DNA of 64,000 bases from positions 186,001 through 250,000 of the forward strand of contig NZ_VRKO01000005.1 in assembly GCF_012271765.1 (NCBI RefSeq), given 5' to 3'. The notes beneath the pieces are model-generated. The model did no database searches. It saw only the letters and a program-made list of their open reading frames with translations, and was not told the origin of the DNA. This document shows positions 1-64,000 of the stretch, piece by piece. The translations under genes were made by a program, and so were the position numbers. Within the stretch, counting starts at the first letter, position 1. The number at the start of each line of letters is the position of its first letter. Origin of the DNA: Erwinia rhapontici. Its GTDB lineage: Bacteria; Pseudomonadota; Gammaproteobacteria; Enterobacterales; Enterobacteriaceae.

Positions 1-377
1 AAATTGGCAGCCTGCTGCGTGAACGTGCCGTAGCGGAAAAGATGCCGGTTGCGATTGAAGTGTATGCCTTTGGTCAGGTGTTGTTCAGTACCGCACTCAG
101 TGGTTCAAGCTCGGAGAACCTGGAATGGATCGCCCGTAAGCGCCACACCGTACTGCGCAATGCACACTCTTCACTCTACGCTCAGGAGCTGAATAAAGCC
201 CAGGGGACGCCGATGTCTGAGATGAAATTCCTCGATCAACAGCGTTATACCGACAGCGGTGGCAGCTTCCCACTGTTGCTGGGGAACGGGGGAGTGATTG
301 GCGCGGTGACCGTCAGCGGGCTGCCTTCTCATGAAGATCATGCGCTGGCCATCTGGGCGATTCAGCAGGTGATGTAA
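1..377 (+). CDS. UPF0303 / HbpS-like heme-binding-domain protein, 5' truncated by window edge
   Basis: The reading frame is open from base 3, so the gene starts before the window; the first internal ATG is at 42 but Ile-Gly-Ser-Leu-Leu residues precede it in frame. The visible 125 residues end in ...AIWAIQQVM. The segment with FGQVLFSTALSG, a basic WIARKRHTV stretch, and the Gly-rich end LLGNGGVIGAVTVSGLP fits the small single-domain UPF0303 family (about 160 residues, HbpS/GlcG fold, annotated as heme-degrading domain-containing). Family assignment is from recognised motifs; the biochemical role is not established. It lies directly upstream of, and co-directional with, a tartrate-type dehydrogenase, so the two may be co-transcribed. 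Confidence 0.7.
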   Translation, partial: IGSLLRERAVAEKMPVAIEVYAFGQVLFSTALSGSSSENLEWIARKRHTVLRNAHSSLYAQELNKAQGTPMSEMKFLDQQRYTDSGGSFPLLLGNGGVIGAVTVSGLPSHEDHALAIWAIQQVM

Positions 378-522
378 TTTCTCTGCCCTGTAAAATGCCG
401 CACAGGCTCAGCCTGCGTATTCGGCAGCATCTGCCGCCGGGCGACCCGAAAAAAGCAGCACAATTTAGCCACCTGGGCGAAGATGTCATTCTGATGGTTA
501 TCTTATTAATCCAAGGAGAGTC

Positions 523-1557
523 ATGAAAAGCTATCAAGTGGCCGTGATCCCCGGTGACGGTATTGGCGTGGATGTAACGAAAGCTGCCTGGCAGGTGCTG
601 GAACATAGCGCAGGCCGATTTGATTTTTCCCTGAGCGGCGAGTGGTTTCCGTGGTCCTGTGAGTACTACCTTGAGCACGGTGAGATGATGCCGAAGAATG
701 GCATTGAAACGCTGAGCCAGTTTGATGCTGTCTTGCTGGGCGCGGTAGGCTGGCCAGAGAAAGTGGCAGACAATGTGTCACTGCATGGCCTGCTGCTGCC
801 CATCCGCAAACAGTTTGATCTCTATGCTAATGTCCGCCCTCACCGCCTGCTGGCGGGGGTGGAAGGCCCGCTGCGAAAGAGTGAGTTTGATATTCTCTGC
901 ATCCGAGAAAACACGGAAGGTGAGTACAGCGGGGCTGGCGGGCGCATCCATCAGGGGACACCTGCCGAAGTGGCGGTGGAAACCTCTATCTTCACCCGAC
1001 GGGGCGTGGAGCGAATTCTGCGTTTTGGTTTTGAGATGGCGCAAAAACGCAGCAAGCGCCTTGCATCCGTGACCAAATCGAACGCACAGAAATACACCAT
1101 GGTGATGTGGGATGAAGTCACCGAAGAGATTGCCCGTGATTACCCGGATGTGACGGTGAATCGTTATCATATTGATGCGATTGCGGCACGTATGGTGATG
1201 AACCCGGAAACGCTTGATGTGATTGTGGCCTCTAATCTGTTTGGCGATATTTTGACTGACCTGGGGGCAGCTATTCAGGGCGGGCTGGGGTATGCGGCTT
1301 CTGCGAACCTGAATCCCGATCCCACGGTGCCATCGATGTTTGAACCGGTGCACGGTTCTGCGCCCGATATTGCCGGGCAGGGGATTGCGAATCCGATCGC
1401 GGCGATCTGGTCGGCGGCGATGATGCTGGAACATCTGGGGGAGACGGCTGCTGCCGATGCTATTCTCCGTGCGGTTGAGCAGGTTACCGCGCAACAGCAT
1501 GTTAATGGCGTGATGAAAACCGAAGCGATCACTGCGGCTGTGATCGCGGCGATTTAA
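523..1557 (+). CDS. tartrate/D-malate dehydrogenase-type beta-decarboxylating dehydrogenase
   Basis: The 344-residue protein belongs to the isocitrate/isopropylmalate dehydrogenase superfamily (NAD-dependent oxidative decarboxylation of 2-hydroxy acids, cytosol, Mg2+/Mn2+ dependent). Visible landmarks are PGDGIG at residues 10-15, [11 protein letters not shown] with the active-site Tyr, TKSNAQKYT with the catalytic Lys region, YHIDAIA and [12 protein letters not shown] with metal-binding Asp residues, and [12 protein letters not shown], whose Asp favours NAD over NADP. Length and motifs fit tartrate dehydrogenase/decarboxylase and D-malate dehydrogenase (TtuC/DmlA type) better than LeuB, since no leuCD neighbours are present. 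The start is set by AAGGAG at about 513. Substrate cannot be decided from sequence alone. Confidence 0.85.
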
Positions 1558-1613
1558 GGTCTGTGCGGGCTTCCGCGTTTGCGGGGGCCTGTTGTATAAG
1601 GAGGAATCTCACC

Positions 1614-2132
1614 ATGGAAGCACACGGCATTAGCGATATTATTCAGCCCGGCCTGCGGGTGCTGTTTTGTGGCATCAATCCGGGCAAGTCATCCGCGCAT
1701 ACTGGCTATCATTTTGCTCATCCGGGTAACCGCTTCTGGAAAACCCTTTTTCAGGCCCGATTCACCTGGACGCAGCTTCGTCCTGAGCAGGAACAGCAAC
1801 TGCTGGAAACGCGCTGTGGCATCACCATGCTGGTTGAACGGCCCACCGTGCTGGCCAGTGAGCTGGCAGGCAGTGAGTTACGGAGTGGCGGGCAGGCGCT
1901 GGTGGACAAGGTTGAACGCTTTCAGCCCGCGGCGCTGGCGGTACTGGGCAAGCAGGCTTATCAGCAGGCGTTTCGTCACAGTAAGGTGGAGTGGGGCCGC
2001 CAGCCGCTGATGCTGGGTGAGACGGAGGTCTGGGTGTTACCCAACCCCAGTGGGCTGAATCGCGCTTCACAGGAAGAGATGACCGCGGCTTATGCGGAGC
2101 TGGACAGGGCATTGAAATTACGCGGCTTGTAG
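1614..2132 (+). CDS. mug: G/U (T) mismatch-specific DNA glycosylase
   Basis: Mug excises uracil or ethenocytosine opposite guanine in double-stranded DNA (base excision repair). The 172-residue product matches the usual length of about 168. The N-terminal catalytic motif GINPG follows the strand VLFCGI, and the C-terminal motif reads VWVLPNPSGLNR, both diagnostic of the Mug/TDG branch of uracil-DNA glycosylases. The frame stays open upstream to a GTG at 1563, but the ATG at 1614 is preceded by a strong AAGGAGGA at about 1598-1605 and gives the family N terminus. The gene converges on rpoD, the same neighbour as in E. coli. Confidence 0.93.
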   Translation: MEAHGISDIIQPGLRVLFCGINPGKSSAHTGYHFAHPGNRFWKTLFQARFTWTQLRPEQEQQLLETRCGITMLVERPTVLASELAGSELRSGGQALVDKVERFQPAALAVLGKQAYQQAFRHSKVEWGRQPLMLGETEVWVLPNPSGLNRASQEEMTAAYAELDRALKLRGL

Positions 2133-2151
2133 AGCGGTCTGGATAACAGGT

Positions 2152-2181
2152 AAAAAAAATGGCCCCTCAGAGAGGAGCCAT
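2152..2181 (-). terminator. rho-independent terminator of rpoD
   Basis: Read on the minus strand, a 10-bp stem (right arm 2172-2181, left arm 2159-2168, one G-U wobble) closes a 3-nt loop and is followed by a run of eight T. It lies 18 bases past the rpoD stop codon and ends the rpsU-dnaG-rpoD operon. The plus strand has A residues on the other side, so it is mainly directional. Confidence 0.9.
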
Positions 2182-2199
2182 CTTTGAGCACCGCGTCGA

Positions 2200-4041
2200 T
2201 TAATCGTCGAGGAAGCTGCGCAGTACTTCAGAACGGCTTGGATGACGCAGCTTACGCAGCGCTTTCGCTTCAATCTGACGGATACGTTCACGTGTCACGT
2301 CAAACTGTTTGCCCACTTCTTCCAGCGTGTGGTCGGTATTCATATCGATACCAAAACGCATACGCAGTACTTTCGCTTCACGCGCGGTCAGACCGGCCAG
2401 CACGTCATGGGTGGCAGAACGCAGGCTCTCTGAGGTGGCAGAGTCCAGCGGCAGCTCCAGCGTGGTATCTTCGATAAAATCACCCAGATGGGAATCTTCA
2501 TCATCACCAATCGGCGTCTCCATGGAGATCGGCTCTTTAGCAATTTTCAGCACCTTACGGATTTTATCTTCTGGCATCAGCATACGTTCGGCCAGTTCTT
2601 CCGGCGTAGGTTCACGGCCCATCTCTTGCAGCATCTGGCGCGAAATACGGTTGAGTTTGTTAATGGTCTCAATCATATGCACCGGAATACGGATGGTACG
2701 TGCCTGGTCCGCGATAGAACGGGTGATCGCCTGACGGATCCACCAGGTGGCATAAGTCGAGAACTTATAACCACGACGGTATTCAAACTTATCTACCGCT
2801 TTCATCAGACCGATGTTGCCTTCCTGAATCAGATCCAGGAACTGCAGACCACGGTTGGTGTACTTCTTGGCGATAGAGATAACCAGACGCAAGTTCGCTT
2901 CAACCATCTCTTTCTTCGCACGGCGCGCTTTCGCTTCACCGATGGACATACGACGGTTGATGTCTTTAACCTGTTCAATCGTCAGGCCCGTTTCTGCTTC
3001 AATCTGTTGCAGTTTCGTCAGGCTGCGATGCACATCATCGGATACATCATTCAGTTTCTCTGACCACGGTTTGTTCATCGCCAGTGCGGCTTTGAACCAG
3101 GTTTCGCTGGTTTCATTGCCGGTGAACAGGGTGATGAAGTTCTTCTTCGGCATTTTACAGATTTCAACACACAGCTTCAGGATGAGGCGTTCCTGGGTAC
3201 GAACGCGGTCCATCATGGTACGCATGCTGTTCACCAGGAAGTCGAATTGCTTCGGCACCAGGCGGAACTGTTTAAATACGTCAGACAGATTCTGAATTTC
3301 AGCGATAGCATCAGCGTGGCTACGGCTTTTGGCCTTAATTACCGTACGGGTGGTTTCGTACTGTACGCGCAGATCGTTGAATTTCTCACGCGCCAGTTCC
3401 GGGTCGATGCTGTTGTCATCGTCGGCGCTGTCATCGTCAGACTCTTCATCTTCTTCTTCTTCCTCACGCTCTTCAGCGGAGAGTTCAGAACCCACGTGGG
3501 TAGCGGTTGGCGCGATTTCTGCTTCGGCATTCGGGTCGACAAAGCCGGTGATCAGATCGGACAAGCGTGCTTCGCCCGCTTCAACGCGGTCATACTGTTC
3601 AAGCAAATAAGTGATGGCTTCAGGGTATTCAGCAACGGAACACTGAACCTGGTTGATACCGTCTTCGATGCGTTTTGCTATGTCGATCTCGCCTTCACGC
3701 GTCAGCAGTTCAACCGTACCCATTTCACGCATGTACATGCGCACCGGGTCAGTGGTTCGTCCGATTTCAGATTCAACGCTGGAGAGCACTTGAGCAGCGG
3801 CTTCAGCAGCATCTTCGTCCGTATCGTTGTTGTTCTCATTCAGCATCAGATCATCGGCATCAGGCGCTTCTTCCACAACCTGGATGCCCATGTCGTTGAT
3901 CATCTGGATGATGTCTTCGATCTGATCGGAGTCGACGATATCTTCCGGCAGATGGTCATTGACCTCGGCATAGGTCAGATAGCCTTGCTCCTTACCACGG
4001 GTGACAAGTAGCTTTAGCTGTGACTGCGGGTTTTGCTCCAT
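2200..4041 (-). CDS. rpoD: RNA polymerase primary sigma factor sigma-70
   Basis: Housekeeping sigma factor, 613 residues (E. coli 613). Region 1.1 occupies the N terminus ([12 protein letters not shown]...). A highly acidic non-conserved insert ([15 protein letters not shown]) lies near residues 190-215. Region 2 has [21 protein letters not shown] and the -10 recognition segment [10 protein letters not shown]. Region 4 ends with the -35 helix-turn-helix [23 protein letters not shown] and finishes SFLDD. It is the last gene of the macromolecular synthesis operon rpsU-dnaG-rpoD. The start ATG at 4041 gives the family N terminus. Nothing unusual was seen in the promoter-binding residues. Confidence 0.98.
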
Positions 4042-4222
4042 AAGACGGTATCCACACTTCTGTTAAATTAGATTGGTGTCGGGTCGGCTAACGTGCCAAC
4101 AATAACAGTGAGGGCGTTGAGATTATTGCCGCTGCCCGTCATGGCGGCTGTCAGGATCTACCTGACGGATATTCGGCACTTAAGCCGCTTTGATCTTTGT
4201 CGAGGCTATCTCACTTGCCATT

Positions 4223-4295
4223 TTGAACCCCGGCTGTGCTCGCAGTCCTCACGTACTTCAGTACGCTCCGGGTGCTGCGTGCAGACGGTGTCCAA
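4223..4295. repeat. 73-bp imperfect palindrome in the dnaG-rpoD intergenic region
   Basis: The 312-base dnaG-rpoD gap (4042-4353) has no gene, but it contains a long imperfect inverted repeat. The outer arms run from TTGAACCCCGGCTG to the complementary end at 4295, and the inner stem is ACGTAC-TTCA-GTACG at 4251-4265. The core ending in GCTCCGGG recalls the centre of ERIC elements, but the flanks do not match ERIC, so it is probably another extragenic palindromic family. In E. coli this interval is the site of RNase E processing between dnaG and rpoD messages, and a large hairpin here could influence their relative levels (inference). Confidence 0.6.
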
Positions 4296-4353
4296 ACTGA
4301 CTGCGCCGATAACGCCTCTAAATTCTGTGTAATAAGGTCAAAACCTTATTCAT

Positions 4354-6099
4354 TTACTGTTTCTTCAGTGCCTGGCTCAGTGTCCAGAACTCGCGGCGCT
4401 CTTCTGCGTTGAGTACGTGCGTGCGGTCGCGGGCAATAAGTTCTTCCAGCCTGCGTTCCAGCGCATCGTCGTACATACTCGCCAGCGCGTCCTTAAACAT
4501 GGTGTCCACTTCATCATCTACGATCATGTGGTTCCAGGTTGCCAGGGTTTCAAGGCTCTGGCTAAATTTTGTTCCGCGATATAACTCTAGTAGCTGTCCG
4601 GTCGTCAAGCCAGGTTGCGCTACGCAAGTGCTCACTAACTCCACGAATAGCGGGAAACCTGGTATTTCTGACTGCTCAAGCCCATCCAGCGAGGGCACCA
4701 TGATGGCCAGCTGCGGATTCTGTATCAACAGCCCAATAAGTATACGCATGGTTGTGCGTTTTAGCTGGGGCTGGGGTACAGGCTTCGCATTTTCCGCCTG
4801 CTTCGGCAGCAGCTTCTCCAACTGGCTGTCGTCAAGGATACCCAGTTTATTACCCAGTTCCTGACGCAGGTAGATACGCAATGTTTCACCGGGCACCTGG
4901 CTAATCAGCGGCAGCGCCAGCGTACTCAGCTGAGCGCGCCCATCAGGGGAACGCAAATCCACCTGCGGCATCAACGTATCAAACAGAAACGACGAGAGTG
5001 GCATAGCCTGCTCCATCCGCGTTTCAAATGCTTCTTTGCCCTCTTTACGCACCAGCGTATCCGGGTCTTCGCCGTCAGGCAGGAACATAAAGCGTAGCTG
5101 ACGACCGTCATTCATGTAAGGTAAAGCCGTTTCCAGCGCACGCCATGCTGCTTCACGGCCTGCTCTGTCGCCGTCATAGCAGCAAATTACCGTGTCGGTT
5201 GACCGGAAGAGTAGCTGAATATGCTCTGCGGTGGTCGATGTGCCGAGTGAGGCCACGGCATAATCAACGCCAAACTGTGCCAGCGCCACCACATCCATAT
5301 AGCCTTCAACGACCAGTAATTTGGACGGCTCCGGATGGTTTTTTAGCGCTTCAAACAGGCCGTAAAGTTGGCGACCTTTGTGGAAAATATCGGTTTCCGG
5401 TGAGTTGAGGTATTTCGGCATGCCGTCGCCTAATACGCGACCGCCGAAACCAATGACTCGCCCACGTTTATCGTGGATTGGAAACATCACCCGCTCACGG
5501 AAGCGATCGTAGCTGCGGCCCTGGTCATTGGTGACCAGCATGCCAGCATCGATCAACGACTGTTTATCGTCAGGATTACGGCCAAAACGTTTTAACGCGT
5601 TATCCCAGCCTGCCGGGGCGAAACCGATGGAAAAGTGCTTAATGACATCATCGCTCAGGCCGCGCTGTGCCAGATAGTCACGTGCGCCTGCCGATGCATT
5701 TTGTGTCAGTGACTGTCGATAGAAGTCGCTCAGACCGGTCATTAACTGATAAAGACTTTGACGCTGATGACGCTCAAGCTGGGTTGGACCACTGCCGCTT
5801 TCATACGGTACTTCCAGTCCATATAACGTCGCCAGTTCTTCAATGCTTTCAACGAATTCCAGACGATCATAGTTCATCAGGAAGTCGACAGCGTTGCCAT
5901 GCGCACCACAGCCGAAACAGTGATAAAACTGCTTTTCGCCGTTAACGGTGAAAGAGGGCGTTTTCTCATTATGAAAAGGACAGCATGCGTGGTAATTCTT
6001 GCCCTGCTTTTTCAGCTTCACCCGGGCATCGATGAGATCCACGATATCCGTGCGAGCGAGCAAGTCATTGATAAATACACGCGGTATGCGTCCAGCCAT
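4354..6099 (-). CDS. dnaG: DNA primase
   Basis: Synthesises RNA primers at the replication fork, recruited by DnaB helicase. The 581-residue protein (E. coli 581) has the CHC2 zinc-binding domain with Cys40, His43, Cys61 and Cys64, in the pattern CPFH...CFGC. The RNA polymerase domain and TOPRIM fold follow (LLVVEGYMDVVALAQFG, then CCYDGDRAGREAA). The C-terminal helicase-interacting domain ends ...EFWTLSQALKKQ. It is the middle gene of rpsU-dnaG-rpoD. Here it is separated from rpsU by 440 bases containing two ERIC copies, which would be transcribed as part of the operon mRNA. Confidence 0.98.
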   Translation of the reverse strand: MAGRIPRVFINDLLARTDIVDLIDARVKLKKQGKNYHACCPFHNEKTPSFTVNGEKQFYHCFGCGAHGNAVDFLMNYDRLEFVESIEELATLYGLEVPYESGSGPTQLERHQRQSLYQLMTGLSDFYRQSLTQNASAGARDYLAQRGLSDDVIKHFSIGFAPAGWDNALKRFGRNPDDKQSLIDAGMLVTNDQGRSYDRFRERVMFPIHDKRGRVIGFGGRVLGDGMPKYLNSPETDIFHKGRQLYGLFEALKNHPEPSKLLVVEGYMDVVALAQFGVDYAVASLGTSTTAEHIQLLFRSTDTVICCYDGDRAGREAAWRALETALPYMNDGRQLRFMFLPDGEDPDTLVRKEGKEAFETRMEQAMPLSSFLFDTLMPQVDLRSPDGRAQLSTLALPLISQVPGETLRIYLRQELGNKLGILDDSQLEKLLPKQAENAKPVPQPQLKRTTMRILIGLLIQNPQLAIMVPSLDGLEQSEIPGFPLFVELVSTCVAQPGLTTGQLLELYRGTKFSQSLETLATWNHMIVDDEVDTMFKDALASMYDDALERRLEELIARDRTHVLNAEERREFWTLSQALKKQ

Positions 6100-6100
6100 A

Positions 6101-6228
6101 AATCCCCTTCATCTTTCCGCTTCTGGCGGTGTTGGCTGCCATCGTTCACCCCGGTCACTTACTGATGTAAGCTCCCGGAGATTCACTCCGTTGCCGCCTT
6201 GCCAGGAAACAGAAAGCTATTGGGGATT
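6101..6228. repeat. ERIC (IRU) element, copy A, between rpsU and dnaG
   Basis: The element is bounded by AATCCCC and GGGGATT inverted ends. It carries the diagnostic ERIC core TCACCCCGGTCACTTACTGA followed by TGTAAGCTCCCGGAGATTCAC, and then TTGCCGCC. The central CTTAC-TGAT-GTAAG forms a hairpin. It is immediately repeated as copy B with a 125-bp period. ERIC elements are miniature non-autonomous palindromic repeats known across enterobacteria, confined to transcribed extragenic DNA. Confidence 0.88.
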
Positions 6229-6350
6229 ACCCTTCATCTTTCCGCTTCTGGCGGTGTTGGCTGCCATCGTTCACCCCGGTCACTTACTGATGTAAGCTCC
6301 CGGAGATTCACTCCGTTGCCGCCTTGCCAGAAACAGAAAATCATCGGAAA
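6229..6350. repeat. ERIC (IRU) element, copy B
   Basis: This is a nearly exact copy of the preceding element over about 100 bp, with the same CACTTACTGATGTAAGCTCC core. It differs mainly in the right end (one base shorter after TTGCCAG, then AATCAT in place of GCTATT). The near identity suggests recent tandem duplication rather than two insertions. The remainder of the rpsU-dnaG gap (6351-6518) has a GTTACCGGGGTAAC palindrome at 6411-6424 and no gene. Confidence 0.85.
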
Positions 6351-6518
6351 TAAATACTTCCGCGTCTTTAGGTGTCTGGCTGTATTGGCGTTTAGGAATC
6401 AAAACAGAGCGTTACCGGGGTAACTCTGGCGCTTTCTATTTATGGTTCATAAACGACAACAAGCCGCGCATTCCTTCCGGAAGCACGGCCTGATAACTAC
6501 TAACTAGTCTGTGAAGCA

Positions 6519-6534
6519 TGAGGGCGAACCCTCA
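6519..6534 (-). terminator. hairpin just downstream of rpsU (attenuator-like)
   Basis: On the minus strand TGAGGG-TTCG-CCCTCA forms a 6-bp stem with a stable UUCG tetraloop, 5 bases after the rpsU stop codon. There is no U tract, so it may be a weak terminator or an mRNA-stability hairpin. In E. coli an attenuating terminator between rpsU and dnaG lowers primase expression relative to S21, and this is the matching position. Confidence 0.6.
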
Positions 6535-6539
6535 GGATA

Positions 6540-6866
<327 letters not shown>

Positions 6867-7058
6867 TTAAGTAACCAACAGATAGGCCTGTGCGGCTGCC
6901 GGTTTTTTTCAGGGGACTGATTATACACGAAACCCACCTCCCTGGTGGGAAAAAAAACACCTTATTGTACAAGGTGTAACCGACTAACCGGGAAATTTGC
7001 CGCCCGCAAAAGCGCCTTCATGCTACACTGCGCGCCGCAAGAATGAGGTGAAAAATCC

Positions 7059-8072
7059 ATGCGTGTTCTCGGAATTGAAACATCCTGCGATGAAACCGGC
7101 ATTGCCATTTATGACGATGCGGCCGGTTTGCTCGCCAATCAACTTTACAGCCAGGTCAAACTCCACGCCGACTACGGTGGCGTGGTACCGGAACTGGCTT
7201 CGCGCGATCACGTGCGTAAAACCGTGCCGCTGATACAGGCGGCGCTGAAGGAAGCCGGGCTTCAGGCGCAGGATATCGATGCGGTGGCGTATACCGCAGG
7301 TCCTGGGCTGGTAGGGGCACTGCTGGTCGGCGCGACCATTGGCCGCTCGCTGGCGTTTGCATGGGATGTCCCGGCGATTGCCGTGCACCACATGGAAGGG
7401 CATCTGCTGGCACCGATGCTGGAAGATAATCCACCGGACTTCCCGTTTGTGGCGCTGCTGGTTTCTGGCGGCCATACGCAGTTGATTAGCGTCACCGGCA
7501 TTGGTGAATATACCCTGCTGGGTGAATCAGTGGATGATGCTGCCGGTGAAGCCTTCGATAAAACCGCTAAACTGCTGGGGCTGGACTATCCTGGCGGGCC
7601 GATGCTGTCAAAAATGGCGCAACAGGGTGTGGAAAAGCGTTTTGTCTTCCCGCGTCCAATGACCGATCGCCCAGGGCTGGATTTTAGTTTTTCCGGCCTG
7701 AAAACCTTCGCGGCGAATACCATTCGCGACAATGACGACAGTGAGCAGACCCGCGCTGACATAGCACGTGCTTTTGAGGATGCCGTGGTCGATACGCTGG
7801 CGATAAAATGCCGCCGGGCGCTCGATCAAAGTGGATTCAAGCGGCTGGTGATTGCCGGGGGCGTCAGCGCGAACCGCACGCTGCGCAGTAAGCTGGCGGA
7901 GATGATGGAGAAGCGGGGCGGTGAGGTGTTCTACGCTCGTCCGGAATTCTGTACCGACAACGGCGCGATGATCGCTTATGCTGGGATGGTGCGGATGAAA
8001 GGTGACAAACACGCCGATCTCAGTGTCACCGTGCGTCCGCGCTGGCCGCTGGCGGAACTGCCTGCATTATGA
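7059..8072 (+). CDS. tsaD: tRNA N6-adenosine threonylcarbamoyltransferase
   Basis: Transfers the threonylcarbamoyl group from TC-AMP to A37 of ANN-decoding tRNAs, with TsaB and TsaE (t6A modification, cytosol). The 337-residue protein (E. coli 337) is of the ASKHA fold. [19 protein letters not shown] is the N-terminal phosphate-binding motif, His111 and His115 in VHHMEGH bind the metal, and [13 protein letters not shown] is the C-terminal nucleotide motif. It is divergent from rpsU, as in E. coli. AATGAGGTG precedes the ATG. Confidence 0.98.
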
Positions 8073-8073
8073 T

Positions 8074-8135
8074 TGGGGTCAGGCGCGCCTGACCCCAGGA
8101 TAAATGTTCTCATCAGGTTCAGGCATGCCTGAACC
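8074..8135. repeat. two perfect extragenic palindromes between convergent tsaD and plsY
   Basis: A perfect 24-bp palindrome at 8074-8097 (outer TGGGGTCAGG, centre GCGC) and a perfect 20-bp one at 8116-8135 (GGTTCAGGCATGCCTGAACC) fill the gap between two converging genes. They belong to the same family as copies near 10.2, 20.9, 21.1, 34.3 and 44.9 kb. They could act as bidirectional terminators or mRNA 3'-end stabilisers, although no T tract follows. Confidence 0.8.
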
Positions 8136-8155
8136 CGACATCAATGCACGATGCC

Positions 8156-8758
8156 CTAGGGTTTCTTCTTTTTCTTTTTCCAAATCTTATTTTCCTGCCC
8201 GCGCCACAGGCGCTGAATATTGTCGTGATGACGTAACAGGATCAGGCAGGAAAGCATGGCGACGGGAAAAGTAAACTGCGGTTTAAACCACCAGACGTAG
8301 AACGGGGCAATCAGTGCGCTGATAATCGCACCCAGCGAAGAGTATCCGCTTAACAGCACGGTCAGCAGCCAGGTTCCCGTCATTAAACCCGTGAGATCCC
8401 AGCCGATTGGGGCGATAGCACCAAATGCGGTGGCCACGCCTTTGCCGCCTTTGAAATGAAAGAAGACCGGGTAAATATGGCCGAGGCAGGCCGCAATCGC
8501 GGTCAGACCAAGATAAAGCGGCGTCACGCCCAGGTGATAAGCCAGCCATACCGGCAGCATCCCTTTGCATACATCAAACACCAGCACCGTAGCGGCGGCA
8601 CCTTTACCACCGAGGCGCAGCACGTTAGTGGCACCTGGGTTGCCCGAGCCATTGTGGCGCGGGTCCGGCAATCTGAACAGTCGACAGACCAAAATCGCGC
8701 TGGAGATGGAGCCACACAGATACGCGAAAATGATCATGCCAAGCGCGAATACACTCAT
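8156..8758 (-). CDS. plsY: acyl-phosphate glycerol-3-phosphate acyltransferase
   Basis: Inner-membrane enzyme that acylates glycerol-3-phosphate from acyl-phosphate in phospholipid synthesis. The 200-residue protein has about five hydrophobic segments, the loop [19 protein letters not shown] and the loop [20 protein letters not shown], both signature motifs of PlsY. An upstream in-frame ATG at 8848 exists, but the start at 8758 gives the conserved [21 protein letters not shown]. The C terminus is unusual: [10 protein letters not shown], six consecutive lysines. Divergent from folB, as in E. coli. Confidence 0.95.
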
Positions 8759-8865
8759 AACACCGTTCCGTCTTGTGGGGGTCGTTTTAAAGTCAGCATC
8801 CGTGGATAATACGCATAAACCGCCGGGGATGGTATCCGGCAACCACAAAAACAGAGAGCCGTATC

Positions 8866-9225
8866 ATGGATATCGTATTTATTGATCAACTGTCCGTTAT
8901 CACCACCATTGGCGTTTACGACTGGGAACAAACGATTCAGCAGAAGCTGGTGTTCGATGTCGAAATGGCATGGGACAACCGTAAAGCGGCTGCCAGTGAT
9001 GATGTTAACGATTGTCTGAGCTATGCCGATGTATCTGAAGCGATTATTAACCACGTCAGCCAGGGTAAATTTGCGTTGGTAGAGCGTGTAGCAGAAGAGA
9101 TTGCATCACTGCTGCTGGCTCGATTCGCCTCGCCGTGGGTCAAAATCAAAGTCAGTAAACCGGGTGCTGTCGCTCAGGCGCGCCAGGTGGGCGTGGTCAT
9201 CGAACGCGGGACTAATCCTAAATAA
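8866..9225 (+). CDS. folB: dihydroneopterin aldolase
   Basis: Converts 7,8-dihydroneopterin to 6-hydroxymethyl-dihydropterin and glycolaldehyde in folate synthesis (octameric, cytosolic). The 119-residue protein (E. coli 122) opens MDIVFIDQLSVITTIGVYDWEQ with the pterin-contacting Glu, has LSYADVSEAI, and contains LVERVAEEIASLLL followed by VKIKVSKPGAV with the catalytic Lys. It is divergent from plsY. The 143 bases before uppP contain nothing recognisable apart from the uppP leader. Confidence 0.96.
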   Translation: MDIVFIDQLSVITTIGVYDWEQTIQQKLVFDVEMAWDNRKAAASDDVNDCLSYADVSEAIINHVSQGKFALVERVAEEIASLLLARFASPWVKIKVSKPGAVAQARQVGVVIERGTNPK

Positions 9226-9368
9226 ATCCGTTTTCATTGCCATCACGATGAAACCAAACCACATTATGCTCTGTCTTAAGGTTGCCCTAATGCAGTTGGG
9301 GCACATTGGGCGGAAGCGTAAAGCGACCGCCATTTTTCATGGTTTAACCAGGGTTAGGGGTAGATTTG

Positions 9369-10190
9369 ATGGCAGATATTCATCAGCTATGGGTGGCAGC
9401 AATACTTGGGATTGTAGAGGGGCTGACGGAGTTTCTCCCCGTATCTTCTACCGGGCATATGATCATTGTCGGTCATTTACTGGGGTTTGAAGGCGAAAAA
9501 GCGGAGACCTTTGAAGTTGTGATTCAGCTCGGCTCGATTCTGGCCGTCGTAGTGATGTTCTGGCGTCGTTTGTTCGGCCTGATTGGCATTCACTTTGGTG
9601 AAGTCAAACATGAGGGCACAGGCCAGGGTAAGCTGACTCTGATTCATATCCTGCTGGGTATGGTGCCCGCCGTGGTGATTGGGCTGTTACTGCATGATAA
9701 AATCAAAACGTTGTTTAACCCGGTCAACGTGATGTATGCGTTGGTGGTGGGTGGCGTGCTGTTGATTGCGGCTGAATTGCTGAAGCCAAAACAGCCGAAA
9801 GCGGTGGGTGTGGATGACATTACTTATCGTCAGGCGTTTATTATTGGCTGCTTCCAGTGTCTGGCGCTGTGGCCGGGCTTTTCACGTTCCGGAGCCACCA
9901 TTTCGGGCGGGATGCTGATGGGCGTAAGCCGTTATGCTGCGTCTGAGTTCTCGTTTCTCCTCGCAGTGCCGATGATGATTGGCGCGACCGGTCTGGATCT
10001 CTACAAGAGCATGGGCTTCCTGACGATGGCTGACTTCCCGATGTTTGCCGTCGGTTTTGTCACCGCGTTTATCGTGGCGTTGATCGCGATTAAGAGCTTC
10101 CTGCACATCATCAAACGTATTTCGTTTATCCCGTTCGCTATCTATCGCTTTATCGTGGCAGCCGCGGTTTACGCGGTATTTGTCCTGTAA
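9369..10190 (+). CDS. uppP: undecaprenyl-diphosphatase
   Basis: Inner-membrane phosphatase (also called BacA) that regenerates undecaprenyl phosphate for peptidoglycan and O-antigen synthesis; overproduction gives bacitracin resistance in E. coli. The 273-residue, multi-spanning protein (same length as E. coli) has both catalytic motifs, [14 protein letters not shown] near residue 17 and [13 protein letters not shown] near residue 170. The ATG at 9369 is preferred over the TTG at 9366 because it gives MADIHQLW, matching the family. AGGGGTAGA precedes it. Confidence 0.97.
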
Positions 10191-10198
10191 CGTGCATT

Positions 10199-10218
10199 GG
10201 GTCAGGCTTGCCTGACCC
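10199..10218. repeat. extragenic palindrome between convergent uppP and cca
   Basis: GGGTCAGGC-TT-GCCTGACCC, with perfect 9-bp arms, lies nine bases after the uppP stop and 16 before the cca stop. It is the same family as the tsaD/plsY palindromes and a candidate bidirectional 3'-end structure. Confidence 0.78.
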
Positions 10219-10233
10219 TTACGTTTGGCAATA

Positions 10234-11454
10234 TTAAGCGGTTTTCCAGTTTTCCAGTGCCGCTATCCGGCGGCGCGTCAGTTCTTCCCGCACCTCCGCG
10301 CCTTTGAAACCGGCCGCGACAACGTCTTTTGTCGACACGCTCAACGCGACCTTCCACGCCTCACGCAGATAATCTCCCTGCGGGTACGGATTATTTTCGA
10401 ATCCGGTGCGCCCACGGGCATCGGCTTCGCTGGTCAGTGCGATTTGCTCCACGCGATGGGGTTTGCGCCAGGCATCCAGTCGGTCAAACAACGCCACCAG
10501 CGTGGTTGCTGACTGGTTCTGGACGGTATGCACCAGGTCGTGAAATTCGGTCACCAGCAGTGCCAGATCGCGCAGGGCATTCGGAATACGTAAGCGTTCA
10601 CACAGGGCCGCGACCAGCGGTACGCCTGCCGGACCATGTCCGTGATGGCTTGGCCACTTTTCTGGCGGCGTCAGGGCTTTGCCCACATCGTGGAATAACG
10701 TGGCGAAACGGATATCAACCTCCGGGCTGAGCTGGGCTGCCATCGCCAGCGTCATCAGCGTATGCACGCCGGTGTCGATCTCGGGGTGCCATTTTGCCGG
10801 GGCGGGAACGCCGTACAGGTTGTCCAGCTCCGGAAACAGCACCGCCAGTGCCCCGCAGTCACGCAGTACCTGGAAAAAGACCTGCGGGTTGCGTGTTTGT
10901 AAGGCCGCTTCAGTCTCTTTCCAGACGCGCTCTGGCGTGAGGTGAGAGAGTTCGCCGCTCTCTGCCATCGATTGCATCAGGGCGAGGGTTTCACTGGCAA
11001 TGTGGAAGTTAAGATGGGCGTAACGGGCGGCAAAACGCGCTACGCGTAGCACACGCAGTGGATCTTCATTGAAGGCTTCAGAGACGTGGCGAAGCAAACG
11101 GTTTTCAAGATCGTCACGCCCGCCGTAGGGATCATAGTAGTGGCCGTCGGCGTCCTGCGCGATGGCATTGATGGTCAGATCGCGCCGTGCCAGATCCTGC
11201 TCAAGTGTGACATCCGGCGCGGAATAGCAGACAAACCCGGTATAACCGCTGCCGGATTTACGTTCGGTGCGGGCCAGCGCATACTCTTCATGGCTTGAAG
11301 GGTGCAAAAACACCGGGAAGTCGCGGCCTACCTGCTCAAAGCCCAGCTCCAGCATCTGCTGAGGAGAGGCACCTACCACCACCCAGTCTTTGTCTTTCAC
11401 CGGCAAATTCAACAGTCCATCGCGCACGGCGCCGCCGACAAGGTATGTTTTCAC
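10234..11454 (-). CDS. cca: multifunctional CCA-adding enzyme / tRNA nucleotidyltransferase
   Basis: Adds and repairs the 3' CCA of tRNA. The 406-residue protein has the class II nucleotidyltransferase head ([12 protein letters not shown], then KDKDWVVVG with catalytic Asp), the [10 protein letters not shown] motif and the [17 protein letters not shown] neck, followed by a C-terminal HD phosphohydrolase domain ([15 protein letters not shown]). Start chosen as GTG at 11454 (VKTYLVGG, matching E. coli MKIYLVGG) with GGAG eight bases upstream; an ATG five codons earlier is possible but atypical. E. coli Cca is 412 residues. Confidence 0.95.
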
Positions 11455-11550
11455 TGCGGGTCTCCACAAGGCTGATAATCAGAATTAACTGAGTATTAAT
11501 CGTCAGACTATAACATCCATGTTGCGTAAATGATAAATCGCAGACATGGC

Positions 11551-11575
11551 AAAAAGGGCATCCGCAGATACCCTT
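11551..11575 (-). terminator. terminator of ygiM
   Basis: On the minus strand AAGGGTATC-TGC-GGATGCCCTT forms a stem (one G-U pair) followed by TTTTT, 20 bases after the ygiM stop codon. This isolates ygiM from the downstream co-directional cca. Confidence 0.75.
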
Positions 11576-11594
11576 AACGCAAACAAGTGCAGGA

Positions 11595-12215
11595 TTAGTT
11601 CATCCAGCGATCGCTTTTTTTCCGGCGTGGGATCATATGAGGAAGTAGCAGGCCCAGCACCAGGCCAACGCCAGCGACACCGCCACCATACATAAACCAC
11701 TGCATAATGATGGTGCGCTGCTTGTCATCCAGTTGCACATTGGCCGCATCGACTTTTTTCTTCGCGACGACCAACTGGTTTTTTAACTGCTGATTCTCTT
11801 CTTTCAGGCTGTTGATCGCGTCATCGCTGCCAGCGACCTTTTTTTGCATATCGGCGGTGCGGTTATTCCAGCTACTGTCGATGTTCGCCAGTTTAGCGGT
11901 GAGCATTTTCACCTGTTCTTCCAACTGCGGGACGCGGGTACGCAGGCTGGGCTGTTGGCTAAGCTGGGCCAGCGGGATCCAGGTGGTACGGCCCTGGCTG
12001 TCACGGATTTGGCCATAGTTGCTGCTATCATTCGACTGCAGCAGGGCAACTTCTTCGCCTGCGTTTAACGTGCCGATCAGACGGTAATCATTACCGGGGC
12101 CACTGCGAACCCAGGTGGACAGCTCGTCGGAGATGTAGCGTTTTTCTTCGGCATGAACGGTTGCCGCAGCACTCAACGTGAGCAATGTCAGGCCGATGAG
12201 GTGAGTTATTTTCAT
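11595..12215 (-). CDS. ygiM: TIGR04211 family SH3 and membrane-anchor protein
   Basis: 206 residues (E. coli YgiM 206). A signal peptide occupies residues 1-22 (ends VHA). A bacterial SH3 domain follows at about 25-90 (YISDELSTWVRSGPGNDYRLIGTLNAGEEV), then a predicted coiled coil at about 95-165, one C-terminal membrane helix (WFMYGGGVAGVGLVLGLLLP), and the basic tail RRKKSDRW. The layout suggests a periplasmic SH3 domain held to the inner membrane, perhaps envelope-related; function is unproven. The start at 12215 is chosen over an upstream ATG at 12275 because it begins the signal peptide. Divergent from ygiF. Confidence 0.93.
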   Translation of the reverse strand: MKITHLIGLTLLTLSAAATVHAEEKRYISDELSTWVRSGPGNDYRLIGTLNAGEEVALLQSNDSSNYGQIRDSQGRTTWIPLAQLSQQPSLRTRVPQLEEQVKMLTAKLANIDSSWNNRTADMQKKVAGSDDAINSLKEENQQLKNQLVVAKKKVDAANVQLDDKQRTIIMQWFMYGGGVAGVGLVLGLLLPHMIPRRKKSDRWMN

Positions 12216-12470
12216 TCGAACTCTTTCTAAATAAGGGCTGTAAAAAGGTAATCGCACAGTCTGGAGCGGCCTCACAGAAAGCTGAATGAGAACTATCCTG
12301 GTCTCAAGCAGCCTGAGAGGTTGTGCGCGAAAACGTAATAAACCAGAGACAGTGCTGTCTCTTGTGCATTACTCTTCATAGGCAAAAGGAACGATCGCCC
12401 GCCTGGCAATGCGAGCATAATCAGACACCTTAACCGTTTACTCTGCCGTTAACGACGTAAATAAGACATT

Positions 12471-13775
12471 ATGACCATCGAAATCGAATTAAAGTTCATT
12501 GCCGCACCAGAAGCGGCTGCAAAAATCGCCAGCAAACTCACCGCCTGGCCTCATCAGTACACTGCCGGTCAGACGTTGACGAATATCTACTTCGAAACCC
12601 CTGACAACCAGCTGCGCCGTTGGGATATGGGGCTGCGTATTCGCGGCTTCGGTGACCGCTATGAAATGACGCTGAAAACCGCCGGTCAGACGATTGGTGG
12701 GCTGCACCAGCGCCCGGAATATAATGTGGCACTGGCTAAGCCCGAGCTGGATATTCAGCAACTGCCTGCCGATGTCTGGCCTGCAGGAACCGATATCACA
12801 GCCTTACAACCGCAGCTCAAGGCGCTGTTTAGCACGAATTTTGTGCGTGAAAAGTGGGTGGTTACTTACCTACAAAGCGAGATAGAGGTGGCCTATGACT
12901 GCGGTGAGATCACGGCAGATGACCGCTGTGAACCCTTGATGGAAGTCGAGCTGGAGCTGAAAAGCGGTCAGCGCGATGACCTGCTGGCCTTTGCCGCTGA
13001 ACTGGCAACGATTGACGGTCTGCGTCTGGGGAGCCTGAGTAAAGCGGCGCGAGGTTATTCGTTGGCTCAGGGCGACCTGCCGCGTGCGCTGCGTCCGGTT
13101 CCCCTGCTAAAAGTGAAGCCAAAAGCGACCGTGGAAGAGGGAATGCGTGCATCATTTCTGCTGGCATTAAGCCAGTGGCAATATCACGAGGAGCTGTGGC
13201 TGCGCGGCAGTTCGGGTGCGTTGCATGAAGTGAAAGATGCGCTTGAAGTGCTGCGTCAGACGTTTTCTCTTTACGGTGCGCTGGTGCCACGCAAAGCCAG
13301 CAGCGAACTGCGTCAGAAGCTGACGTTGCTGGAAGAGGCGTTGCAGGATGATCAGCCTGACGCGCAAAAATGTTGCTTCAGTCCCCTCTGGCTGGAAACT
13401 CAGTTAGCGCTTACTCACTGGATTGCCACTGAGCGCTGGCGCCAGTTCGTCGATCAAAAGTCGGATGCCAAACTACAAGGTTCGTTCAAACGCTTCAGCG
13501 ACATCATGCTGGGCCGCATTGCAGCCGATCTGAAAGAGACATTCGACCACCTGAATCATTCGGGTGAATATCAGGACAAACTGACGCGTTTGCATCGCCA
13601 GATTCTGGCGGTTCATCTGCTGGCGGGCGCCTATGATGCCACCCTCGTCAATGCGTGGTTACAAAGCTGGAAGCAGCTGCGTGAAGCCATTGTGGGGCAG
13701 CAGGATGTCTGGCTGGATGCCCATCGTCAGCAGGCGCTGAAACAGTCGGCGTTCTGGAAAAACGGCAGCCTGTAA
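12471..13775 (+). CDS. ygiF: inorganic triphosphatase (CYTH-CHAD)
   Basis: Triphosphate tunnel metalloenzyme hydrolysing inorganic tripolyphosphate. The 434-residue protein has the N-terminal CYTH domain (about 1-200) with the hallmark ExExK as Glu4, Glu6, Lys8 (MTIEIELK), and a C-terminal CHAD domain (about 215-430) rich in His and Arg, such as [27 protein letters not shown]. It is followed after 86 bases by glnE, the conserved order. The 255-base gap upstream, shared with divergent ygiM, carries no other gene. Confidence 0.95.
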
Positions 13776-13801
13776 CCCGTTTCGGGGTCTTTCAATGCAA
13801 T

Positions 13802-13842
13802 CCCCCTCATAATGCGAGCTGCAGCTCGAAGTATGAAGGGGG
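13802..13842. repeat. 41-bp palindrome between ygiF and glnE, possible ERIC-end remnant
   Basis: The arms CCCCCTCAT... and ...GTATGAAGGGGG flank a perfect 14-bp centre CGAGCTGCAGCTCG. Read on the minus strand, the left arm CCCCCTTCATACTTCGAGC resembles the ERIC left end (CCCCGTCATACTTCAAGC). The other arm resembles the ERIC right end, with the whole core missing. It sits just before the glnE Shine-Dalgarno sequence, so a hairpin here could affect glnE translation (inference). Confidence 0.65.
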
Positions 13843-13861
13843 TATAGGGAGTGTTTATTGT

Positions 13862-16696
13862 ATGGGGCCATCACCAGCTCAACCTCTGCCGCTGCTCATG
13901 CAGGAACAGCGTGCGTTGCTTAACCCGCTGTTTAGCGAGGCTTCTGTGCAGCAGCAGGCAGTATTGGTATTTAGCGATTTTATCAGCGATAACCTGGCAA
14001 AATACCCTGAATGGTGGCAGCAGCTTCAGCACTCCCCGCCGCACCCGGATGAATGGCATCATTATGCTGACTGGCTGCAAGCAAAGCTGGAGACGGTGCA
14101 TGATGAGAATGCGCTGATGCGCGAACTCCGCCTGTTCCGTCGTCATATGCTGACGCGCATTGCCTGGATGCAGACGCTGGCCACCAGTGATACACAACAC
14201 TCTTTACGTCAACTGAGCGAACTGGCGGAAGCCCTGATTGTGGCTGCCCGCGACTGGTTATGGCACGCCTGCTGCCGTGATTTTGGCACCCCAATGAACG
14301 CCGCCGGAGAACCCCAGCCGCTGTTGATCCTCGGCATGGGAAAATTGGGCGGCGGCGAACTGAATTTCTCCTCTGATATCGATCTGATTTTCACCTGGCC
14401 GGAAAACGGCACCACGCAGGGGGGCCGCCGTGAACTGGACAATGCTCAGTTCTTTACCCGTCTGGGTCAGCGGTTGATCAAGGTGCTGGATCAGCCCACG
14501 GCCGATGGCTTTGTTTATCGCGTTGATATGCGCCTGCGCCCGTTTGGCGACAGCGGGCCATTAGTGCTGAGTTTTGCGGCGCTGGAAGATTATTACCAGG
14601 AGCAGGGACGCGACTGGGAACGCTATGCAATGGTCAAAGCGCGCCTGATGGGCGGTGGGAATGACCGCTGGAGTGAGGAACTGCGCCAAATGCTGCGACC
14701 GTTTGTGTTTCGTCGCTACATTGATTTCAGCGTGATCCAGTCACTGCGTAATATGAAAAGCATGATCGCTCGCGAAGTCCGGCGACGCGGGCTGACGGAT
14801 AACATTAAGCTCGGTGCGGGCGGTATTCGCGAAACGGAATTTATCGTTCAGGTGTTCCAGCTGATCCGTGGCGGGCGTGAGCGTTCACTTCAGCTACGTT
14901 CCCTGTTGCCAACGCTGGACGCGATTGGTCAGTTGAATCTGTTACCGGCAGAGCAGGTGGAGCAGTTACAGGATGCCTATCTGTTCCTGCGTCGGCTGGA
15001 AAACCTGCTGCAAAGTATTAACGATGAACAGACGCAGACGCTGCCGGGTGGCGAGCTGGATCGCGCGCGTCTCGCCTGGGCGATGGGTTTTGCCGACTGG
15101 GCTGCATTACATTTTGAGCTGGATCGCCATATGCTGGCGGTACGGACCATTTTTAACGATCTGATTGGTGACGATGCGCCTGAAAACGGTGAGAACCGTG
15201 AAGCGGGTGAATATGGCGTATTGTGGCAGGATCAGCTGGAAGAGGCAGAGCTGGAACCGCTGGTCCCCCATCTCGACAGCGGTGCACGCCAGCTATTGCT
15301 GCGCACGATTACCGATTTCCGTCAGGACGTCGATAAACGGACGATTGGCCCGCGTGGCCGTCAGGCGCTGGATCAACTGATGCCGCGACTGTTGAGTGAG
15401 GTTGTGCCGCGTGATGATGCCCCGGTCACGCTGAGCCGTCTGACGCCATTGCTGCTGGGCGTGGTGACGCGCAGCACCTATCTCGAGCTGCTCACTGAAT
15501 TCCATGGTGCGCTGAAGCACTTAATTCGCTTGTGTGCTGCTTCCCCGATGGTCGCCAGCCAGCTGGCGCGACATCCGCTGCTGCTGGATGAACTGCTCGA
15601 CCCTGCCACGTTGTATCAGCCCACCGCAACGGATGCCTATCGCGATGAACTGCGACAATATCTGCTGCGTATCCCGGAAGAGGATGAAGAGCAGCAGCTG
15701 GAAGCGCTGCGCCAGTTTAAACAAGCACAGCATCTGCGTATTGCTGCCGCGGATATTGCCAAAACCTTGCCGGTGATGAAAGTGAGCGATCACCTGACCT
15801 GGCTGGCGGAAGCGATGATTGAGACCGTGGTTCAGCAGGCGTGGAACATGATGGTTCAGCGCTACGGCCGGCCTTCCCATCTGACCACCGACAGCGAGCG
15901 CGGCTTTGCGGTTGTGGGCTACGGCAAACTGGGGGGCTGGGAGTTGGGTTACAGTTCTGACCTCGATCTGGTGTTCCTGCATGACTGTCCGTCAGAAGCG
16001 GTGACACTGGGTGAGCGTAGTATTGACGGAAGGCAGTTTTATCTGCGCCTGGCACAACGTGTGATGCATCTGTTTAGCACCCGTACTTCCTCCGGTATTC
16101 TCTACGAAGTGGATGCCCGCCTGCGCCCGTCAGGGGCGGCGGGGATGCTGGTCAGCACCTTCGATGCCTTTGATGACTATCAGCGCAATGAAGCCTGGAC
16201 CTGGGAGCATCAGGCGTTGGTGCGCGCGCGCATCGTGTTTGGTGACGCCGCCCTGAGCCAGCGTTTCGACCAGATCCGCCGTGGCATTCTCTCGATACCC
16301 CGAGAGGCCGACGCGCTGAAAACAGAAGTGCGCGAAATGCGTGAGAAAATGCGCGCCCATCTGGGTCACAAGCACAAAGGGCGTTGGGATATCAAAGCCG
16401 ATGAAGGCGGGATTACCGATATTGAATTTATTACGCAATACCTGGTGCTGCGTTATGCCGCCCAGGAGCCCATGCTGACCCGCTGGTCCGATAACGTGCG
16501 CATTCTGGCGTTGCTGGCGAACAGCGGCAAAATGGAGCAGGAAGAGGCGGAAGCACTGACGCATGCTTATGTCACGCTGCGCGATGCCTTGCACCATCTG
16601 GCGTTGCAGGAGCTGCCTGGCCTGGTAGAGGATACGGCCTGGTCAGGTGAAAGATCGGTGGTCAATGCCAGTTGGCAGGCATGGTTGGGCGCCTGA
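13862..16696 (+). CDS. glnE: bifunctional glutamine synthetase adenylyltransferase / adenylyl-removing enzyme
   Basis: Adenylylates and deadenylylates GlnA in response to PII and glutamine. The 944-residue protein (E. coli 946) shows the two nucleotidyltransferase halves: [20 protein letters not shown] in the N-terminal adenylyl-removase domain (near residue 160) and [20 protein letters not shown] in the C-terminal adenylyltransferase domain (near residue 685), both with the paired catalytic Asp. The first residues ([12 protein letters not shown]) are the least certain; the Shine-Dalgarno GGGAG lies about 11 bases upstream. It is followed by hldE after 88 bases. Confidence 0.96.
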
Positions 16697-16784
16697 TTTC
16701 ACGTGCAGATGCGATGATTTGCCATTAAGACAATTGTGATATCATCGCGCGCACTCATTTTTACTGCAGTCTGGAGTCTCTGGA

Positions 16785-18221
16785 ATGAAAATTACACTAC
16801 CCGATTTTACGCGTGCGGGTGTGCTGGTGGTTGGCGATGTGATGCTGGATCGCTACTGGCACGGCCCAACCAGCCGCATTTCACCTGAGGCTCCGGTGCC
16901 AGTGGTGAAAGTGGATCATGTGGAGGAGCGCCCTGGTGGTGCGGCCAACGTAGCGATGAATATTGCCGCGCTGGGTGCTGCTTCACGACTGGTTGGATTG
17001 ACCGGTGTTGATGATGCCGCGCGTGCCCTCAGCGCGTCCCTGGCTGGCGTGAATGTCCAGTGTGATTTTGTCTCTGTGCCTACTCATCCGACTATTACTA
17101 AACTGCGCGTGTTGTCTCGCAATCAGCAGCTCATCCGTCTGGATTTCGAAGAGGGATTTGAAGGCATTGATCCTGAGCCGATGCATCAGCGTATTGAGCA
17201 GGCGCTGCCAACAATTGGCGCGTTAGTGCTGTCTGATTATGCGAAAGGCGCACTGGCCACCGTGGAAACGATGATTGCCCTGGCGCGTAAAGCGGGGGTT
17301 CCGGTATTGGTGGATCCGAAAGGTACCGATTTCGGTCGCTACCACGGTGCAACGCTGCTGACGCCAAACCTCTCCGAATTTGAAGCGGTGGTGGGCAAGT
17401 GTAAATCGGAAGAAGAAATTGTGGAACGCGGTACTGCTCTGATGCAGCAGCACGCGCTGTCTGCGTTGCTGGTGACCCGTTCAGAGCACGGTATGACCCT
17501 GCTTCAGCCGGGCAAAGCGCCATTCCATATGCCGACCCTGGCGCAGGAAGTGTTCGATGTCACCGGTGCGGGTGATACGGTGATTGGCGTGCTGGCGGCG
17601 GCGCTGGCGGCGGGTAACTCGTTGGAAGAGAGCTGCTTCCTGGCCAATGCGGCCGCGGGCGTGGTGGTGGGTAAACTCGGTACCTCAACGGTTTCTCCGG
17701 TAGAGCTGGAAAATGCGATCCGCGCGCGCCCGGAATCGGGTTTTGGTGTGATGGATGAAGCTCAGTTGATTGCCGAAGTGACGAAAGCCCGTCAGCGCGG
17801 TGAAAAAGTGGTGATGACCAACGGCGTATTCGACATTCTGCACGCCGGGCATGTTTCCTACCTGGCCAATGCCCGTAAGCTGGGTGACCGCCTGATTGTG
17901 GCGGTAAACAGCGATGCCTCGACCCGACGTCTGAAAGGGGAAACCCGCCCGGTGAACCCGCTGATTAACCGTATGATCGTGCTGGGTGCGCTGGAAGCTG
18001 TAGATTGGGTGATTGGGTTTGAAGAAGATACGCCGCAGCGTGTGATCGCTGAGATCCTTCCCGATCTGTTGGTGAAAGGCGGCGACTATAAGCCAGAAGA
18101 CATTGCTGGCAGTAAAGAGGTATGGGCCAACGGCGGTGACGTGCGAGTGCTCAACTTCGAAGACGGTATTTCTACCAGTAATATCATTAAAACGATTATT
18201 TCTGGTACCGGAAGAAACTAG
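16785..18221 (+). CDS. hldE: bifunctional heptose 7-phosphate kinase / heptose 1-phosphate adenylyltransferase
   Basis: Makes ADP-heptose for the LPS inner core. The 478-residue protein (E. coli 477) fuses a ribokinase-family domain (about 1-320; [14 protein letters not shown] near residue 52 and [13 protein letters not shown] near 260) to a nucleotidyltransferase domain (about 345-478; [16 protein letters not shown] with the HxGH motif). A convergent hairpin follows, shared with ubiK. The region before the start contains a possible TTGCCA/TATCAT promoter with a short spacer. Confidence 0.97.
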
Positions 18222-18227
18222 CCTTCA

Positions 18228-18252
18228 ACGGCTGCCCGGGGAGGGCAGCCGT
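18228..18252. terminator. hairpin between convergent hldE and ubiK
   Basis: ACGGCTGCCC and GGGCAGCCGT form a perfect 10-bp stem with a 5-nt loop. It is placed 6 bases after the hldE stop and 16 before the ubiK stop. No clear T run, so it is likely a bidirectional 3'-end structure. Confidence 0.75.
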
Positions 18253-18268
18253 ATCACTAAAGCGTGGC

Positions 18269-18556
18269 CTATTCTGCCGCTTTTGGCTCGCTAACGACCG
18301 GTACGGGGGCAGGGGAAACGCGGCTTTCCAGCTCTGTCAGGCGCTGTTCCAGCGCAGCCAGCTTCTCGCGGGTACGCAGCAGTACCTGAGTCTGTACATC
18401 AAACTCTTCGCGGTTAACCACATCCAGACGGGTCAGCTGTGCCTGTAATGTCTGACGGATTTTCTTCTCCACATCATCACCAAACTCACGGATGCCTTTC
18501 GGCATAGACTCATGGACCTGACGGGCCAGTTGTTCAATTTTTTTTGGGTCAAGCAT
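18269..18556 (-). CDS. ubiK: ubiquinone biosynthesis accessory factor
   Basis: 95-residue protein formerly YqiC. The sequence [37 protein letters not shown] is the conserved N-terminal segment. Residues about 60-80 ([21 protein letters not shown]) form a leucine-zipper-like coiled coil, and the tail is Pro/Ala rich. In E. coli and Salmonella UbiK binds UbiJ and supports aerobic ubiquinone synthesis. It is convergent with hldE and divergent from ribB, as expected. Confidence 0.95.
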
Positions 18557-18668
18557 AGCGGTTTCCTGATAACAGCGAATTTTATCCTAGTGTAATCCCA
18601 GATGCGTTCGGTATAAACCTGAAAACACCATAGCGAAAAAATGGATATCAATTTGCCCATTTTGTTCG

Positions 18669-18697
18669 TTGATCTGTCACTTTTTCAGCGCTATGAT
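18669..18697 (+). promoter_or_regulatory. sigma-70 promoter for ribB
   Basis: TTGATC at 18669-18674 and TATGAT at 18692-18697 are separated by 17 bases. Transcription would start near 18704, just before the FMN riboswitch begins, as expected for a riboswitch leader. Confidence 0.75.
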
Positions 18698-18708
18698 GAT
18701 TTTGCTTA

Positions 18709-18853
18709 TTCTCAGGGCGGGGCGAAATTCCCCACCGGCGGTAAATCAGCTTTTGCTGAAAGCCCGCGAGCGCTTCAGGGTCATTCCTGAAGGACAGCAG
18801 ATCCGGTGTAATTCCGGGGCCGACGGTTAGAGTCCGGATGGGAGAGAGTAACG
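18709..18853 (+). promoter_or_regulatory. FMN riboswitch (RFN element) in the ribB leader
   Basis: The conserved RFN blocks appear in order: TTCTCAGGGCGGGGCGAAAT, CCCCACCGGCGGTA, AGCCCGCGAGCGC, GACAGCAGATCCGGTG, TTCCGGGGCCGACGG, and AGAGTCCGGATGGGAGAGAG, closing the six-stem junction at 18853. A GC-rich stretch with a run of T (CGCCTCGCGTTATTTTTTT, ending about 18892) follows as a probable expression platform. Binding FMN is known to repress ribB transcription and translation in E. coli; in E. coli this leader also yields the RNA SroG. Confidence 0.97.
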
Positions 18854-18962
18854 ATTCTTGACGGGCTTTTGCTCGCCTCGCGTTATTTTTTTGTCACCGC
18901 ATGACACTCCTAAGCACGCCCTGGTTCTGGTAACCCATACATTTATTTAAGGTTTATTTACC

Positions 18963-19619
18963 ATGAATCAGTCGCTACTTTCTGAATTTGGCACGCCTGA
19001 ACAGCGTGTAACCCGCGCCATCGAAGCACTGCGCGAAGGCCGCGGTGTGATGGTTTTAGACGATGAAGATCGTGAAAATGAAGGTGATATGATCTTCGCC
19101 GCTGAAACCATGACCGTTGAGCAGATGGCACTGACCATTCGCCACGGCAGCGGCATTGTCTGCCTTTGTCTGACGGAAGAACGTCTGGAACAGCTGGACC
19201 TGCCAATGATGGTGCAGAACAACACCAGCTCTTACGGCACCGGTTTTACCGTGACGATTGAAGCGGCACAGGGTGTGACCACCGGTGTTTCCGCCTCTGA
19301 CCGCCTGACCACCATCCGCACCGCCATTGCTGACAATGCAAAGCCAGAAGACCTTAATCGTCCTGGCCACGTGTTCCCGCTGCGTGGACGTTCAGGTGGT
19401 GTTCTGACCCGCGGTGGCCATACTGAAGCCACTATCGACCTGGTCACGCTGGCAGGTTTCAAGCCAGCCGGTGTTCTGTGTGAACTGACCAACGATGATG
19501 GCTCTATGGCGCACGCGCCGGAAGCGGTGGTGTTTGCTAAACAACACAACATGCCAGTTGTGACGATCGAAGATCTGGTGGCGTATCGTCGTAGTCACGA
19601 GACGCGTCAGGCCAGCTAA
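18963..19619 (+). CDS. ribB: 3,4-dihydroxy-2-butanone-4-phosphate synthase
   Basis: Converts ribulose 5-phosphate to the four-carbon precursor of riboflavin plus formate (Mg2+-dependent homodimer). The 218-residue protein has the catalytic acidic loop [14 protein letters not shown] near residue 35, [19 protein letters not shown], and [22 protein letters not shown] with substrate-binding His and Arg. It is a stand-alone RibB without a GTP cyclohydrolase II domain. It is controlled by the FMN riboswitch directly upstream and followed by a tandem ERIC array. Confidence 0.98.
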
Positions 19620-19620
19620 A

Positions 19621-19745
19621 TTCCCCGTCATACTTCAAGCGATGGGTGCGTTGGCTCTCCTCGCGCGCCCCGGTCATATACTGATGTATGCTCCCGGGGA
19701 CTTGCTGCGTTGCCGCCTGCCCATAGCTTGAATTATTTAGGGGAG
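19621..19745. repeat. ERIC element, first tandem copy after ribB
   Basis: The left end TTCCCCGTCATACTTCAAGC, core CGCCCCGGTCATATACTGAT then GTATGCTCCCGGGGACTTGC, block TTGCCGCC, and right end GCTTGAATTATTTAGGGG match the full ERIC plan. The whole unit is about 125 bp and starts two bases after the ribB stop codon, so it is in the 3' UTR. The 470-base ribB-ygiD gap consists of this, a second copy, a shortened copy and about 150 bases of ygiD leader. Confidence 0.9.
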
Positions 19746-19870
19746 TTCCCCGTCATACTTCAAGCGATGGGTGCGTTGGCTCTCCTCGCGCGCCCCGGTC
19801 ACATACTCATGTATGCTCCCGGGGACTTGCTGCGTTGCCGCCTGCCCATAGCTTGAATTATTTAGGGGAA
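19746..19870. repeat. ERIC element, second tandem copy
   Basis: An almost exact 125-bp repeat of the preceding element. The differences are confined to the hairpin core (TCATATACTGAT versus TCACATACTCAT) and the final base. The second copy has an extended perfect CATAC...GTATG stem. This indicates recent tandem amplification. Confidence 0.9.
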
Positions 19871-19935
19871 TCCCTCGTCATACTTCAAGTGGTGGGCGCA
19901 TTGGTTCTCCTGTAGCTTGAATTATGCAAAGGAAT
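19871..19935. repeat. internally deleted ERIC remnant
   Basis: The left end TCGTCATACTTCAAGTGGTG is joined through GGTTCTCCTG directly to the right end TAGCTTGAATTATGCAAAGG. About 60 bp, including the whole core hairpin, are missing. It abuts the two full copies in the same orientation, as a decayed third unit. Confidence 0.8.
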
Positions 19936-20089
19936 TCCCCCCGCCATACTTCCTTCAATCTGCATTCTTTCCTTCCGCTATTTCCCCTTCAAATTTTCTG
20001 AATATCTTCGTCAGGGTTATCCAGGTTCATCCGTGGAAAAAAGGGCGTAATGTGACTTCCATTGAATACCACTTTCTGGGAATCACACC

Positions 20090-20875
20090 ATGAGCCACAC
20101 ACGTATGCCTGCACTTTTCCTCGGTCACGGCAGTCCGATGAACGTACTGGAAGAAAATATCTGGACCGAGACCTGGCGTGAGCTGGGGAAAAACCTGCCA
20201 CGTCCAAAAGCGATCATTGCCGTTTCTGCCCACTGGTACACGCGCGGCACGGCGGTGACGGCGATGGAAAAACCACGCACAATTCATGATTTTGGCGGCT
20301 TCCCGCAGGCGTTGTTTGATACACGGTATCCGGCTCCGGGATCGCCGGCACTCGCCCGCCAGATAGCGGAAACACTGGCCCCGGTGGCAGTCGATCTGGA
20401 TCAGGAGTGGGGATTCGATCACGGTTCCTGGGGCGTATTAATCAAAATGTACCCGGATGCGGACATTCCCGTGGTGCAACTCAGCGTGGATGGGACGAAA
20501 CCTGCCGCATACCATTTTGAATTAGGCCGTAAACTGGCAGCGCTGCGCGATCAGGGCATCATGATTGTTGCCAGTGGAAACGTGGTACACAACCTGCGTA
20601 TGGTGCGCTGGCAGGGCGAAGCAGAAGCCTATCCGTGGGCAGAATCTTTTAACCAGTACGTGCGCGATAATCTGAGCTGGGAAGGCGAAGATGAGCAGCA
20701 TCCACTGGTGAACTTTATGCAGCACGAGGGGGCGGCGCTGTCGAACCCGACACCAGAACATTACCTGCCGTTGTTGTATGTGCTCGGCGCACGTGCTGAG
20801 GGCGAAGCGATATCTGTCCCGGTGGATGGGATTGTGATGGGGTCATTAAGCATGCTGTCGGTGCAGGTGGGGTAG
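20090..20875 (+). CDS. ygiD: 4,5-DOPA dioxygenase extradiol family protein
   Basis: 261-residue member of the LigB superfamily (class III extradiol ring-cleavage dioxygenases). FLGHGSPMNVL near residue 12, VSAHWYTRG near 46, and the later FDHGSWGVL and GNVVHNLR segments supply the His metal ligands. E. coli YgiD shows zinc-dependent DOPA 4,5-dioxygenase activity; the physiological substrate is unknown. Shine-Dalgarno signal is weak (CTGGGA). It converges on ygiC across the 50-bp tandem array. Confidence 0.93.
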   Translation: MSHTRMPALFLGHGSPMNVLEENIWTETWRELGKNLPRPKAIIAVSAHWYTRGTAVTAMEKPRTIHDFGGFPQALFDTRYPAPGSPALARQIAETLAPVAVDLDQEWGFDHGSWGVLIKMYPDADIPVVQLSVDGTKPAAYHFELGRKLAALRDQGIMIVASGNVVHNLRMVRWQGEAEAYPWAESFNQYVRDNLSWEGEDEQHPLVNFMQHEGAALSNPTPEHYLPLLYVLGARAEGEAISVPVDGIVMGSLSMLSVQVG

Positions 20876-20879
20876 CAGA

Positions 20880-20897
20880 GGCCGGGCATGCCCGGCC
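20880..20897. repeat. 18-bp perfect palindrome after ygiD
   Basis: GGCCGGGCATGCCCGGCC, centred on GGCATGCC, begins 5 bases after the ygiD stop. It is a member of the convergent-junction palindrome family and marks the left border of the tandem array. Confidence 0.78.
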
Positions 20898-20910
20898 ACT
20901 ACGTGACCAT

Positions 20911-21140
20911 TTTGCACAAGCATATGTAGGGGCGAGGCATACCAGACCACGGCGTGCAATTTTGCACAAGCATATGTAGGGGTGAGGCATACCAGATCAC
21001 GGCGTGCAATTTTGCACAAGCATATGTAGGGGCGAGGCATACCAGACCACGGCGTGCAATTTTGCACAAGCATATGTAGGGGTGAGGCATACCAGACCAC
21101 GACGTGCAATTTTGCACAATCATGGGTAGGGGCGAGGCAT
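20911..21140. repeat. 50-bp tandem repeat array, 4.6 units
   Basis: Units start at 20911, 20961, 21011, 21061 and 21111 (the last partial). Each begins TTTGCACAAGCATATG, continues GTAGGGGCGAGGCAT, then ACCAGACCACGGCGTGCAAT. A C/T difference at unit position 23 alternates between units (GGCGAGG, GGTGAGG, GGCGAGG, GGTGAGG), suggesting duplication of a dimer. GTGCAA-TT-TTGCAC hairpins span each unit junction. There are no unique spacers, so it is not CRISPR. The final partial unit runs into an intact palindrome. Confidence 0.92.
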
Positions 21141-21149
21141 GCCTCGCCC
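21130..21149. repeat. 20-bp perfect palindrome at the end of the tandem array
   Basis: GGGCGAGGCATGCCTCGCCC is an intact member of the GGCATGCC family, lying 12 bases before the ygiC stop. The array units carry only its left half (GGGGCGAGGCAT), followed by ACCAGACC instead of the complementary half. Confidence 0.82.
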
Positions 21150-21161
21150 GACGATCACACA

Positions 21162-22322
21162 TTATTCGATAAACGCGTGTGGATAGAAGCGCGAGAGATC
21201 CTGAGTGATCAGATCGCGGTCTTCACGCAAACCAATACCCGCTGGCTGATCGTTGATCAGCCAGGATCCGATCAGCGTATAGCTGTCGCCGAACTTTGGC
21301 AGCGGATGGAACTGCTGCACGATCATACCTTCCTCACCGTACGGCCCATCAACACGTGCAATCTCTTTACCGTTTTCTACGATGCGGATATTGGCACCCT
21401 CGCGGGAAAACAACGGTTTAACCACATATTTATCCATATGCGGTACGTTATCTTCAGCAAAGTAAGCGGGCAGCAAGTTCGGATGGTTCGGGAACATTTT
21501 CCACAGCAGCGGCAGCAGCGCTTTATTGGAAATAATGCTTTTCCAACCAGGCTCCAGCCAGCGCACACCGGCGTCAGCCAGTTTGGTGGAGAACATCTCA
21601 CGCAGCATAAATTCCCATGGATAGAGCTTAAACAGATTGCCGATCACCTGATCGTGAACATCGGTAAACTGCCCTTTCTCACCCAGGCCGATTTCATCCA
21701 TATACAGGAATTCACTCGGTAGCCCGGCTTCCGTGGCGCAATCCTGCAGATACTGAACGGTGCCACGATCTTCATCGGTATCACGGCAGCAGGCAAAGTG
21801 TAGCCAGCTAAAACCGTGCTGCTGATGCAGTTCGCCAAAGCGCTCGATCAGTTTTTCCTGCAGGCTGTTGAACTGATCGCTACCCGCAGGGAGCACGCCA
21901 GCATTCAGCTGGTCTTCCAGCCACAGCCACTGGAAGAAAGCCGCTTCATACAGCGAAGTGGGGGTATCGGCGTTATTTTCCAGCAGCTTGGCCGGCGTTA
22001 CACCGTCCCAGGCGAGATCCATTCTTGAGTAAAGTGACGGCTGGCCGCTTTTCCAGGATTCACGCACAAAATCCCAGGTGTGCTTCGGAATGCGGAACTT
22101 GGTCAGCAGTTCTTCACTGTTGACCACCAGTTCCACCGCCTGCAAACACATCTGATGAAGTTCGCTGGTCACATCTTCCAGTGACTCAATCTGCTGCAAC
22201 GTGAACTGGTAATAGGCATCTTCACACCAGTACGGTTCCCCGTGCATGGTGTGAAAACGAAAACCATATTCCGTCGCTTTTTCCCGCCAGTCAGGGCGTT
22301 CAGCAATGGCAATACGTTTCAT
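21162..22322 (-). CDS. ygiC: glutathionylspermidine synthase family ATP-grasp protein
   Basis: 386-residue protein of the C-terminal (ligase) domain family of glutathionylspermidine synthetase. Conserved segments are [57 protein letters not shown] and [18 protein letters not shown], with the ATP-grasp Lys/Glu/Asp pattern. The amidase domain of true Gsp is absent; E. coli YgiC lacks demonstrated Gss activity, so the amine substrate is unknown. It forms an operon with ygiB (6-base gap) downstream of tolC, all minus strand. Confidence 0.92.
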
Positions 22323-22328
22323 TGGCGA

Positions 22329-22991
22329 TTAGCCCCCCATGCTGCGGTTGGTGCTGGTAGCACTGCTGCGCTGCATGGTGGCTTGCTTGGCAACGGACTC
22401 ACCGAAGCCACCGCGGGTGACGGTGCTGGTGGTGGCCGGTTTTGGCGCCAGCGCTGTTTTAGGCACTGTCATGGTACGGCCCGAGGTTGCTGCGCCGAAG
22501 CTCTTGCCGCTGGCATCAACGAACTTGCCGTTGGCCGGGCTGGCTGGGTTCTTCGAGGAGAACAGCGGCTGCTGCTGCCCCATACCGCCACCCATCATAC
22601 GGCCCATCATGTAACCGGCCATCAGTGGCATCCAGAAGCTTCCGCTGGACTGAGATTCCGCATTGGTAGTACCTACGCCCGCCTGAGCAGGAGCCTGCTG
22701 GCACTGACCTTCACCAAACTCTGCCACGCAGTCTTCACGGGTCGCATATTTCGGTGCGGTTTTGACCGCTTCTTCTTTGGCGCTATTAAACGCCGTAGTG
22801 CACTGTGCGCTCTTGCCTGGGTTAGCGGCCGAGCAGTCATCAGCGTTCTGATACATCGATACAGTTTCGTCGGCCTGTTCACATGCGGCCAGCATAAATA
22901 CTGCACTCACCGCCAGTGCGACCGGCGTTAAATGGCGTGCACTCCAGCTTTTGCGAAAGGAGGCATGATTAATCTGTTTAGTCCGTTTCAT
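22329..22991 (-). CDS. ygiB: UPF0441 family protein, probable lipoprotein
   Basis: 220 residues. A basic N terminus ([20 protein letters not shown]) precedes a hydrophobic stretch ending in the lipobox-like FMLAACEQ, so Cys37 may be lipidated. The middle holds Cys-containing motifs ([39 protein letters not shown]), and a Met/Gly-rich segment ([13 protein letters not shown]) follows. The start at 22991 is chosen by match to E. coli MKRTKSIRHASFRK over an upstream ATG at 23012. Function unknown; conserved in the tolC-ygiB-ygiC operon. Confidence 0.93.
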
Positions 22992-23105
22992 CACTTTTCG
23001 TCCTGTGCCCAAAGGTAGTGCATAGGATAGGGGAACAGCGGTGAAAAATGAAGCGATGAAGCCTGACCTGGAGGGGATCTTTACGTAGCTATACGTTTGA
23101 TTGTG

Positions 23106-23129
23106 AAGGGGCAGCGTTTGCTGCCCCTT
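23106..23129 (-). terminator. strong hairpin between tolC and ygiB
   Basis: AAGGGGCAGC and GCTGCCCCTT form a perfect 10-bp stem with a 4-nt loop, 6 bases past the tolC stop codon. No T run follows, so it may be a partial terminator or a 3' stabiliser that sets tolC above ygiBC expression. Confidence 0.7.
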
Positions 23130-23135
23130 GGGGAA

Positions 23136-24602
23136 TTACTGACTGAATGGATTACTGTTGCCGCGGGTAGCCGATTTGTTGCTAACCGGCGTCGCTTTGC
23201 TGGCTGAACGGGGTTCAGCACTGTCCGCGTTGGCAGCTTGCTGTGCATTTTCCGGGGCGACGATTTCTGGCGAGGTGCCGACATCTTTGCCCAGATGATT
23301 GTTCAGCGTTTGCAGATCCTGCTCGTTCAGCGTACCCAGCGCAGATTTAATATTGAGCTGGTTAATCATGTAGCTGTAACGGGCATTCGCCAGCTGCTGC
23401 TTAGCGTTATACAGCGTGGTGGTGGCATCCAGCACGTCAACGATAGTACGGGTACCCACGGAGTAACCGGCTTCCATCGCATCCAGCGAGCTCTGTGCAG
23501 AGACAACCGCCTGCTTGTAAGCGTTAATGCTGCTGATCGAGGCGTTCACGTTGTTAAACGAGGAACGCACGGTCTGGATGGCGGAACGGTGTGCGCTTTC
23601 CAACTGCTCACTGGCGGCAACAAACGCATATTGCGCCTGTTTCACCTGGGAACTAACGGCACCGCCGCTGTACAGTGGCAGGTTGAAGCTCAGACCTACC
23701 TGGTTACTGCCTGTGATGTTGTCAGTGTTATTGGGACTGGAACGGTCGCCGCCATAACGGTTGTTGGATAAACCGGTTGAGGCCGTCAGATCCAACGTAG
23801 GCATATGGCCGGTTTCTGATGAACGAATCTGCTCACGCGCCAGGTCCTGAGACAGGCGTGCAGAAAGCAGCGACAGGTTGCGGCTTTCCGCTTCCTTCAG
23901 CAGGGCATTCACTGGCTGAGGTTTTTCCGTTTTAAACGCATCGACGTTCAGCGATGCCAGGCTTGGATAGTAATTGCCGGTCACCTGACGCAGTGTTTCT
24001 ACCGCGTTATCGAGGTCGTTACGCGCGGAAACTTCGCTGGCCAGTACGCTGTCGTACTGGGAGCGTGCGTTCTGCACATCAGTGATGGCGACCAGACCCA
24101 CGTTAAAACGCTGAGTGGTCTGATCCAGTTCACGGTAAATAGATTGCTTCTGGGCTTCGGTATACGACAATGTGTCGATCGCGTTCAACACATTGAAATA
24201 GGCGGTTGCGGTGTTCAGAATCAGGGTCTGTTGTGCCGTCTGATAAGTGACATCCTGGATGCCTGCCGTTTTTTCCTGCAGCGTCAGTGCACGCCATTTT
24301 GACATGTCAAAAATGGTCTGAGTCAGCTGTAACGACGCGCTTTTGGTGGTGCTATTGGTATCTCTGGCATCACGGTAGCCGCTGTTATAGGTATAGTCAG
24401 CGCCCAGGCCTAACTGTGGTAGCAGTGGGCTGCGGGATTCGTTAATTTTCTCAAAGGCAGCATCACGATCGGCGGCAGAGCTACGAAGGTCAGGATTTGA
24501 TAAACGTGCCTGCTGATATACCTGCAGCAGGTTTTCAGCCTGGCTGGCAACACTGAAGCCGCCCAGGCTCAGACCGATGAGTAAAGGGAGCAGTTTGTTC
24601 AT
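23136..24602 (-). CDS. tolC: outer-membrane efflux channel protein
   Basis: Trimeric outer-membrane channel of tripartite drug efflux and type I secretion systems. The 488-residue precursor (E. coli 493) has a signal peptide ending ASQA followed by mature ENLLQVYQQARLSNPDLR, with two structural repeats of the OEP domain (LGADYTYNSGY; VTYQTAQQTLILNTATAYFNVLNAID; YSVGTRTIVDVLDATTTLYNAKQQLANARY). The frame stays open to 24713, but AAGGA lies six bases before the ATG at 24602, which begins the signal peptide. The C-terminal tail after residue about 440 is poorly conserved, as usual. Confidence 0.97.
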   Translation of the reverse strand: MNKLLPLLIGLSLGGFSVASQAENLLQVYQQARLSNPDLRSSAADRDAAFEKINESRSPLLPQLGLGADYTYNSGYRDARDTNSTTKSASLQLTQTIFDMSKWRALTLQEKTAGIQDVTYQTAQQTLILNTATAYFNVLNAIDTLSYTEAQKQSIYRELDQTTQRFNVGLVAITDVQNARSQYDSVLASEVSARNDLDNAVETLRQVTGNYYPSLASLNVDAFKTEKPQPVNALLKEAESRNLSLLSARLSQDLAREQIRSSETGHMPTLDLTASTGLSNNRYGGDRSSPNNTDNITGSNQVGLSFNLPLYSGGAVSSQVKQAQYAFVAASEQLESAHRSAIQTVRSSFNNVNASISSINAYKQAVVSAQSSLDAMEAGYSVGTRTIVDVLDATTTLYNAKQQLANARYSYMINQLNIKSALGTLNEQDLQTLNNHLGKDVGTSPEIVAPENAQQAANADSAEPRSASKATPVSNKSATRGNSNPFSQ

Positions 24603-24812
24603 TTGCATTCCTTGTAGTGCAGCAAAATTGCTATGGTAGCGCTGACGTAGGCCAAAAATTATCGCCGATAATAGCAGAGAGTTCCGATAAGGTAAGTTGG
24701 CTGAAAGTGCCATCCTGCCTTAATTTACTCAAATAAGTCGTTAAGAACCAGACAACTGTCGGAATACTATTGCACTTTACGTTTTTGCCATCACTTAGCA
24801 GGAGACAGAGTT

Positions 24813-25448
24813 ATGGATACTGGTCGTAAATACCCAGTGACTTTCACAAAAAACGATGTAGAAATTATTGCACGAGAGACGCTTTATCGCGGTTTTTTTT
24901 CGCTCGAACGCTATCGCTTTCGTCATCGCTTGTTTAATGGCGGTATGAGTGGTGAAGTGACGCGGGAAATTTTTGAGCGCGGTCACGCTGCCGTGCTGCT
25001 ACCCTATGACCCGAAACGTGATGAAGTGGTGCTGATTGAGCAGATCCGTATTGCCGCTTACGATACCAGCGCGACGCCCTGGGTGCTTGAACTGGTGGCC
25101 GGGATGATCGAACCGGGAGAAACCCCGGAGGGTGTGGCGCGCAGAGAAGCTCTGGAAGAAGCCGGGCTAACGCCGGGTCGTATCAAGCCGATTAGCAATT
25201 ACCTCTCTAGTGCGGGAGGCACCTCCGAGCGTCTGGCGGTGTTTGTCGGTGAAGTGGATGCCAGCGTGGCGCAGGGAAACCACGGCCTGGAGGAAGAGAA
25301 TGAGGATATTCTTGTGCATGTGGTCAGCCGGAGTCAGGCTTATCAATGGGTGGAACAGGGGAAAATCGATAACGCTGCTGCTGTCATTGCTTTGCAATGG
25401 CTGGAGTTGCACCATAAACAGCTACGCCAAGAGTGGAATCCTGAATAA
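24813..25448 (+). CDS. nudF: ADP-ribose pyrophosphatase
   Basis: Hydrolyses ADP-ribose to AMP and ribose 5-phosphate. 211 residues (E. coli 209). The Nudix box lies at residues 97-119, [23 protein letters not shown] in pattern, with all metal-binding Glu present. Divergent from tolC. Its stop overlaps the yqiB start by one base, so nudF-yqiB-cpdA-yqiA-parE reads as one transcription unit. Confidence 0.97.
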
Positions 25449-25870
25449 TGAAACGTTATGTCCCCGACTTTCCTGAAATGATGCGTGTCTGCGAAACGAA
25501 CTTTGCGCAGCTGCGGCGTTTATTGCCAAAGGAGGATCGGGTGGGTGAATCGATGGCGTATCAGGTGAACGGTGCCAGCTATCTCATAACCATTCAGGAG
25601 TCGACCCGTTACACCACGCTGGTGGAAATCAGGCAAACGGCCCCTGCGGTCAGTTACTGGAGCCTGCCTTCGATGTCCGTGCGGTTGTATCATGACGCGA
25701 TGGTGGCGGAAGTGTGTTCCACTCAGCAGATCTATCGCTTTAAAGCACGCTATGATTATCCTAATAAAAAGCTGCATCAGCGTGATGAAAAGCACCAAAT
25801 TAACCAATTTTTAGCGGACTGGTTGCGCTACTGTTTGTCCCACGGTGCGATAGCCGTTCCGGTATGTTGA
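25448..25870 (+). CDS. yqiB: DUF1249 family protein
   Basis: 140 residues. Characteristic segments are [27 protein letters not shown] and [15 protein letters not shown], with the ending [18 protein letters not shown]. Starts within the nudF stop codon (TAATG overlap), implying translational coupling. Conserved between nudF and cpdA; molecular function unknown. Confidence 0.95.
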
Positions 25871-25974
25871 AAACGCTGCAACAATTTTCAGATGTGTACC
25901 CAAATGAATGTATAAAGCAGGAAGCCGATGCGCCTGCGGCCTGAAACAGATGGGTATTACCTTAAGGACTTTGA

Positions 25975-26802
25975 TTGGATAGCCTGTTAAAACTTCCTGT
26001 GGCGAGTGGGTCCAAAGTCAGGATTTTACAGATAACGGACACTCACCTTTTTGCAGGTAAACATGAAACGCTGCTAGGGGTAAATACCTGGGCCAGTTTT
26101 GATGCCGTGCTGGATGTTATCGCAGCGGATAAGCGTCACTACGATTTGATTGTCGCCACTGGCGATCTGGCACAGGACCACTCCGCTCTTGCCTATCAGC
26201 ATTTCGCTGAGGGCATTGCTCGCCTGCCTGCCCCCTGCGTCTGGTTGCCTGGCAACCATGACTTCCAGCCAACCATGTTTACCACGCTGGCGGCCTCGAC
26301 GATTGCCGACCAAAAACAGGTGCTGGTCGGGGATCACTGGCAAATTGTGTTGCTGGACAGTCAGGTCTTCGGTGTCCCGCACGGTGAACTGAGCGAGTAC
26401 CAGTTGGAATGGCTTGAAAGTGTACTGGCAGCAGAGCCGCAGCGGCACACGTTGGTATTATTGCATCACCATCCGGTACCGTCTGGCTGTTCGTGGCTTG
26501 ACCAACACAGTCTGCGTAATCCGCATATGCTGGATACGGTCCTGCGACGCTATCCGCAGGCGAGAAATTTGTTATGCGGGCATATCCATCAAGAACTCGA
26601 CCTTGAATGGCAGGGGCGGCGTGTGCTGGCTTCACCTTCCACCTGCGTCCAGTTCAAACCACACTGTACCAACTTCACGATTGACGCTGAGTCTCCAGGC
26701 TGGCGCTGGCTGGACCTGTATGACGATGGTCGGCTCGACACTCAGGTGCAACGTCTGACCACGCGCATATTTAACCCGGATCTCGACTCAGAAGGATACT
26801 GA
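25975..26802 (+). CDS. cpdA: 3',5'-cyclic-AMP phosphodiesterase
   Basis: Class III metallophosphoesterase that hydrolyses cAMP (Fe/Mn binuclear site). The 275-residue protein contains TDTHLF (Asp22, His24), ATGDLAQDHS, LPGNHDF, LLHHHPVP and CGHIHQ, the full set of metal ligands. The start is TTG at 25975: AAGGA at 25964-25968 is well placed and the product MDSLLKLP matches E. coli MESLLTLP. The rare start may keep expression low. Only 3 bases separate it from yqiA. Confidence 0.95.
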   Translation: MDSLLKLPVASGSKVRILQITDTHLFAGKHETLLGVNTWASFDAVLDVIAADKRHYDLIVATGDLAQDHSALAYQHFAEGIARLPAPCVWLPGNHDFQPTMFTTLAASTIADQKQVLVGDHWQIVLLDSQVFGVPHGELSEYQLEWLESVLAAEPQRHTLVLLHHHPVPSGCSWLDQHSLRNPHMLDTVLRRYPQARNLLCGHIHQELDLEWQGRRVLASPSTCVQFKPHCTNFTIDAESPGWRWLDLYDDGRLDTQVQRLTTRIFNPDLDSEGY

Positions 26803-26805
26803 CCG

Positions 26806-27384
26806 ATGGCCACGCTGCTTTATCTGCATGGTTTTAACAGTTCGCCGCAGTCTGCCAAGGCAACGCAGTTTAAACAGTGGCTGGCAGAGCAACGTCCTGA
26901 CATCACTCTGCATGTGCCCCAGCTTCCGGCATTCCCCTCCGAAGCTGCCGCGCTGCTGGAGACGTTTGTTATGCAGTCAGCGGGCGAGCCGCTGGGCATT
27001 ATAGGCTCGTCGTTGGGCGGTTATTATGCCACCTGGCTGTCCCAATGTTTCACGCTGCCCGCCGTGGTGGTGAACCCAGCGGTACGCCCGTTTGAGCTGC
27101 TGGCTGATTACCTCGGCCACAACGAGAACCCATACACCGGTCAGCAATATGTGTTAGAGTCTCGCCATATTTACGATCTAAAAGTGATGCAAATTGACCC
27201 GTTAGAGTCACCAGACTTGCTCTGGTTACTGCAACAAACGGGTGATGAAGTGCTCGACTACCGCCAGGCCCTGGACTACTACAGCGCCTGCCGCCAAACG
27301 GTAGAAGAGGGCGGAAATCATGCTTTTATCGGATTCGAACGCCATTTCTCCGCGATGCTCGACTTCCTGGGTTTCCAGGAATGA
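26806..27384 (+). CDS. yqiA: alpha/beta-hydrolase esterase
   Basis: 192 residues of the UPF0227/YqiA family. An oxyanion-hole motif [10 protein letters not shown] lies near residue 6, the nucleophile elbow GSSLGG places Ser69 as catalytic, and [13 protein letters not shown] near the C terminus supplies His. Short-chain acyl esterase activity is reported for E. coli YqiA; the natural substrate is unknown. Coupled to cpdA and followed by parE. Confidence 0.94.
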
Positions 27385-27389
27385 GATAG

Positions 27390-29333
<1,944 letters not shown>

Positions 29334-29414
29334 TGTCAGTTGACCCTGGAGTTGAAGTTAAGCTGTTGAAAAAGAGAATTAATTTCCCAGTTTATTGAAA
29401 GGTGATCGCCGGGG

Positions 29415-29438
29415 GGCAGTTTTTTTAAACTGCCTTTT
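29415..29438 (+). terminator. terminator after parE
   Basis: GGCAGTTT...AAACTGCC forms a stem followed by TTTT, about 80 bases past parE. It marks the border of the nudF-parE unit and the accessory block. The rest of the 308-base gap (29439-29641) is the regulated leader of the DJ-1 family gene, with two operators. Confidence 0.8.
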
Positions 29439-29517
29439 AAGCAAGGATGCTTTTGCCTCACGCTGAATGATCTGTCCCCAGGATGAAAGACAATCTGAAG
29501 ATGTTTACTATTATTTG

Positions 29518-29532
29518 TAGACGACTGGTCTA
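29518..29532. promoter_or_regulatory. NemR-type operator 1
   Basis: TAGACGACTGGTCTA is an inverted repeat with TAGAC/GTCTA arms, read on the minus strand as TAGACC-AGTC-GTCTA, closely resembling the E. coli NemR box. Its right arm overlaps a -10-like TCTAAT (29529-29534). Confidence 0.75.
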
Positions 29533-29590
29533 ATTGCTGTTAGCTTAACGACATGACTTGAGCAGATGAAGCCTTGTTACAACTACCATC

Positions 29591-29605
29591 TAGACGACTG
29601 GTCTA
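29591..29605. promoter_or_regulatory. NemR-type operator 2
   Basis: An identical 15-bp copy 73 bases downstream of operator 1, again running into TCTAAT (29602-29607), and 36 bases before the DJ-1 family start codon. The spacing of about seven helical turns would allow same-face binding. Confidence 0.75.
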
Positions 29606-29641
29606 ATTCAAGCATTTCAAACTGACAGGCAGGAGATTAAG

Positions 29642-30322
29642 ATGAAGATTCTTATGGTGTTAACCTCACACGACCAGCTGGGCAATACCGGACGTAAAAC
29701 TGGTTTCTGGCTTGAAGAGCTGGCAGCTCCCTACTACGCATTTAAAGATGCGGGCGCAGAAATTACGCTGGCCTCGCCAAAGGGCGGCAACCCGCCGTTA
29801 GATGCAAAAAGTAATGAGCCGGATTTTCAGACTGAACAGACCCACCGCTTTGAGGCCGATGCAGAAGCAACTGCCCAGCTTGCCGCCACGGTGCGTCTGG
29901 ACAGCATTTCGCAAGACGGGTACGACGCGGTCTTTTATCCGGGCGGCCATGGCCCGCTGTGGGATCTGGCCGAAGATAAAAACTCTATCGCGCTGATTGA
30001 AGCCTTCCTCGCGGCAAACAAGCCTGTGGCACTGGTCTGCCATGCACCGGGCGTCCTTCGCCACGTTAAAACACCCGAAGGGCAACCGCTGGTGGCAGGC
30101 CGCAAAGTCACCGGCTTTACCAATAGTGAAGAGGACGCAGTGGGCCTGACTGACGTGGTGCCTTTCCTGGTGGAAGATGAATTGATTGCCAAAGGTGGAA
30201 TTTATTCCAAAGGGGCGGACTGGAGTTCGTATGTCGTCAGCGATGGTCTGCTGATCACCGGACAAAATCCAACTTCATCAGCGGCAACGGCGGAACAACT
30301 GATCCGACAGCTGACCGAATAA
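29642..30322 (+). CDS. type 1 glutamine amidotransferase-like (DJ-1/PfpI superfamily) protein
   Basis: 226 residues. Glu25 in FWLEELAAPYY, PGGHGPLWDL near residue 100, and the nucleophile elbow LVCHAPGV with Cys133-His134 match the Hsp31/DJ-1 branch, whose members act as glutathione-independent glyoxalases, deglycases or chaperones. It follows two NemR-type operators and precedes the nemR-like gene, pointing to a role in handling methylglyoxal or other electrophiles (inference). The AGGAG Shine-Dalgarno lies seven bases upstream of the ATG. The exact activity cannot be read from sequence. Confidence 0.88.
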   Translation: MKILMVLTSHDQLGNTGRKTGFWLEELAAPYYAFKDAGAEITLASPKGGNPPLDAKSNEPDFQTEQTHRFEADAEATAQLAATVRLDSISQDGYDAVFYPGGHGPLWDLAEDKNSIALIEAFLAANKPVALVCHAPGVLRHVKTPEGQPLVAGRKVTGFTNSEEDAVGLTDVVPFLVEDELIAKGGIYSKGADWSSYVVSDGLLITGQNPTSSAATAEQLIRQLTE

Positions 30323-30334
30323 ACGGTGCTTACC

Positions 30335-30360
30335 TGGGGCAGCGATATTTAGCTGCCCCA
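30335..30360. terminator. hairpin after the DJ-1 family gene
   Basis: TGGGGCAGC and GCTGCCCCA form a perfect 9-bp stem with an 8-nt AU-rich loop directly before operator 3. The regulator gene therefore probably has its own promoter as well. Confidence 0.75.
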
Positions 30361-30362
30361 TA

Positions 30363-30377
30363 TAGACGACTGGTCTA
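30363..30377. promoter_or_regulatory. NemR-type operator 3
   Basis: A third exact copy of TAGACGACTGGTCTA, 21 bases before the start codon of the TetR-family gene. This placement implies direct autorepression by blocking transcription start. Confidence 0.78.
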
Positions 30378-30398
30378 GTTTTTTGGTAACGTTAACCT

Positions 30399-31004
30399 AT
30401 GACGACTTCAACTCAACATCATAGCAACGACATCCGCGACCATATCCTCGCCACAGGCCAACGTATCATGGCAGGCAAGGGTTTTTCGGCTGTCGGATTA
30501 AACGAAATACTCACTGATGCGGGTGTGCCCAAAGGTTCGTTTTATCACTACTTCAGCTCGAAAGAAGCATTTGGGGTAGCGATGCTGGCTCGTTATTTTG
30601 ATGATTATCTGGCAGAAATTGATAGCACCCTGAGCCAGCCTGGTCTCAATATGGCGCAGCGGCTGATGAACTACTGGCGGCAATGGCGTGAATCACAATC
30701 GTTTTCGCATTGTCAGGGTAAGTGCCTTGCCGTGAAACTCGGGGCTGAAGTGGCCGATCTTTCTGACACTATGCGCGTGACACTTGAGTCAGGAACTTCA
30801 GGAATCATATCGCGCCTTGCGGAAGCGTTAGAGGCCGGTGTCGCCGAGGGTTCTCTGACTATCGATGATCATCCCACCAACGTGGCGGAAAACCTTTATC
30901 AGCTTTGGTTGGGTGCCAGCGTGATGGTCAAAATTGTGCGCAATACAGGCCCGTTTGATTCAGCCATGCGCCTGACGCAGAAAATTATTCGCATCGCTCC
31001 TTAA
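30399..31004 (+). CDS. NemR-like TetR/AcrR family redox-sensing repressor
   Basis: 201 residues. The N-terminal helix-turn-helix reads LNEILTDAGVPKGSFYHYFSSKEAFGVAML (about residues 34-63), nearly the same as E. coli NemR. The ligand domain has HCQGKCLAVKLGAEVADLS, with Cys109 in the place of NemR Cys106 (GCLTVKLSAEV), plus an extra Cys105. NemR senses N-ethylmaleimide, quinones, methylglyoxal and HOCl through cysteine modification. No nemA or gloA is adjacent here; the DJ-1 family gene takes that place. It could be a paralogue with different targets. Confidence 0.85.
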   Translation: MTTSTQHHSNDIRDHILATGQRIMAGKGFSAVGLNEILTDAGVPKGSFYHYFSSKEAFGVAMLARYFDDYLAEIDSTLSQPGLNMAQRLMNYWRQWRESQSFSHCQGKCLAVKLGAEVADLSDTMRVTLESGTSGIISRLAEALEAGVAEGSLTIDDHPTNVAENLYQLWLGASVMVKIVRNTGPFDSAMRLTQKIIRIAP

Positions 31005-31166
31005 CGAGGATTAACGGATGCGGCCTTGTGACAGAGGGTTATGTTGAGCATTCACAGCCTGTTGGCGCACCATTTTGATAGCTAAAACTGCTTTTAAGAA
31101 AGAAAGAGTAAGGGGAATGTTGATTGAGGGTGTACTATACGCGTCCAAACAACACAGGAAATATTT

Positions 31167-31334
31167 ATGGCTTATAATCAAAAACAACCTAAATCCAACG
31201 GCTTCCTCATCTCCATCGCATGTCCTAAATGCAGTAAAAATTCCGACCACAGTGCTCCAAGAGTTCATAAGAACAAAAATCTTCTTTGCCCATTCTGCAG
31301 TGTTCTTTTTACCCCTTCTGAAAGTAAAATCTAA
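31167..31334 (+). CDS. small zinc-ribbon protein, 55 residues
   Basis: The ORF translates as MAYNQKQPKSNGFLIS, IACPKCSKNSDHSAPRVHKN and KNLLCPFCSVLFTPSESKI. AGGAA lies six bases before the ATG. The CPKC and CPFC knuckles, 20 residues apart, with a Lys/His-rich linker form a zinc ribbon. The pattern resembles the small enterobacterial YnfU-type zinc proteins, but I cannot confirm that family here. Codon use is more A-rich than the backbone, suggesting acquisition. The 162 bases upstream hold a possible -10 (TACTAT preceded by TG, near 31131-31138). No operon partner is evident, and the LysR gene lies downstream. Confidence 0.7.
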   Translation: MAYNQKQPKSNGFLISIACPKCSKNSDHSAPRVHKNKNLLCPFCSVLFTPSESKI

Positions 31335-31478
31335 TCATCTGCTTTGCTGACGCTTGATCGGATTGTTTCCGTATTCACGCCCGGTAATGCCGTAAACGCA
31401 TAAAAATGTCAACCTGCGCCAGGACTCGTGATGATTCTGTTAGTATTGTGAGTGTCATCTTTCCAGCAGGTTGAACTA

Positions 31479-32381
31479 TTGAAAATCACCCTTGAAGAGC
31501 TTCGTGCGTGGGTTGTTGTGGTCGATACCGGTTCGATCACTGCCGCCGCAGAGCAGCTTAACCAGACCACGTCCGGTATCAGCCGCGCCCTCAGTCGGCT
31601 GGAAAGCAAGCTGCAAACCACGTTGCTGCACCGCACCACTCGCCGTATCGCACTGACTGAAGAAGGGCAGATCTTTCTTGAGCACGCGCGGCAGATCATT
31701 CGTTCAGTCGAAACCGCCGAAGAGCAGATCGCTCAGCGGCGTGAGATCCCGTCTGGCCGGCTGCGCGTCAATGCCGCCACGCCGTTTATGCTGCATGTGA
31801 TTGTGCCGCTGATGCCGGAGTTTTCACGCCGTTATCCGCTGATCCAGCTGGAGCTGAATACTGATGAAGTGGTGATCGATCTGCTGGAACAGCAGACGGA
31901 TATCGCGATCCGTATTGGCGAGCTGCGCGATTCCACGATGCATGCTCGCGCGCTGGGGTGCAGCAGGCTGCGGCTGATGGCCAGCCCGGGCTATCTGGAG
32001 GAGCATGGTGTACCGCAAAGCGTGGCCGATATGGTCGAGAACCATCGGTTACTGGGCTTCTGCAATCTTGACCAGCACAATATCTGGCCGGTATGGCGGG
32101 TGGAGGGGGAGCTTTTACAGATTAAACCAACGGTGATGGCATCAAGTGGGGAAACGCTGCGCCAGCTGGCGGTGAACGGCATGGGTATTACCCGCGTGTC
32201 GGATTTTCTCAGCCGTGAGGATCTGGCTTCCGGTCGGCTGGTGCCGGTTCTGGAGGCTGAAACGCGTGAGATGCACCACCCGATTCATGCTGTGTACTAC
32301 CGTAACAGCACGCTGTCGGCGCGGATCAGCTGTTTCCTGGATTTTCTCAGTGAGCAGTTTGCCAGCAAGACGTTGTTATAA
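31479..32381 (+). CDS. LysR family transcriptional regulator
   Basis: About 300 residues with the LysR winged helix-turn-helix at the N terminus (LEELRAWVVVVDTGSITAAAEQLNQTTSGISRALSRLE) and a periplasmic-binding-like effector domain (GRLRVNAATPFMLHVIVPLMPEF). The start is uncertain: TTG at 31479 (KITLEELRAW, AGG ten bases upstream) gives a typical short N terminus, while GTG at 31452 adds nine residues without a visible ribosome site. It converges on ygiN-mdaB. Its target is unknown; the neighbouring quinone genes are candidates. Confidence 0.85.
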   Translation: MKITLEELRAWVVVVDTGSITAAAEQLNQTTSGISRALSRLESKLQTTLLHRTTRRIALTEEGQIFLEHARQIIRSVETAEEQIAQRREIPSGRLRVNAATPFMLHVIVPLMPEFSRRYPLIQLELNTDEVVIDLLEQQTDIAIRIGELRDSTMHARALGCSRLRLMASPGYLEEHGVPQSVADMVENHRLLGFCNLDQHNIWPVWRVEGELLQIKPTVMASSGETLRQLAVNGMGITRVSDFLSREDLASGRLVPVLEAETREMHHPIHAVYYRNSTLSARISCFLDFLSEQFASKTLL

Positions 32382-32393
32382 GGCAAAAAGCAG

Positions 32394-32420
32394 GGGCTGA
32401 CCTTCTGTTCCGATCAGCCC
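32394..32420. terminator. hairpin between convergent lysR-type gene and ygiN
   Basis: GGGCTGA and TCAGCCC arms with a 13-nt loop lie between the two converging stop codons. It has a modest stem and no strong T tract. Confidence 0.5.
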
Positions 32421-32428
32421 GCGTGTCT

Positions 32429-32737
32429 TTACAGTGCCGGTTCCAGCACAAAGATCTTCACATCCACCACATCGTTTTTAATCGCGGTACGGTGTGCTTC
32501 CATATGGGCAGCCTGCTGATGCTGCTCAAGATGGCGCAGTGAGTCCCAGTGCTCCACCATAAAGATCGAGTCCGGTGAGTACTGCTTCCACGGTACCTGG
32601 GCTTTATGGTCAATCAGCGCCTGATAACTGCCGCAGCCTTCCTCATCCAGAACGACAGGCGTCAGCGTTTCTATCGCTTGTAAAACGGCAGTACGTCGGC
32701 CTGGCTTGATACAAATTTCAGCGATCACGGTCAGCAT
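32429..32737 (-). CDS. ygiN: quinol monooxygenase, ABM-domain
   Basis: 102 residues (E. coli YgiN 104). The dimeric ferredoxin-like ABM fold begins MLTVIAEICIKPG, with DEEGCGSYQALID and PDSIFMVEHWDSLRHLEQHQQAAHM, the conserved substrate-pocket segments. E. coli YgiN oxidises menadiol and works with MdaB in a quinone redox cycle. It follows mdaB by 34 bases, as in E. coli. Confidence 0.93.
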   Translation of the reverse strand: MLTVIAEICIKPGRRTAVLQAIETLTPVVLDEEGCGSYQALIDHKAQVPWKQYSPDSIFMVEHWDSLRHLEQHQQAAHMEAHRTAIKNDVVDVKIFVLEPAL

Positions 32738-32771
32738 ACTGTTTCCTTTTACTCGAGGTGTGTACCTTTAG

Positions 32772-33353
32772 TTAAGCAAAGATCGCGTTCAGATGAGTCC
32801 GATAGCGTGCAATATCGCCGTCAATATCCGGCTGTTTGATCACATCGTTGCAGATAAAGGTCGGTAAACCGTCCATACCCAGGAACTGGTTTGCTTTGTG
32901 GAAGTGCAGATACACGCCATCAACGCCCACGCCTTCAAAGAACTGTTCCGGATCGGTGAACGCCTGTAACGGGGCGTTCCAGGTCAGCGACAGCATATAG
33001 GTTTTACCCTGTAACAGGCCGCCAGAGCCATATTTTTTGGCTGCATCAGAGCGGGTACGGCCATCGCTGGCGTACAGTTTGCCGTGGCCTTCGGTAAATA
33101 CTTCATCGATATATTTTTTTAGCGTCCACGGCTCGCCCATCCACCAGCCTGGCATCTGGTAAATAATGGTATCGGCAGCGAGGTATTTTTCGATTTCTTC
33201 AGCGACTACGTAACCGTCGTCGAGTACGGTAACATCGACCTGATGACCCGCGTCACGCAGGAAGCTGGCGGCCACGTTAGTCAGCGTGTGGTTCAGTTCG
33301 CCTTTTGAATGAGCGAAGGCTTTCCCGGCATCAATAATCAGAATCTGGCTCAT
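32772..33353 (-). CDS. mdaB: NADPH:quinone reductase, modulator of drug activity B
   Basis: 193 residues, same length as E. coli MdaB. Flavodoxin-like NAD(P)H dehydrogenase fold: IIDAGKAFAHSKGELNHTL holds the FAD phosphate contacts, and YQMPGWWMGEPWTLKKYIDEVFTEGHGKLY surrounds the flavin ring. It catalyses two-electron quinone reduction, avoiding semiquinones. It forms an operon with ygiN and is divergent from a pheC-like gene. In E. coli these genes lie next to qseBC and parC; here qseBC is absent from the window. Confidence 0.95.
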   Translation of the reverse strand: MSQILIIDAGKAFAHSKGELNHTLTNVAASFLRDAGHQVDVTVLDDGYVVAEEIEKYLAADTIIYQMPGWWMGEPWTLKKYIDEVFTEGHGKLYASDGRTRSDAAKKYGSGGLLQGKTYMLSLTWNAPLQAFTDPEQFFEGVGVDGVYLHFHKANQFLGMDGLPTFICNDVIKQPDIDGDIARYRTHLNAIFA

Positions 33354-33485
33354 AAATTTTTCTCAGCTGTGTGCAATTTCGGAGAGTGTATCTGACGACA
33401 GGGGTGAGAAAAATGGGGTATGGATCACAATACTATTGCGTTTTAAGCAACAATACGCGGCACTGATAATAACAATGAGAGAACT

Positions 33486-34253
33486 ATGATGATGAAAATC
33501 GGGGCTGTGGCCCTTCTGTTGGTAGCGGGAAGCGCCAGCGCGCAATCGCATCTTGACCGTGCCATGCAGAGTAAAACGCTGGTGGTGTGTACCACGGGAG
33601 ACTACAAGCCTTATACCTATCTGCGTGCGGATGGCGGCTATGAAGGCATTGATATTTCGCTGGTGCAGTCGTTGGCAAAAAGCCTGGGCGCCGAGGTGAA
33701 GTGGGTCCCCACCACCTGGAAAACCCTGACACCTGACTTTATCGGCAAGCAGTGTGACATCGCTCTGGGCGGTGTTTCAGTGACACTGAAGCGTCAGCAG
33801 ACGGCGTGGTTTGCGGAACCGCTGGATACCGACGGGAAAATCCCGCTGGTGCGCTGCGCGGATAAGAAGAAATACCACACCGTTGAACAGATGAATAAAC
33901 CGTCGGTGCGTCTGATTGAACCGGCGGGCGGCACCAATGAAGCCTTTGTGCATGCTTATCTGCCCGAGGCCAACCTGACGTTGTTTCACGATAACGTGAC
34001 GATTTTCCAGCAGCTGGTGGATAAGAAAGCGGACGTGATGATCACCGATGCGTCGGAAGCCCAGTATCAGCAGAAGCGCTATCCGTCGCTGTGTGCGATT
34101 AACCCGGACAAGCCGTTACAGTACGGTGAGAAGGCGTGGATGCTGCCACGTGATGATATCAGCTGGAAGATGTACGTTGACCAGTGGCTGCACTTGAGTA
34201 AAGCCACTGGGGAATACCAGCAGGTTGTGAAGCAGTGGTTGGCGGGGAAATAA
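33486..34253 (+). CDS. periplasmic cyclohexadienyl dehydratase-like protein (PheC type)
   Basis: 255-residue precursor with a signal peptide (residues 1-19, ends ASA) and a type II periplasmic-binding fold. VCTTGDYKPYTYLRADGGYEGIDI, CDIALGGVSVTLKRQ, EPAGGTNEAFVHAYLPEANL, NVTIFQQLVDKKADVMITDASEAQ and YVDQWLHLSKATGEY follow Pseudomonas aeruginosa PheC, which converts prephenate or arogenate to phenylpyruvate or phenylalanine in the periplasm. Other solute-binding proteins share the fold, but no permease genes are adjacent. The catalytic role is inferred from motif similarity. Divergent from mdaB. Confidence 0.82.
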   Translation: MMMKIGAVALLLVAGSASAQSHLDRAMQSKTLVVCTTGDYKPYTYLRADGGYEGIDISLVQSLAKSLGAEVKWVPTTWKTLTPDFIGKQCDIALGGVSVTLKRQQTAWFAEPLDTDGKIPLVRCADKKKYHTVEQMNKPSVRLIEPAGGTNEAFVHAYLPEANLTLFHDNVTIFQQLVDKKADVMITDASEAQYQQKRYPSLCAINPDKPLQYGEKAWMLPRDDISWKMYVDQWLHLSKATGEYQQVVKQWLAGK

Positions 34254-34260
34254 CGCATCA

Positions 34261-34315
34261 GGGGCGGGCATGCCCGACCCCTACACCGTCCGTAGGGGCC
34301 AGGCATGCCTGGCCC
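34261..34315. repeat. two GGCATGCC-family palindromes between convergent pheC-like and aldolase genes
   Basis: The first, at 34261-34281, has GGGGCGGGCATGCCCGACCCC with one asymmetric position. The second, at 34296-34315, is a perfect 20-bp GGGCCAGGCATGCCTGGCCC. Together they fill most of the 93-base gap where two genes converge. Confidence 0.8.
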
Positions 34316-34346
34316 TTAAAACAGCGGCCCAGACCAAAGACCCACC

Positions 34347-35210
34347 CTAACGATATAAATCCGCTTTGCCCGTCGAACCAAACAGCGACATCTTATAAGC
34401 AATCACCTCTTTTGCCGCCTTGATCGGCTCAGGGTAGATCACATTCGGATCCCACCAGGTTTCGCGGCTCAGAATCTCACGGGCTTTGGCAAAGTAGGCA
34501 TACTTCATATCACTGGAGATATTGATCTTACCGACACCCAGTGTCACCGACTCCGCGATCTCCGCATCCGGGTTGGCCGATCCGCCGTGCAGCACCAGTG
34601 GAATCGACACGCGCTGTGAGATCTCGCGCAGGATATGCATTTGCAGCTCCGGCTTCATATCTTTTGGATAAATACCGTGCGCGGTGCCGATGGCGACCGC
34701 CAGCGTATCCACGCCGGTGCGGGCAACAAAGTCCTCTGCCTGATCAGGATCGGTATAAATCACCTTACTGACCCCGCCCTCCACTGACGTGCCGGTATCC
34801 CCAATGGTGCCCAGCTCACCTTCCACAGAGATCCCCACCGCATGGGCCAGCTTCACCACTTCCTGCGTCAGCGCCACGTTCTCTTCATACGGCAGCAGCG
34901 ATCCATCAATCATCACTGAGGTAAACCCGCACTGAATGGCGCGCTGGACGTGCTCAACCGATGCGCCGTGATCAAGGTGGATAACAAAAGGAATGCGGCT
35001 GCGCAGGGTGCGTTCACGCACATAGCCGAAGAACTCATCGGTCACGAACTCCAGTTCGCTGGGGTGGATGGAGATAATCGCCGGGCTGTTGCTGGCCTCT
35101 GCCTGCTCGACGACGGCGCGGATAAAGCAGCTGTCGGCAACGTTAAAGGCACCAATGGCGAAGCGATTTTCACGGGTTGGTTTTAACAGTTCGTGCATTG
35201 ACATCAACAT
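34347..35210 (-). CDS. class II fructose-bisphosphate aldolase family protein, PTS operon copy 2
   Basis: 287 residues. Zinc-dependent ketose-bisphosphate aldolase fold: HLDHGASVEHVQRAIQCGFTSVMIDGS (catalytic Asp and His ligand), VGISVEGELGTIGDTGTSVEG, AIGTAHGIYPKDMKP and LHGGSANPDAEI. It lacks the long loops of housekeeping Fba and fits the GatY/KbaY/YdjI-type catabolic group. The start is supported by GAGGGAG seven bases upstream of the ATG at 35210. Last gene of the PTS operon, 96 bases after the other aldolase. Only the broad reaction (cleavage of a phosphorylated ketose) can be inferred. Confidence 0.88.
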   Translation of the reverse strand: MLMSMHELLKPTRENRFAIGAFNVADSCFIRAVVEQAEASNSPAIISIHPSELEFVTDEFFGYVRERTLRSRIPFVIHLDHGASVEHVQRAIQCGFTSVMIDGSLLPYEENVALTQEVVKLAHAVGISVEGELGTIGDTGTSVEGGVSKVIYTDPDQAEDFVARTGVDTLAVAIGTAHGIYPKDMKPELQMHILREISQRVSIPLVLHGGSANPDAEIAESVTLGVGKINISSDMKYAYFAKAREILSRETWWDPNVIYPEPIKAAKEVIAYKMSLFGSTGKADLYR

Positions 35211-35306
35211 GGTTGTACTCCCTCAGAGTCAGATTTTAGGCAAAACTTTCCTGCATCAGTGACGGGTCACTGACGGAACGCAGGGTGAACGGAATCGGAT
35301 CGGGCG

Positions 35307-36158
35307 TTACGCTTTACCCACGGCGCCAGACCAGTTGAGATACTCAGTAACGACTTCGCGACAGGCGGATTCCATCACCGCCATCAGATCGGGCAGCTCC
35401 GCCTTAGGGTGCTGTTTTAAGGCTTGTTGCAGTGCGCTTTTTCCGGCTTCAAACACCGCCGCACCAACGTTAATCTTTGCCACACCATGCTGGCTGACGC
35501 GGCGAATATCTTCCGCTTTGGTGCCGCTGCCGCCATGCAGGGCCAGCGGTAACGGTGAAGCGCGATGCAGCTCCTCCAGCCGGGTGAAATCAATCGCGGG
35601 TGTCACACCCGGCGGATAGATGCCGTGTGCCGTACCGACGGATACCGCCAGCAGGTCAATATCGGTCTGTGCGATAAACGGCATCACATCGGCCACCTGG
35701 GTCATCTTCACGCTGGCATCCTGCAGGTCATAGACCGGCGCATCAGCAATATGGCCCAGCTCGCCCTCCACGCAAACCCCTGCAGTGTGGGCCATCTGTA
35801 CCACCTGCTGAGTCTGGCGGATGTTCTCCTCCAGCGGAAAAGCGGAGGCGTCAATCATCAGCCCGGTAAACCCGGCGCGGAAGCACTGACCAATCAGCGT
35901 AAAGTCACTGCCGTGGTCAAGACTGAGGGCCACCGGCACGTTGGCCTGCTCTGCCAGCGCCCTGACCAGCGGCAGCGCGACTGCTGGTGGGAAGTGTTCG
36001 CAGTGCCCCTGATAGATATTCAGGATAATCGGGGCGCGCTGTGCGCTGGCGGCGCTGATGGCCGCACGGGCGCTCTCCAGATTGAAGCAGTTAATGGCTA
36101 AGACCGCGTACTGTCGCTGAAAGGCATCGGCAATCACGGCTTTCATTGAGGCGTACAT
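35307..36158 (-). CDS. class II aldolase family protein, PTS operon copy 1
   Basis: 283 residues. Same fold as its downstream neighbour but clearly divergent: LSLDHGSDFTLIGQCFRAGFTGLMIDAS, VCVEGELGHIADAPVY, VGTAHGIYPPGVTPAI, LHGGSGTKAEDIRR, all with the zinc-site His and catalytic Asp intact. GGAG precedes the ATG. It is 9 bases after the IIC gene, so tightly co-expressed. Two non-identical aldolases in one operon may form a hetero-oligomer, act on epimeric substrates, or one may be a GatZ-like helper; sequence does not decide. Confidence 0.88.
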   Translation of the reverse strand: MYASMKAVIADAFQRQYAVLAINCFNLESARAAISAASAQRAPIILNIYQGHCEHFPPAVALPLVRALAEQANVPVALSLDHGSDFTLIGQCFRAGFTGLMIDASAFPLEENIRQTQQVVQMAHTAGVCVEGELGHIADAPVYDLQDASVKMTQVADVMPFIAQTDIDLLAVSVGTAHGIYPPGVTPAIDFTRLEELHRASPLPLALHGGSGTKAEDIRRVSQHGVAKINVGAAVFEAGKSALQQALKQHPKAELPDLMAVMESACREVVTEYLNWSGAVGKA

Positions 36159-36167
36159 AACAACTCC

Positions 36168-37259
36168 TTATTCCAGGGTGAATTTAATGTCTTCGTCGCG
36201 CATGCTGCCATCGTCGACATCGTTAAACTCTTCATCCGCTTCGGTCACGCGTTTCTTAATGACTGACAGCATCACGCCGCAGATCACCGTGCCGATCCCC
36301 AGGGCCAGGCAGAACATCACGGGTTTGGTAAACAGCGGCACCACAAACATCCCGCCGTGCGGCACAGGCGCCTCTACGCCCCAGACCATAATCAGCCCGC
36401 CTGCGATGGCGGAGGCCACCACACAGCTGCCAACCACACGGAACAGGTCACGGGCGGCAATGGGGATCACCCCTTCGGTGATCATGCAGATGCCCATCGG
36501 GAAGGCGGCTTTCAGGGCCTCTTTTTCTGCGCGGGTGTATTTATTGCGCGTCAGCAGGAAGGAGAGGGTGATACCAAACGGCGGGATCATTGAGCCGACA
36601 AACTTCACCGCTTCCGGGCCATAGATGCCATCAACCAGCATGCCGTCAGCAAACAGGGACATGGTTTTATTCACCGGCCCGCCGAAGTCAAAGGTGGCCA
36701 TGGCACCGAGGATCGCTCCCATCAGGAACTTCGATCCGCCCTGCATCGACTCCAGCAGATGGATCAGCGCTTTCTGCAACCAGATGATCGGCTGGCCGAT
36801 GAACGTCATCATCAGCAACCCGGCGATCACGGTACTGAGCACCGGCAGGATCATCACCGGCATCAGCCCCTGCATAGACGTGGGCAGCCTGATGCTGCGT
36901 TTCAGCAGCAGCACGGTGTAGCCCACCAGGAAGCCGCCGAGAATGCCGCCGATAAACCCGGTGCCGATCTGGCCGCAGATAAAACCCACGATCAGACCGG
37001 GTGCAAAGCCGGGGCGATCGGCAATTGACCAGGCGATCGCCGCAGAAATCAGCGGCACGATCAGCCCCATTCCCCAGCCGCCGATCTGATTCAGCATCCA
37101 GGCCACGCTGCCGGTCTGTTTACCGACGTCCGGGCCGCCGATCACCTGGCCTAGCGCAATGCAGATCCCGGCGGCGACGATCAACGGGATCATCCATGAG
37201 ATACCGGTCAGCAGATGCCCCTTAATCTCTTGCCCCAGTTTGTTTGATTGAGTGTTCAT
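36168..37259 (-). CDS. PTS fructose-family transporter subunit IIC
   Basis: 363-residue inner-membrane sugar permease with about nine hydrophobic segments. Family signatures are GISWMIPLIVAAGICIALGQ, GAILGAMATFDFGGPVNKTMSLF and FPMGICMITEGVIPIAARD. It corresponds to FrwC/FryC-like stand-alone IIC domains. An in-frame ATG at 37289 overlaps IIB; the ATG at 37259 (MNTQSNKLGQEIKGHLLTG) has GGGGAA upstream and is preferred. Substrate is unknown, presumably a ketose or polyol entering as its phosphate. Confidence 0.92.
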   Translation of the reverse strand: MNTQSNKLGQEIKGHLLTGISWMIPLIVAAGICIALGQVIGGPDVGKQTGSVAWMLNQIGGWGMGLIVPLISAAIAWSIADRPGFAPGLIVGFICGQIGTGFIGGILGGFLVGYTVLLLKRSIRLPTSMQGLMPVMILPVLSTVIAGLLMMTFIGQPIIWLQKALIHLLESMQGGSKFLMGAILGAMATFDFGGPVNKTMSLFADGMLVDGIYGPEAVKFVGSMIPPFGITLSFLLTRNKYTRAEKEALKAAFPMGICMITEGVIPIAARDLFRVVGSCVVASAIAGGLIMVWGVEAPVPHGGMFVVPLFTKPVMFCLALGIGTVICGVMLSVIKKRVTEADEEFNDVDDGSMRDEDIKFTLE

Positions 37260-37281
37260 CGTGATTTCCCCGTGAGAGTGC

Positions 37282-37596
37282 TCAGGCACGTGCTAACGAA
37301 TCGGCCACTTTTTCCAGGAACTTCACCGGGGATTTGATCACGACATCGGTTTTCACCCGCACCACCGGTTTACCTTTAAAACGCTCCTCGCCGTTGATTT
37401 TGATATCGACGGCCAGGATCACTACGTCAGCCGCGGCAATGTCTGCCGCATTCAGGGCATTCTCGGTGCCGATGGTGCCCTGGGTTTCCACCAGGATGTC
37501 GAAGTTGAGCGCTTTCGCGCCCTTAATCAGTTTTTCGCGCGCGATGTAGGTATGCGCGATGCCTGCCGTGCAGGCGGCCACACAAACAATTTTCAT
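37282..37596 (-). CDS. PTS fructose-family subunit IIB
   Basis: 104-residue cytosolic phosphocarrier. CVAACTAGIAHTYIAREKL carries the phosphorylated Cys9, and VETQGTIGTENALNAADIAAADVVILAVDI is the typical second half. Separate IIA, IIB and IIC polypeptides resemble the E. coli frw/fry systems rather than the fused FruA. Confidence 0.93.
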   Translation of the reverse strand: MKIVCVAACTAGIAHTYIAREKLIKGAKALNFDILVETQGTIGTENALNAADIAAADVVILAVDIKINGEERFKGKPVVRVKTDVVIKSPVKFLEKVADSLARA

Positions 37597-37616
37597 GGTA
37601 AGCCTCGTCTTCAGTG

Positions 37617-38087
37617 TTAACAGAGGTCTGTTTCCGCGTACTGGCTGAACAGTTGGATAATGCTGTCTGCATCCTGCTCTTGTAACAGTTGGGCAATCAC
37701 ATCATCATCCGCCAGGGCACAGGCCACCTGAGACAACAGACGAATATGTGTGGTGTTTTGATCTTCCATACGGACCGCAAATAAAATAATGCAGCGCACT
37801 TCACTGCCATCGAGCGTTTCCCACGGAATATCGGCGCGGGTCCGGCCAATCGCCAGCGTGGTCTGTTTTACTGCCAGCGACTTGCCGTGTGGAATAGCAA
37901 TATGATTCTCGAATCCGGTCGAGCCTTCGGCTTCACGTAACCAGACGTCGTGAATAAAGTCCTCTTTCGAGGTCAGGGCACCGTCCTCATACAGCAAATC
38001 GGTCAGTTCGCGTATCGCTTCATCTTTCGTGCTGGCGTTCATGTTTAATTTGACGCGCCGGGCGCTGAGAATTTTATTGATATCCAT
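37617..38087 (-). CDS. PTS fructose/mannitol-family subunit IIA
   Basis: 156 residues. IAIPHGKSLAVKQ places the phospho-accepting His at residue 67; GSTGFENHIAIPHG and CIILFAVRMEDQNTTHIRLLSQVACAL are standard for the EIIA-2 domain. The ATG at 38087 has AGAGG seven bases upstream and gives the usual MDINKIL start. It lies 11 bases after the regulator gene. Confidence 0.93.
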   Translation of the reverse strand: MDINKILSARRVKLNMNASTKDEAIRELTDLLYEDGALTSKEDFIHDVWLREAEGSTGFENHIAIPHGKSLAVKQTTLAIGRTRADIPWETLDGSEVRCIILFAVRMEDQNTTHIRLLSQVACALADDDVIAQLLQEQDADSIIQLFSQYAETDLC

Positions 38088-38098
38088 TTGCAGACCTC

Positions 38099-39682
38099 TT
38101 AAGAGCAAGTTGAAAAGGCGTGTTCGGGTGCCTTGATACGATCGGATGCCTGCATCAATTTGCTGGCGATGACCTTCTCGGTGACGCGTTTAATATCGTC
38201 GTCGTTAAAAAAGGCCGACACGTAGACCACCGGAAGCGGCTGGTCGGCCAGATGAATCGTGGAGATCACCAGTTCAATATCCTGCTGCTGGCAACACTGG
38301 TTCATGGTGCTGGCCGAGACGACGCCAGCGATGACCCAGTCAGGGAAGGCGCGCAGAATGCGGCTCTTCAGCAGGTGCGACGTGCCCACACCGCTTGAAC
38401 AGACAATCAGGATGCGTTTGTGAGCAATCTGGCGCTCCAGTGCCGCCTGAAAATGCACGGTCAGATAACCCACTTCATCATCGGCAATCTCCGGTAATTT
38501 AAAGCGCTGGCACAGTTGCGACACTGCATGTCCGGTCAACTGATAAATATCGGCCAGCTCTTTTTTTATATCTTCCAGTAACGGATTGCGGATGCGTATT
38601 TGATATTTAAGTCGGTTAAGTAACGGCTTAATATGCACCAGCAACCCTTCATGCAGCAGACGGTCGCTGCTCAGGTCAATATTAATCACGGCAGAAAAGG
38701 TGGCGATTAAATCCAGCGTTAAATGGCGCGACTCACTATTGGATAACTGACAATACAACGGAGGGTTATCCTCATTTTCCTCGACCACAATGCCAGAGGA
38801 AATGATATATTGATAAACAAACCAGACTTCATCACAAGGTAGTTGATTATTAATTCTGATTTCAACCTGATTAATCATTTCCTGTGCGATAGCGAAAATA
38901 ATTTCGTCCGGTTTTTGGCTGATGTTTTCTTCGCTCAGAATAAGCGGGTTACCCAGCGCCATGCGGTGCATCATAATTAAAATATGGGTGAAAAGATTAA
39001 TATAATAAGGTTCACCCAGGGGATAGGTTAACTGGCGTTCCATCTGCTCCAGGATTTGCTGAACAAACAGCACATCCTCTTCACCAAAATAGTGCGTCAG
39101 GGCTTTATAACTTCCGGGATCCAGACGTGAATGATTGACCGTCCCCGGGTCCTGGAAATTCATTACATCATTAATCAGTGAGGCCATCGCCTGGCGAATA
39201 TGATTTTCGCTGCCTTCAATATGCGTACCGCTCTGACTGCGGACCAGTGCCAGGCCGAGTGGGGCAATCCAGCTTTCAATGATCTTCAGGTCATTGACGA
39301 TAGAGGCGCTACTGATGAAGTAGCGTTCAGACAGCTTGCTGATGGAGGTTTCCCGCGGGGTATCGCTCAGAAGTTGAGACGCAATTTTTACCCGGCGTGA
39401 ATTATTGGCCAGCGCCTCAGCACCGCCTTCTTCTGGTGTTATCAGTTGCTCCAGCAGCATTAAACGCTGGCTGTCATCGGCAATCAGCATAATACCAATG
39501 CCAACCTTTTTATCTGTAGTGATATTCCACTCGGTTAACAGTGTTTCGATAAACTGGATATCGCGATGTACCGTTTTTTCTGACACGGCCAGCAGGCTGG
39601 CCATATTTTTAACCGGAACATACTCCTGATGTTGCAGAAGATACTTCAGCAATTTGTGTTGTCGAGAGGTTAGTAGTTGCAT
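38099..39682 (-). CDS. PRD-containing BglG/MtlR-type transcriptional regulator
   Basis: 527 residues. Order: N-terminal HTH_11 (about 5-60; VKNMASLLAVSEKTVHRDIQ), a second Mga-like HTH (about 110-140), PRD1 (about 190-300, His233 and His239), PRD2 (about 305-420, His350 and His410), and a EIIB(Gat)-like domain with Cys428 in VCSSGVGTSHLL. The C-terminal EIIA domain of MtlR/LicR is absent; the adjacent IIA protein may serve in trans. It should be a DNA-binding activator, phosphorylated by HPr and EIIs, of the operon it heads. Confidence 0.92.
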   Translation of the reverse strand: MQLLTSRQHKLLKYLLQHQEYVPVKNMASLLAVSEKTVHRDIQFIETLLTEWNITTDKKVGIGIMLIADDSQRLMLLEQLITPEEGGAEALANNSRRVKIASQLLSDTPRETSISKLSERYFISSASIVNDLKIIESWIAPLGLALVRSQSGTHIEGSENHIRQAMASLINDVMNFQDPGTVNHSRLDPGSYKALTHYFGEEDVLFVQQILEQMERQLTYPLGEPYYINLFTHILIMMHRMALGNPLILSEENISQKPDEIIFAIAQEMINQVEIRINNQLPCDEVWFVYQYIISSGIVVEENEDNPPLYCQLSNSESRHLTLDLIATFSAVINIDLSSDRLLHEGLLVHIKPLLNRLKYQIRIRNPLLEDIKKELADIYQLTGHAVSQLCQRFKLPEIADDEVGYLTVHFQAALERQIAHKRILIVCSSGVGTSHLLKSRILRAFPDWVIAGVVSASTMNQCCQQQDIELVISTIHLADQPLPVVYVSAFFNDDDIKRVTEKVIASKLMQASDRIKAPEHAFSTCS

Positions 39683-39947
39683 CAGATCACCCTTGAATCC
39701 CCTTGATATTTGACATGCCAGCGGTGTTTGCTGTCGTGCTGTTACGTCAATGACTTTGGGTATTATGTTTTAATTATTCACCCTTTCGGGTCGGATTTAT
39801 CTTGTGCTGACTGAGTGAGATTAAATCTAGTTGCTGTCGGGGATGTGGGCAATACTAAAGCGTGTCCCTGTGCGGGACAAAATTAAAACAGCAGAATGCG
39901 GGATTATTATTTGGGAGAGGGATCACATTAATGAATGGGTGAATAAG

Positions 39948-39963
39948 TGTGATCTTGTTCTCA
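39948..39963. promoter_or_regulatory. possible CRP-cAMP site
   Basis: TGTGA-tcttgt-TCTCA has one perfect and one 4/5 half site with the correct 6-base spacing. CRP control would suit the PTS operon, but the site is about 265 bases from the regulator start, so the link is tentative. Confidence 0.4.
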
Positions 39964-40059
39964 TATTATTAGTTTTATTCCTCCGGGCTGGGGAATATTC
40001 ATTTCTCCCTTAGTGCAGGACAATTTGTTGCTGTCACTCGTGCTGAACCATTGATCCCT

Positions 40060-40089
40060 GTGACAGACCCTTATCAGATAAGGTACTAT
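40060..40089 (+). promoter_or_regulatory. parC promoter with palindrome in the spacer
   Basis: GTGACA (40060-40065) and TACTAT (40084-40089) are 18 bases apart. The spacer is largely a perfect palindrome CCTTATC-a-GATAAGG (40069-40083), which could be an operator for an unknown regulator. Confidence 0.5.
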
Positions 40090-40164
40090 CCTCGCCAAAC
40101 TTACCGCTGTGTGGTGCGGAGTTGGCAGGCCCTTAACGCGCCGCGATGTGAGGAAAAGAGAATA

Positions 40165-42441
40165 ATGACTGATCTGACGCAGGATGGTGCAGAGCGCCTT
40201 GCCCTGCATACCTTTACTGAGAATGCGTACCTTAACTACTCCATGTACGTCATCATGGATCGTGCGCTTCCTTATATTGGCGATGGCCTCAAGCCCGTTC
40301 AGCGCCGCATTGTGTATGCGATGTCAGAACTGGGATTGAGCAACAACGCTAAGTTCAAAAAATCTGCTCGTACCGTCGGTGATGTGCTGGGTAAATACCA
40401 TCCGCACGGTGACAGCGCCTGCTATGAAGCGATGGTGTTGATGGCGCAGCCGTTCTCCTACCGTTACCCGCTGGTTGATGGCCAGGGGAACTGGGGGGCA
40501 CCGGACGATCCCAAATCTTTCGCCGCGATGCGTTACACCGAGTCACGTTTGTCAAAGTATGCCGAAGTGCTGCTGGGCGAGCTCGGGCAGGGCACCGTTG
40601 ACTACGTACCCAACTTTGACGGCACCATGCAGGAACCGTCGATGCTGCCGGCGCGCCTGCCGAACATTTTGCTCAATGGCACCACCGGGATTGCCGTGGG
40701 CATGGCAACCGACATTCCACCGCATAACCTGCGTGAAGTCGCCAAAGCTGCCATTACACTGATCGACAGCCCGAAAACCACGCTGGATGACCTGCTCGAT
40801 ATCGTTCAGGGGCCGGATTATCCGACGGAAGCGGAGATCATTACCCCGCGCAACGAAATACGTAAAATCTACCAGAGCGGTCGTGGCTCGGTGCGTATGC
40901 GTGCGGTATGGAAGAAAGAAGACGGTGACGTGGTTATTACGGCGCTGCCGCATCAGGTATCCGGCGCGCGCGTACTGGAGCAGATTGCTGCGCAGATGCG
41001 TAACAAAAAGCTGCCGATGGTCGAAGATCTGCGCGATGAATCGAACCACGAAAACCCGACGCGTCTGGTGATTGTGCCGCGTTCCAACCGTGTGGATATG
41101 GAACAGGTGATGAACCACCTGTTTGCGACCACCGATCTTGAACGCAGCTACCGCATTAACCTGAACATGATCGGCCTGGATAACCGCCCGGCGGTGAAAA
41201 ACCTGCTGGAAATTCTCAATGAATGGCTGGTGTTCCGTCGTGATACGGTGCGCCGCCGTCTGAACTTCCGTCTGGAAAAAGTGCAGAAACGTCTGCATAT
41301 CCTTGCTGGTTTGCTGGTGGCGTTCCTCAATATCGACGACGTCATCCATATCATTCGTACGGAAGATGAACCGAAGCCGGTATTAATGTCGCGTTTCGAC
41401 ATCACTGAAATCCAGGCTGAATCCATCCTCGAGCTGAAACTCCGCCATCTCGCCAAACTGGAAGAGATGAAAATTCGCGGGGAGCAGGATGAGCTGGAAA
41501 AAGAGCAGGCCTATCTGCAAGGGCTTCTGGCCTCTGAACGCAAAATGAATACCCTGCTGAAGAAAGAGTTGCAGGCAGACAGCGATGCGTATGGCGATGA
41601 TCGTCGTTCACCGCTGCGTGAGCGCGAAGAAGCAAAAGCCATCAGCGAAAGTGAGCTGGTGCCGTCCGAACCCGTGACGATCGTCCTGTCACAAAGCGGC
41701 TGGGTGCGCAGCGCCAAAGGCCATGATATTGACCCAACGGGCCTCAGCTACAAAGCGGGTGACAGCTTCCGTGCTGCCGCTCGTGGCAAGAGTAACCAGC
41801 CGGTGGCCTTTATCGACTCCACCGGGCGCAGCTATGCGCTCGATCCGATCACACTGCCATCGGCGCGTGGTCAGGGTGAGCCGCTGACGGGTAAACTGAC
41901 ACCGCCACCGGGCGCCGTTATTGAACAGGTGCTGATGGAGGAGGACGATCAGAAACTGCTGATGGCGTCCGATGCGGGCTATGGTTTCGTCTGTACCTTT
42001 AGCGACCTGGTGTCACGTAACCGTGCCGGTAAAGCGCTGCTGACCCTGCCGTCAAATGCCAAAGTGATGACGCCAATGGCGATCCACAGCAATGACGATC
42101 TGCTGCTGGCCATTACTGCTGCCGGACGTATGTTGATGTTCCCGGTGGGTGACCTGCCGCAGCTGTCGAAAGGGAAGGGGAATAAAATTGTCTCCATCCC
42201 GTCGGCTCAGGCAGCCTCCGGTGAGGATAAACTGGCCTGGTTGCTGTTGCTGACACCACAAAGTGATATTACGCTGCATGTGGGTAAACGTAAGCTGACG
42301 CTGAAAGCGGCCGATCTGCAAAAGTTCCGTGCCGAGCGTGGGCGTCGTGGCACGCTGTTGCCGCGTGGCTTGCAGCGCATTGATCGGGTCGACGTTGACG
42401 GCCCGGTGCGTGCAGCCCCAACGGATGACAGCGAGGAGTAA
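40165..42441 (+). CDS. parC: DNA topoisomerase IV subunit A
   Basis: Breakage-reunion subunit of Topo IV. The 758-residue protein (E. coli 752) has the catalytic Tyr124 in [10 protein letters not shown]. The quinolone-resistance region [16 protein letters not shown] has the wild-type Ser84 and Glu88 (E. coli Ser80 and Glu84; numbering shifted by a four-residue longer N terminus). The C-terminal beta-pinwheel holds the [10 protein letters not shown]-type blades. The frame is open to 40051, but the ATG at 40165 with AGGAAAAGAG upstream matches the family. It leads into plsC and ftsP. Confidence 0.98.
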
Positions 42442-42451
42442 TTCGCTCGTC

Positions 42452-42476
42452 TGGCCCGATCGTCATTGACGGGCCA
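42452..42476 (+). terminator. hairpin after parC
   Basis: TGGCCCG and CGGGCCA arms (7 bp) with an 11-nt loop lie 10 bases past the stop codon. There is no T tract, so it may only partly end transcription before plsC. Confidence 0.45.
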
Positions 42477-42565
42477 GCTCGGCGATTATTTCCCAAAAAA
42501 TATAATAAGCATGAGTGCGCATGGACCTGTCCGGTGTGTGACCTGTAAGTAAAAACGAGGTAGTG

Positions 42566-43306
42566 ATGCTTTCTCTTCTACGTATCATCATCGTGGTGAT
42601 GTATTCGATCCTGTTGTGTGTGTTTGGCTGTATCTACTGTTGTCTGTTCAGGCCGCGCGATCCGCGCCATGTCGCTACCTTTGGTCATCTGTTTGGTCGT
42701 CTGGCACCGATATTCGGTCTGAAGGTGGAGCTGCGCAAGCCAGAGGGCGCTGAAAACTACCCGAACGCGATTTATATCTGTAACCATCAGAACAATTACG
42801 ACATGATCACGGCGGCCAGCATGGTGCAGCCAACAACGGTCACTGTCGGTAAGCGCAGCCTGCTGTGGGTGCCTTTCTTTGGTCTGCTCTACTGGCTGAC
42901 AGGTAACCTGCTGATTGACCGTGATAACCGCGCCAAAGCACACGGTACTATTGGTGAACTGGTGGATCAGTTTAAACGTAAAAGGATCTCCTTCCTGATG
43001 TTCCCGGAAGGGACACGCAGCCGCGGTCGTGGCCTGCTGCCATTCAAGACGGGTGCCTTCCATGCGGCGGTTGCGGCTGGTGTGCCCATTATTCCGATCG
43101 TGGTGTCGAATATTCACGGCAAAATCGAACTGAACCGGTTGAAGAACGGGCTGGCGATTGTTGAAATGCTGCCGCCGGTTGATACCCAGGCCTTTGCCGA
43201 GCAGTCCGTGCGCAAGCTGGCGACACACTGTCGTGAACTGATGTCGGCGAAGCTGGATGAGTTAAATGCCGAAGTCGCTGCACGCGAAGCGTCAGGTAAG
43301 CTATAA
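42566..43306 (+). CDS. plsC: 1-acyl-sn-glycerol-3-phosphate acyltransferase
   Basis: Makes phosphatidic acid from lysophosphatidic acid at the inner membrane. 246 residues (E. coli 245). The N-terminal hydrophobic helix is LLRIIIVVMYSILLCVFGCIYCC, catalytic NHQNNYD gives the H(X4)D motif near residue 73, and FPEGTRSRGRG binds the glycerol phosphate. GAGG stands ahead of the ATG at 42566; a GTG three bases earlier is also in frame. Located between parC and ftsP as in E. coli. Confidence 0.96.
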   Translation: MLSLLRIIIVVMYSILLCVFGCIYCCLFRPRDPRHVATFGHLFGRLAPIFGLKVELRKPEGAENYPNAIYICNHQNNYDMITAASMVQPTTVTVGKRSLLWVPFFGLLYWLTGNLLIDRDNRAKAHGTIGELVDQFKRKRISFLMFPEGTRSRGRGLLPFKTGAFHAAVAAGVPIIPIVVSNIHGKIELNRLKNGLAIVEMLPPVDTQAFAEQSVRKLATHCRELMSAKLDELNAEVAAREASGKL

Positions 43307-43315
43307 GTTAACGGA

Positions 43316-43335
43316 GTGGCCGGTGATCCGGCCAC
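43316..43335 (+). terminator. hairpin between plsC and ftsP
   Basis: GTGGCCGG-tgat-CCGGCCAC is a perfect 8-bp stem, 9 bases after plsC. It is a possible stabiliser or weak terminator, since no T run follows and ftsP continues in the same direction. Confidence 0.5.
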
Positions 43336-43442
43336 GCTGTCCTCTCTTTACGACAGCACATCACGCGGAAACACAGCCCGCGCATAATGATAAAAAATGG
43401 AATAGCGTCGCTGCGGCGGCCGTTTTGACTTACGGAGTGGGT

Positions 43443-44885
43443 ATGTCCTTCAGTCGTCGTCAGTTTATTCAAGCCTCAGGCATTGCCCTCTGTGCTTCCA
43501 CTCTTCCCTTACGTGCCCGTGCTGCGGGTGCCGGGCAGGGCAATCCGTTGCCGGTCCCGCCACTGATCGAGTCACGTCGCGGGCAGCCGCTGTTCCTGAC
43601 GTTGCAACGCAGCCATTGGGCCTTTAACGGCAGCAATAAAGTGCCGGTATGGGGAATGAATGGTCTTTATCTTGGCCCAACGGTACGCGTCTGGAACGGG
43701 GATGACGTCAAGCTGATCTACAGCAACCGTCTGAATGAACCGGTGTCGATGACGGTGAGCGGCCTGCAGGTGCCGGGTGTGCTGATGGGCGGCGCGGCGC
43801 GTATGATGTCGCCGGGTGTTGACTGGGCGCCGGTGGTGCCGATCCGTCAGGCGGCCTCCACCTGCTGGTATCATGCCAACACGCCTAATCGCATGGCTCC
43901 GCACGTCTACAACGGCCTGGCCGGGATGTGGCTGGTCGAGGATGAAGTGAGTAAGTCCTTGCCTATCCCCAACCACTACGGTGTGGACGATTTTCCACTG
44001 ATTATTCAGGACAAGCGGCTGGATAATTTTGGTGCACCGGAGTATGACCCACCGGGTAATGGCGGGTTTATTGGCGATACGCTGTTGGTGAATGGCGTAC
44101 AGAATCCGTTTCTCGAAGTCTCCCGAGGCTGGGTGCGTTTGCGTCTGCTGAATGCTTCTAACGCTCGCCGCTATCAGCTGCGCATGAGTGACAGCCGCCC
44201 GTTTAATGTGATTGCCAGCGATCAGGGCTTCCTGCCCGCACCCGTAGCGGTTGAACAGCTGTCGCTGGCGCCTGGCGAACGACGTGAAATCCTTGTTGAT
44301 ATGTCCCAGGGCGATGAAGTCTCGATTACCGCCGGGGAAGCCGCCGGGATTGTCGACCGTCTGCGCGGTTTCTTTGAACCTTCTTCCATTCTGACCTCAA
44401 CGCTGATCCTGACCCTGCGCCCGACCGGGCTGCTGCCGTTAGTGACGGATAACTTACCGATGCGTCTGCTGGCCGATCAGATGATCGAGGGTGCTGTCAG
44501 CCGCACGCGCGAGTTCCGTTTGGGGGATTCAATGCCCGGCATTAACGGCGCGCTGTGGGATATGACACGCATTGACGTGCAGGCACAGCAGGGCAGTTTT
44601 GAGCGCTGGGTTATTCATGCTGATATGCCGCAGTCGTTCCATATTCAGGGCGTGATGTTCCTGATCAAGAGCGTGAATGGCGCACAGCCGATGGCAGAAG
44701 ATCGCGGCTGGAAAGATACACTGTGGGTGGATGGCGACGTCGAGCTGTTTGTCTCCTTTACTCAGGCATCATCAGAGCATTTCCCGTTTACCTATTACAG
44801 CCAGACGCTGGAGATGGCGGATCGTGGCACGGCGGGGCAGCTGGCGGTGAATCCCGCCGTTCAGGTCGGGCAAGGTAGTTTTTAA
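43443..44885 (+). CDS. ftsP: cell division protein FtsP (SufI), Tat-exported
   Basis: 480-residue periplasmic multicopper-oxidase-like protein that stabilises the divisome under stress. A twin-arginine signal is plain: SRRQFIQ at residues 4-10, followed by a hydrophobic stretch ending ARAAG. Three cupredoxin domains are recognisable (VWGMNGLYLGPTVRVWNGD; CWYHANTPNRMAPHVYNGLAGMWLVED; FHIQGVMFLIKSVNGAQP), but most copper ligands are missing, as in E. coli SufI. The frame extends upstream to 43266; the start at 43443 gives the Tat signal. Confidence 0.95.
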   Translation: MSFSRRQFIQASGIALCASTLPLRARAAGAGQGNPLPVPPLIESRRGQPLFLTLQRSHWAFNGSNKVPVWGMNGLYLGPTVRVWNGDDVKLIYSNRLNEPVSMTVSGLQVPGVLMGGAARMMSPGVDWAPVVPIRQAASTCWYHANTPNRMAPHVYNGLAGMWLVEDEVSKSLPIPNHYGVDDFPLIIQDKRLDNFGAPEYDPPGNGGFIGDTLLVNGVQNPFLEVSRGWVRLRLLNASNARRYQLRMSDSRPFNVIASDQGFLPAPVAVEQLSLAPGERREILVDMSQGDEVSITAGEAAGIVDRLRGFFEPSSILTSTLILTLRPTGLLPLVTDNLPMRLLADQMIEGAVSRTREFRLGDSMPGINGALWDMTRIDVQAQQGSFERWVIHADMPQSFHIQGVMFLIKSVNGAQPMAEDRGWKDTLWVDGDVELFVSFTQASSEHFPFTYYSQTLEMADRGTAGQLAVNPAVQVGQGSF

Positions 44886-44903
44886 CGTTTCGCGCTTTTG
44901 TAG

Positions 44904-44923
44904 GGGCGAGGCATGCCTCGCCC
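44904..44923. repeat. 20-bp palindrome between convergent ftsP and dkgA
   Basis: GGGCGAGGCATGCCTCGCCC is identical to the copy at 21130-21149, including the preceding GTAG. It sits 18 bases past ftsP and 28 before the dkgA stop codon. Confidence 0.85.
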
Positions 44924-44951
44924 GTGACAGATAATACGAAATGACGGAATA

Positions 44952-45776
44952 CTAATTCAATTCATCCGGGTCCGGCCCCAGTCGATTACCCTGATCCAGC
45001 GCGGCAATCTCACTGATCTCCGTTTTTTGCAGGCGGAAATCGAACACCTTGAAATTCTCCTCAATACGCGACGGCGTGACCGATTTCGGGATCACCACCA
45101 GCCCACTGTCCAGATGCCAGCGGATGACAATCTGCGCCGGGGTTTTGTCGTACTTTTTCGCCAGCTGTTTAATCACATCCTGATCGAATACGCCTTTACC
45201 GCCCTGTGCCAGCGGGCTCCAGGATTCGGTCTGAATCTGATGCAGCGCATTCCACGCATGCAGGGTGCGCTGTTGCAGCATCGGGTGCAGTTCAACCTGG
45301 TTAATCACCGGGCTGACCCCTGTCTCATCCAGCAGGCGCTTCAGGTGTGGCTCGTTGAAATTACACACGCCAATACTTTTGGTCAGCCCCTGCTTTTGCA
45401 GCTCAATCATCGCCTGCCAGGCCGCAACAAAGTTGTTCTTCCCCGGGCAAGGCCAGTGCATCAGATAGAGATCGACGCTCTCCAGCTGCAATTTTTTCAG
45501 GCTGGTTTCCAGCGCCTGTGGGGCGTTGAGCTGATCGTCATTCCACAGTTTGGTGGTCACGAAGATATCATCGCGGGCGACATCGGTTTCCTGTAATGCC
45601 TGGCCAATGCCTTCCTCATTTTTATAAATTGCAGCGGTATCAATGGAACGATAACCCACGGATAACGCCTTAACGGCGGCGGCCCGAGCCTCATCAATGC
45701 TGGCCTGCCAGACACCCAGTCCGAGCTGCGGCATCATATTGCCATCGTGCAGTTTAATGATTGGTTGATCTGCCAT
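44952..45776 (-). CDS. dkgA: 2,5-didehydrogluconate reductase A / methylglyoxal reductase
   Basis: 274-residue aldo-keto reductase (AKR5C). DTAAIYKNEEGIGQAL carries the catalytic Tyr, YLMHWPCPGKN the His, and VIPKSVTPSRIEENFKVFDF the NADPH-binding loop. In E. coli DkgA and YqhD detoxify methylglyoxal and furfural under YqhC control. Here too it follows yqhD (86-base gap). GGAG precedes the ATG. Confidence 0.95.
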   Translation of the reverse strand: MADQPIIKLHDGNMMPQLGLGVWQASIDEARAAAVKALSVGYRSIDTAAIYKNEEGIGQALQETDVARDDIFVTTKLWNDDQLNAPQALETSLKKLQLESVDLYLMHWPCPGKNNFVAAWQAMIELQKQGLTKSIGVCNFNEPHLKRLLDETGVSPVINQVELHPMLQQRTLHAWNALHQIQTESWSPLAQGGKGVFDQDVIKQLAKKYDKTPAQIVIRWHLDSGLVVIPKSVTPSRIEENFKVFDFRLQKTEISEIAALDQGNRLGPDPDELN

Positions 45777-45798
45777 GTTATCTCCTTATCAGCGAGTG

Positions 45799-45820
45799 AA
45801 CCGGTGCGCGGGCACCGGTT
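45799..45820 (-). terminator. hairpin between yqhD and dkgA
   Basis: AACCGGTGC and GCACCGGTT arms (9 bp) with a GCG-centred loop lie 42 bases after the yqhD stop. It probably attenuates or stabilises, rather than separates, the two cotranscribed genes. Confidence 0.5.
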
Positions 45821-45862
45821 GATGGCTCTAAGTCTAGTTGATACACAGACAACGGGAGGGGA

Positions 45863-47020
45863 TTAACGGGCATCCAGATAAATCTGACGGCTGACGTCCA
45901 GCGTGATGTCCTGGCGTTCACCCAGCGCGGTCAGGCCTTTTTCTTCCAGTTTCTTGAGCAGTTGCGGAATGGAAGAACCGTCGAGCTGGTAGTCGCTAAA
46001 GCGCGTCGGTACACCCATCTGCTCGAAGAAGCTGCGGGTGGCGGCAATCGCGCCATCGATACGTTGATCATCACTGCCATCGTGCAGGCCCCAGATGCGG
46101 GCGGCGAACTGCAACAGTTTCTCACGCTTGGTATCACGCTTAATGTTCATCAACGAAGGCAGCACAATGGCCAGTGTCTGTGCATGATCCAGCCCGTGCA
46201 GCGCGGTCAGTTCGTGGCCGAGCATATGGGTCGCCCAGTCCTGCGGCACCCCGGCACCAATCAGGCCATTCAGGGCCATGGTGGCGCTCCACATCACATT
46301 GGCGCGCACCGCGTAATTTTCCGGCTCGGCCAGGGCTTTCGGGCCTTCTTCCATCAGCGTCAGCAGCAGGCCTTCGGCAAAACGATCCTGCACCCGGGCA
46401 TCGACCGGATAAGTCAGGTACTGCTCGATGGTATGCACAAAGGCATCGACCACGCCGTTGGCAATCTGGCGCGGTGGCAGGCTGTAGGTATACACCGGGT
46501 CGAGTACGGCGAAGCGCGGGAACACATGATTATTGCGAAATGCCTGTTTGTCGTGGGTGGAACGGCGGGTGATCACTGCGCTGCGGTTCGATTCCGATCC
46601 GGTTGCAGGCAGTGTGAGCACCGAGCCAATCGGCAGCGCTTTATGGATCTCCGCGCCGCCGGTTTGCAGGATGTGCCACGGATCTTGCGGGTAGAAAGCA
46701 GCAGCGGCGATAAATTTAGTGCCGTCCAGCACCGAACCGCCGCCCACCGCCAGCAGGAAGGTGATGTTTTCACGTTTAACCACGTCAACGGCCTGCATCA
46801 GCGTTTCGAAGCTGGGGTTCGGTTCAATACCGCCAAATTCCTGTACGTCAAAGCCTTCAAGCGCACTGTACACCTGGTCCATCACGCCATTTTTCTTCAC
46901 GCTGCCGCCGCCGAAGGTGATCAGCACTTTGCTGTTAGCAGGAATTTCAGCGGCTAAATGGGCGATCTGCCCCTGACCAAACAGAATACGGGTGGGAGTA
47001 TGCAGTAAAAAATTATTCAT
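45863..47020 (-). CDS. yqhD: NADPH-dependent aldehyde reductase
   Basis: 385 residues (E. coli 387). Iron/zinc-type alcohol dehydrogenase fold: FGGGSVKKNGVMDQV and AVGGGSVLDGTKFIA bind the NADPH, and DAFVHTIEQYL plus GHELTALHGLDHAQTL provide Asp and His metal ligands. It reduces short aldehydes, methylglyoxal, acrolein and furfural. The frame is open to 47236 but MNNFLLHTPTRILFG at 47020 is the family start. Expression is expected to depend on the divergent activator YqhC. Confidence 0.96.
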   Translation of the reverse strand: MNNFLLHTPTRILFGQGQIAHLAAEIPANSKVLITFGGGSVKKNGVMDQVYSALEGFDVQEFGGIEPNPSFETLMQAVDVVKRENITFLLAVGGGSVLDGTKFIAAAAFYPQDPWHILQTGGAEIHKALPIGSVLTLPATGSESNRSAVITRRSTHDKQAFRNNHVFPRFAVLDPVYTYSLPPRQIANGVVDAFVHTIEQYLTYPVDARVQDRFAEGLLLTLMEEGPKALAEPENYAVRANVMWSATMALNGLIGAGVPQDWATHMLGHELTALHGLDHAQTLAIVLPSLMNIKRDTKREKLLQFAARIWGLHDGSDDQRIDGAIAATRSFFEQMGVPTRFSDYQLDGSSIPQLLKKLEEKGLTALGERQDITLDVSRQIYLDAR

Positions 47021-47200
47021 CGATGACAGTCCTGGTGAGTGGGGCATTGTCTGAAGAGTCGCTTCAATTGTCACCACAAGGTGCTGTTGGCTCAATGCAC
47101 ATTCCTGCCTGTTTCTTGCCTGATTCTCCAAAAGGCTGGAGAAATGGCAATGTGCGGGCGATGATAGCGCCGGGTTTCTTTCGGTAAATGGGGAGCAATA

Positions 47201-48094
47201 ATGGATCGACAGGCAATCTGCGCCCGACTGGCGCAACAGGTCATCGGCCTGGTGACGGGCGATAAAGAACGACTGGCTCCGGTGCCGGGCATCACGCTAA
47301 TGTACGCCGATCGCTACTGGGCACGTCAGCCGGTGATGTACCAGCCCGCCATTGTGATCCTGTTTCAGGGGCAGAAAACGGGTTACCTCGGTAACAGCGA
47401 GTTCCAGTATGACGCCACCAAATATCTGATGCTGACCGTCCCGCTGCCGTTTGAATGCGAAACCTTTGCGACGCCGGAGCTGCCGCTGGCGGGATTGTCA
47501 CTGCGCGTAGATGCGCTGAAGCTACAGGATCTGCTGATTGATATCGGTGAAGACGATGGCTTCCATCCGGAACCGCAAACGCGCGGAATCCACTCCGCGC
47601 TGCTGACGGAAGAGATGCTGTGTGCCACCGAGCGCCTGCTGGATGTGATGAGCCACCCGCGCGATGCCCGCGTGTTGGGGCCGCAGATAGTGCGGGAAAT
47701 TCTCTATCACGTCCTGCAAGGGCCGTGCGGCGGCGCGCTGCTGGCGCTGGTCAGTCGGCAGACGCAGTTCAGCCAGATTGCCCGTGCCTTACGGCGTATT
47801 GAGCACCATTTTACCGACAGCCTGAGCGTGGACCTGTTGGCCGCCGAAGCCAATATGAGTGTGTCTGCGTTTCATCATAACTTCAAAGCGGTCACCAGCA
47901 CCTCGCCGTTGCAGTATCTGAAAAGCTATCGCCTGCACCAGGCGCGCATGATGATGTTGCAGGAAGGTATGAAGGCCAGCGTGGCCGCCATTAAGGTGGG
48001 ATATGAGAGTCCGTCGCAGTTTTCACGCGAATTTAAGCGCTATTTTGGCGTTACGCCAGGGGAAGAAATGATGCGGATGCGCCAGGCGGGATAG
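47201..48094 (+). CDS. yqhC: AraC family activator of yqhD-dkgA
   Basis: 297 residues with an AraC_N-type sensing domain ([31 protein letters not shown]) and a C-terminal double helix-turn-helix ([39 protein letters not shown], then [26 protein letters not shown]). In E. coli YqhC activates yqhD and dkgA in response to aldehydes. Divergent from yqhD over a 180-base control region, the conserved layout. Confidence 0.94.
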
Positions 48095-48306
48095 CCGTCA
48101 GATCCGGCAGGGGGCACTATATCAAAGGTTTACGGGCCAAAAAACAACAACACATTGATAAATAGTAAGAAAATCTAAATAAAATAAATTATTGAGAAGA
48201 GAGTTAAAAAGCCATATATTGGCCGCGTTTTATGCAGGGTACCCATTCACTTTAATTCAATTAATTCAACTGCGGCGTGACTGACACCCCCGGTTGTAGG
48301 AGAGAT

Positions 48307-49692
48307 ATGATGACGGATAAAGTCCGTATTGATGCTTTAGATGCCAAATCTTTTGATGGAAACAATGAGACCTATTTGGCCAGACAGGCCGAGTTTGAAT
48401 CTAATGTAAGGAGCTATCCGCGCAAATTGCCGTTTGCAATTGCGAAAGCTCAGGGTGTTTGGATTACAGATGTTGAGAATAATCAATATCTTGACTGCCT
48501 TGCTGGCGCGGGAACGCTGGCCCTTGGACATAACCATCCGGACGTTTTACAGAGCATCCAGAATGTCATTACCAGCGGCTTGCCGTTACATACTCTAGAC
48601 CTGACCACGCCGTTGAAAGATCAGTTCTCAGAATACCTGCTGTCATTACTGCCAGAGCAAGGTAAAGAGTACTGCCTGCAGTTCACAGGTCCTTCCGGTG
48701 CGGATGCGGTAGAAGCTGCGCTGAAGCTGGCGAAAAAAGTTACCGGTCGTGCCGGTGTGATCAGCTTCTCCGGTGGCTATCACGGTATGACCCACGGCGC
48801 ACTGTCTGTGACGGGTAACCTGTCACCGAAAGAAGCCGTCGATGGTATGATGCCAGAAGTGCAGTTTATGCCTTACCCACATCTGTACCGTTGCCCGCTG
48901 GGCATTGGCGGTGATGCTGGCGTAAAAGCATTAACTTACTACTTCGAAAACCTGATCAACGACGTTGAGAGCGGTGTGCGCAAACCTGCAGCCGTGATCC
49001 TGGAAGCGGTGCAGGGCGAAGGCGGGGTGAACCCGGCGCCGGTTGAGTGGCTGCAACGCATCCGTAAAGTGACCGAAGAGCACGGCATTCTGCTGATCAT
49101 TGATGAAGTTCAGGCTGGCTTTGCCCGTACTGGTAAATTCTTCGCCTTTGAACACGCGGGCATTCAGCCGGACATCATCGTGATGTCTAAAGCGGTCGGC
49201 GGCGGTCTGCCACTGGCGGTGTTGGGCATTAAGAAGAAATTCGATGCCTGGTCTCCTGGCCACCACACCGGCACCTTCCGTGGCAACCAGCTGGCGATGG
49301 CAACCGGCCTGACCACGCTGAAGATCCTGAAAAACAACAATGTTGCCGATAAAGTGGCGCAGCAGGGCGAGTGGCTGAAAGGCAAACTGGCTGAGCTGCA
49401 AACACGTTATCCGGCCATCGGCCATATTCGTGGCCTGGGCCTGATGATCGGTATCGAATTCGTGAAGCCGCAGGAAGCGCCAGATCATATGGGTTGCTAC
49501 CCGGCTGATGGCGATCTGTCTGCGCTGATCCAGAAAAAATGCTTCGAAAACGGTCTGATCCTGGAGCGTGGTGGGCGTAACGGTTGTGTGCTGCGTCTGT
49601 TGCCATCTCTGTTGATCACCCAGGAAGAGCTGGGTATTTTCCTGGATAAATTTGAACACGCCCTGCTGTCTGCTGGCGTTAAACAGTCTTAA
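48307..49692 (+). CDS. dat: diaminobutyrate--2-oxoglutarate aminotransferase
   Basis: 461-residue class III PLP aminotransferase making L-2,4-diaminobutyrate from aspartate semialdehyde. [77 protein letters not shown] and the PLP-Lys in [11 protein letters not shown] are present. AGGAG at 48298 serves either ATG 48307 or 48310. The first 150 or so coding bases and the AT-rich 212-base leader are markedly less GC-rich than the rest. It is followed 13 bases later by ddc. The pair is absent at this place in E. coli. Confidence 0.93.
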
Positions 49693-49705
49693 CTGGAGTA
49701 AGTTG

Positions 49706-51169
49706 ATGTCCCGGTTAAACCCGATTCTGGCCGCCTCGGTGCAAAGCACCGATGCGTACCAGCAAGCGATCAAACAGACCAGTGAAGCCGTCGTGCAGTG
49801 GCTGCAGCAGCCTGAGATGTATCAGGGTAAAAGTGTTGCTGAGCTGCGTGAACGTATCCAACTGGACTTTACTTCTCAGGGTCTGGGCAACCAGGCCGCC
49901 ATTGAGCGTGCGGTTGAGTTCTTCTTAAAAGACAGCCTGTCGGTGCATCACCCACAGTGCGTCGCTCACCTTCATTGCCCAAGCCTGGTGGTGAGCCAGG
50001 CGGCTGAAGTCCTGATCAACGCCACCAACCAGAGCATGGACTCCTGGGATCAAAGCCCGTCAGCCACCATCATTGAGATGAAGCTGATTGAATGGCTGCG
50101 TACTCAGGTAGGCTATCAGGCGGGTGATGCGGGCGTCTTCACCAGTGGCGGCACCCAGAGCAATCTGATGGGCCTGATGCTGGCACGTGATGCTTTCTTT
50201 GCCGCCAGGGGCCACTCTGTTCAGCAGGATGGCCTGCCAGGCGACCTGCGCAAGATCAAAGTGCTGTGTTCTGAGAACGCCCACTTCTCCGTGCAGAAAA
50301 ATATGGCGCTGATGGGGCTGGGTTACCGCTCCGTGACGCTGGTGAAAACCGACCGCTTTGCGCGGATGGACATCAACGACTTAGCTGAGAAAGTCGCGCA
50401 GGCGCAGGCTAATGGCGAACAGATTCTGGCGATTGTGGCGACAGCAGGCACTACCGATGCGGGCGCTATCGACCCGCTGCGGGCGATTGCTGAACTGGCG
50501 GCACAGCATAAAATCTGGGTGCACGTGGATGCGGCATGGGGCGGCGCGCTGTTGCTGTCTGAGAAATACCGCGACTACCTGGACGGCATTGAGCTGGTGG
50601 ATTCCATTACCCTGGACTTCCACAAGCAGTTCTTCCAGACCATCAGCTGCGGGGCGTTCCTGTTGAAAGAAGCCCGTCACTATGAGCTGATGCGTTACCA
50701 GGCGGCTTACCTGAACTCAGAGTTCGACGAAGCGCAGGGCGTGCCGAATCTGGTGTCCAAATCCTTGCAGACCACGCGCCGTTTTGATGCGTTAAAACTG
50801 TGGATGGGGCTGGAAGCATTAGGTCAGCAGCAGTACGCTGAAATCATCGATCACGGTGTGACGCTGGCACAAGACGTGGCGCAGTATGTCACTGAGCAGC
50901 CATCACTGGAGCTGGTGATGCAGCCACAGCTGGCGAGCGTATTGTTCCGCTATCGTCCGGCGTCGCTGGCGACTGCCGATGACGCGGCGATTGCACTGAT
51001 CAACCAGAAAATTGGTGATGCCTTGCTGGATTCGGGCCGTGCCAACGTGGGTGTGACGGAATCGGACGGGGTAACCTGCCTGAAGATGACGTTACTGAAC
51101 CCAACGGTCACCTTGCAGGATATTAAAACCCTGCTGGCGCTGGTTGAAAAGACGGCAGAACAGCTGTAA
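49706..51169 (+). CDS. ddc: L-2,4-diaminobutyrate decarboxylase
   Basis: 487-residue group II PLP decarboxylase, yielding 1,3-diaminopropane. HYPPQ-type N-terminal region (HHPQCVAHLHCPSLVVSQAAEVLINATNQSMDSWDQSP), VFTSGGTQSNLMGLMLARD, HVDAAWGGALLLS and the PLP-binding Lys in TLDFHKQFFQT are clear. The frame is open into dat, but the ATG at 49706 with GGAG gives the true start. With dat it forms the two-step route known from Acinetobacter and some enterobacteria; the product can serve as a norspermidine or siderophore precursor. Confidence 0.94.
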   Translation: MSRLNPILAASVQSTDAYQQAIKQTSEAVVQWLQQPEMYQGKSVAELRERIQLDFTSQGLGNQAAIERAVEFFLKDSLSVHHPQCVAHLHCPSLVVSQAAEVLINATNQSMDSWDQSPSATIIEMKLIEWLRTQVGYQAGDAGVFTSGGTQSNLMGLMLARDAFFAARGHSVQQDGLPGDLRKIKVLCSENAHFSVQKNMALMGLGYRSVTLVKTDRFARMDINDLAEKVAQAQANGEQILAIVATAGTTDAGAIDPLRAIAELAAQHKIWVHVDAAWGGALLLSEKYRDYLDGIELVDSITLDFHKQFFQTISCGAFLLKEARHYELMRYQAAYLNSEFDEAQGVPNLVSKSLQTTRRFDALKLWMGLEALGQQQYAEIIDHGVTLAQDVAQYVTEQPSLELVMQPQLASVLFRYRPASLATADDAAIALINQKIGDALLDSGRANVGVTESDGVTCLKMTLLNPTVTLQDIKTLLALVEKTAEQL

Positions 51170-51214
51170 AACGCACTATGACGGGGAAGAGCAACCGCTG
51201 TTGCCCCGTTGATC

Positions 51215-51243
51215 AAAAAGCCCGGTCTTACCGGGCTTTTTTG
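51215..51243. terminator. bidirectional terminator between convergent ddc and yghB
   Basis: AAAAAGCCCGGT-ctt-ACCGGGCTTTTTT has a perfect stem with A and T runs on both sides. It overlaps the last codons of yghB (stop at 51228-51230). A second, larger imperfect hairpin (51181-51209, ACGGGG/CCCCGT outer arms) precedes it. Confidence 0.92.
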
Positions 51244-51884
51244 CCTTTCACGACCAGCGCAATACTGCCGACTAAACCAATCGAGAGCATCACCAGCGGC
51301 AGAACCATCAGGCAGGCCATCACCTGATCTTCATGGCGTTTAATAAACGGCACCTGACTGATACTGTAGCCAAAGCCCACCAAAATCGTGACCCATAGCA
51401 GGCCACTCAGCCAGTTGAATAGCTGAAAACGGCCGTTTTTCAGGCCCGAAATCCCCGCCAGCGTTGGCAGAATTGTGCGCACGAAGGCCAGAAAACGCCC
51501 TACCAGTAACGCCATCAGACCGTGACGATTAAACAGATGCCATGCGCGTTGATGATACTGTGCGGGCAGATGCAGTAACCAGCCTTTGACCAGCCGGGTA
51601 TTCCCCAGCCAGCGTCCCTGAATATAGCCCAGCCAGCAGCCCAGACTGGCGGCCGTGGTCAGAATCAGCAGCGTCGGAATAAATGTCATCACGCCTTTGG
51701 CGATCATGGCACCTGCCAGCAGCAGCAGGCTGTCACCCGGCAAAAATGCGGCGGGCAACAGGCCATTTTCTAAGAACAACGTCAGGAACATAATCCCGTA
51801 AACGATCCAAATTACATCCGGATTGGCCAGCGCGGCAAAATCCTGATGCCAGAGCGCCTGAACAATCTCGTGTAGTACACTCAT
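51228..51884 (-). CDS. yghB: DedA family membrane protein
   Basis: 218 residues (E. coli 219) with several hydrophobic segments. The DedA/VTT signature is present: [22 protein letters not shown] near residue 40, [31 protein letters not shown] near 118. YghB and YqjA are partly redundant in membrane homeostasis, division and drug tolerance in E. coli, and DedA proteins are proposed lipid scramblase/undecaprenyl phosphate transporters. The 3' end lies inside a bidirectional terminator. Confidence 0.94.
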
Positions 51885-52075
51885 TCTTTATCCCGTGACC
51901 GCTTCGCCTTCATACCTGGCGCCTTGCTGTAGCGCCAGCTCGTTGGCTATAGAAAACACCCATTATTCTGGCTATCGAAACTTCGTTGCTTAGTGTAACT
52001 GTAAATGAGTGCCAACACCTTGATCAAAGGCGCGAACCCGAGACGCCATTGATCAATTGTTGAGGTTTCGGGGAT

Positions 52076-53266
52076 TCAGCGGCTCAGGCGGGCAAAACCG
52101 GCGGCCAGGTCATCAATCAAATCGTCCACGTTTTCCAGTCCTATATGCAGGCGTACCAGCGTACCGGTGAAATCCACACCGCCCGCCGGACGGATCGCCG
52201 CGAGTTCTTCTGGCTGGTTAGCCAGAATCAATGATTCATAGCCGCCCCAGGAGTACGCCATACTGAAGTGAGTGAAGTGGTCGAGGTAATGTGCCAGCTG
52301 CGTATGACTCAGTTTTTCCTTCAGCACAAAGGAGAACAGGCCGCTGCTGCCGGTGAAATCTCGCTTCCAGAATGCATGGCCTTTGCACTGCGGCAGTGCC
52401 GGATGGTTGACCACCGCCACTTCAGGACGCTCTGCCAGCCAGTGCGCCACGCGCAGGCTGCTCTCTTCATGCTGGCGCAGACGCACCGCCAGGGTGCGCA
52501 GGCCACGGCTGGCCATATAAGCCGTATCGGCATCGACCATTTGCCCCATCAGATAGGAGTTTTCCCGCAGCTGTTCCCAGCAGCGTGCATTAGCGACGGC
52601 GGTGCCAATCATCGCATCGGAATGACCAATCAGATATTTGGTGCCCGCCTGAATGGAGATATCTACGCCAAAATCCAGCGCGCGGAACAAAATGCCTGCG
52701 CCCCAGGTATTGTCGATCATAATGATCGCGTCGGGAGCTTTGCTGCGGATTGCCGCAACGATCGCCGGAACGTCCTGCACTTCCATAGTGATCGACGCCG
52801 GAGACTCCAGAAACACCACGCGCGTATTGGGCTGCACCTTTTCGGCGATCTCGCTGCCGATGGTGTGATCAAACCAGGTGGTGCTCACATTCATTTTACT
52901 CAGGATTTTGGTGCAGAAATCCTGCGTTGGCTCATAGACGCTGCCGCTCATCAGCACATTATCCCCGGCGGAAACAAAGGCGAGGATAGCATTGGCCACC
53001 GCTGCCGCACCGCAAGGGTAGAGTGCACAGCCGGCACCGCCTTCCAGCTCGGTCATCGCTTCCTGCAATGAAAAGTGGGTCAGGGTGCCACGGCGCCCGT
53101 AAAACAGCTCGCCGTCTGCCCGTCCGGCAGTGGCCCGTTTTTTGTCGGCAACCGTATCGAATACCAGTGAAGAAGCACGCTGAATCACTGTGTTTACGGA
53201 TCCCTGGGTATAACGTTTGCTACGTCCGGCACGAATCAGTGCCGTTTCAATTTTTTCGCTGCTCAT
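52076..53266 (-). CDS. metC: cystathionine beta-lyase
   Basis: Converts cystathionine to homocysteine in methionine synthesis. 396 residues (E. coli 395). Cys/Met-metabolism PLP enzyme: [53 protein letters not shown] with the PLP-Lys, and [16 protein letters not shown]. Divergent from exbB. The shared 248-base region has an AAACGTCC sequence (53403-53410) faintly like a MetJ box, too weak to call. Confidence 0.96.
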
Positions 53267-53424
53267 AAAAATCCTGTGTCATTTTTACCCTTTTTTTAAC
53301 GTTAACACGGTAGCCGTTCAGGGGAAATTCGACAGGCGCATAAGTGATGAAAATTCACCATCAGTGCGAAAGTCGGTTCCGGTAATCAACGAAACGAGCA
53401 TAAAACGTCCAGAAAGTTGTAAAT

Positions 53425-53443
53425 AGTAATGAGAACTACTATC
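53425..53443. promoter_or_regulatory. Fur box upstream of exbBD
   Basis: AGTAATGAGAACTACTATC matches most positions of the 19-bp Fur consensus and has inverted ATAGTA/TACTAT arms around it (53423-53442). It overlaps the exbB -35 region, as expected for iron repression. Confidence 0.72.
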
Positions 53444-53467
53444 AATTCCCCGCTGTTTTGGTATGAT
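53439..53467 (+). promoter_or_regulatory. exbB promoter (extended -10)
   Basis: TATGAT at 53462-53467, preceded by TGG, forms an extended -10. The -35 equivalent CTATCA lies 17 bases upstream inside the Fur box. Confidence 0.6.
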
Positions 53468-53514
53468 CCGCGATAGAATTTTTCGCTATCAGCAATTGAC
53501 GTTGGAGACACAGC

Positions 53515-54249
53515 GTGACAAATGATTTGATGCAGATGGACCTGTCCGTCTGGGGCATGTATCAGCATGCAGACATCGTGGTTAAAGCGGTGATGATTGG
53601 CCTTCTGTTGGCGTCCGTTGTCACCTGGGCTATTTTCTTCAGCAAAAGCATTGAGCTGAGCGCTGCGCGTAAGCGTCTGAAACGTGAGCAGCAGTTGCTG
53701 GCGAATGTACGTTCGCTGGAAGAAGCCTCTCAGGTGTGTGAGAGCTTTAAAGGCCACAGTCTCAGCACGCTGTTGGTGAAAGAAGCGGAAAACGAGCTGG
53801 AACTGTCAGCCGGTTCTGACGACAACACCGGCATCAAAGAGCGTACCGGTTTCCGCCTTGAGCGTCGCGTTGCGGCTTTCAGCCGTCATGCCGGTCGTGG
53901 TAACGGCTTCCTCGCAACCATTGGTGCGATTGCACCGTTTGTCGGTCTGTTCGGTACGGTCTGGGGCATTATGAACAGCTTCATCGGCATTGCAAAAACG
54001 CAGACCACTAACCTGGCCGTTGTTGCTCCCGGTATTGCTGAAGCACTGCTGGCCACCGCTATCGGTCTGGTTGCGGCGATCCCTGCGGTAGTGATCTATA
54101 ACGTCTTTGCCCGTACGATCGGCAGCTACAAAGCCTCACTTGGCGATGTGGCGGCACAGGTTCTGCTGTTACAGAGCCGCGACCTTGACCTCGCTGCCAG
54201 CGAAGGTGCCCATCGCGTTCAGTCTGCGCAGAAACTGCGGGTAGGTTAA
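53515..54249 (+). CDS. exbB: TonB-system inner-membrane subunit ExbB
   Basis: 244 residues with a GTG start, exactly as in E. coli. Three membrane helices: KAVMIGLLLASVVTWAIFF near residue 25, GFLATIGAIAPFVGLFGTVWGIMNSF near 130, and LATAIGLVAAIPAVVIYNVFAR near 180. It forms the pentameric proton channel that energises TonB with ExbD. Fur box upstream; exbD follows after five bases. Confidence 0.97.
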   Translation: MTNDLMQMDLSVWGMYQHADIVVKAVMIGLLLASVVTWAIFFSKSIELSAARKRLKREQQLLANVRSLEEASQVCESFKGHSLSTLLVKEAENELELSAGSDDNTGIKERTGFRLERRVAAFSRHAGRGNGFLATIGAIAPFVGLFGTVWGIMNSFIGIAKTQTTNLAVVAPGIAEALLATAIGLVAAIPAVVIYNVFARTIGSYKASLGDVAAQVLLLQSRDLDLAASEGAHRVQSAQKLRVG

Positions 54250-54254
54250 GCATT

Positions 54255-54677
54255 ATGGCAATGCGATTAAACGAAGATCTCGATAGCAACGGTGAAATGC
54301 ACGAAATTAACGTGACGCCGTTTATCGACGTCATGCTGGTGCTGCTGATTATCTTTATGGTCGCCGCGCCACTGGCCACCGTTGACGTGCGCGTCAATCT
54401 GCCTGCGTCCACCAGTTCGCCGCAGCCGCGCCCTGAAAAACCGGTGTATCTGTCGATCAAAGCCGACCGTCAGCTGTTTATCGGTAACGATGCCGTGACG
54501 CAGGAAACGCTGGTCGATACGCTGATTAAGCAGACTGAAGGCAAGAAAGACACGACCATTTTCTTCCAGGCGGATAAGTCGGTCGATTATGAAACCCTGA
54601 TGGGCGTGATGGATAAACTGCGCCAGGCCGGGTATCTGAAGATTGGCCTGATGGGCATGGAAACCGTCAGTAAATAA
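54255..54677 (+). CDS. exbD: TonB-system inner-membrane subunit ExbD
   Basis: 140 residues (E. coli 141). INVTPFIDVMLVLLIIFMVAAP carries the essential proton-carrying Asp25 in the single membrane helix; the C-terminal periplasmic domain (KPVYLSIKADRQLFIGND, TIFFQADKSVDYETLMGVMD) follows. Translated with exbB. A convergent hairpin ends the operon. Confidence 0.97.
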   Translation: MAMRLNEDLDSNGEMHEINVTPFIDVMLVLLIIFMVAAPLATVDVRVNLPASTSSPQPRPEKPVYLSIKADRQLFIGNDAVTQETLVDTLIKQTEGKKDTTIFFQADKSVDYETLMGVMDKLRQAGYLKIGLMGMETVSK

Positions 54678-54683
54678 TCTCGC

Positions 54684-54709
54684 AGGGGCGACCATTTCTG
54701 GTCGCCCCT
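54684..54709. terminator. bidirectional hairpin between exbD and the MFS gene
   Basis: AGGGGCGACC and GGTCGCCCCT arms (10 bp, loop of 6) are followed by TTTCGTTT on the plus strand. It serves exbBD and the converging transporter gene. Confidence 0.8.
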
Positions 54710-54714
54710 TTCGT

Positions 54715-56034
54715 TTATACCTGAATCGCCGGCTCTTTCAGACGCCGTACCTGATACTGCTTCACCAACCGCTTAATCATCAACGAGCCTGCCAGCCCGC
54801 ATAGCGCGGCAATCGTCAGCCATACGCCCGGCATCGCTTTATCTCCGGTAACATGAATCAGATAGCTGCATATCGCGGGTGTAAAACCGCCAAACAGCGC
54901 AGTCGCCAGGCTATACGCCAGGGAGAACCCCGTCGCCCGCACTTCAGCCGGCATCACCTCCGTCAGATACACCACCATGGCCCCGTTATAGCTGCCATAC
55001 AGGAAGGAGAGCCACAGTTCCGCTTCCAGCAGATGGGTTAGGCTGGGCGAGCCGACCAGCCAGTGCAGCACCGGCCAGGCAGTAAGAATCATCAGCACGG
55101 TAAACAGCAGTAACAGCGGGCGGCGACCGTAGCGGTCAGAGAGAGAACCCATTAGCGGCAGCCAGATCAGATTGGAGACCCCAACGCACAGCGTGACAAA
55201 GAAGCTCTCTCTGTCGCTCATCATCAGCACTGTTTTGCCGAACGTAGGGGTAAACGCGGTGATCATATAGAACATCACCGTGGTGGTGACCACCATCAGC
55301 ATGCCGGCGAGGATCAGCGCCCAGTTACTGCCAACCGAGTGCATGATCTGACGCATCGTCGGGTGATGTTTACGCTGGCTAAAGGCTTCTGTCTCCTCCA
55401 GCATCCGGCGGATCCAGAACAGGAACGGCACAATCATACAGCCGATGACGAAGGGAATGCGCCAGCCCCATTCGGTCACCTGGCCTTTATCCAGCAGATG
55501 GTTAAGCAGCAGGCCCAGTAGTGCCGCGAAGATCACCGCAATCTGCTGACTGCCAGATTGCCAGCTGACGTAGAAGCCTTTTTTGCCCTTTGGCGCGATC
55601 TCTGACAGATACACCGACACACCGCCCAGTTCGACCCCGGCTGAGAATCCCTGGAGCAAACGCCCCAGCAGGATCAGGATCGGGGCGGCCATGCCAAGGG
55701 TGCTGTAGCCCGGTACAACCGCAATGGTCAGTGTACCCATCGCCATTAGCCCGAGTGTGAGCAGTAACCCCTTACGACGTCCATGCTGGTCAATATATGC
55801 GCCGAGGATAATTGCCCCCAGCGGACGCATCAGAAATCCTGCGCCGAAGGTCATCAGCGTCAGCATCAGTGAGGCGAAGGGGTCATCCCCGGGGAAGAAG
55901 GTTTTGGCAATGGCGGTGGCGTAATAGCCAAACACCATGAAATCGTACATTTCGAGGAAGTTACCGCTGGTAACGTTGAAGATTGTTTTCGCACCGCCTT
56001 GCCGCGATGTATTGAGCTGGGGGGTTATCGCCAT
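54715..56034 (-). CDS. MFS citrate/tricarballylate:proton symporter-like protein
   Basis: 439 residues with about 12 membrane helices of the metabolite:H+ symporter (MHS) family. [96 protein letters not shown] and [39 protein letters not shown]-type segments (here SYNGAMVV) follow CitA/CitH of Klebsiella and Salmonella. Substrate is probably a tricarboxylate. It is inserted between exbD and yghA relative to E. coli, with no citrate regulator beside it. Confidence 0.85.
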
Positions 56035-56368
56035 GACCGCATCCTTTTTGTGTTTCTCTCGTTTTTATCCTGCCAGGGCAGTCATGTATGTGATGGCGAT
56101 CACTCTGTTAATTTACAATTTATTTACATTGGTAATCAAAAATTAACAGGAGATGTTGAGTTTAAAATCTGTACACCTTTCTGCACCGTCTTCGGGCAAT
56201 CTTCAATGACAGTTCACATTTGGTTATATTTTATTGCATTTCTTATTTTTCTTTTTCGTACCGCATATCAACAGGATGGTTCGTTTTCCCTGTTTCCGCC
56301 CTCGACATGCTCTGAGTGCTGACTAGCCTTATTGGTGAATAAAACTGTTATCAACAGCCGGAGGAACC
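56035..56368. other. 334-base divergent region between the MFS gene and yghA
   Basis: AT-rich intergenic DNA with no credible coding frame. It must hold both promoters. No clear repeat, operator or terminator was recognised. Confidence 0.5.
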
Positions 56369-57262
56369 ATGGCAGACCAATATGAAATGCAGAATCCTCT
56401 CACCCAGTATCCCGCCACTGAGTACCCGAAGCAGCGTCAACCTGCACCGGGCGTGCAGGCCGATATGCGCCCACGGCCGGATTGTGGTGAAAACAGCTAT
56501 CGTGGCAGTGAACGACTGAAAGGGCGTAAGGCGCTGGTGACCGGTGCCGACTCCGGTATTGGCCGTGCGGCGGCGATAGCCTATGCTCGTGAAGGGGCGG
56601 ACGTGGCGCTCTCTTATTTGCCGGATGAGCAGCGCGATGCCGAAGAGGTTGCCAGGCTGGTTGAGCAGGCGGGACGTAAAGCCGTACTGCTGCCGGGGGA
56701 CATCAGTGATGAGGCCTTCAGCAAAAAACTGGTGGAAGACGCCCGGGAGCTGCTGGGTGGCCTGGACATCCTGGCGCTGGTCGCCGGTAAACAGGTGGCG
56801 GTAGAGCACATTGCCGACCTCACCACCGAGCAGTTCCGCAAGACGTATGAGACCAACGTTTTCGCGCTTTACTGGATCACACAGGCGGCCATCCCCCATA
56901 TGCCGGCGGGCGGCAGCATCATTACTACGTCATCCATTCAGGCCTATCAGCCGAGTGCGCATCTGCTGGATTATGCGTCCACCAAGGCGGCGATCCTCGC
57001 GTATACCCGGGCGCTGGCGAAGCAGATTATCGATAAAGGTATTCGGGTGAACTGTGTGGCACCGGGCCCCATCTGGACGGCGTTGCAGATAGCGGGTGGG
57101 CAGACGCAGGATAAGATCCCGGAATTTGGTCAGCAGACGCCGATGAAGCGGGCAGGGCAGCCTGCGGAGCTGGCACCGATTTATGTTTATCTGGCTTCGC
57201 AGGAATCAAGTTATGTCACGGCAGAGGTGCATGGTGTCACGGGTGGGAATCACTTAGGTTAG
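56369..57262 (+). CDS. yghA: short-chain dehydrogenase/reductase YghA
   Basis: 297 residues (E. coli 294). The extended N terminus ([23 protein letters not shown]) is typical for this SDR group. The Rossmann motif is [15 protein letters not shown]; the active site has [22 protein letters not shown] (Ser, Tyr and Lys), and the end is [15 protein letters not shown]. It reduces aldehydes such as glyoxal and methylglyoxal in E. coli (reported as NADPH-dependent). GGAGG precedes the ATG. Neighbour of exbD in E. coli. Confidence 0.93.
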
Positions 57263-57291
57263 TGTGACTCACCGGTTTAAGGGCCTTGACT

Positions 57292-58281
57292 TCAAAACGA
57301 TAAATCCACCGTCACCGTATCATTATATGTCCCAGCCACAGGCGTTGCCTGACTGGACAGCACCTGCGCATTGTAGCTAAAGGTACGGGTGAGACCATCC
57401 GTACTGGCGATGCCGGCAGTGCTCTGTACCCGGTCAGCCGCCACACTGCTTCCCCAGCGAGTGGTACCCGATCCTTTATAAATCTCATACGCCAGCAGGC
57501 CACCCGCGGCGCTGGTCATATAGCGCTGCGTACCCACGGCATGCAGGCCGTTGCTCATACCGACGCTGTAGGTGCTGCCTTTGGTGCAGATCACGTTGAG
57601 CGTCTGACTGATGGGGTTGAACTGGCTGACCAGGGGGGCGCTGCTAAAGTTGACGTTGGGCGCGGTGATCGTTGTGCAGTCTTTGGATATTGCGATATTC
57701 ACGACAATAGACTGCGTGCTGCTGCCGGTTTGCTGTGAACCCAGCAAGCAGAGACCTAGCGCACCAATGCCCGTACAGACATCGTAATTGACTGTGACCG
57801 CCAGCGTGACGGTATAGCTCCCCTCCGCGACCACCGCGCCAGGAACGGTACGCAGGTAAAGGGGAATGTTAAAAATCACCTGACCGCTGCCGCCAATATT
57901 CAGGCCCAGCAGTTGAGATCGCGACAGGGTGTAGGTTGCACCATTGATCGTCAGCTCGCTGGTGGTGCAGGCGGCGTCGTAACAGAGCTGTATCGGGATC
58001 AGGTCCGAGCCCTGTTTCATTGCGCCACGATTACCAATGATTGAGCCAGTAGTAGCACCGGTCAACTGGAGCTTAACGGTGTCGCTGCTCAACAGCGCCA
58101 GCACCCCGGCACCGCAGTTAACGGTAATATTTTGTGTGACGGTGCTAATACCGGTATTCACGGTAAACGAGCTGACGGGGCCAAAGTTAGCCGTCACCGT
58201 GGGCGTGGTACAGGCTGCCAGCGCAGGCAATGTGCTCCCCATCAGCAGGATGGCGCTGCACAGCAATAACAGTTTTCTCAT
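57292..58281 (-). CDS. Csu-type pilus tip protein with two SCPU domains (CsuE-like)
   Basis: 329-residue precursor. Signal peptide about 1-22 (LLLLCSAILLMGSTLPALA), then two tandem spore-coat-U/SCPU domains (about 25-180 and 195-329), each starting with a Cys-containing strand (ACTTPTVTANFGPVSS; DCTTITAPNVNFSSAP) and ending in a donor-type strand (GSYTVTLAVTVNYD; GTYNDTVTVDLSF). The two-domain layout and last position in the operon match CsuE, the tip adhesin of archaic chaperone-usher pili. It overlaps the usher gene by four bases. Confidence 0.87.
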   Translation of the reverse strand: MRKLLLLCSAILLMGSTLPALAACTTPTVTANFGPVSSFTVNTGISTVTQNITVNCGAGVLALLSSDTVKLQLTGATTGSIIGNRGAMKQGSDLIPIQLCYDAACTTSELTINGATYTLSRSQLLGLNIGGSGQVIFNIPLYLRTVPGAVVAEGSYTVTLAVTVNYDVCTGIGALGLCLLGSQQTGSSTQSIVVNIAISKDCTTITAPNVNFSSAPLVSQFNPISQTLNVICTKGSTYSVGMSNGLHAVGTQRYMTSAAGGLLAYEIYKGSGTTRWGSSVAADRVQSTAGIASTDGLTRTFSYNAQVLSSQATPVAGTYNDTVTVDLSF

Positions 58282-60707
58282 GGTGTCTTTCCTGAAGGTA
58301 ACGGCGGCAGCGCGCAAACCAGCGGGCCGTAGGTGGTCAGTGATTTAGGCCGTCCACCGGAGACGGTCAGTTCCGTGTCACAGGTGCGTCCATCCGGGGT
58401 TCGTACATGGATGGCGTTGCGTACTGCCAGGTTTTCCATCCAGACAATACCGTCCCAGCCAACATACTCCGTCTGCTGACCCTGACGAGTGATCTCGCTG
58501 GAGAGCGGCAGCGCCTCACCGTTCTGGTCATGCAGGATCACGCTGGCCGCACGCAACGGCTCAATGGGGAAATGCAGCAGATAGCCGCTCTGGCGCTTCA
58601 CGGAAAAACGCTGCTCGACGCTGCTGCTGGTCATATCGGCCGGAAGATCGAGGGTGTCGATATCGTATTTTGCCGGATAATAGGAGCTGACTCTGGGCAC
58701 CAGCAGGTAGCCTTTTTTGTCAGTCTTGCCCATCAGCTGGTTTTCAAAACGCACATTGATATCCGGGTAATCCGTTTTCACCAGCACAAAGGCATCCGTC
58801 ACCTGGTTAGCGGCAAACACGCCGCCGTCCATCAGCACCAGGGAACCGGATAAATCACCATATTGAGTGCTGTAATTGTCATCGCCGTAGAAGCCTGCTG
58901 AGGTTTCCATTTTCTGGTTACGCCAGCGCAGGGTGCCCTGACGGTAGTTGCCCCCATCGCTCTGATTGGCGACGGAGGCATCCCACGCAAAACCGCCATC
59001 GGTCGGCATGGAGTGTGACAGGCTGAGACGCTCTGAAGCGCCGCCCTGCTGATTACGCTCTACGCTGATGCTGGCGCTGGTCATATCGCTGAAGGGGATC
59101 ATCAGGCCAATCGCACCGGACCAGTCGCCTTGCTGCTGGTCGCGACTGGCGGAGACATACAGGCTGGAGTTTCCCCACAGAGTCCGGCTCCACGACAGAT
59201 TCAGCAATCGGGTTCGTTCGCCGCTGCCGCTGGTGATATCAATCAGTGCTGCACCCAGGCTACCGAACTGATCCAGCGACACGCTGGCATTGTACTGTGC
59301 GCTACGGCGGCTGAGCGTGTTGTATTCGATGTTGTCGCTGTAGTTCTCACGGTCGGCATACAGGGCGAGGTTACCAAAACCGGTGGTGCGTTTGGTCTGT
59401 TGCATACCCACGCTAAAACGATTGGTGCTGTACTGATAGCCCCAGCTGTACTGCCTGCCGCTCTCTCCCTGCATCTGGCTCTGGCTGACCGCCCCGTTAA
59501 CCACGCCGTATGCCCCCAGTTTGAGTTGTACACCCGCGCCGCCCAGTGCCAGTGACGGCGCAGCTTCGGCATGGCTTTCCAACGTCAGCCAGTCGATCAG
59601 CCCGTAGCGATAAGAACCGCTGGTCGCCGCTGAACCGTAATCAAAATTTTTCACCCCGTAGTTCTGGCGCAGGGCCCCGGCGGAGAAAGAGTAATCAGAC
59701 AGCCCACTTTTCAACAGGTTACTGGCGACATAAAACGGTAGCGTGGTACTGACCCGCCGCCCCTGAGCATCGGTCGTGACCACCACTGCATTCCCTGCGC
59801 CGTTAACAAACGGCATATTCGTCAATGAGTAAGGGCCGGGCTGCACGTCATTACTGCTGGTTTTATAGCCATTGACGAAGAGATCAACAGTAGAGGGGAC
59901 GGCGGCCTGGCCGGAAAATGAGGGCAGAGGATACGTGACCAAATCCGGACGCAATGAGAAATCGCGCGACAGCTGAATACCGCCGAGGCGGACGCTGCTA
60001 CTCCACGCCAGCGAGTCGCTGATCAGATCACCGACCTGCCAGTCCAGGGCATTTTCTTCATTTTGATTCGACCAGTGGGTGTCATAACGGATATAGCCAT
60101 TTTCCAGATAGCTGGTCTGGCCGGAGAGCTGCTGCTGGTAAACGCCATTGCTGACAAACTGGCCGTAACCGCCAAACAGGCGCAGCTCATTTGTCGCTGA
60201 CAGACGTGAACCCCCGCCAGTCGACTGACTGACATACAGGTCATAATTTAACAGCGCACCGCTGCTGCTACGTCCTTCATAACGGGGGCCGTTATGCGTG
60301 GTGCCCGTAAAGGTCTGCTCGGGAAGCCATTCGGGCGGTACATTGATCAGGATACGCTGGCGCTGGCGGTCATACTCCGCTTTGACCCGATCCATAGCGG
60401 AGACATCCATAATTGATGAGTTGATTTGCGCGCTCGGGATGCCAGCCTGCTGAAGATCGGCGGCACGCAAAAGATAATGCCCATCACGAAACTGCACTGG
60501 CACCACCATGCCGCGATCCTCATCATTGACCACCAACCCCAGCATATAGCTCTGTGGCTGATCTGCCTGGCCTCCGGCGCTGGCAGCGGGCGGGGGTGGC
60601 AGTGAGGTATAGGTTTCAGCACTGCATGTCACAGAAGACAGGCAGGTCAGCAGGCCGGTCACGATCAGAGTGCGGTGCCGTCCCGGCACCAGGCAGCGTC
60701 TGGTCAT
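58278..60707 (-). CDS. outer-membrane usher of an archaic chaperone-usher pilus (CsuD-like)
   Basis: 809 residues. Signal peptide ends near residue 30 (SSVTCSA). An N-terminal periplasmic domain (MLGLVVNDEDRGMVVPVQFRDGHYLLRAADLQQAGI) is followed by the beta-barrel (repeats such as VQPGPYSLTNMPFVNGAGNAVVVTTDAQGR with the plug) and C-terminal domains (YVGWDGIVWMENLAVRNAIHVRTPDGRTCD). It overlaps the tip gene and the chaperone gene by 4 bases each (ATGA), so all three are translationally coupled. Confidence 0.9.
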   Translation of the reverse strand: MTRRCLVPGRHRTLIVTGLLTCLSSVTCSAETYTSLPPPPAASAGGQADQPQSYMLGLVVNDEDRGMVVPVQFRDGHYLLRAADLQQAGIPSAQINSSIMDVSAMDRVKAEYDRQRQRILINVPPEWLPEQTFTGTTHNGPRYEGRSSSGALLNYDLYVSQSTGGGSRLSATNELRLFGGYGQFVSNGVYQQQLSGQTSYLENGYIRYDTHWSNQNEENALDWQVGDLISDSLAWSSSVRLGGIQLSRDFSLRPDLVTYPLPSFSGQAAVPSTVDLFVNGYKTSSNDVQPGPYSLTNMPFVNGAGNAVVVTTDAQGRRVSTTLPFYVASNLLKSGLSDYSFSAGALRQNYGVKNFDYGSAATSGSYRYGLIDWLTLESHAEAAPSLALGGAGVQLKLGAYGVVNGAVSQSQMQGESGRQYSWGYQYSTNRFSVGMQQTKRTTGFGNLALYADRENYSDNIEYNTLSRRSAQYNASVSLDQFGSLGAALIDITSGSGERTRLLNLSWSRTLWGNSSLYVSASRDQQQGDWSGAIGLMIPFSDMTSASISVERNQQGGASERLSLSHSMPTDGGFAWDASVANQSDGGNYRQGTLRWRNQKMETSAGFYGDDNYSTQYGDLSGSLVLMDGGVFAANQVTDAFVLVKTDYPDINVRFENQLMGKTDKKGYLLVPRVSSYYPAKYDIDTLDLPADMTSSSVEQRFSVKRQSGYLLHFPIEPLRAASVILHDQNGEALPLSSEITRQGQQTEYVGWDGIVWMENLAVRNAIHVRTPDGRTCDTELTVSGGRPKSLTTYGPLVCALPPLPSGKTP

Positions 60708-61429
60708 CGCCTGGCGGCGGAACTGGTGCTACGCCAGGTCTGATTTTGCTCCAGTTGTGCACTGATTTCGGCACGTTCTGAGGCGGGGCTGCTCAGCGGG
60801 AAAGTGTTACTGGCATTGGCCAGTACATAGCCCAGCAGGCTTCCGGCGAGTTTTTTCCCCCCTAGTTCGACATTACTTAAGCGCGCATGAGCGTTACCAC
60901 GATTAGTGATTTCAAGCGCCTGTTTTCCTTCGCGATTGACCAGCCGCCAACTGAGGTCAGGGCGGGCGGTCGATGGATCAAGGCCGCTGCCGTAGACAAA
61001 TAATGGTACGGAATAGCGCATCTGGAGCGTCACTCCGGTCTGGTCTTCACCCGGTGCTTTTGGCGTAGGGATTTCATCCAGAATGACCCGATAAGCGGCT
61101 TCCTGACCGGCGGCGGGCGGGGTCTGCTTAATCAGACGCACCAGCTGGCGTTTACCTGGTTCAATGCGCACCATCGGCGGGCTGGCAGCCACCTGTTGCT
61201 GGGTCTGATATTGCTCCTGACCATTAACCTGCTGCCAGCCAAATACGCGCACCTGCATTAGCGTGGTGCTGGCACCGCGGTTTTCCAGCCACAGTTCGGT
61301 GGCTTTATCGTTCTGACTGATTTTGGGGTCGATCGGCCAGATGAGCACTGAGTTCCCTGCATGGGCATTGAATGCCAGAACGCTCAACAGCAGAGTGAAT
61401 AGCACGCCTGTGAGATGATGTTTTTTCAT
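60704..61429 (-). CDS. periplasmic pilus chaperone (CsuC-like)
   Basis: 241 residues. Signal peptide 1-24 (ends NAHA), then two immunoglobulin-like domains: VLIWPIDPKISQNDKATELWLENRG and VRIEPGKRQLVRLIKQTP are the N-terminal strands, and YRVILDEIPTPK followed by LQMRYSVPLFVYG fits the archaic FGL-type chaperone. It donates strand G1 to SCPU subunits. Placed directly before the usher. Confidence 0.9.
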   Translation of the reverse strand: MKKHHLTGVLFTLLLSVLAFNAHAGNSVLIWPIDPKISQNDKATELWLENRGASTTLMQVRVFGWQQVNGQEQYQTQQQVAASPPMVRIEPGKRQLVRLIKQTPPAAGQEAAYRVILDEIPTPKAPGEDQTGVTLQMRYSVPLFVYGSGLDPSTARPDLSWRLVNREGKQALEITNRGNAHARLSNVELGGKKLAGSLLGYVLANASNTFPLSSPASERAEISAQLEQNQTWRSTSSAARR

Positions 61430-61453
61430 TATTGCTCCTTCAATTCCCCGAAA

Positions 61454-61978
61454 TTACCAGCTCAAAGTCACCGTCAAAGTATCGCTGTAGGTCCCGGCAC
61501 GGTTAACACCGTTCAGTTGTAACTGGCCGTAGATCGGCAGCGTGATATTGTTGGCATTGCTTAGCGTCAGTAACACATTCTGATTCACCGGAATGGCGGT
61601 GGTGTGAGCGGCACTGGTGTACAGGCTATACGCCACCAGGTTGGTGTTGCCGGCCACTCTCAAGTTGCGCGTGGTGGTGTAGTTACTCCCGCCGTTGATA
61701 CTCATATTCAGTGTTGTGCCCGGCGTGCAGGCCAGCGTAATACTGGAATTCTGCACATAGGCGGCATTGGCGGTGACGCTGCCTACCCCGGGTTGAGTGC
61801 CAAAGTCGAGCGTACCGAAAACCGTGGGAGCCGTGCTGGTGATCACACAGCCATTGACGATAGAAGCACTGACCCCAAAATCGGCGGTAGGCAATGCGTT
61901 ACTGCTGCTGCTGTAGGCCAGCAGCAGTAACGTGAACGGACGAATAACGCCCGCATGTCGCCTGAGCAGCTCCCGCAC
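61454..61978 (-). CDS. SCPU-domain pilus subunit (minor pilin)
   Basis: 174-residue precursor, signal peptide about 1-28 (PFTLLLLAYSSSSNA). A single SCPU domain has one cysteine pair (VNGCVIT and TLACTPGTTLNMSINGG), an SLYTSAAHTTAIPV-type strand and the ending GTYSDTLTVTLSW. It corresponds to a CsuA/CsuB-type subunit. Only 24 bases separate it from the chaperone. Confidence 0.87.
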   Translation of the reverse strand: MRELLRRHAGVIRPFTLLLLAYSSSSNALPTADFGVSASIVNGCVITSTAPTVFGTLDFGTQPGVGSVTANAAYVQNSSITLACTPGTTLNMSINGGSNYTTTRNLRVAGNTNLVAYSLYTSAAHTTAIPVNQNVLLTLSNANNITLPIYGQLQLNGVNRAGTYSDTLTVTLSW

Positions 61979-62001
61979 GATGGACTCCCCTGTCGCGGCA
62001 A

Positions 62002-62574
62002 TCAGTAATTCACTGCAACGTTAATCGTATCCGTGTAGGTGGCGGCAGGAATGGCGGAGGTATTCCCCCCACCAGCAATACGACCATAAATCGGATAGTT
62101 ATCTCCGTAAGTCGCATCGGGGGTGCCGACCGGGGCGATATTGGTGTTATTGGCAATTGGCGTGGTGTAGTCAGTATTGGGGTACAGGGAGTAGGCGATA
62201 CCCACGGTGGCCGTGGTGCCGCTGATCAGATAGCGTGGCTGCGTCGTTTCTGTGCCATACACGGTGGTTGGCTTAGCACTGCTGCTGGTGATTTGCACAG
62301 AGTAGGTCGATCCCGTGGAGCAGCGAACAAAAATACCATTACCCACCGTACCGACAACGGCGGCGGTTTTGATATCAAAGGTCGCGGCACCACCAGGGAA
62401 TTCCAACGTACCCAGGTTACCAATGGCACCCGGAGTGGCGACTTGCCCATTGACCAGGCAGCCCGCTGTCAGTACCAGTCTGGCGGTGATGGTTCCGGTG
62501 GTGGTGGCGGCAAAGCCTGAACTGGCTACGCCAAGGCTCAGGCCGCAGCCCAGCAGAAAAAGCTTAGTTTTCAT
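62002..62574 (-). CDS. SCPU-domain major pilin (CsuA/B-like)
   Basis: 190-residue precursor, first gene of the operon. Signal peptide about 1-22 (ends GFA), then an SCPU domain with Cys pair (TAGCLVNGQV and FVRCSTGSTYSVQI), PTTVYGTETTQPRYLISG, and the terminal strand ATYTDTINVAVNY. First position and size suggest the main shaft subunit. The operon is subunit-subunit-chaperone-usher-tip, two subunit genes shorter than it would be with all of Acinetobacter csuA/B, csuA and csuB; one minor subunit is missing. Confidence 0.87.
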   Translation of the reverse strand: MKTKLFLLGCGLSLGVASSGFAATTTGTITARLVLTAGCLVNGQVATPGAIGNLGTLEFPGGAATFDIKTAAVVGTVGNGIFVRCSTGSTYSVQITSSSAKPTTVYGTETTQPRYLISGTTATVGIAYSLYPNTDYTTPIANNTNIAPVGTPDATYGDNYPIYGRIAGGGNTSAIPAATYTDTINVAVNY

Positions 62575-63125
62575 AACTATTCCTTACTAATTAAAGTGAT
62601 GAACTTGCTTTTCCGCCTGATGAAATATTGTCGTCAGTGTGACTGAACAAACATAAAAAATAATAAAAACCCTTTAGCGGGTAAAATATAACGTAAGGAA
62701 TAATCTGTTATTTGAATTAACGCGTTAACATTGATTGACTTAACTATAGTTCAGCCTGGCCAGGCTGATAACAGAATCGTAAAAATATTATTTATGTGTT
62801 ACGCCTGTCATAGATAAGCAGGCTTTACCACCGCGTGGCGACAGGGATTGGAAAATTTTCAAGAATATTCCTATCCTGATCTAGGCGAAGTATCGGGCCA
62901 ATGCTATGTTCACTGCCGAAGAAGAGGAATATTAATACACTATATAAATTATAGGGATATATCTTATGCCTGTAAAAATCCTCTTCAGGTTCCTTCACTT
63001 TCCCCTGTGGCTGCTAAAGCTGGCTGATTTTTCGCCGATAAATAAGCACAAGCCTGGGGTGATTAATAATGACACCGGGTCACTACACACTAAGCCGAAA
63101 TGGCTACTGCATTCGAGATTGTCAT
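62575..63125. other. 551-base AT-rich divergent control region (pilus operon / MHYT gene)
   Basis: No gene is supported. It contains two perfect palindromes, TTAACGCGTTAA (62717-62728) and CAGCCTGGCCAGGCTG (62752-62767), plus several A/T runs such as TATAAATTATAGGGATATAT upstream of the MHYT gene. A frame starting at 62966 overlaps the MHYT gene in another phase and is rejected. Confidence 0.55.
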
Positions 63126-64000
63126 ATGCTCATGAGTTCGTACGATCAACTTCTGGTTATCGTCTCTTTTATCGTCGCGTTTCTGGCCTCCTATACTGCG
63201 CTGGACATGGCGGGACGAGTTGCCACCTCCAGTGGCAACGTTGCCCGCGTCTGGCTATTCGGTGGCGGTTTTGCCATGGGCGTTGGGATCTGGTCTATGC
63301 ACTTTATCGGCATGCTGGCGATGAGTCTGCCGATGGTCATGAGCTACGACGCCAGCCTGACGGTGGTCTCCATGGTGATCGCTGTGGCGGCATCCGTCTT
63401 TGCGCTGTGGATCGTGTGTTACGGTGAACTGCCGTGGTATCGGCTTTGCGGCGGGGCGGTGATCATGGGCAGCGGGGTCGTGGCGATGCACTACACCGGC
63501 ATGGCCGCGCTGGCGGTTAATCCCGGTATTATCTGGGACTGGCGCTGGATCTGGGTATCGGTGTTGATTGCGCTGTGTGCCTCCGGAGCTGCGCTGTGGC
63601 TGGCTTTCCGTCTGCGCCAGGGCACCGGCCGTCTGGCCCTGATGCGCAGCGGCGCTGCACTGATCATGGGTATCGCTATTGCCGGGATGCACTACACCGG
63701 CATGGCGGCCGCCAGTTTCCCGATGAACAGTCACGCCACACATCTTGGGGTCAACAGCAACTGGCTGGCGATTCTGGTTGTGGTCGTGACGCTGGCCATC
63801 CTCGGTATTACACTGCTGGTTTCGATGCTGGATGCTCGCCTTCAGGCACGGACGTCGGTGCTGGCATCCTCTCTGGCAGAGGCAAACCGCGAGCTGGCAC
63901 AGCTGGCGCTGCATGACAACCTGACCCGCCTGCCAAACCGCATCCTGTTAGAAGATCGTCTCGACCAGGCCATCAATAAAGCCTCGCGCGAAGACTCAAA
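63126..64000 (+). CDS. MHYT-GGDEF cyclic-di-GMP signalling protein, 3' truncated by window edge
   Basis: The frame is open from ATG 63126 to the window end (291 codons, no stop). The N-terminal membrane sensor has three MHYT-type motifs, WSMHFIGMLAMS, AMHYTGMAALA and GMHYTGMAAAS, each within paired hydrophobic segments; MHYT domains are proposed copper-binding sensors of O2, CO or NO. After a short linker the GGDEF opening LALHDNLTRLPNRILLEDRLDQAI appears. The GGDEF catalytic loop and any EAL domain lie outside. It is divergent from the pilus operon, which c-di-GMP may influence. The start could also be ATG 63132. Confidence 0.88.
   Translation, partial: MLMSSYDQLLVIVSFIVAFLASYTALDMAGRVATSSGNVARVWLFGGGFAMGVGIWSMHFIGMLAMSLPMVMSYDASLTVVSMVIAVAASVFALWIVCYGELPWYRLCGGAVIMGSGVVAMHYTGMAALAVNPGIIWDWRWIWVSVLIALCASGAALWLAFRLRQGTGRLALMRSGAALIMGIAIAGMHYTGMAAASFPMNSHATHLGVNSNWLAILVVVVTLAILGITLLVSMLDARLQARTSVLASSLAEANRELAQLALHDNLTRLPNRILLEDRLDQAINKASREDS

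Follow-up and report, generated by a model that had tools for sequence, protein, structure and literature searches.

A putative thiol-switched TetR-family repressor and a glyoxalase III-like DJ-1 gene preceded by a shared candidate operator in a mobile-looking module after parE in Erwinia rhapontici

In a 64,000-nucleotide stretch of the Erwinia rhapontici genome (hereafter, the window), a DJ-1/PfpI-family gene and a gene for a TetR-family regulator stand after parE with copies of one short sequence before both, which raises the question of whether the regulator controls its neighbor and itself, what it would respond to, and how it is related to NemR. A first-pass annotation had read the locus as a NemR-type redox switch rewired from nemA and gloA to the DJ-1 gene. 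The reading that we consider likely is of an autoregulated, thiol-switched repressor of a glyoxalase III-like enzyme, the two genes forming a mobile module of the NemR/CurR kind after parE whose operators are shared with two paralogous loci of the same genome (Table 1).

Table 1. Positions in the window of the two genes, the operator copies, and the insertion.
Feature	Position	Strand	Details
Operator copy 1, TAGACGACTGGTCTAAT	29518..29534	+	exact match; 15-mer ends 109 nt before DJ-1 start codon
Operator copy 2, TAGACGACTGGTCTAAT	29591..29607	+	exact match; 15-mer ends 36 nt before DJ-1 start codon
DJ-1/PfpI-family gene	29642..30322	+	226 aa, open ORF; Pfam DJ-1_PfpI; glyoxalase III-like (Hsp31/Glx3 type)
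Operator copy 3, TAGACGACTGGTCTAGT	30363..30379	+	exact match; 15-mer ends 21 nt before TetR start codon
TetR-family repressor gene	30399..31004	+	201 aa, open ORF; Pfam TetR_N and TetR_C_13
Approximate insertion between parE and YnfU-family ORF	29334..31100	+	absent in L167 and L168; limits inexact

Three exact copies of the 15-mer TAGACGACTGGTCTA had been claimed for this locus, two before the DJ-1 gene and one before the TetR gene, and all three were recovered on the forward strand of the window (29518-29532, 29591-29605, and 30363-30377). Every other match in the window at up to three mismatches was one of these places read on the opposite strand, and 100 shuffles of the window produced a mean of 0.65 matches, with none reaching six. 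A search of the whole genome (5,239,070 bases in 19 contigs), as had been proposed with the annotation, returned the exact 15-mer three times, every copy at this locus and none elsewhere, and the reversed pattern returned zero. The arms alone are not specific, since TAGACN5GTCTA at up to one mismatch was found at 17 places in the genome versus 184 for its backward control. The description of the element as a 15-bp inverted repeat holds for the arms TAGAC and GTCTA but not for the asymmetric core GACTG that they flank, and the conserved element is longer, a 17-mer. Given that copy 3 stands 21 nt before its start codon, tetR appears to have an operator of its own. We considered whether the pair of copies upstream of DJ-1, 73 bp apart, is kept in helical phase and rejected the idea, as the spacing varies in relatives (41 at L060 and 131 at L061).

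The conservation of this arrangement was examined by scanning a genome collection with the TetR protein and keeping the best 80 of 588 relatives, loci that were picked by TetR similarity alone; the scan was seeded by six peptides including KGSFYHYF, so that the near-invariance of the recognition helix among the 80 is partly built in. These best 80 span Alpha-, Beta-, and Gammaproteobacteria (including Enterobacterales) to Streptomyces, the closest being from Pantoea sp. SOD02 (86%) and Rahnella bonaserana (84%). In 75 of the best 80, the 160 nt before tetR contain an operator with at most one arm mismatch, and, of 75 relatives' sites lying no more than 40 nt from tetR, 57 end 20-22 nt before it. 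The misses were L077, L118, L119, L132, and L139, the first of which is probably an artifact of start-codon choice, since its site sits 29 nt before its match. Within the same best 80 of 588, DJ-1 was the commonest partner, lying within 2.6 kb of TetR in 55, and a DJ-1 match above 200 bits was found at 56, of which 31 have a site no more than 260 nt upstream of DJ-1; in some of the other 25 the DJ-1 gene sits behind another gene, and the rest are unexplained. Further partners were CurA-like and OYE (ene-reductase) genes, with several TetR-CurA-DJ-1 rows. The identities of TetR and DJ-1 were correlated (Spearman 0.68 over 57 loci including the window, the pairs not being independent), and explaining the presence of DJ-1 on the tree takes no fewer than 10 changes, which means that the linkage arose or was lost repeatedly rather than being passed down in one inheritance. 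The pair belongs to a set common to many bacteria, and the recurrence of the operator upstream of tetR strongly implies direct regulation of the DJ-1 gene, as first annotated, together with autoregulation.

Over the 75 tetR sites and 35 forward DJ-1 sites of the relatives, the consensus is TAGACGACYGGTCTAnT, with the T at +2 in 71/75 and 35/35, respectively; the +2 T of copy 2 in the window matches all 35 of the latter. Orientation was scored on a pool of 80 TetR, 27 family, 29 phylum, and three own loci from which repeated contexts had been dropped, and the operator points toward the following gene at 186 of the 192 sites that could be oriented and assigned, which share ancestry and are not independent events. 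Four of the remaining sites point the opposite way, two fit the second gene of a divergent pair, 10 were unorientable, and 35 had no reference gene start within 260 nt. At three loci where DJ-1 is flipped (L080, L082, and L138), there is a separate site for each gene, oriented with that gene. The asymmetry is real, as the +2 T is kept in 181 of the 186 sites versus 96 of 186 for an A at the mirror position. Perhaps a promoter element is involved: TCTAnT inside the operator may serve as a -10, or, at tetR, TAGACG may serve as a -35 with TAnnnT 17 bp further. A sigma-70 scan gave one weak match, at 29487-29514, 3 nt before copy 1, and shuffles averaged 1.6. In the literature searched, which included few subscription papers and is weak evidence on that account, we found neither a match to the operator core sequence nor a description of a DJ-1-TetR regulator pair or of a directional operator.

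Of 295 family genomes, 20 contained the exact 15-mer, with 32 sites listed against seven for the backward pattern. Loci were read for 27 of the 29 sites in other genomes, and 25 of these 27 contain a relative of TetR, DJ-1, CurA, OYE, or NemRA-GloA; at the other two, L052 and L053, an exact operator copy (1501-1515) stands in 3 kb of sequence without a family gene. In L052 the neighboring ORFs are mnmA-like and sigma-factor-like, and both loci may represent either chance or a new target. Across the phylum, the exact 17-mer was found in 45 of 398 genomes, our own included, and the 72 sites listed against zero for the backward pattern make it specific enough to list candidate regulon members elsewhere. 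All 29 of the sites in other genomes that were read back, from the 72, have a TetR/NemR, DJ-1, CurA-like, or OYE relative, two of them with weak matches of 81 bits (L180 and L187). In E. coli K-12, a partial CAGACGACCGG precedes nemA, and TAGACN5GTCTA and TAGACN4GTCTA at up to two mismatches had zero matches in the nemR locus. In none of 5,426 E. coli genomes did a single place cover 80% of the pair at the search sensitivity used; partial matches occurred in 4,278 of them, which among the 10 matches listed were an 88-base stretch of nemR. We regard the gene pair with its sites as real, specific, and probably functional.

The regulator is a member of its family by Pfam scores above the gathering thresholds (TetR_N, 46.7 versus 24 bits; TetR_C_13, 45.3 versus 27 bits), and its translation has only two cysteines, at positions 105 and 109. 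In alignment, Cys109 corresponds to NemR Cys106 and Lys178 to NemR Lys175, and NemR cysteines 21, 98, 116, 149, and 153 are replaced by Met, Ser, Ala, Ser, and Asp. The likeness to NemR noted in the first-pass annotation therefore stands for the recognition-helix segment (VPKGSFYHYF, near-identical to that of NemR) and for the Cys106/Lys175 pair but fails at Cys21 and Cys116. Reviews link Cys106 to the sensing of reactive chlorine, and Cys21 with Cys116 to that of electrophiles (PMC5297802, PMC7464077), the latter two through an electrophile-driven disulfide (PMC5297802); in a study of a NemR-based sensor, the response to hypohalous acid needed the Cys106 position and a Lys175 sulfenamide was not seen, which puts the Cys106-Lys175 sulfenamide in dispute (PMC8748444). 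As both Cys21 and Cys116 are absent, there is no sequence support for methylglyoxal sensing through them, and the retention of the Cys106/Lys175 equivalents predicts a chlorine- or N-ethylmaleimide-responsive switch rather than a glyoxal-specific one. Natural relatives with the Cys106 position and without Cys21/Cys116 also make testable which NemR cysteine senses what.

Related systems differ in what they answer. CurR of Pseudomonas aeruginosa is a hypochlorite and N-ethylmaleimide sensor according to the title of its report, and the CurR-curA pair (PA2196-PA2197) resembles ours in setting a repressor beside a detoxification enzyme and in the top NCBIfam model, whereas the partner in the window is DJ-1 and the genome's own curA-like gene is on contig C5 beside a second DJ-1. 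A study of P. aeruginosa PA14 reports that a "NemR homologue" was not induced by HOCl or HOSCN and that its mutant had no consistent phenotype, contrary to an earlier study cited there (PMC7950407). AltR of Pantoea ananatis is a NemR-related TetR repressor with one essential cysteine that represses its own promoter, but its operator is different (CAATCTAC N6 GTAGATTG) and it answers thiosulfinates, not N-ethylmaleimide or diamide (PMC13178969). The inducer is thus not readable from family membership, because AltR answers thiosulfinates but not N-ethylmaleimide. In the mechanism that we propose, a TetR homodimer would bind TAGACGACYGGTCTAnT at its own promoter and at the two copies before DJ-1; Cys109 would be modified by a thiol-reactive oxidant or electrophile, for which hypochlorous acid and N-ethylmaleimide-like compounds are the likeliest candidates; and the modified repressor would leave the DNA, so that the DJ-1 enzyme and the repressor would both be made.

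TetR proteins usually bind ligands, and the repressor might instead answer a small ligand such as an enone or aldehyde in its TetR pocket, with the cysteine playing a structural role and DJ-1 being one of several enzymes. The presence of ene-reductase and curcumin-reductase-like genes among the partners of relatives is in keeping with such a ligand, as is the rank of AcuR as the second NCBIfam model, but all of the best 80 of 588 TetR relatives keep the counterparts of Cys106 and Lys175, in contrast to the remaining NemR cysteines, which drift, and NemR and CurR are described as thiol-switched; we regard a pocket ligand as rather unlikely. The DJ-1 protein matched PDB sequences 4p5p, 1u9c, and 4lru, and its Cys133-His134 and Glu164, which do not vary among the 58 aligned sequences, align with the Cys-His-Glu of Candida albicans Glx3 (PDB 4lru), presumably residues 136/137/168 in Glx3 numbering. 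The Cys-His-acid catalytic residues of the Hsp31/Glx3 type therefore appear to be in place, and most Hsp-type members act as glyoxalase III (PMC5691139). The likeness to the glyoxalase III enzymes of this type (C. albicans Glx3 and yeast YDR533c) lies in these aligned positions, whereas in sequence the window protein is closer to 4p5p, which is named just as a family protein, and 1u9c, named APC35852, and its glyoxalase III role is a prediction. Because it carries the Glx3-type Cys-His-Glu, the protein likely removes reactive carbonyls, by glyoxalase III activity or a close variant of it. The physiological substrate of the family is disputed, and the inducer of a dedicated repressor would point to the purpose of the DJ-1 enzyme.

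The genome contains three NemR-like loci: that of the window, one on contig C4, and one on contig C13. On C4, a TetR gene is followed by genes for an OYE that shares 71% identity with NemA and for a GloA (83% identity), and the ORF after gloA is read as rnt, which would make the order that of E. coli. On C13, a TetR 45% identical to that of the window accompanies an OYE and an SDR (L018, 5773-8310, reverse strand), a row with two near-identical 15-bp boxes that we take to be reminiscent of a nieR-type operon. A scan of the genome for TAGACGACYGGTCTANT at up to two mismatches returned six places, all at the window, nemRA-gloA, and tetR-OYE-SDR loci. Since the operators at these loci are near-identical, the three repressors probably overlap in binding, with cross-talk. 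It is even conceivable that a paralogue, the genome's own NemR or the C13 TetR, does most of the binding to the window sites in the cell, and that the window TetR would merely repeat its control. The recognition helices are nearly identical; the boxes ahead of the C13 tetR and OYE genes, TAGACGACTGGTCAG and TAGACGACTGGTCAA, respectively, share 14 and 13 of 15 bases with the window box; five of the 29 phylum loci (L188-L191 and L194) are nemRA-gloA operons with a 15-bp box before nemA and a 16-bp box before nemR; and three DJ-1 loci (L046-L048) have the box with no family TetR match in the 3 kb read. Against these points, TetR, box, and DJ-1 occur together in most of the 80 relatives (best 80 of 588), and we judge control mainly by a paralogue unlikely, the window TetR remaining in our reading the dedicated repressor of its neighbor. 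A wider regulon of 20 sites in the genome at three mismatches to the 17-mer was dropped, as the backward control, with all matches at up to three mismatches pooled, gave 62 forward and 70 reverse. One further site, C13:165846-165860 (G000, L021), has both arms exact and a different core, TAGACAGGCTGTCTA. The second DJ-1, 66% identical to that of the window, lies on C5 (L020, 7580-9825, reverse strand) between the curA-like gene and an ORF that we read as ybhB, and no operator was seen by eye in 221 bases before this row.

The placement of the window TetR bears on the claim that NemR itself had been rewired. Its top NCBIfam model was CurR (NF058643) at 247.8 bits, under the curated cut-off of 300; the same model was best for the genome's own NemR (186.9 bits) and the C13 TetR (223.7 bits), so a statement that the protein is closest to CurR by this score was dropped and the score is read as subfamily placement only. 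Neither the curA neighbor of CurR nor the nemA and gloA neighbors of NemR adjoin it, DJ-1 being the adjoining gene. A PDB search ranked 3rd3 (210 bits) and 4l62 (209 bits), which we take to be PA2196, above NemR 4yze (161). In a quick tree, midpoint-rooted, the window TetR groups with L060-L062 (99%) among mostly DJ-1-linked rows, and a branch with 98% SH-aLRT support parts E. coli NemR, the C4 NemR, and L134, which is long-branched, from the other 81 rows. That the window TetR is the NemR orthologue, its target switched from nemA/gloA to DJ-1 and its sensing of electrophiles (methylglyoxal, quinone) intact, is very improbable: its 42% identity to E. coli NemR over 193 aa, its near-identical recognition helix, the 16-bp box TAGACCGACTGGTCTA before E. 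coli nemR, which is the window box plus one C with a spacer of six, and the inability of the NCBIfam library to separate the two speak for it, but a better NemR, 56% identical to that of E. coli, stands with nemA and gloA on C4, the branch just described separates NemR from the window's group, Cys21 and Cys116 are missing, and within the window's own branch TetR is usually partnered with DJ-1. The annotation was right that neither nemA nor gloA is adjacent, but with both retained beside nemR on C4 the DJ-1 gene does not replace them, and the pair is an addition to nemRA-gloA. The best reading of the sequence comparisons is of a separate paralogue of NemR, a further branch of the NemR/CurR kind that is like E. 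coli NemR in family, Cys106, Lys175, and operator but differs in its cysteines, its 15-bp rather than 16-bp box, and its partner.

What stands out most as new is how widely TetR and DJ-1 are linked, that the operator has a direction, and that three loci overlap in one genome. Taken further, and as a tentative possibility only, TAGACGACYGGTCTAnT may serve a single ancient detoxification network that crosses phyla, with DJ-1 as its usual output and E. coli nemRA-gloA as only one branch; the asymmetric core and the +2 T would set the direction of the operator relative to transcription, perhaps with a -10 or -35 built in, repressor and RNA polymerase would then compete for the same bases, and paralogous repressors with different cysteine sets would share operators in an electrophile-response circuit.

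The pair looks like a mobile module. All 37 genus genomes examined match the 4-kb stretch, and among nine genus-relative loci read, parE is followed directly by the LysR gene or the YnfU ORF in five (L167, L168, L169, L172, and L173), is about 1 kb from LysR in L170, and is not nearby in L171, L174, and L175. In L167 and L168, which have the order parE-ynfU-lysR, the pair is absent, and the distance from the parE stop to the YnfU ORF is about 180 nt in L167 and about 1,830 nt in the window. No other genus genome had the pair after parE among the matches listed, and several genomes have it elsewhere (e.g., G297, G298, G301, and G314). Similar DNA was found on 471 plasmid records, mostly as partial matches, with a place covering 80% in one record; a close TetR was present on 70 plasmid records, and one such plasmid region was read. 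Near the insertion, at 32429-33353 on the reverse strand, are an ABM-domain gene and a Flavodoxin_2 gene, presumably ygiN- and mdaB-like, with no operator there at up to three mismatches. Between the pair and the LysR gene, at 31167-31334 on the forward strand, a 55-aa YnfU-family zinc-binding protein is encoded (Pfam YnfU, 51.4 bits; NCBIfam, 63.9 bits), an ORF that is also readable after parE in L167. The LysR gene itself (31452-32381, forward strand), for which the best NCBIfam model was YafC at 380.2 bits against a cut-off of 470, stands close behind parE in five of the nine genus relatives read.
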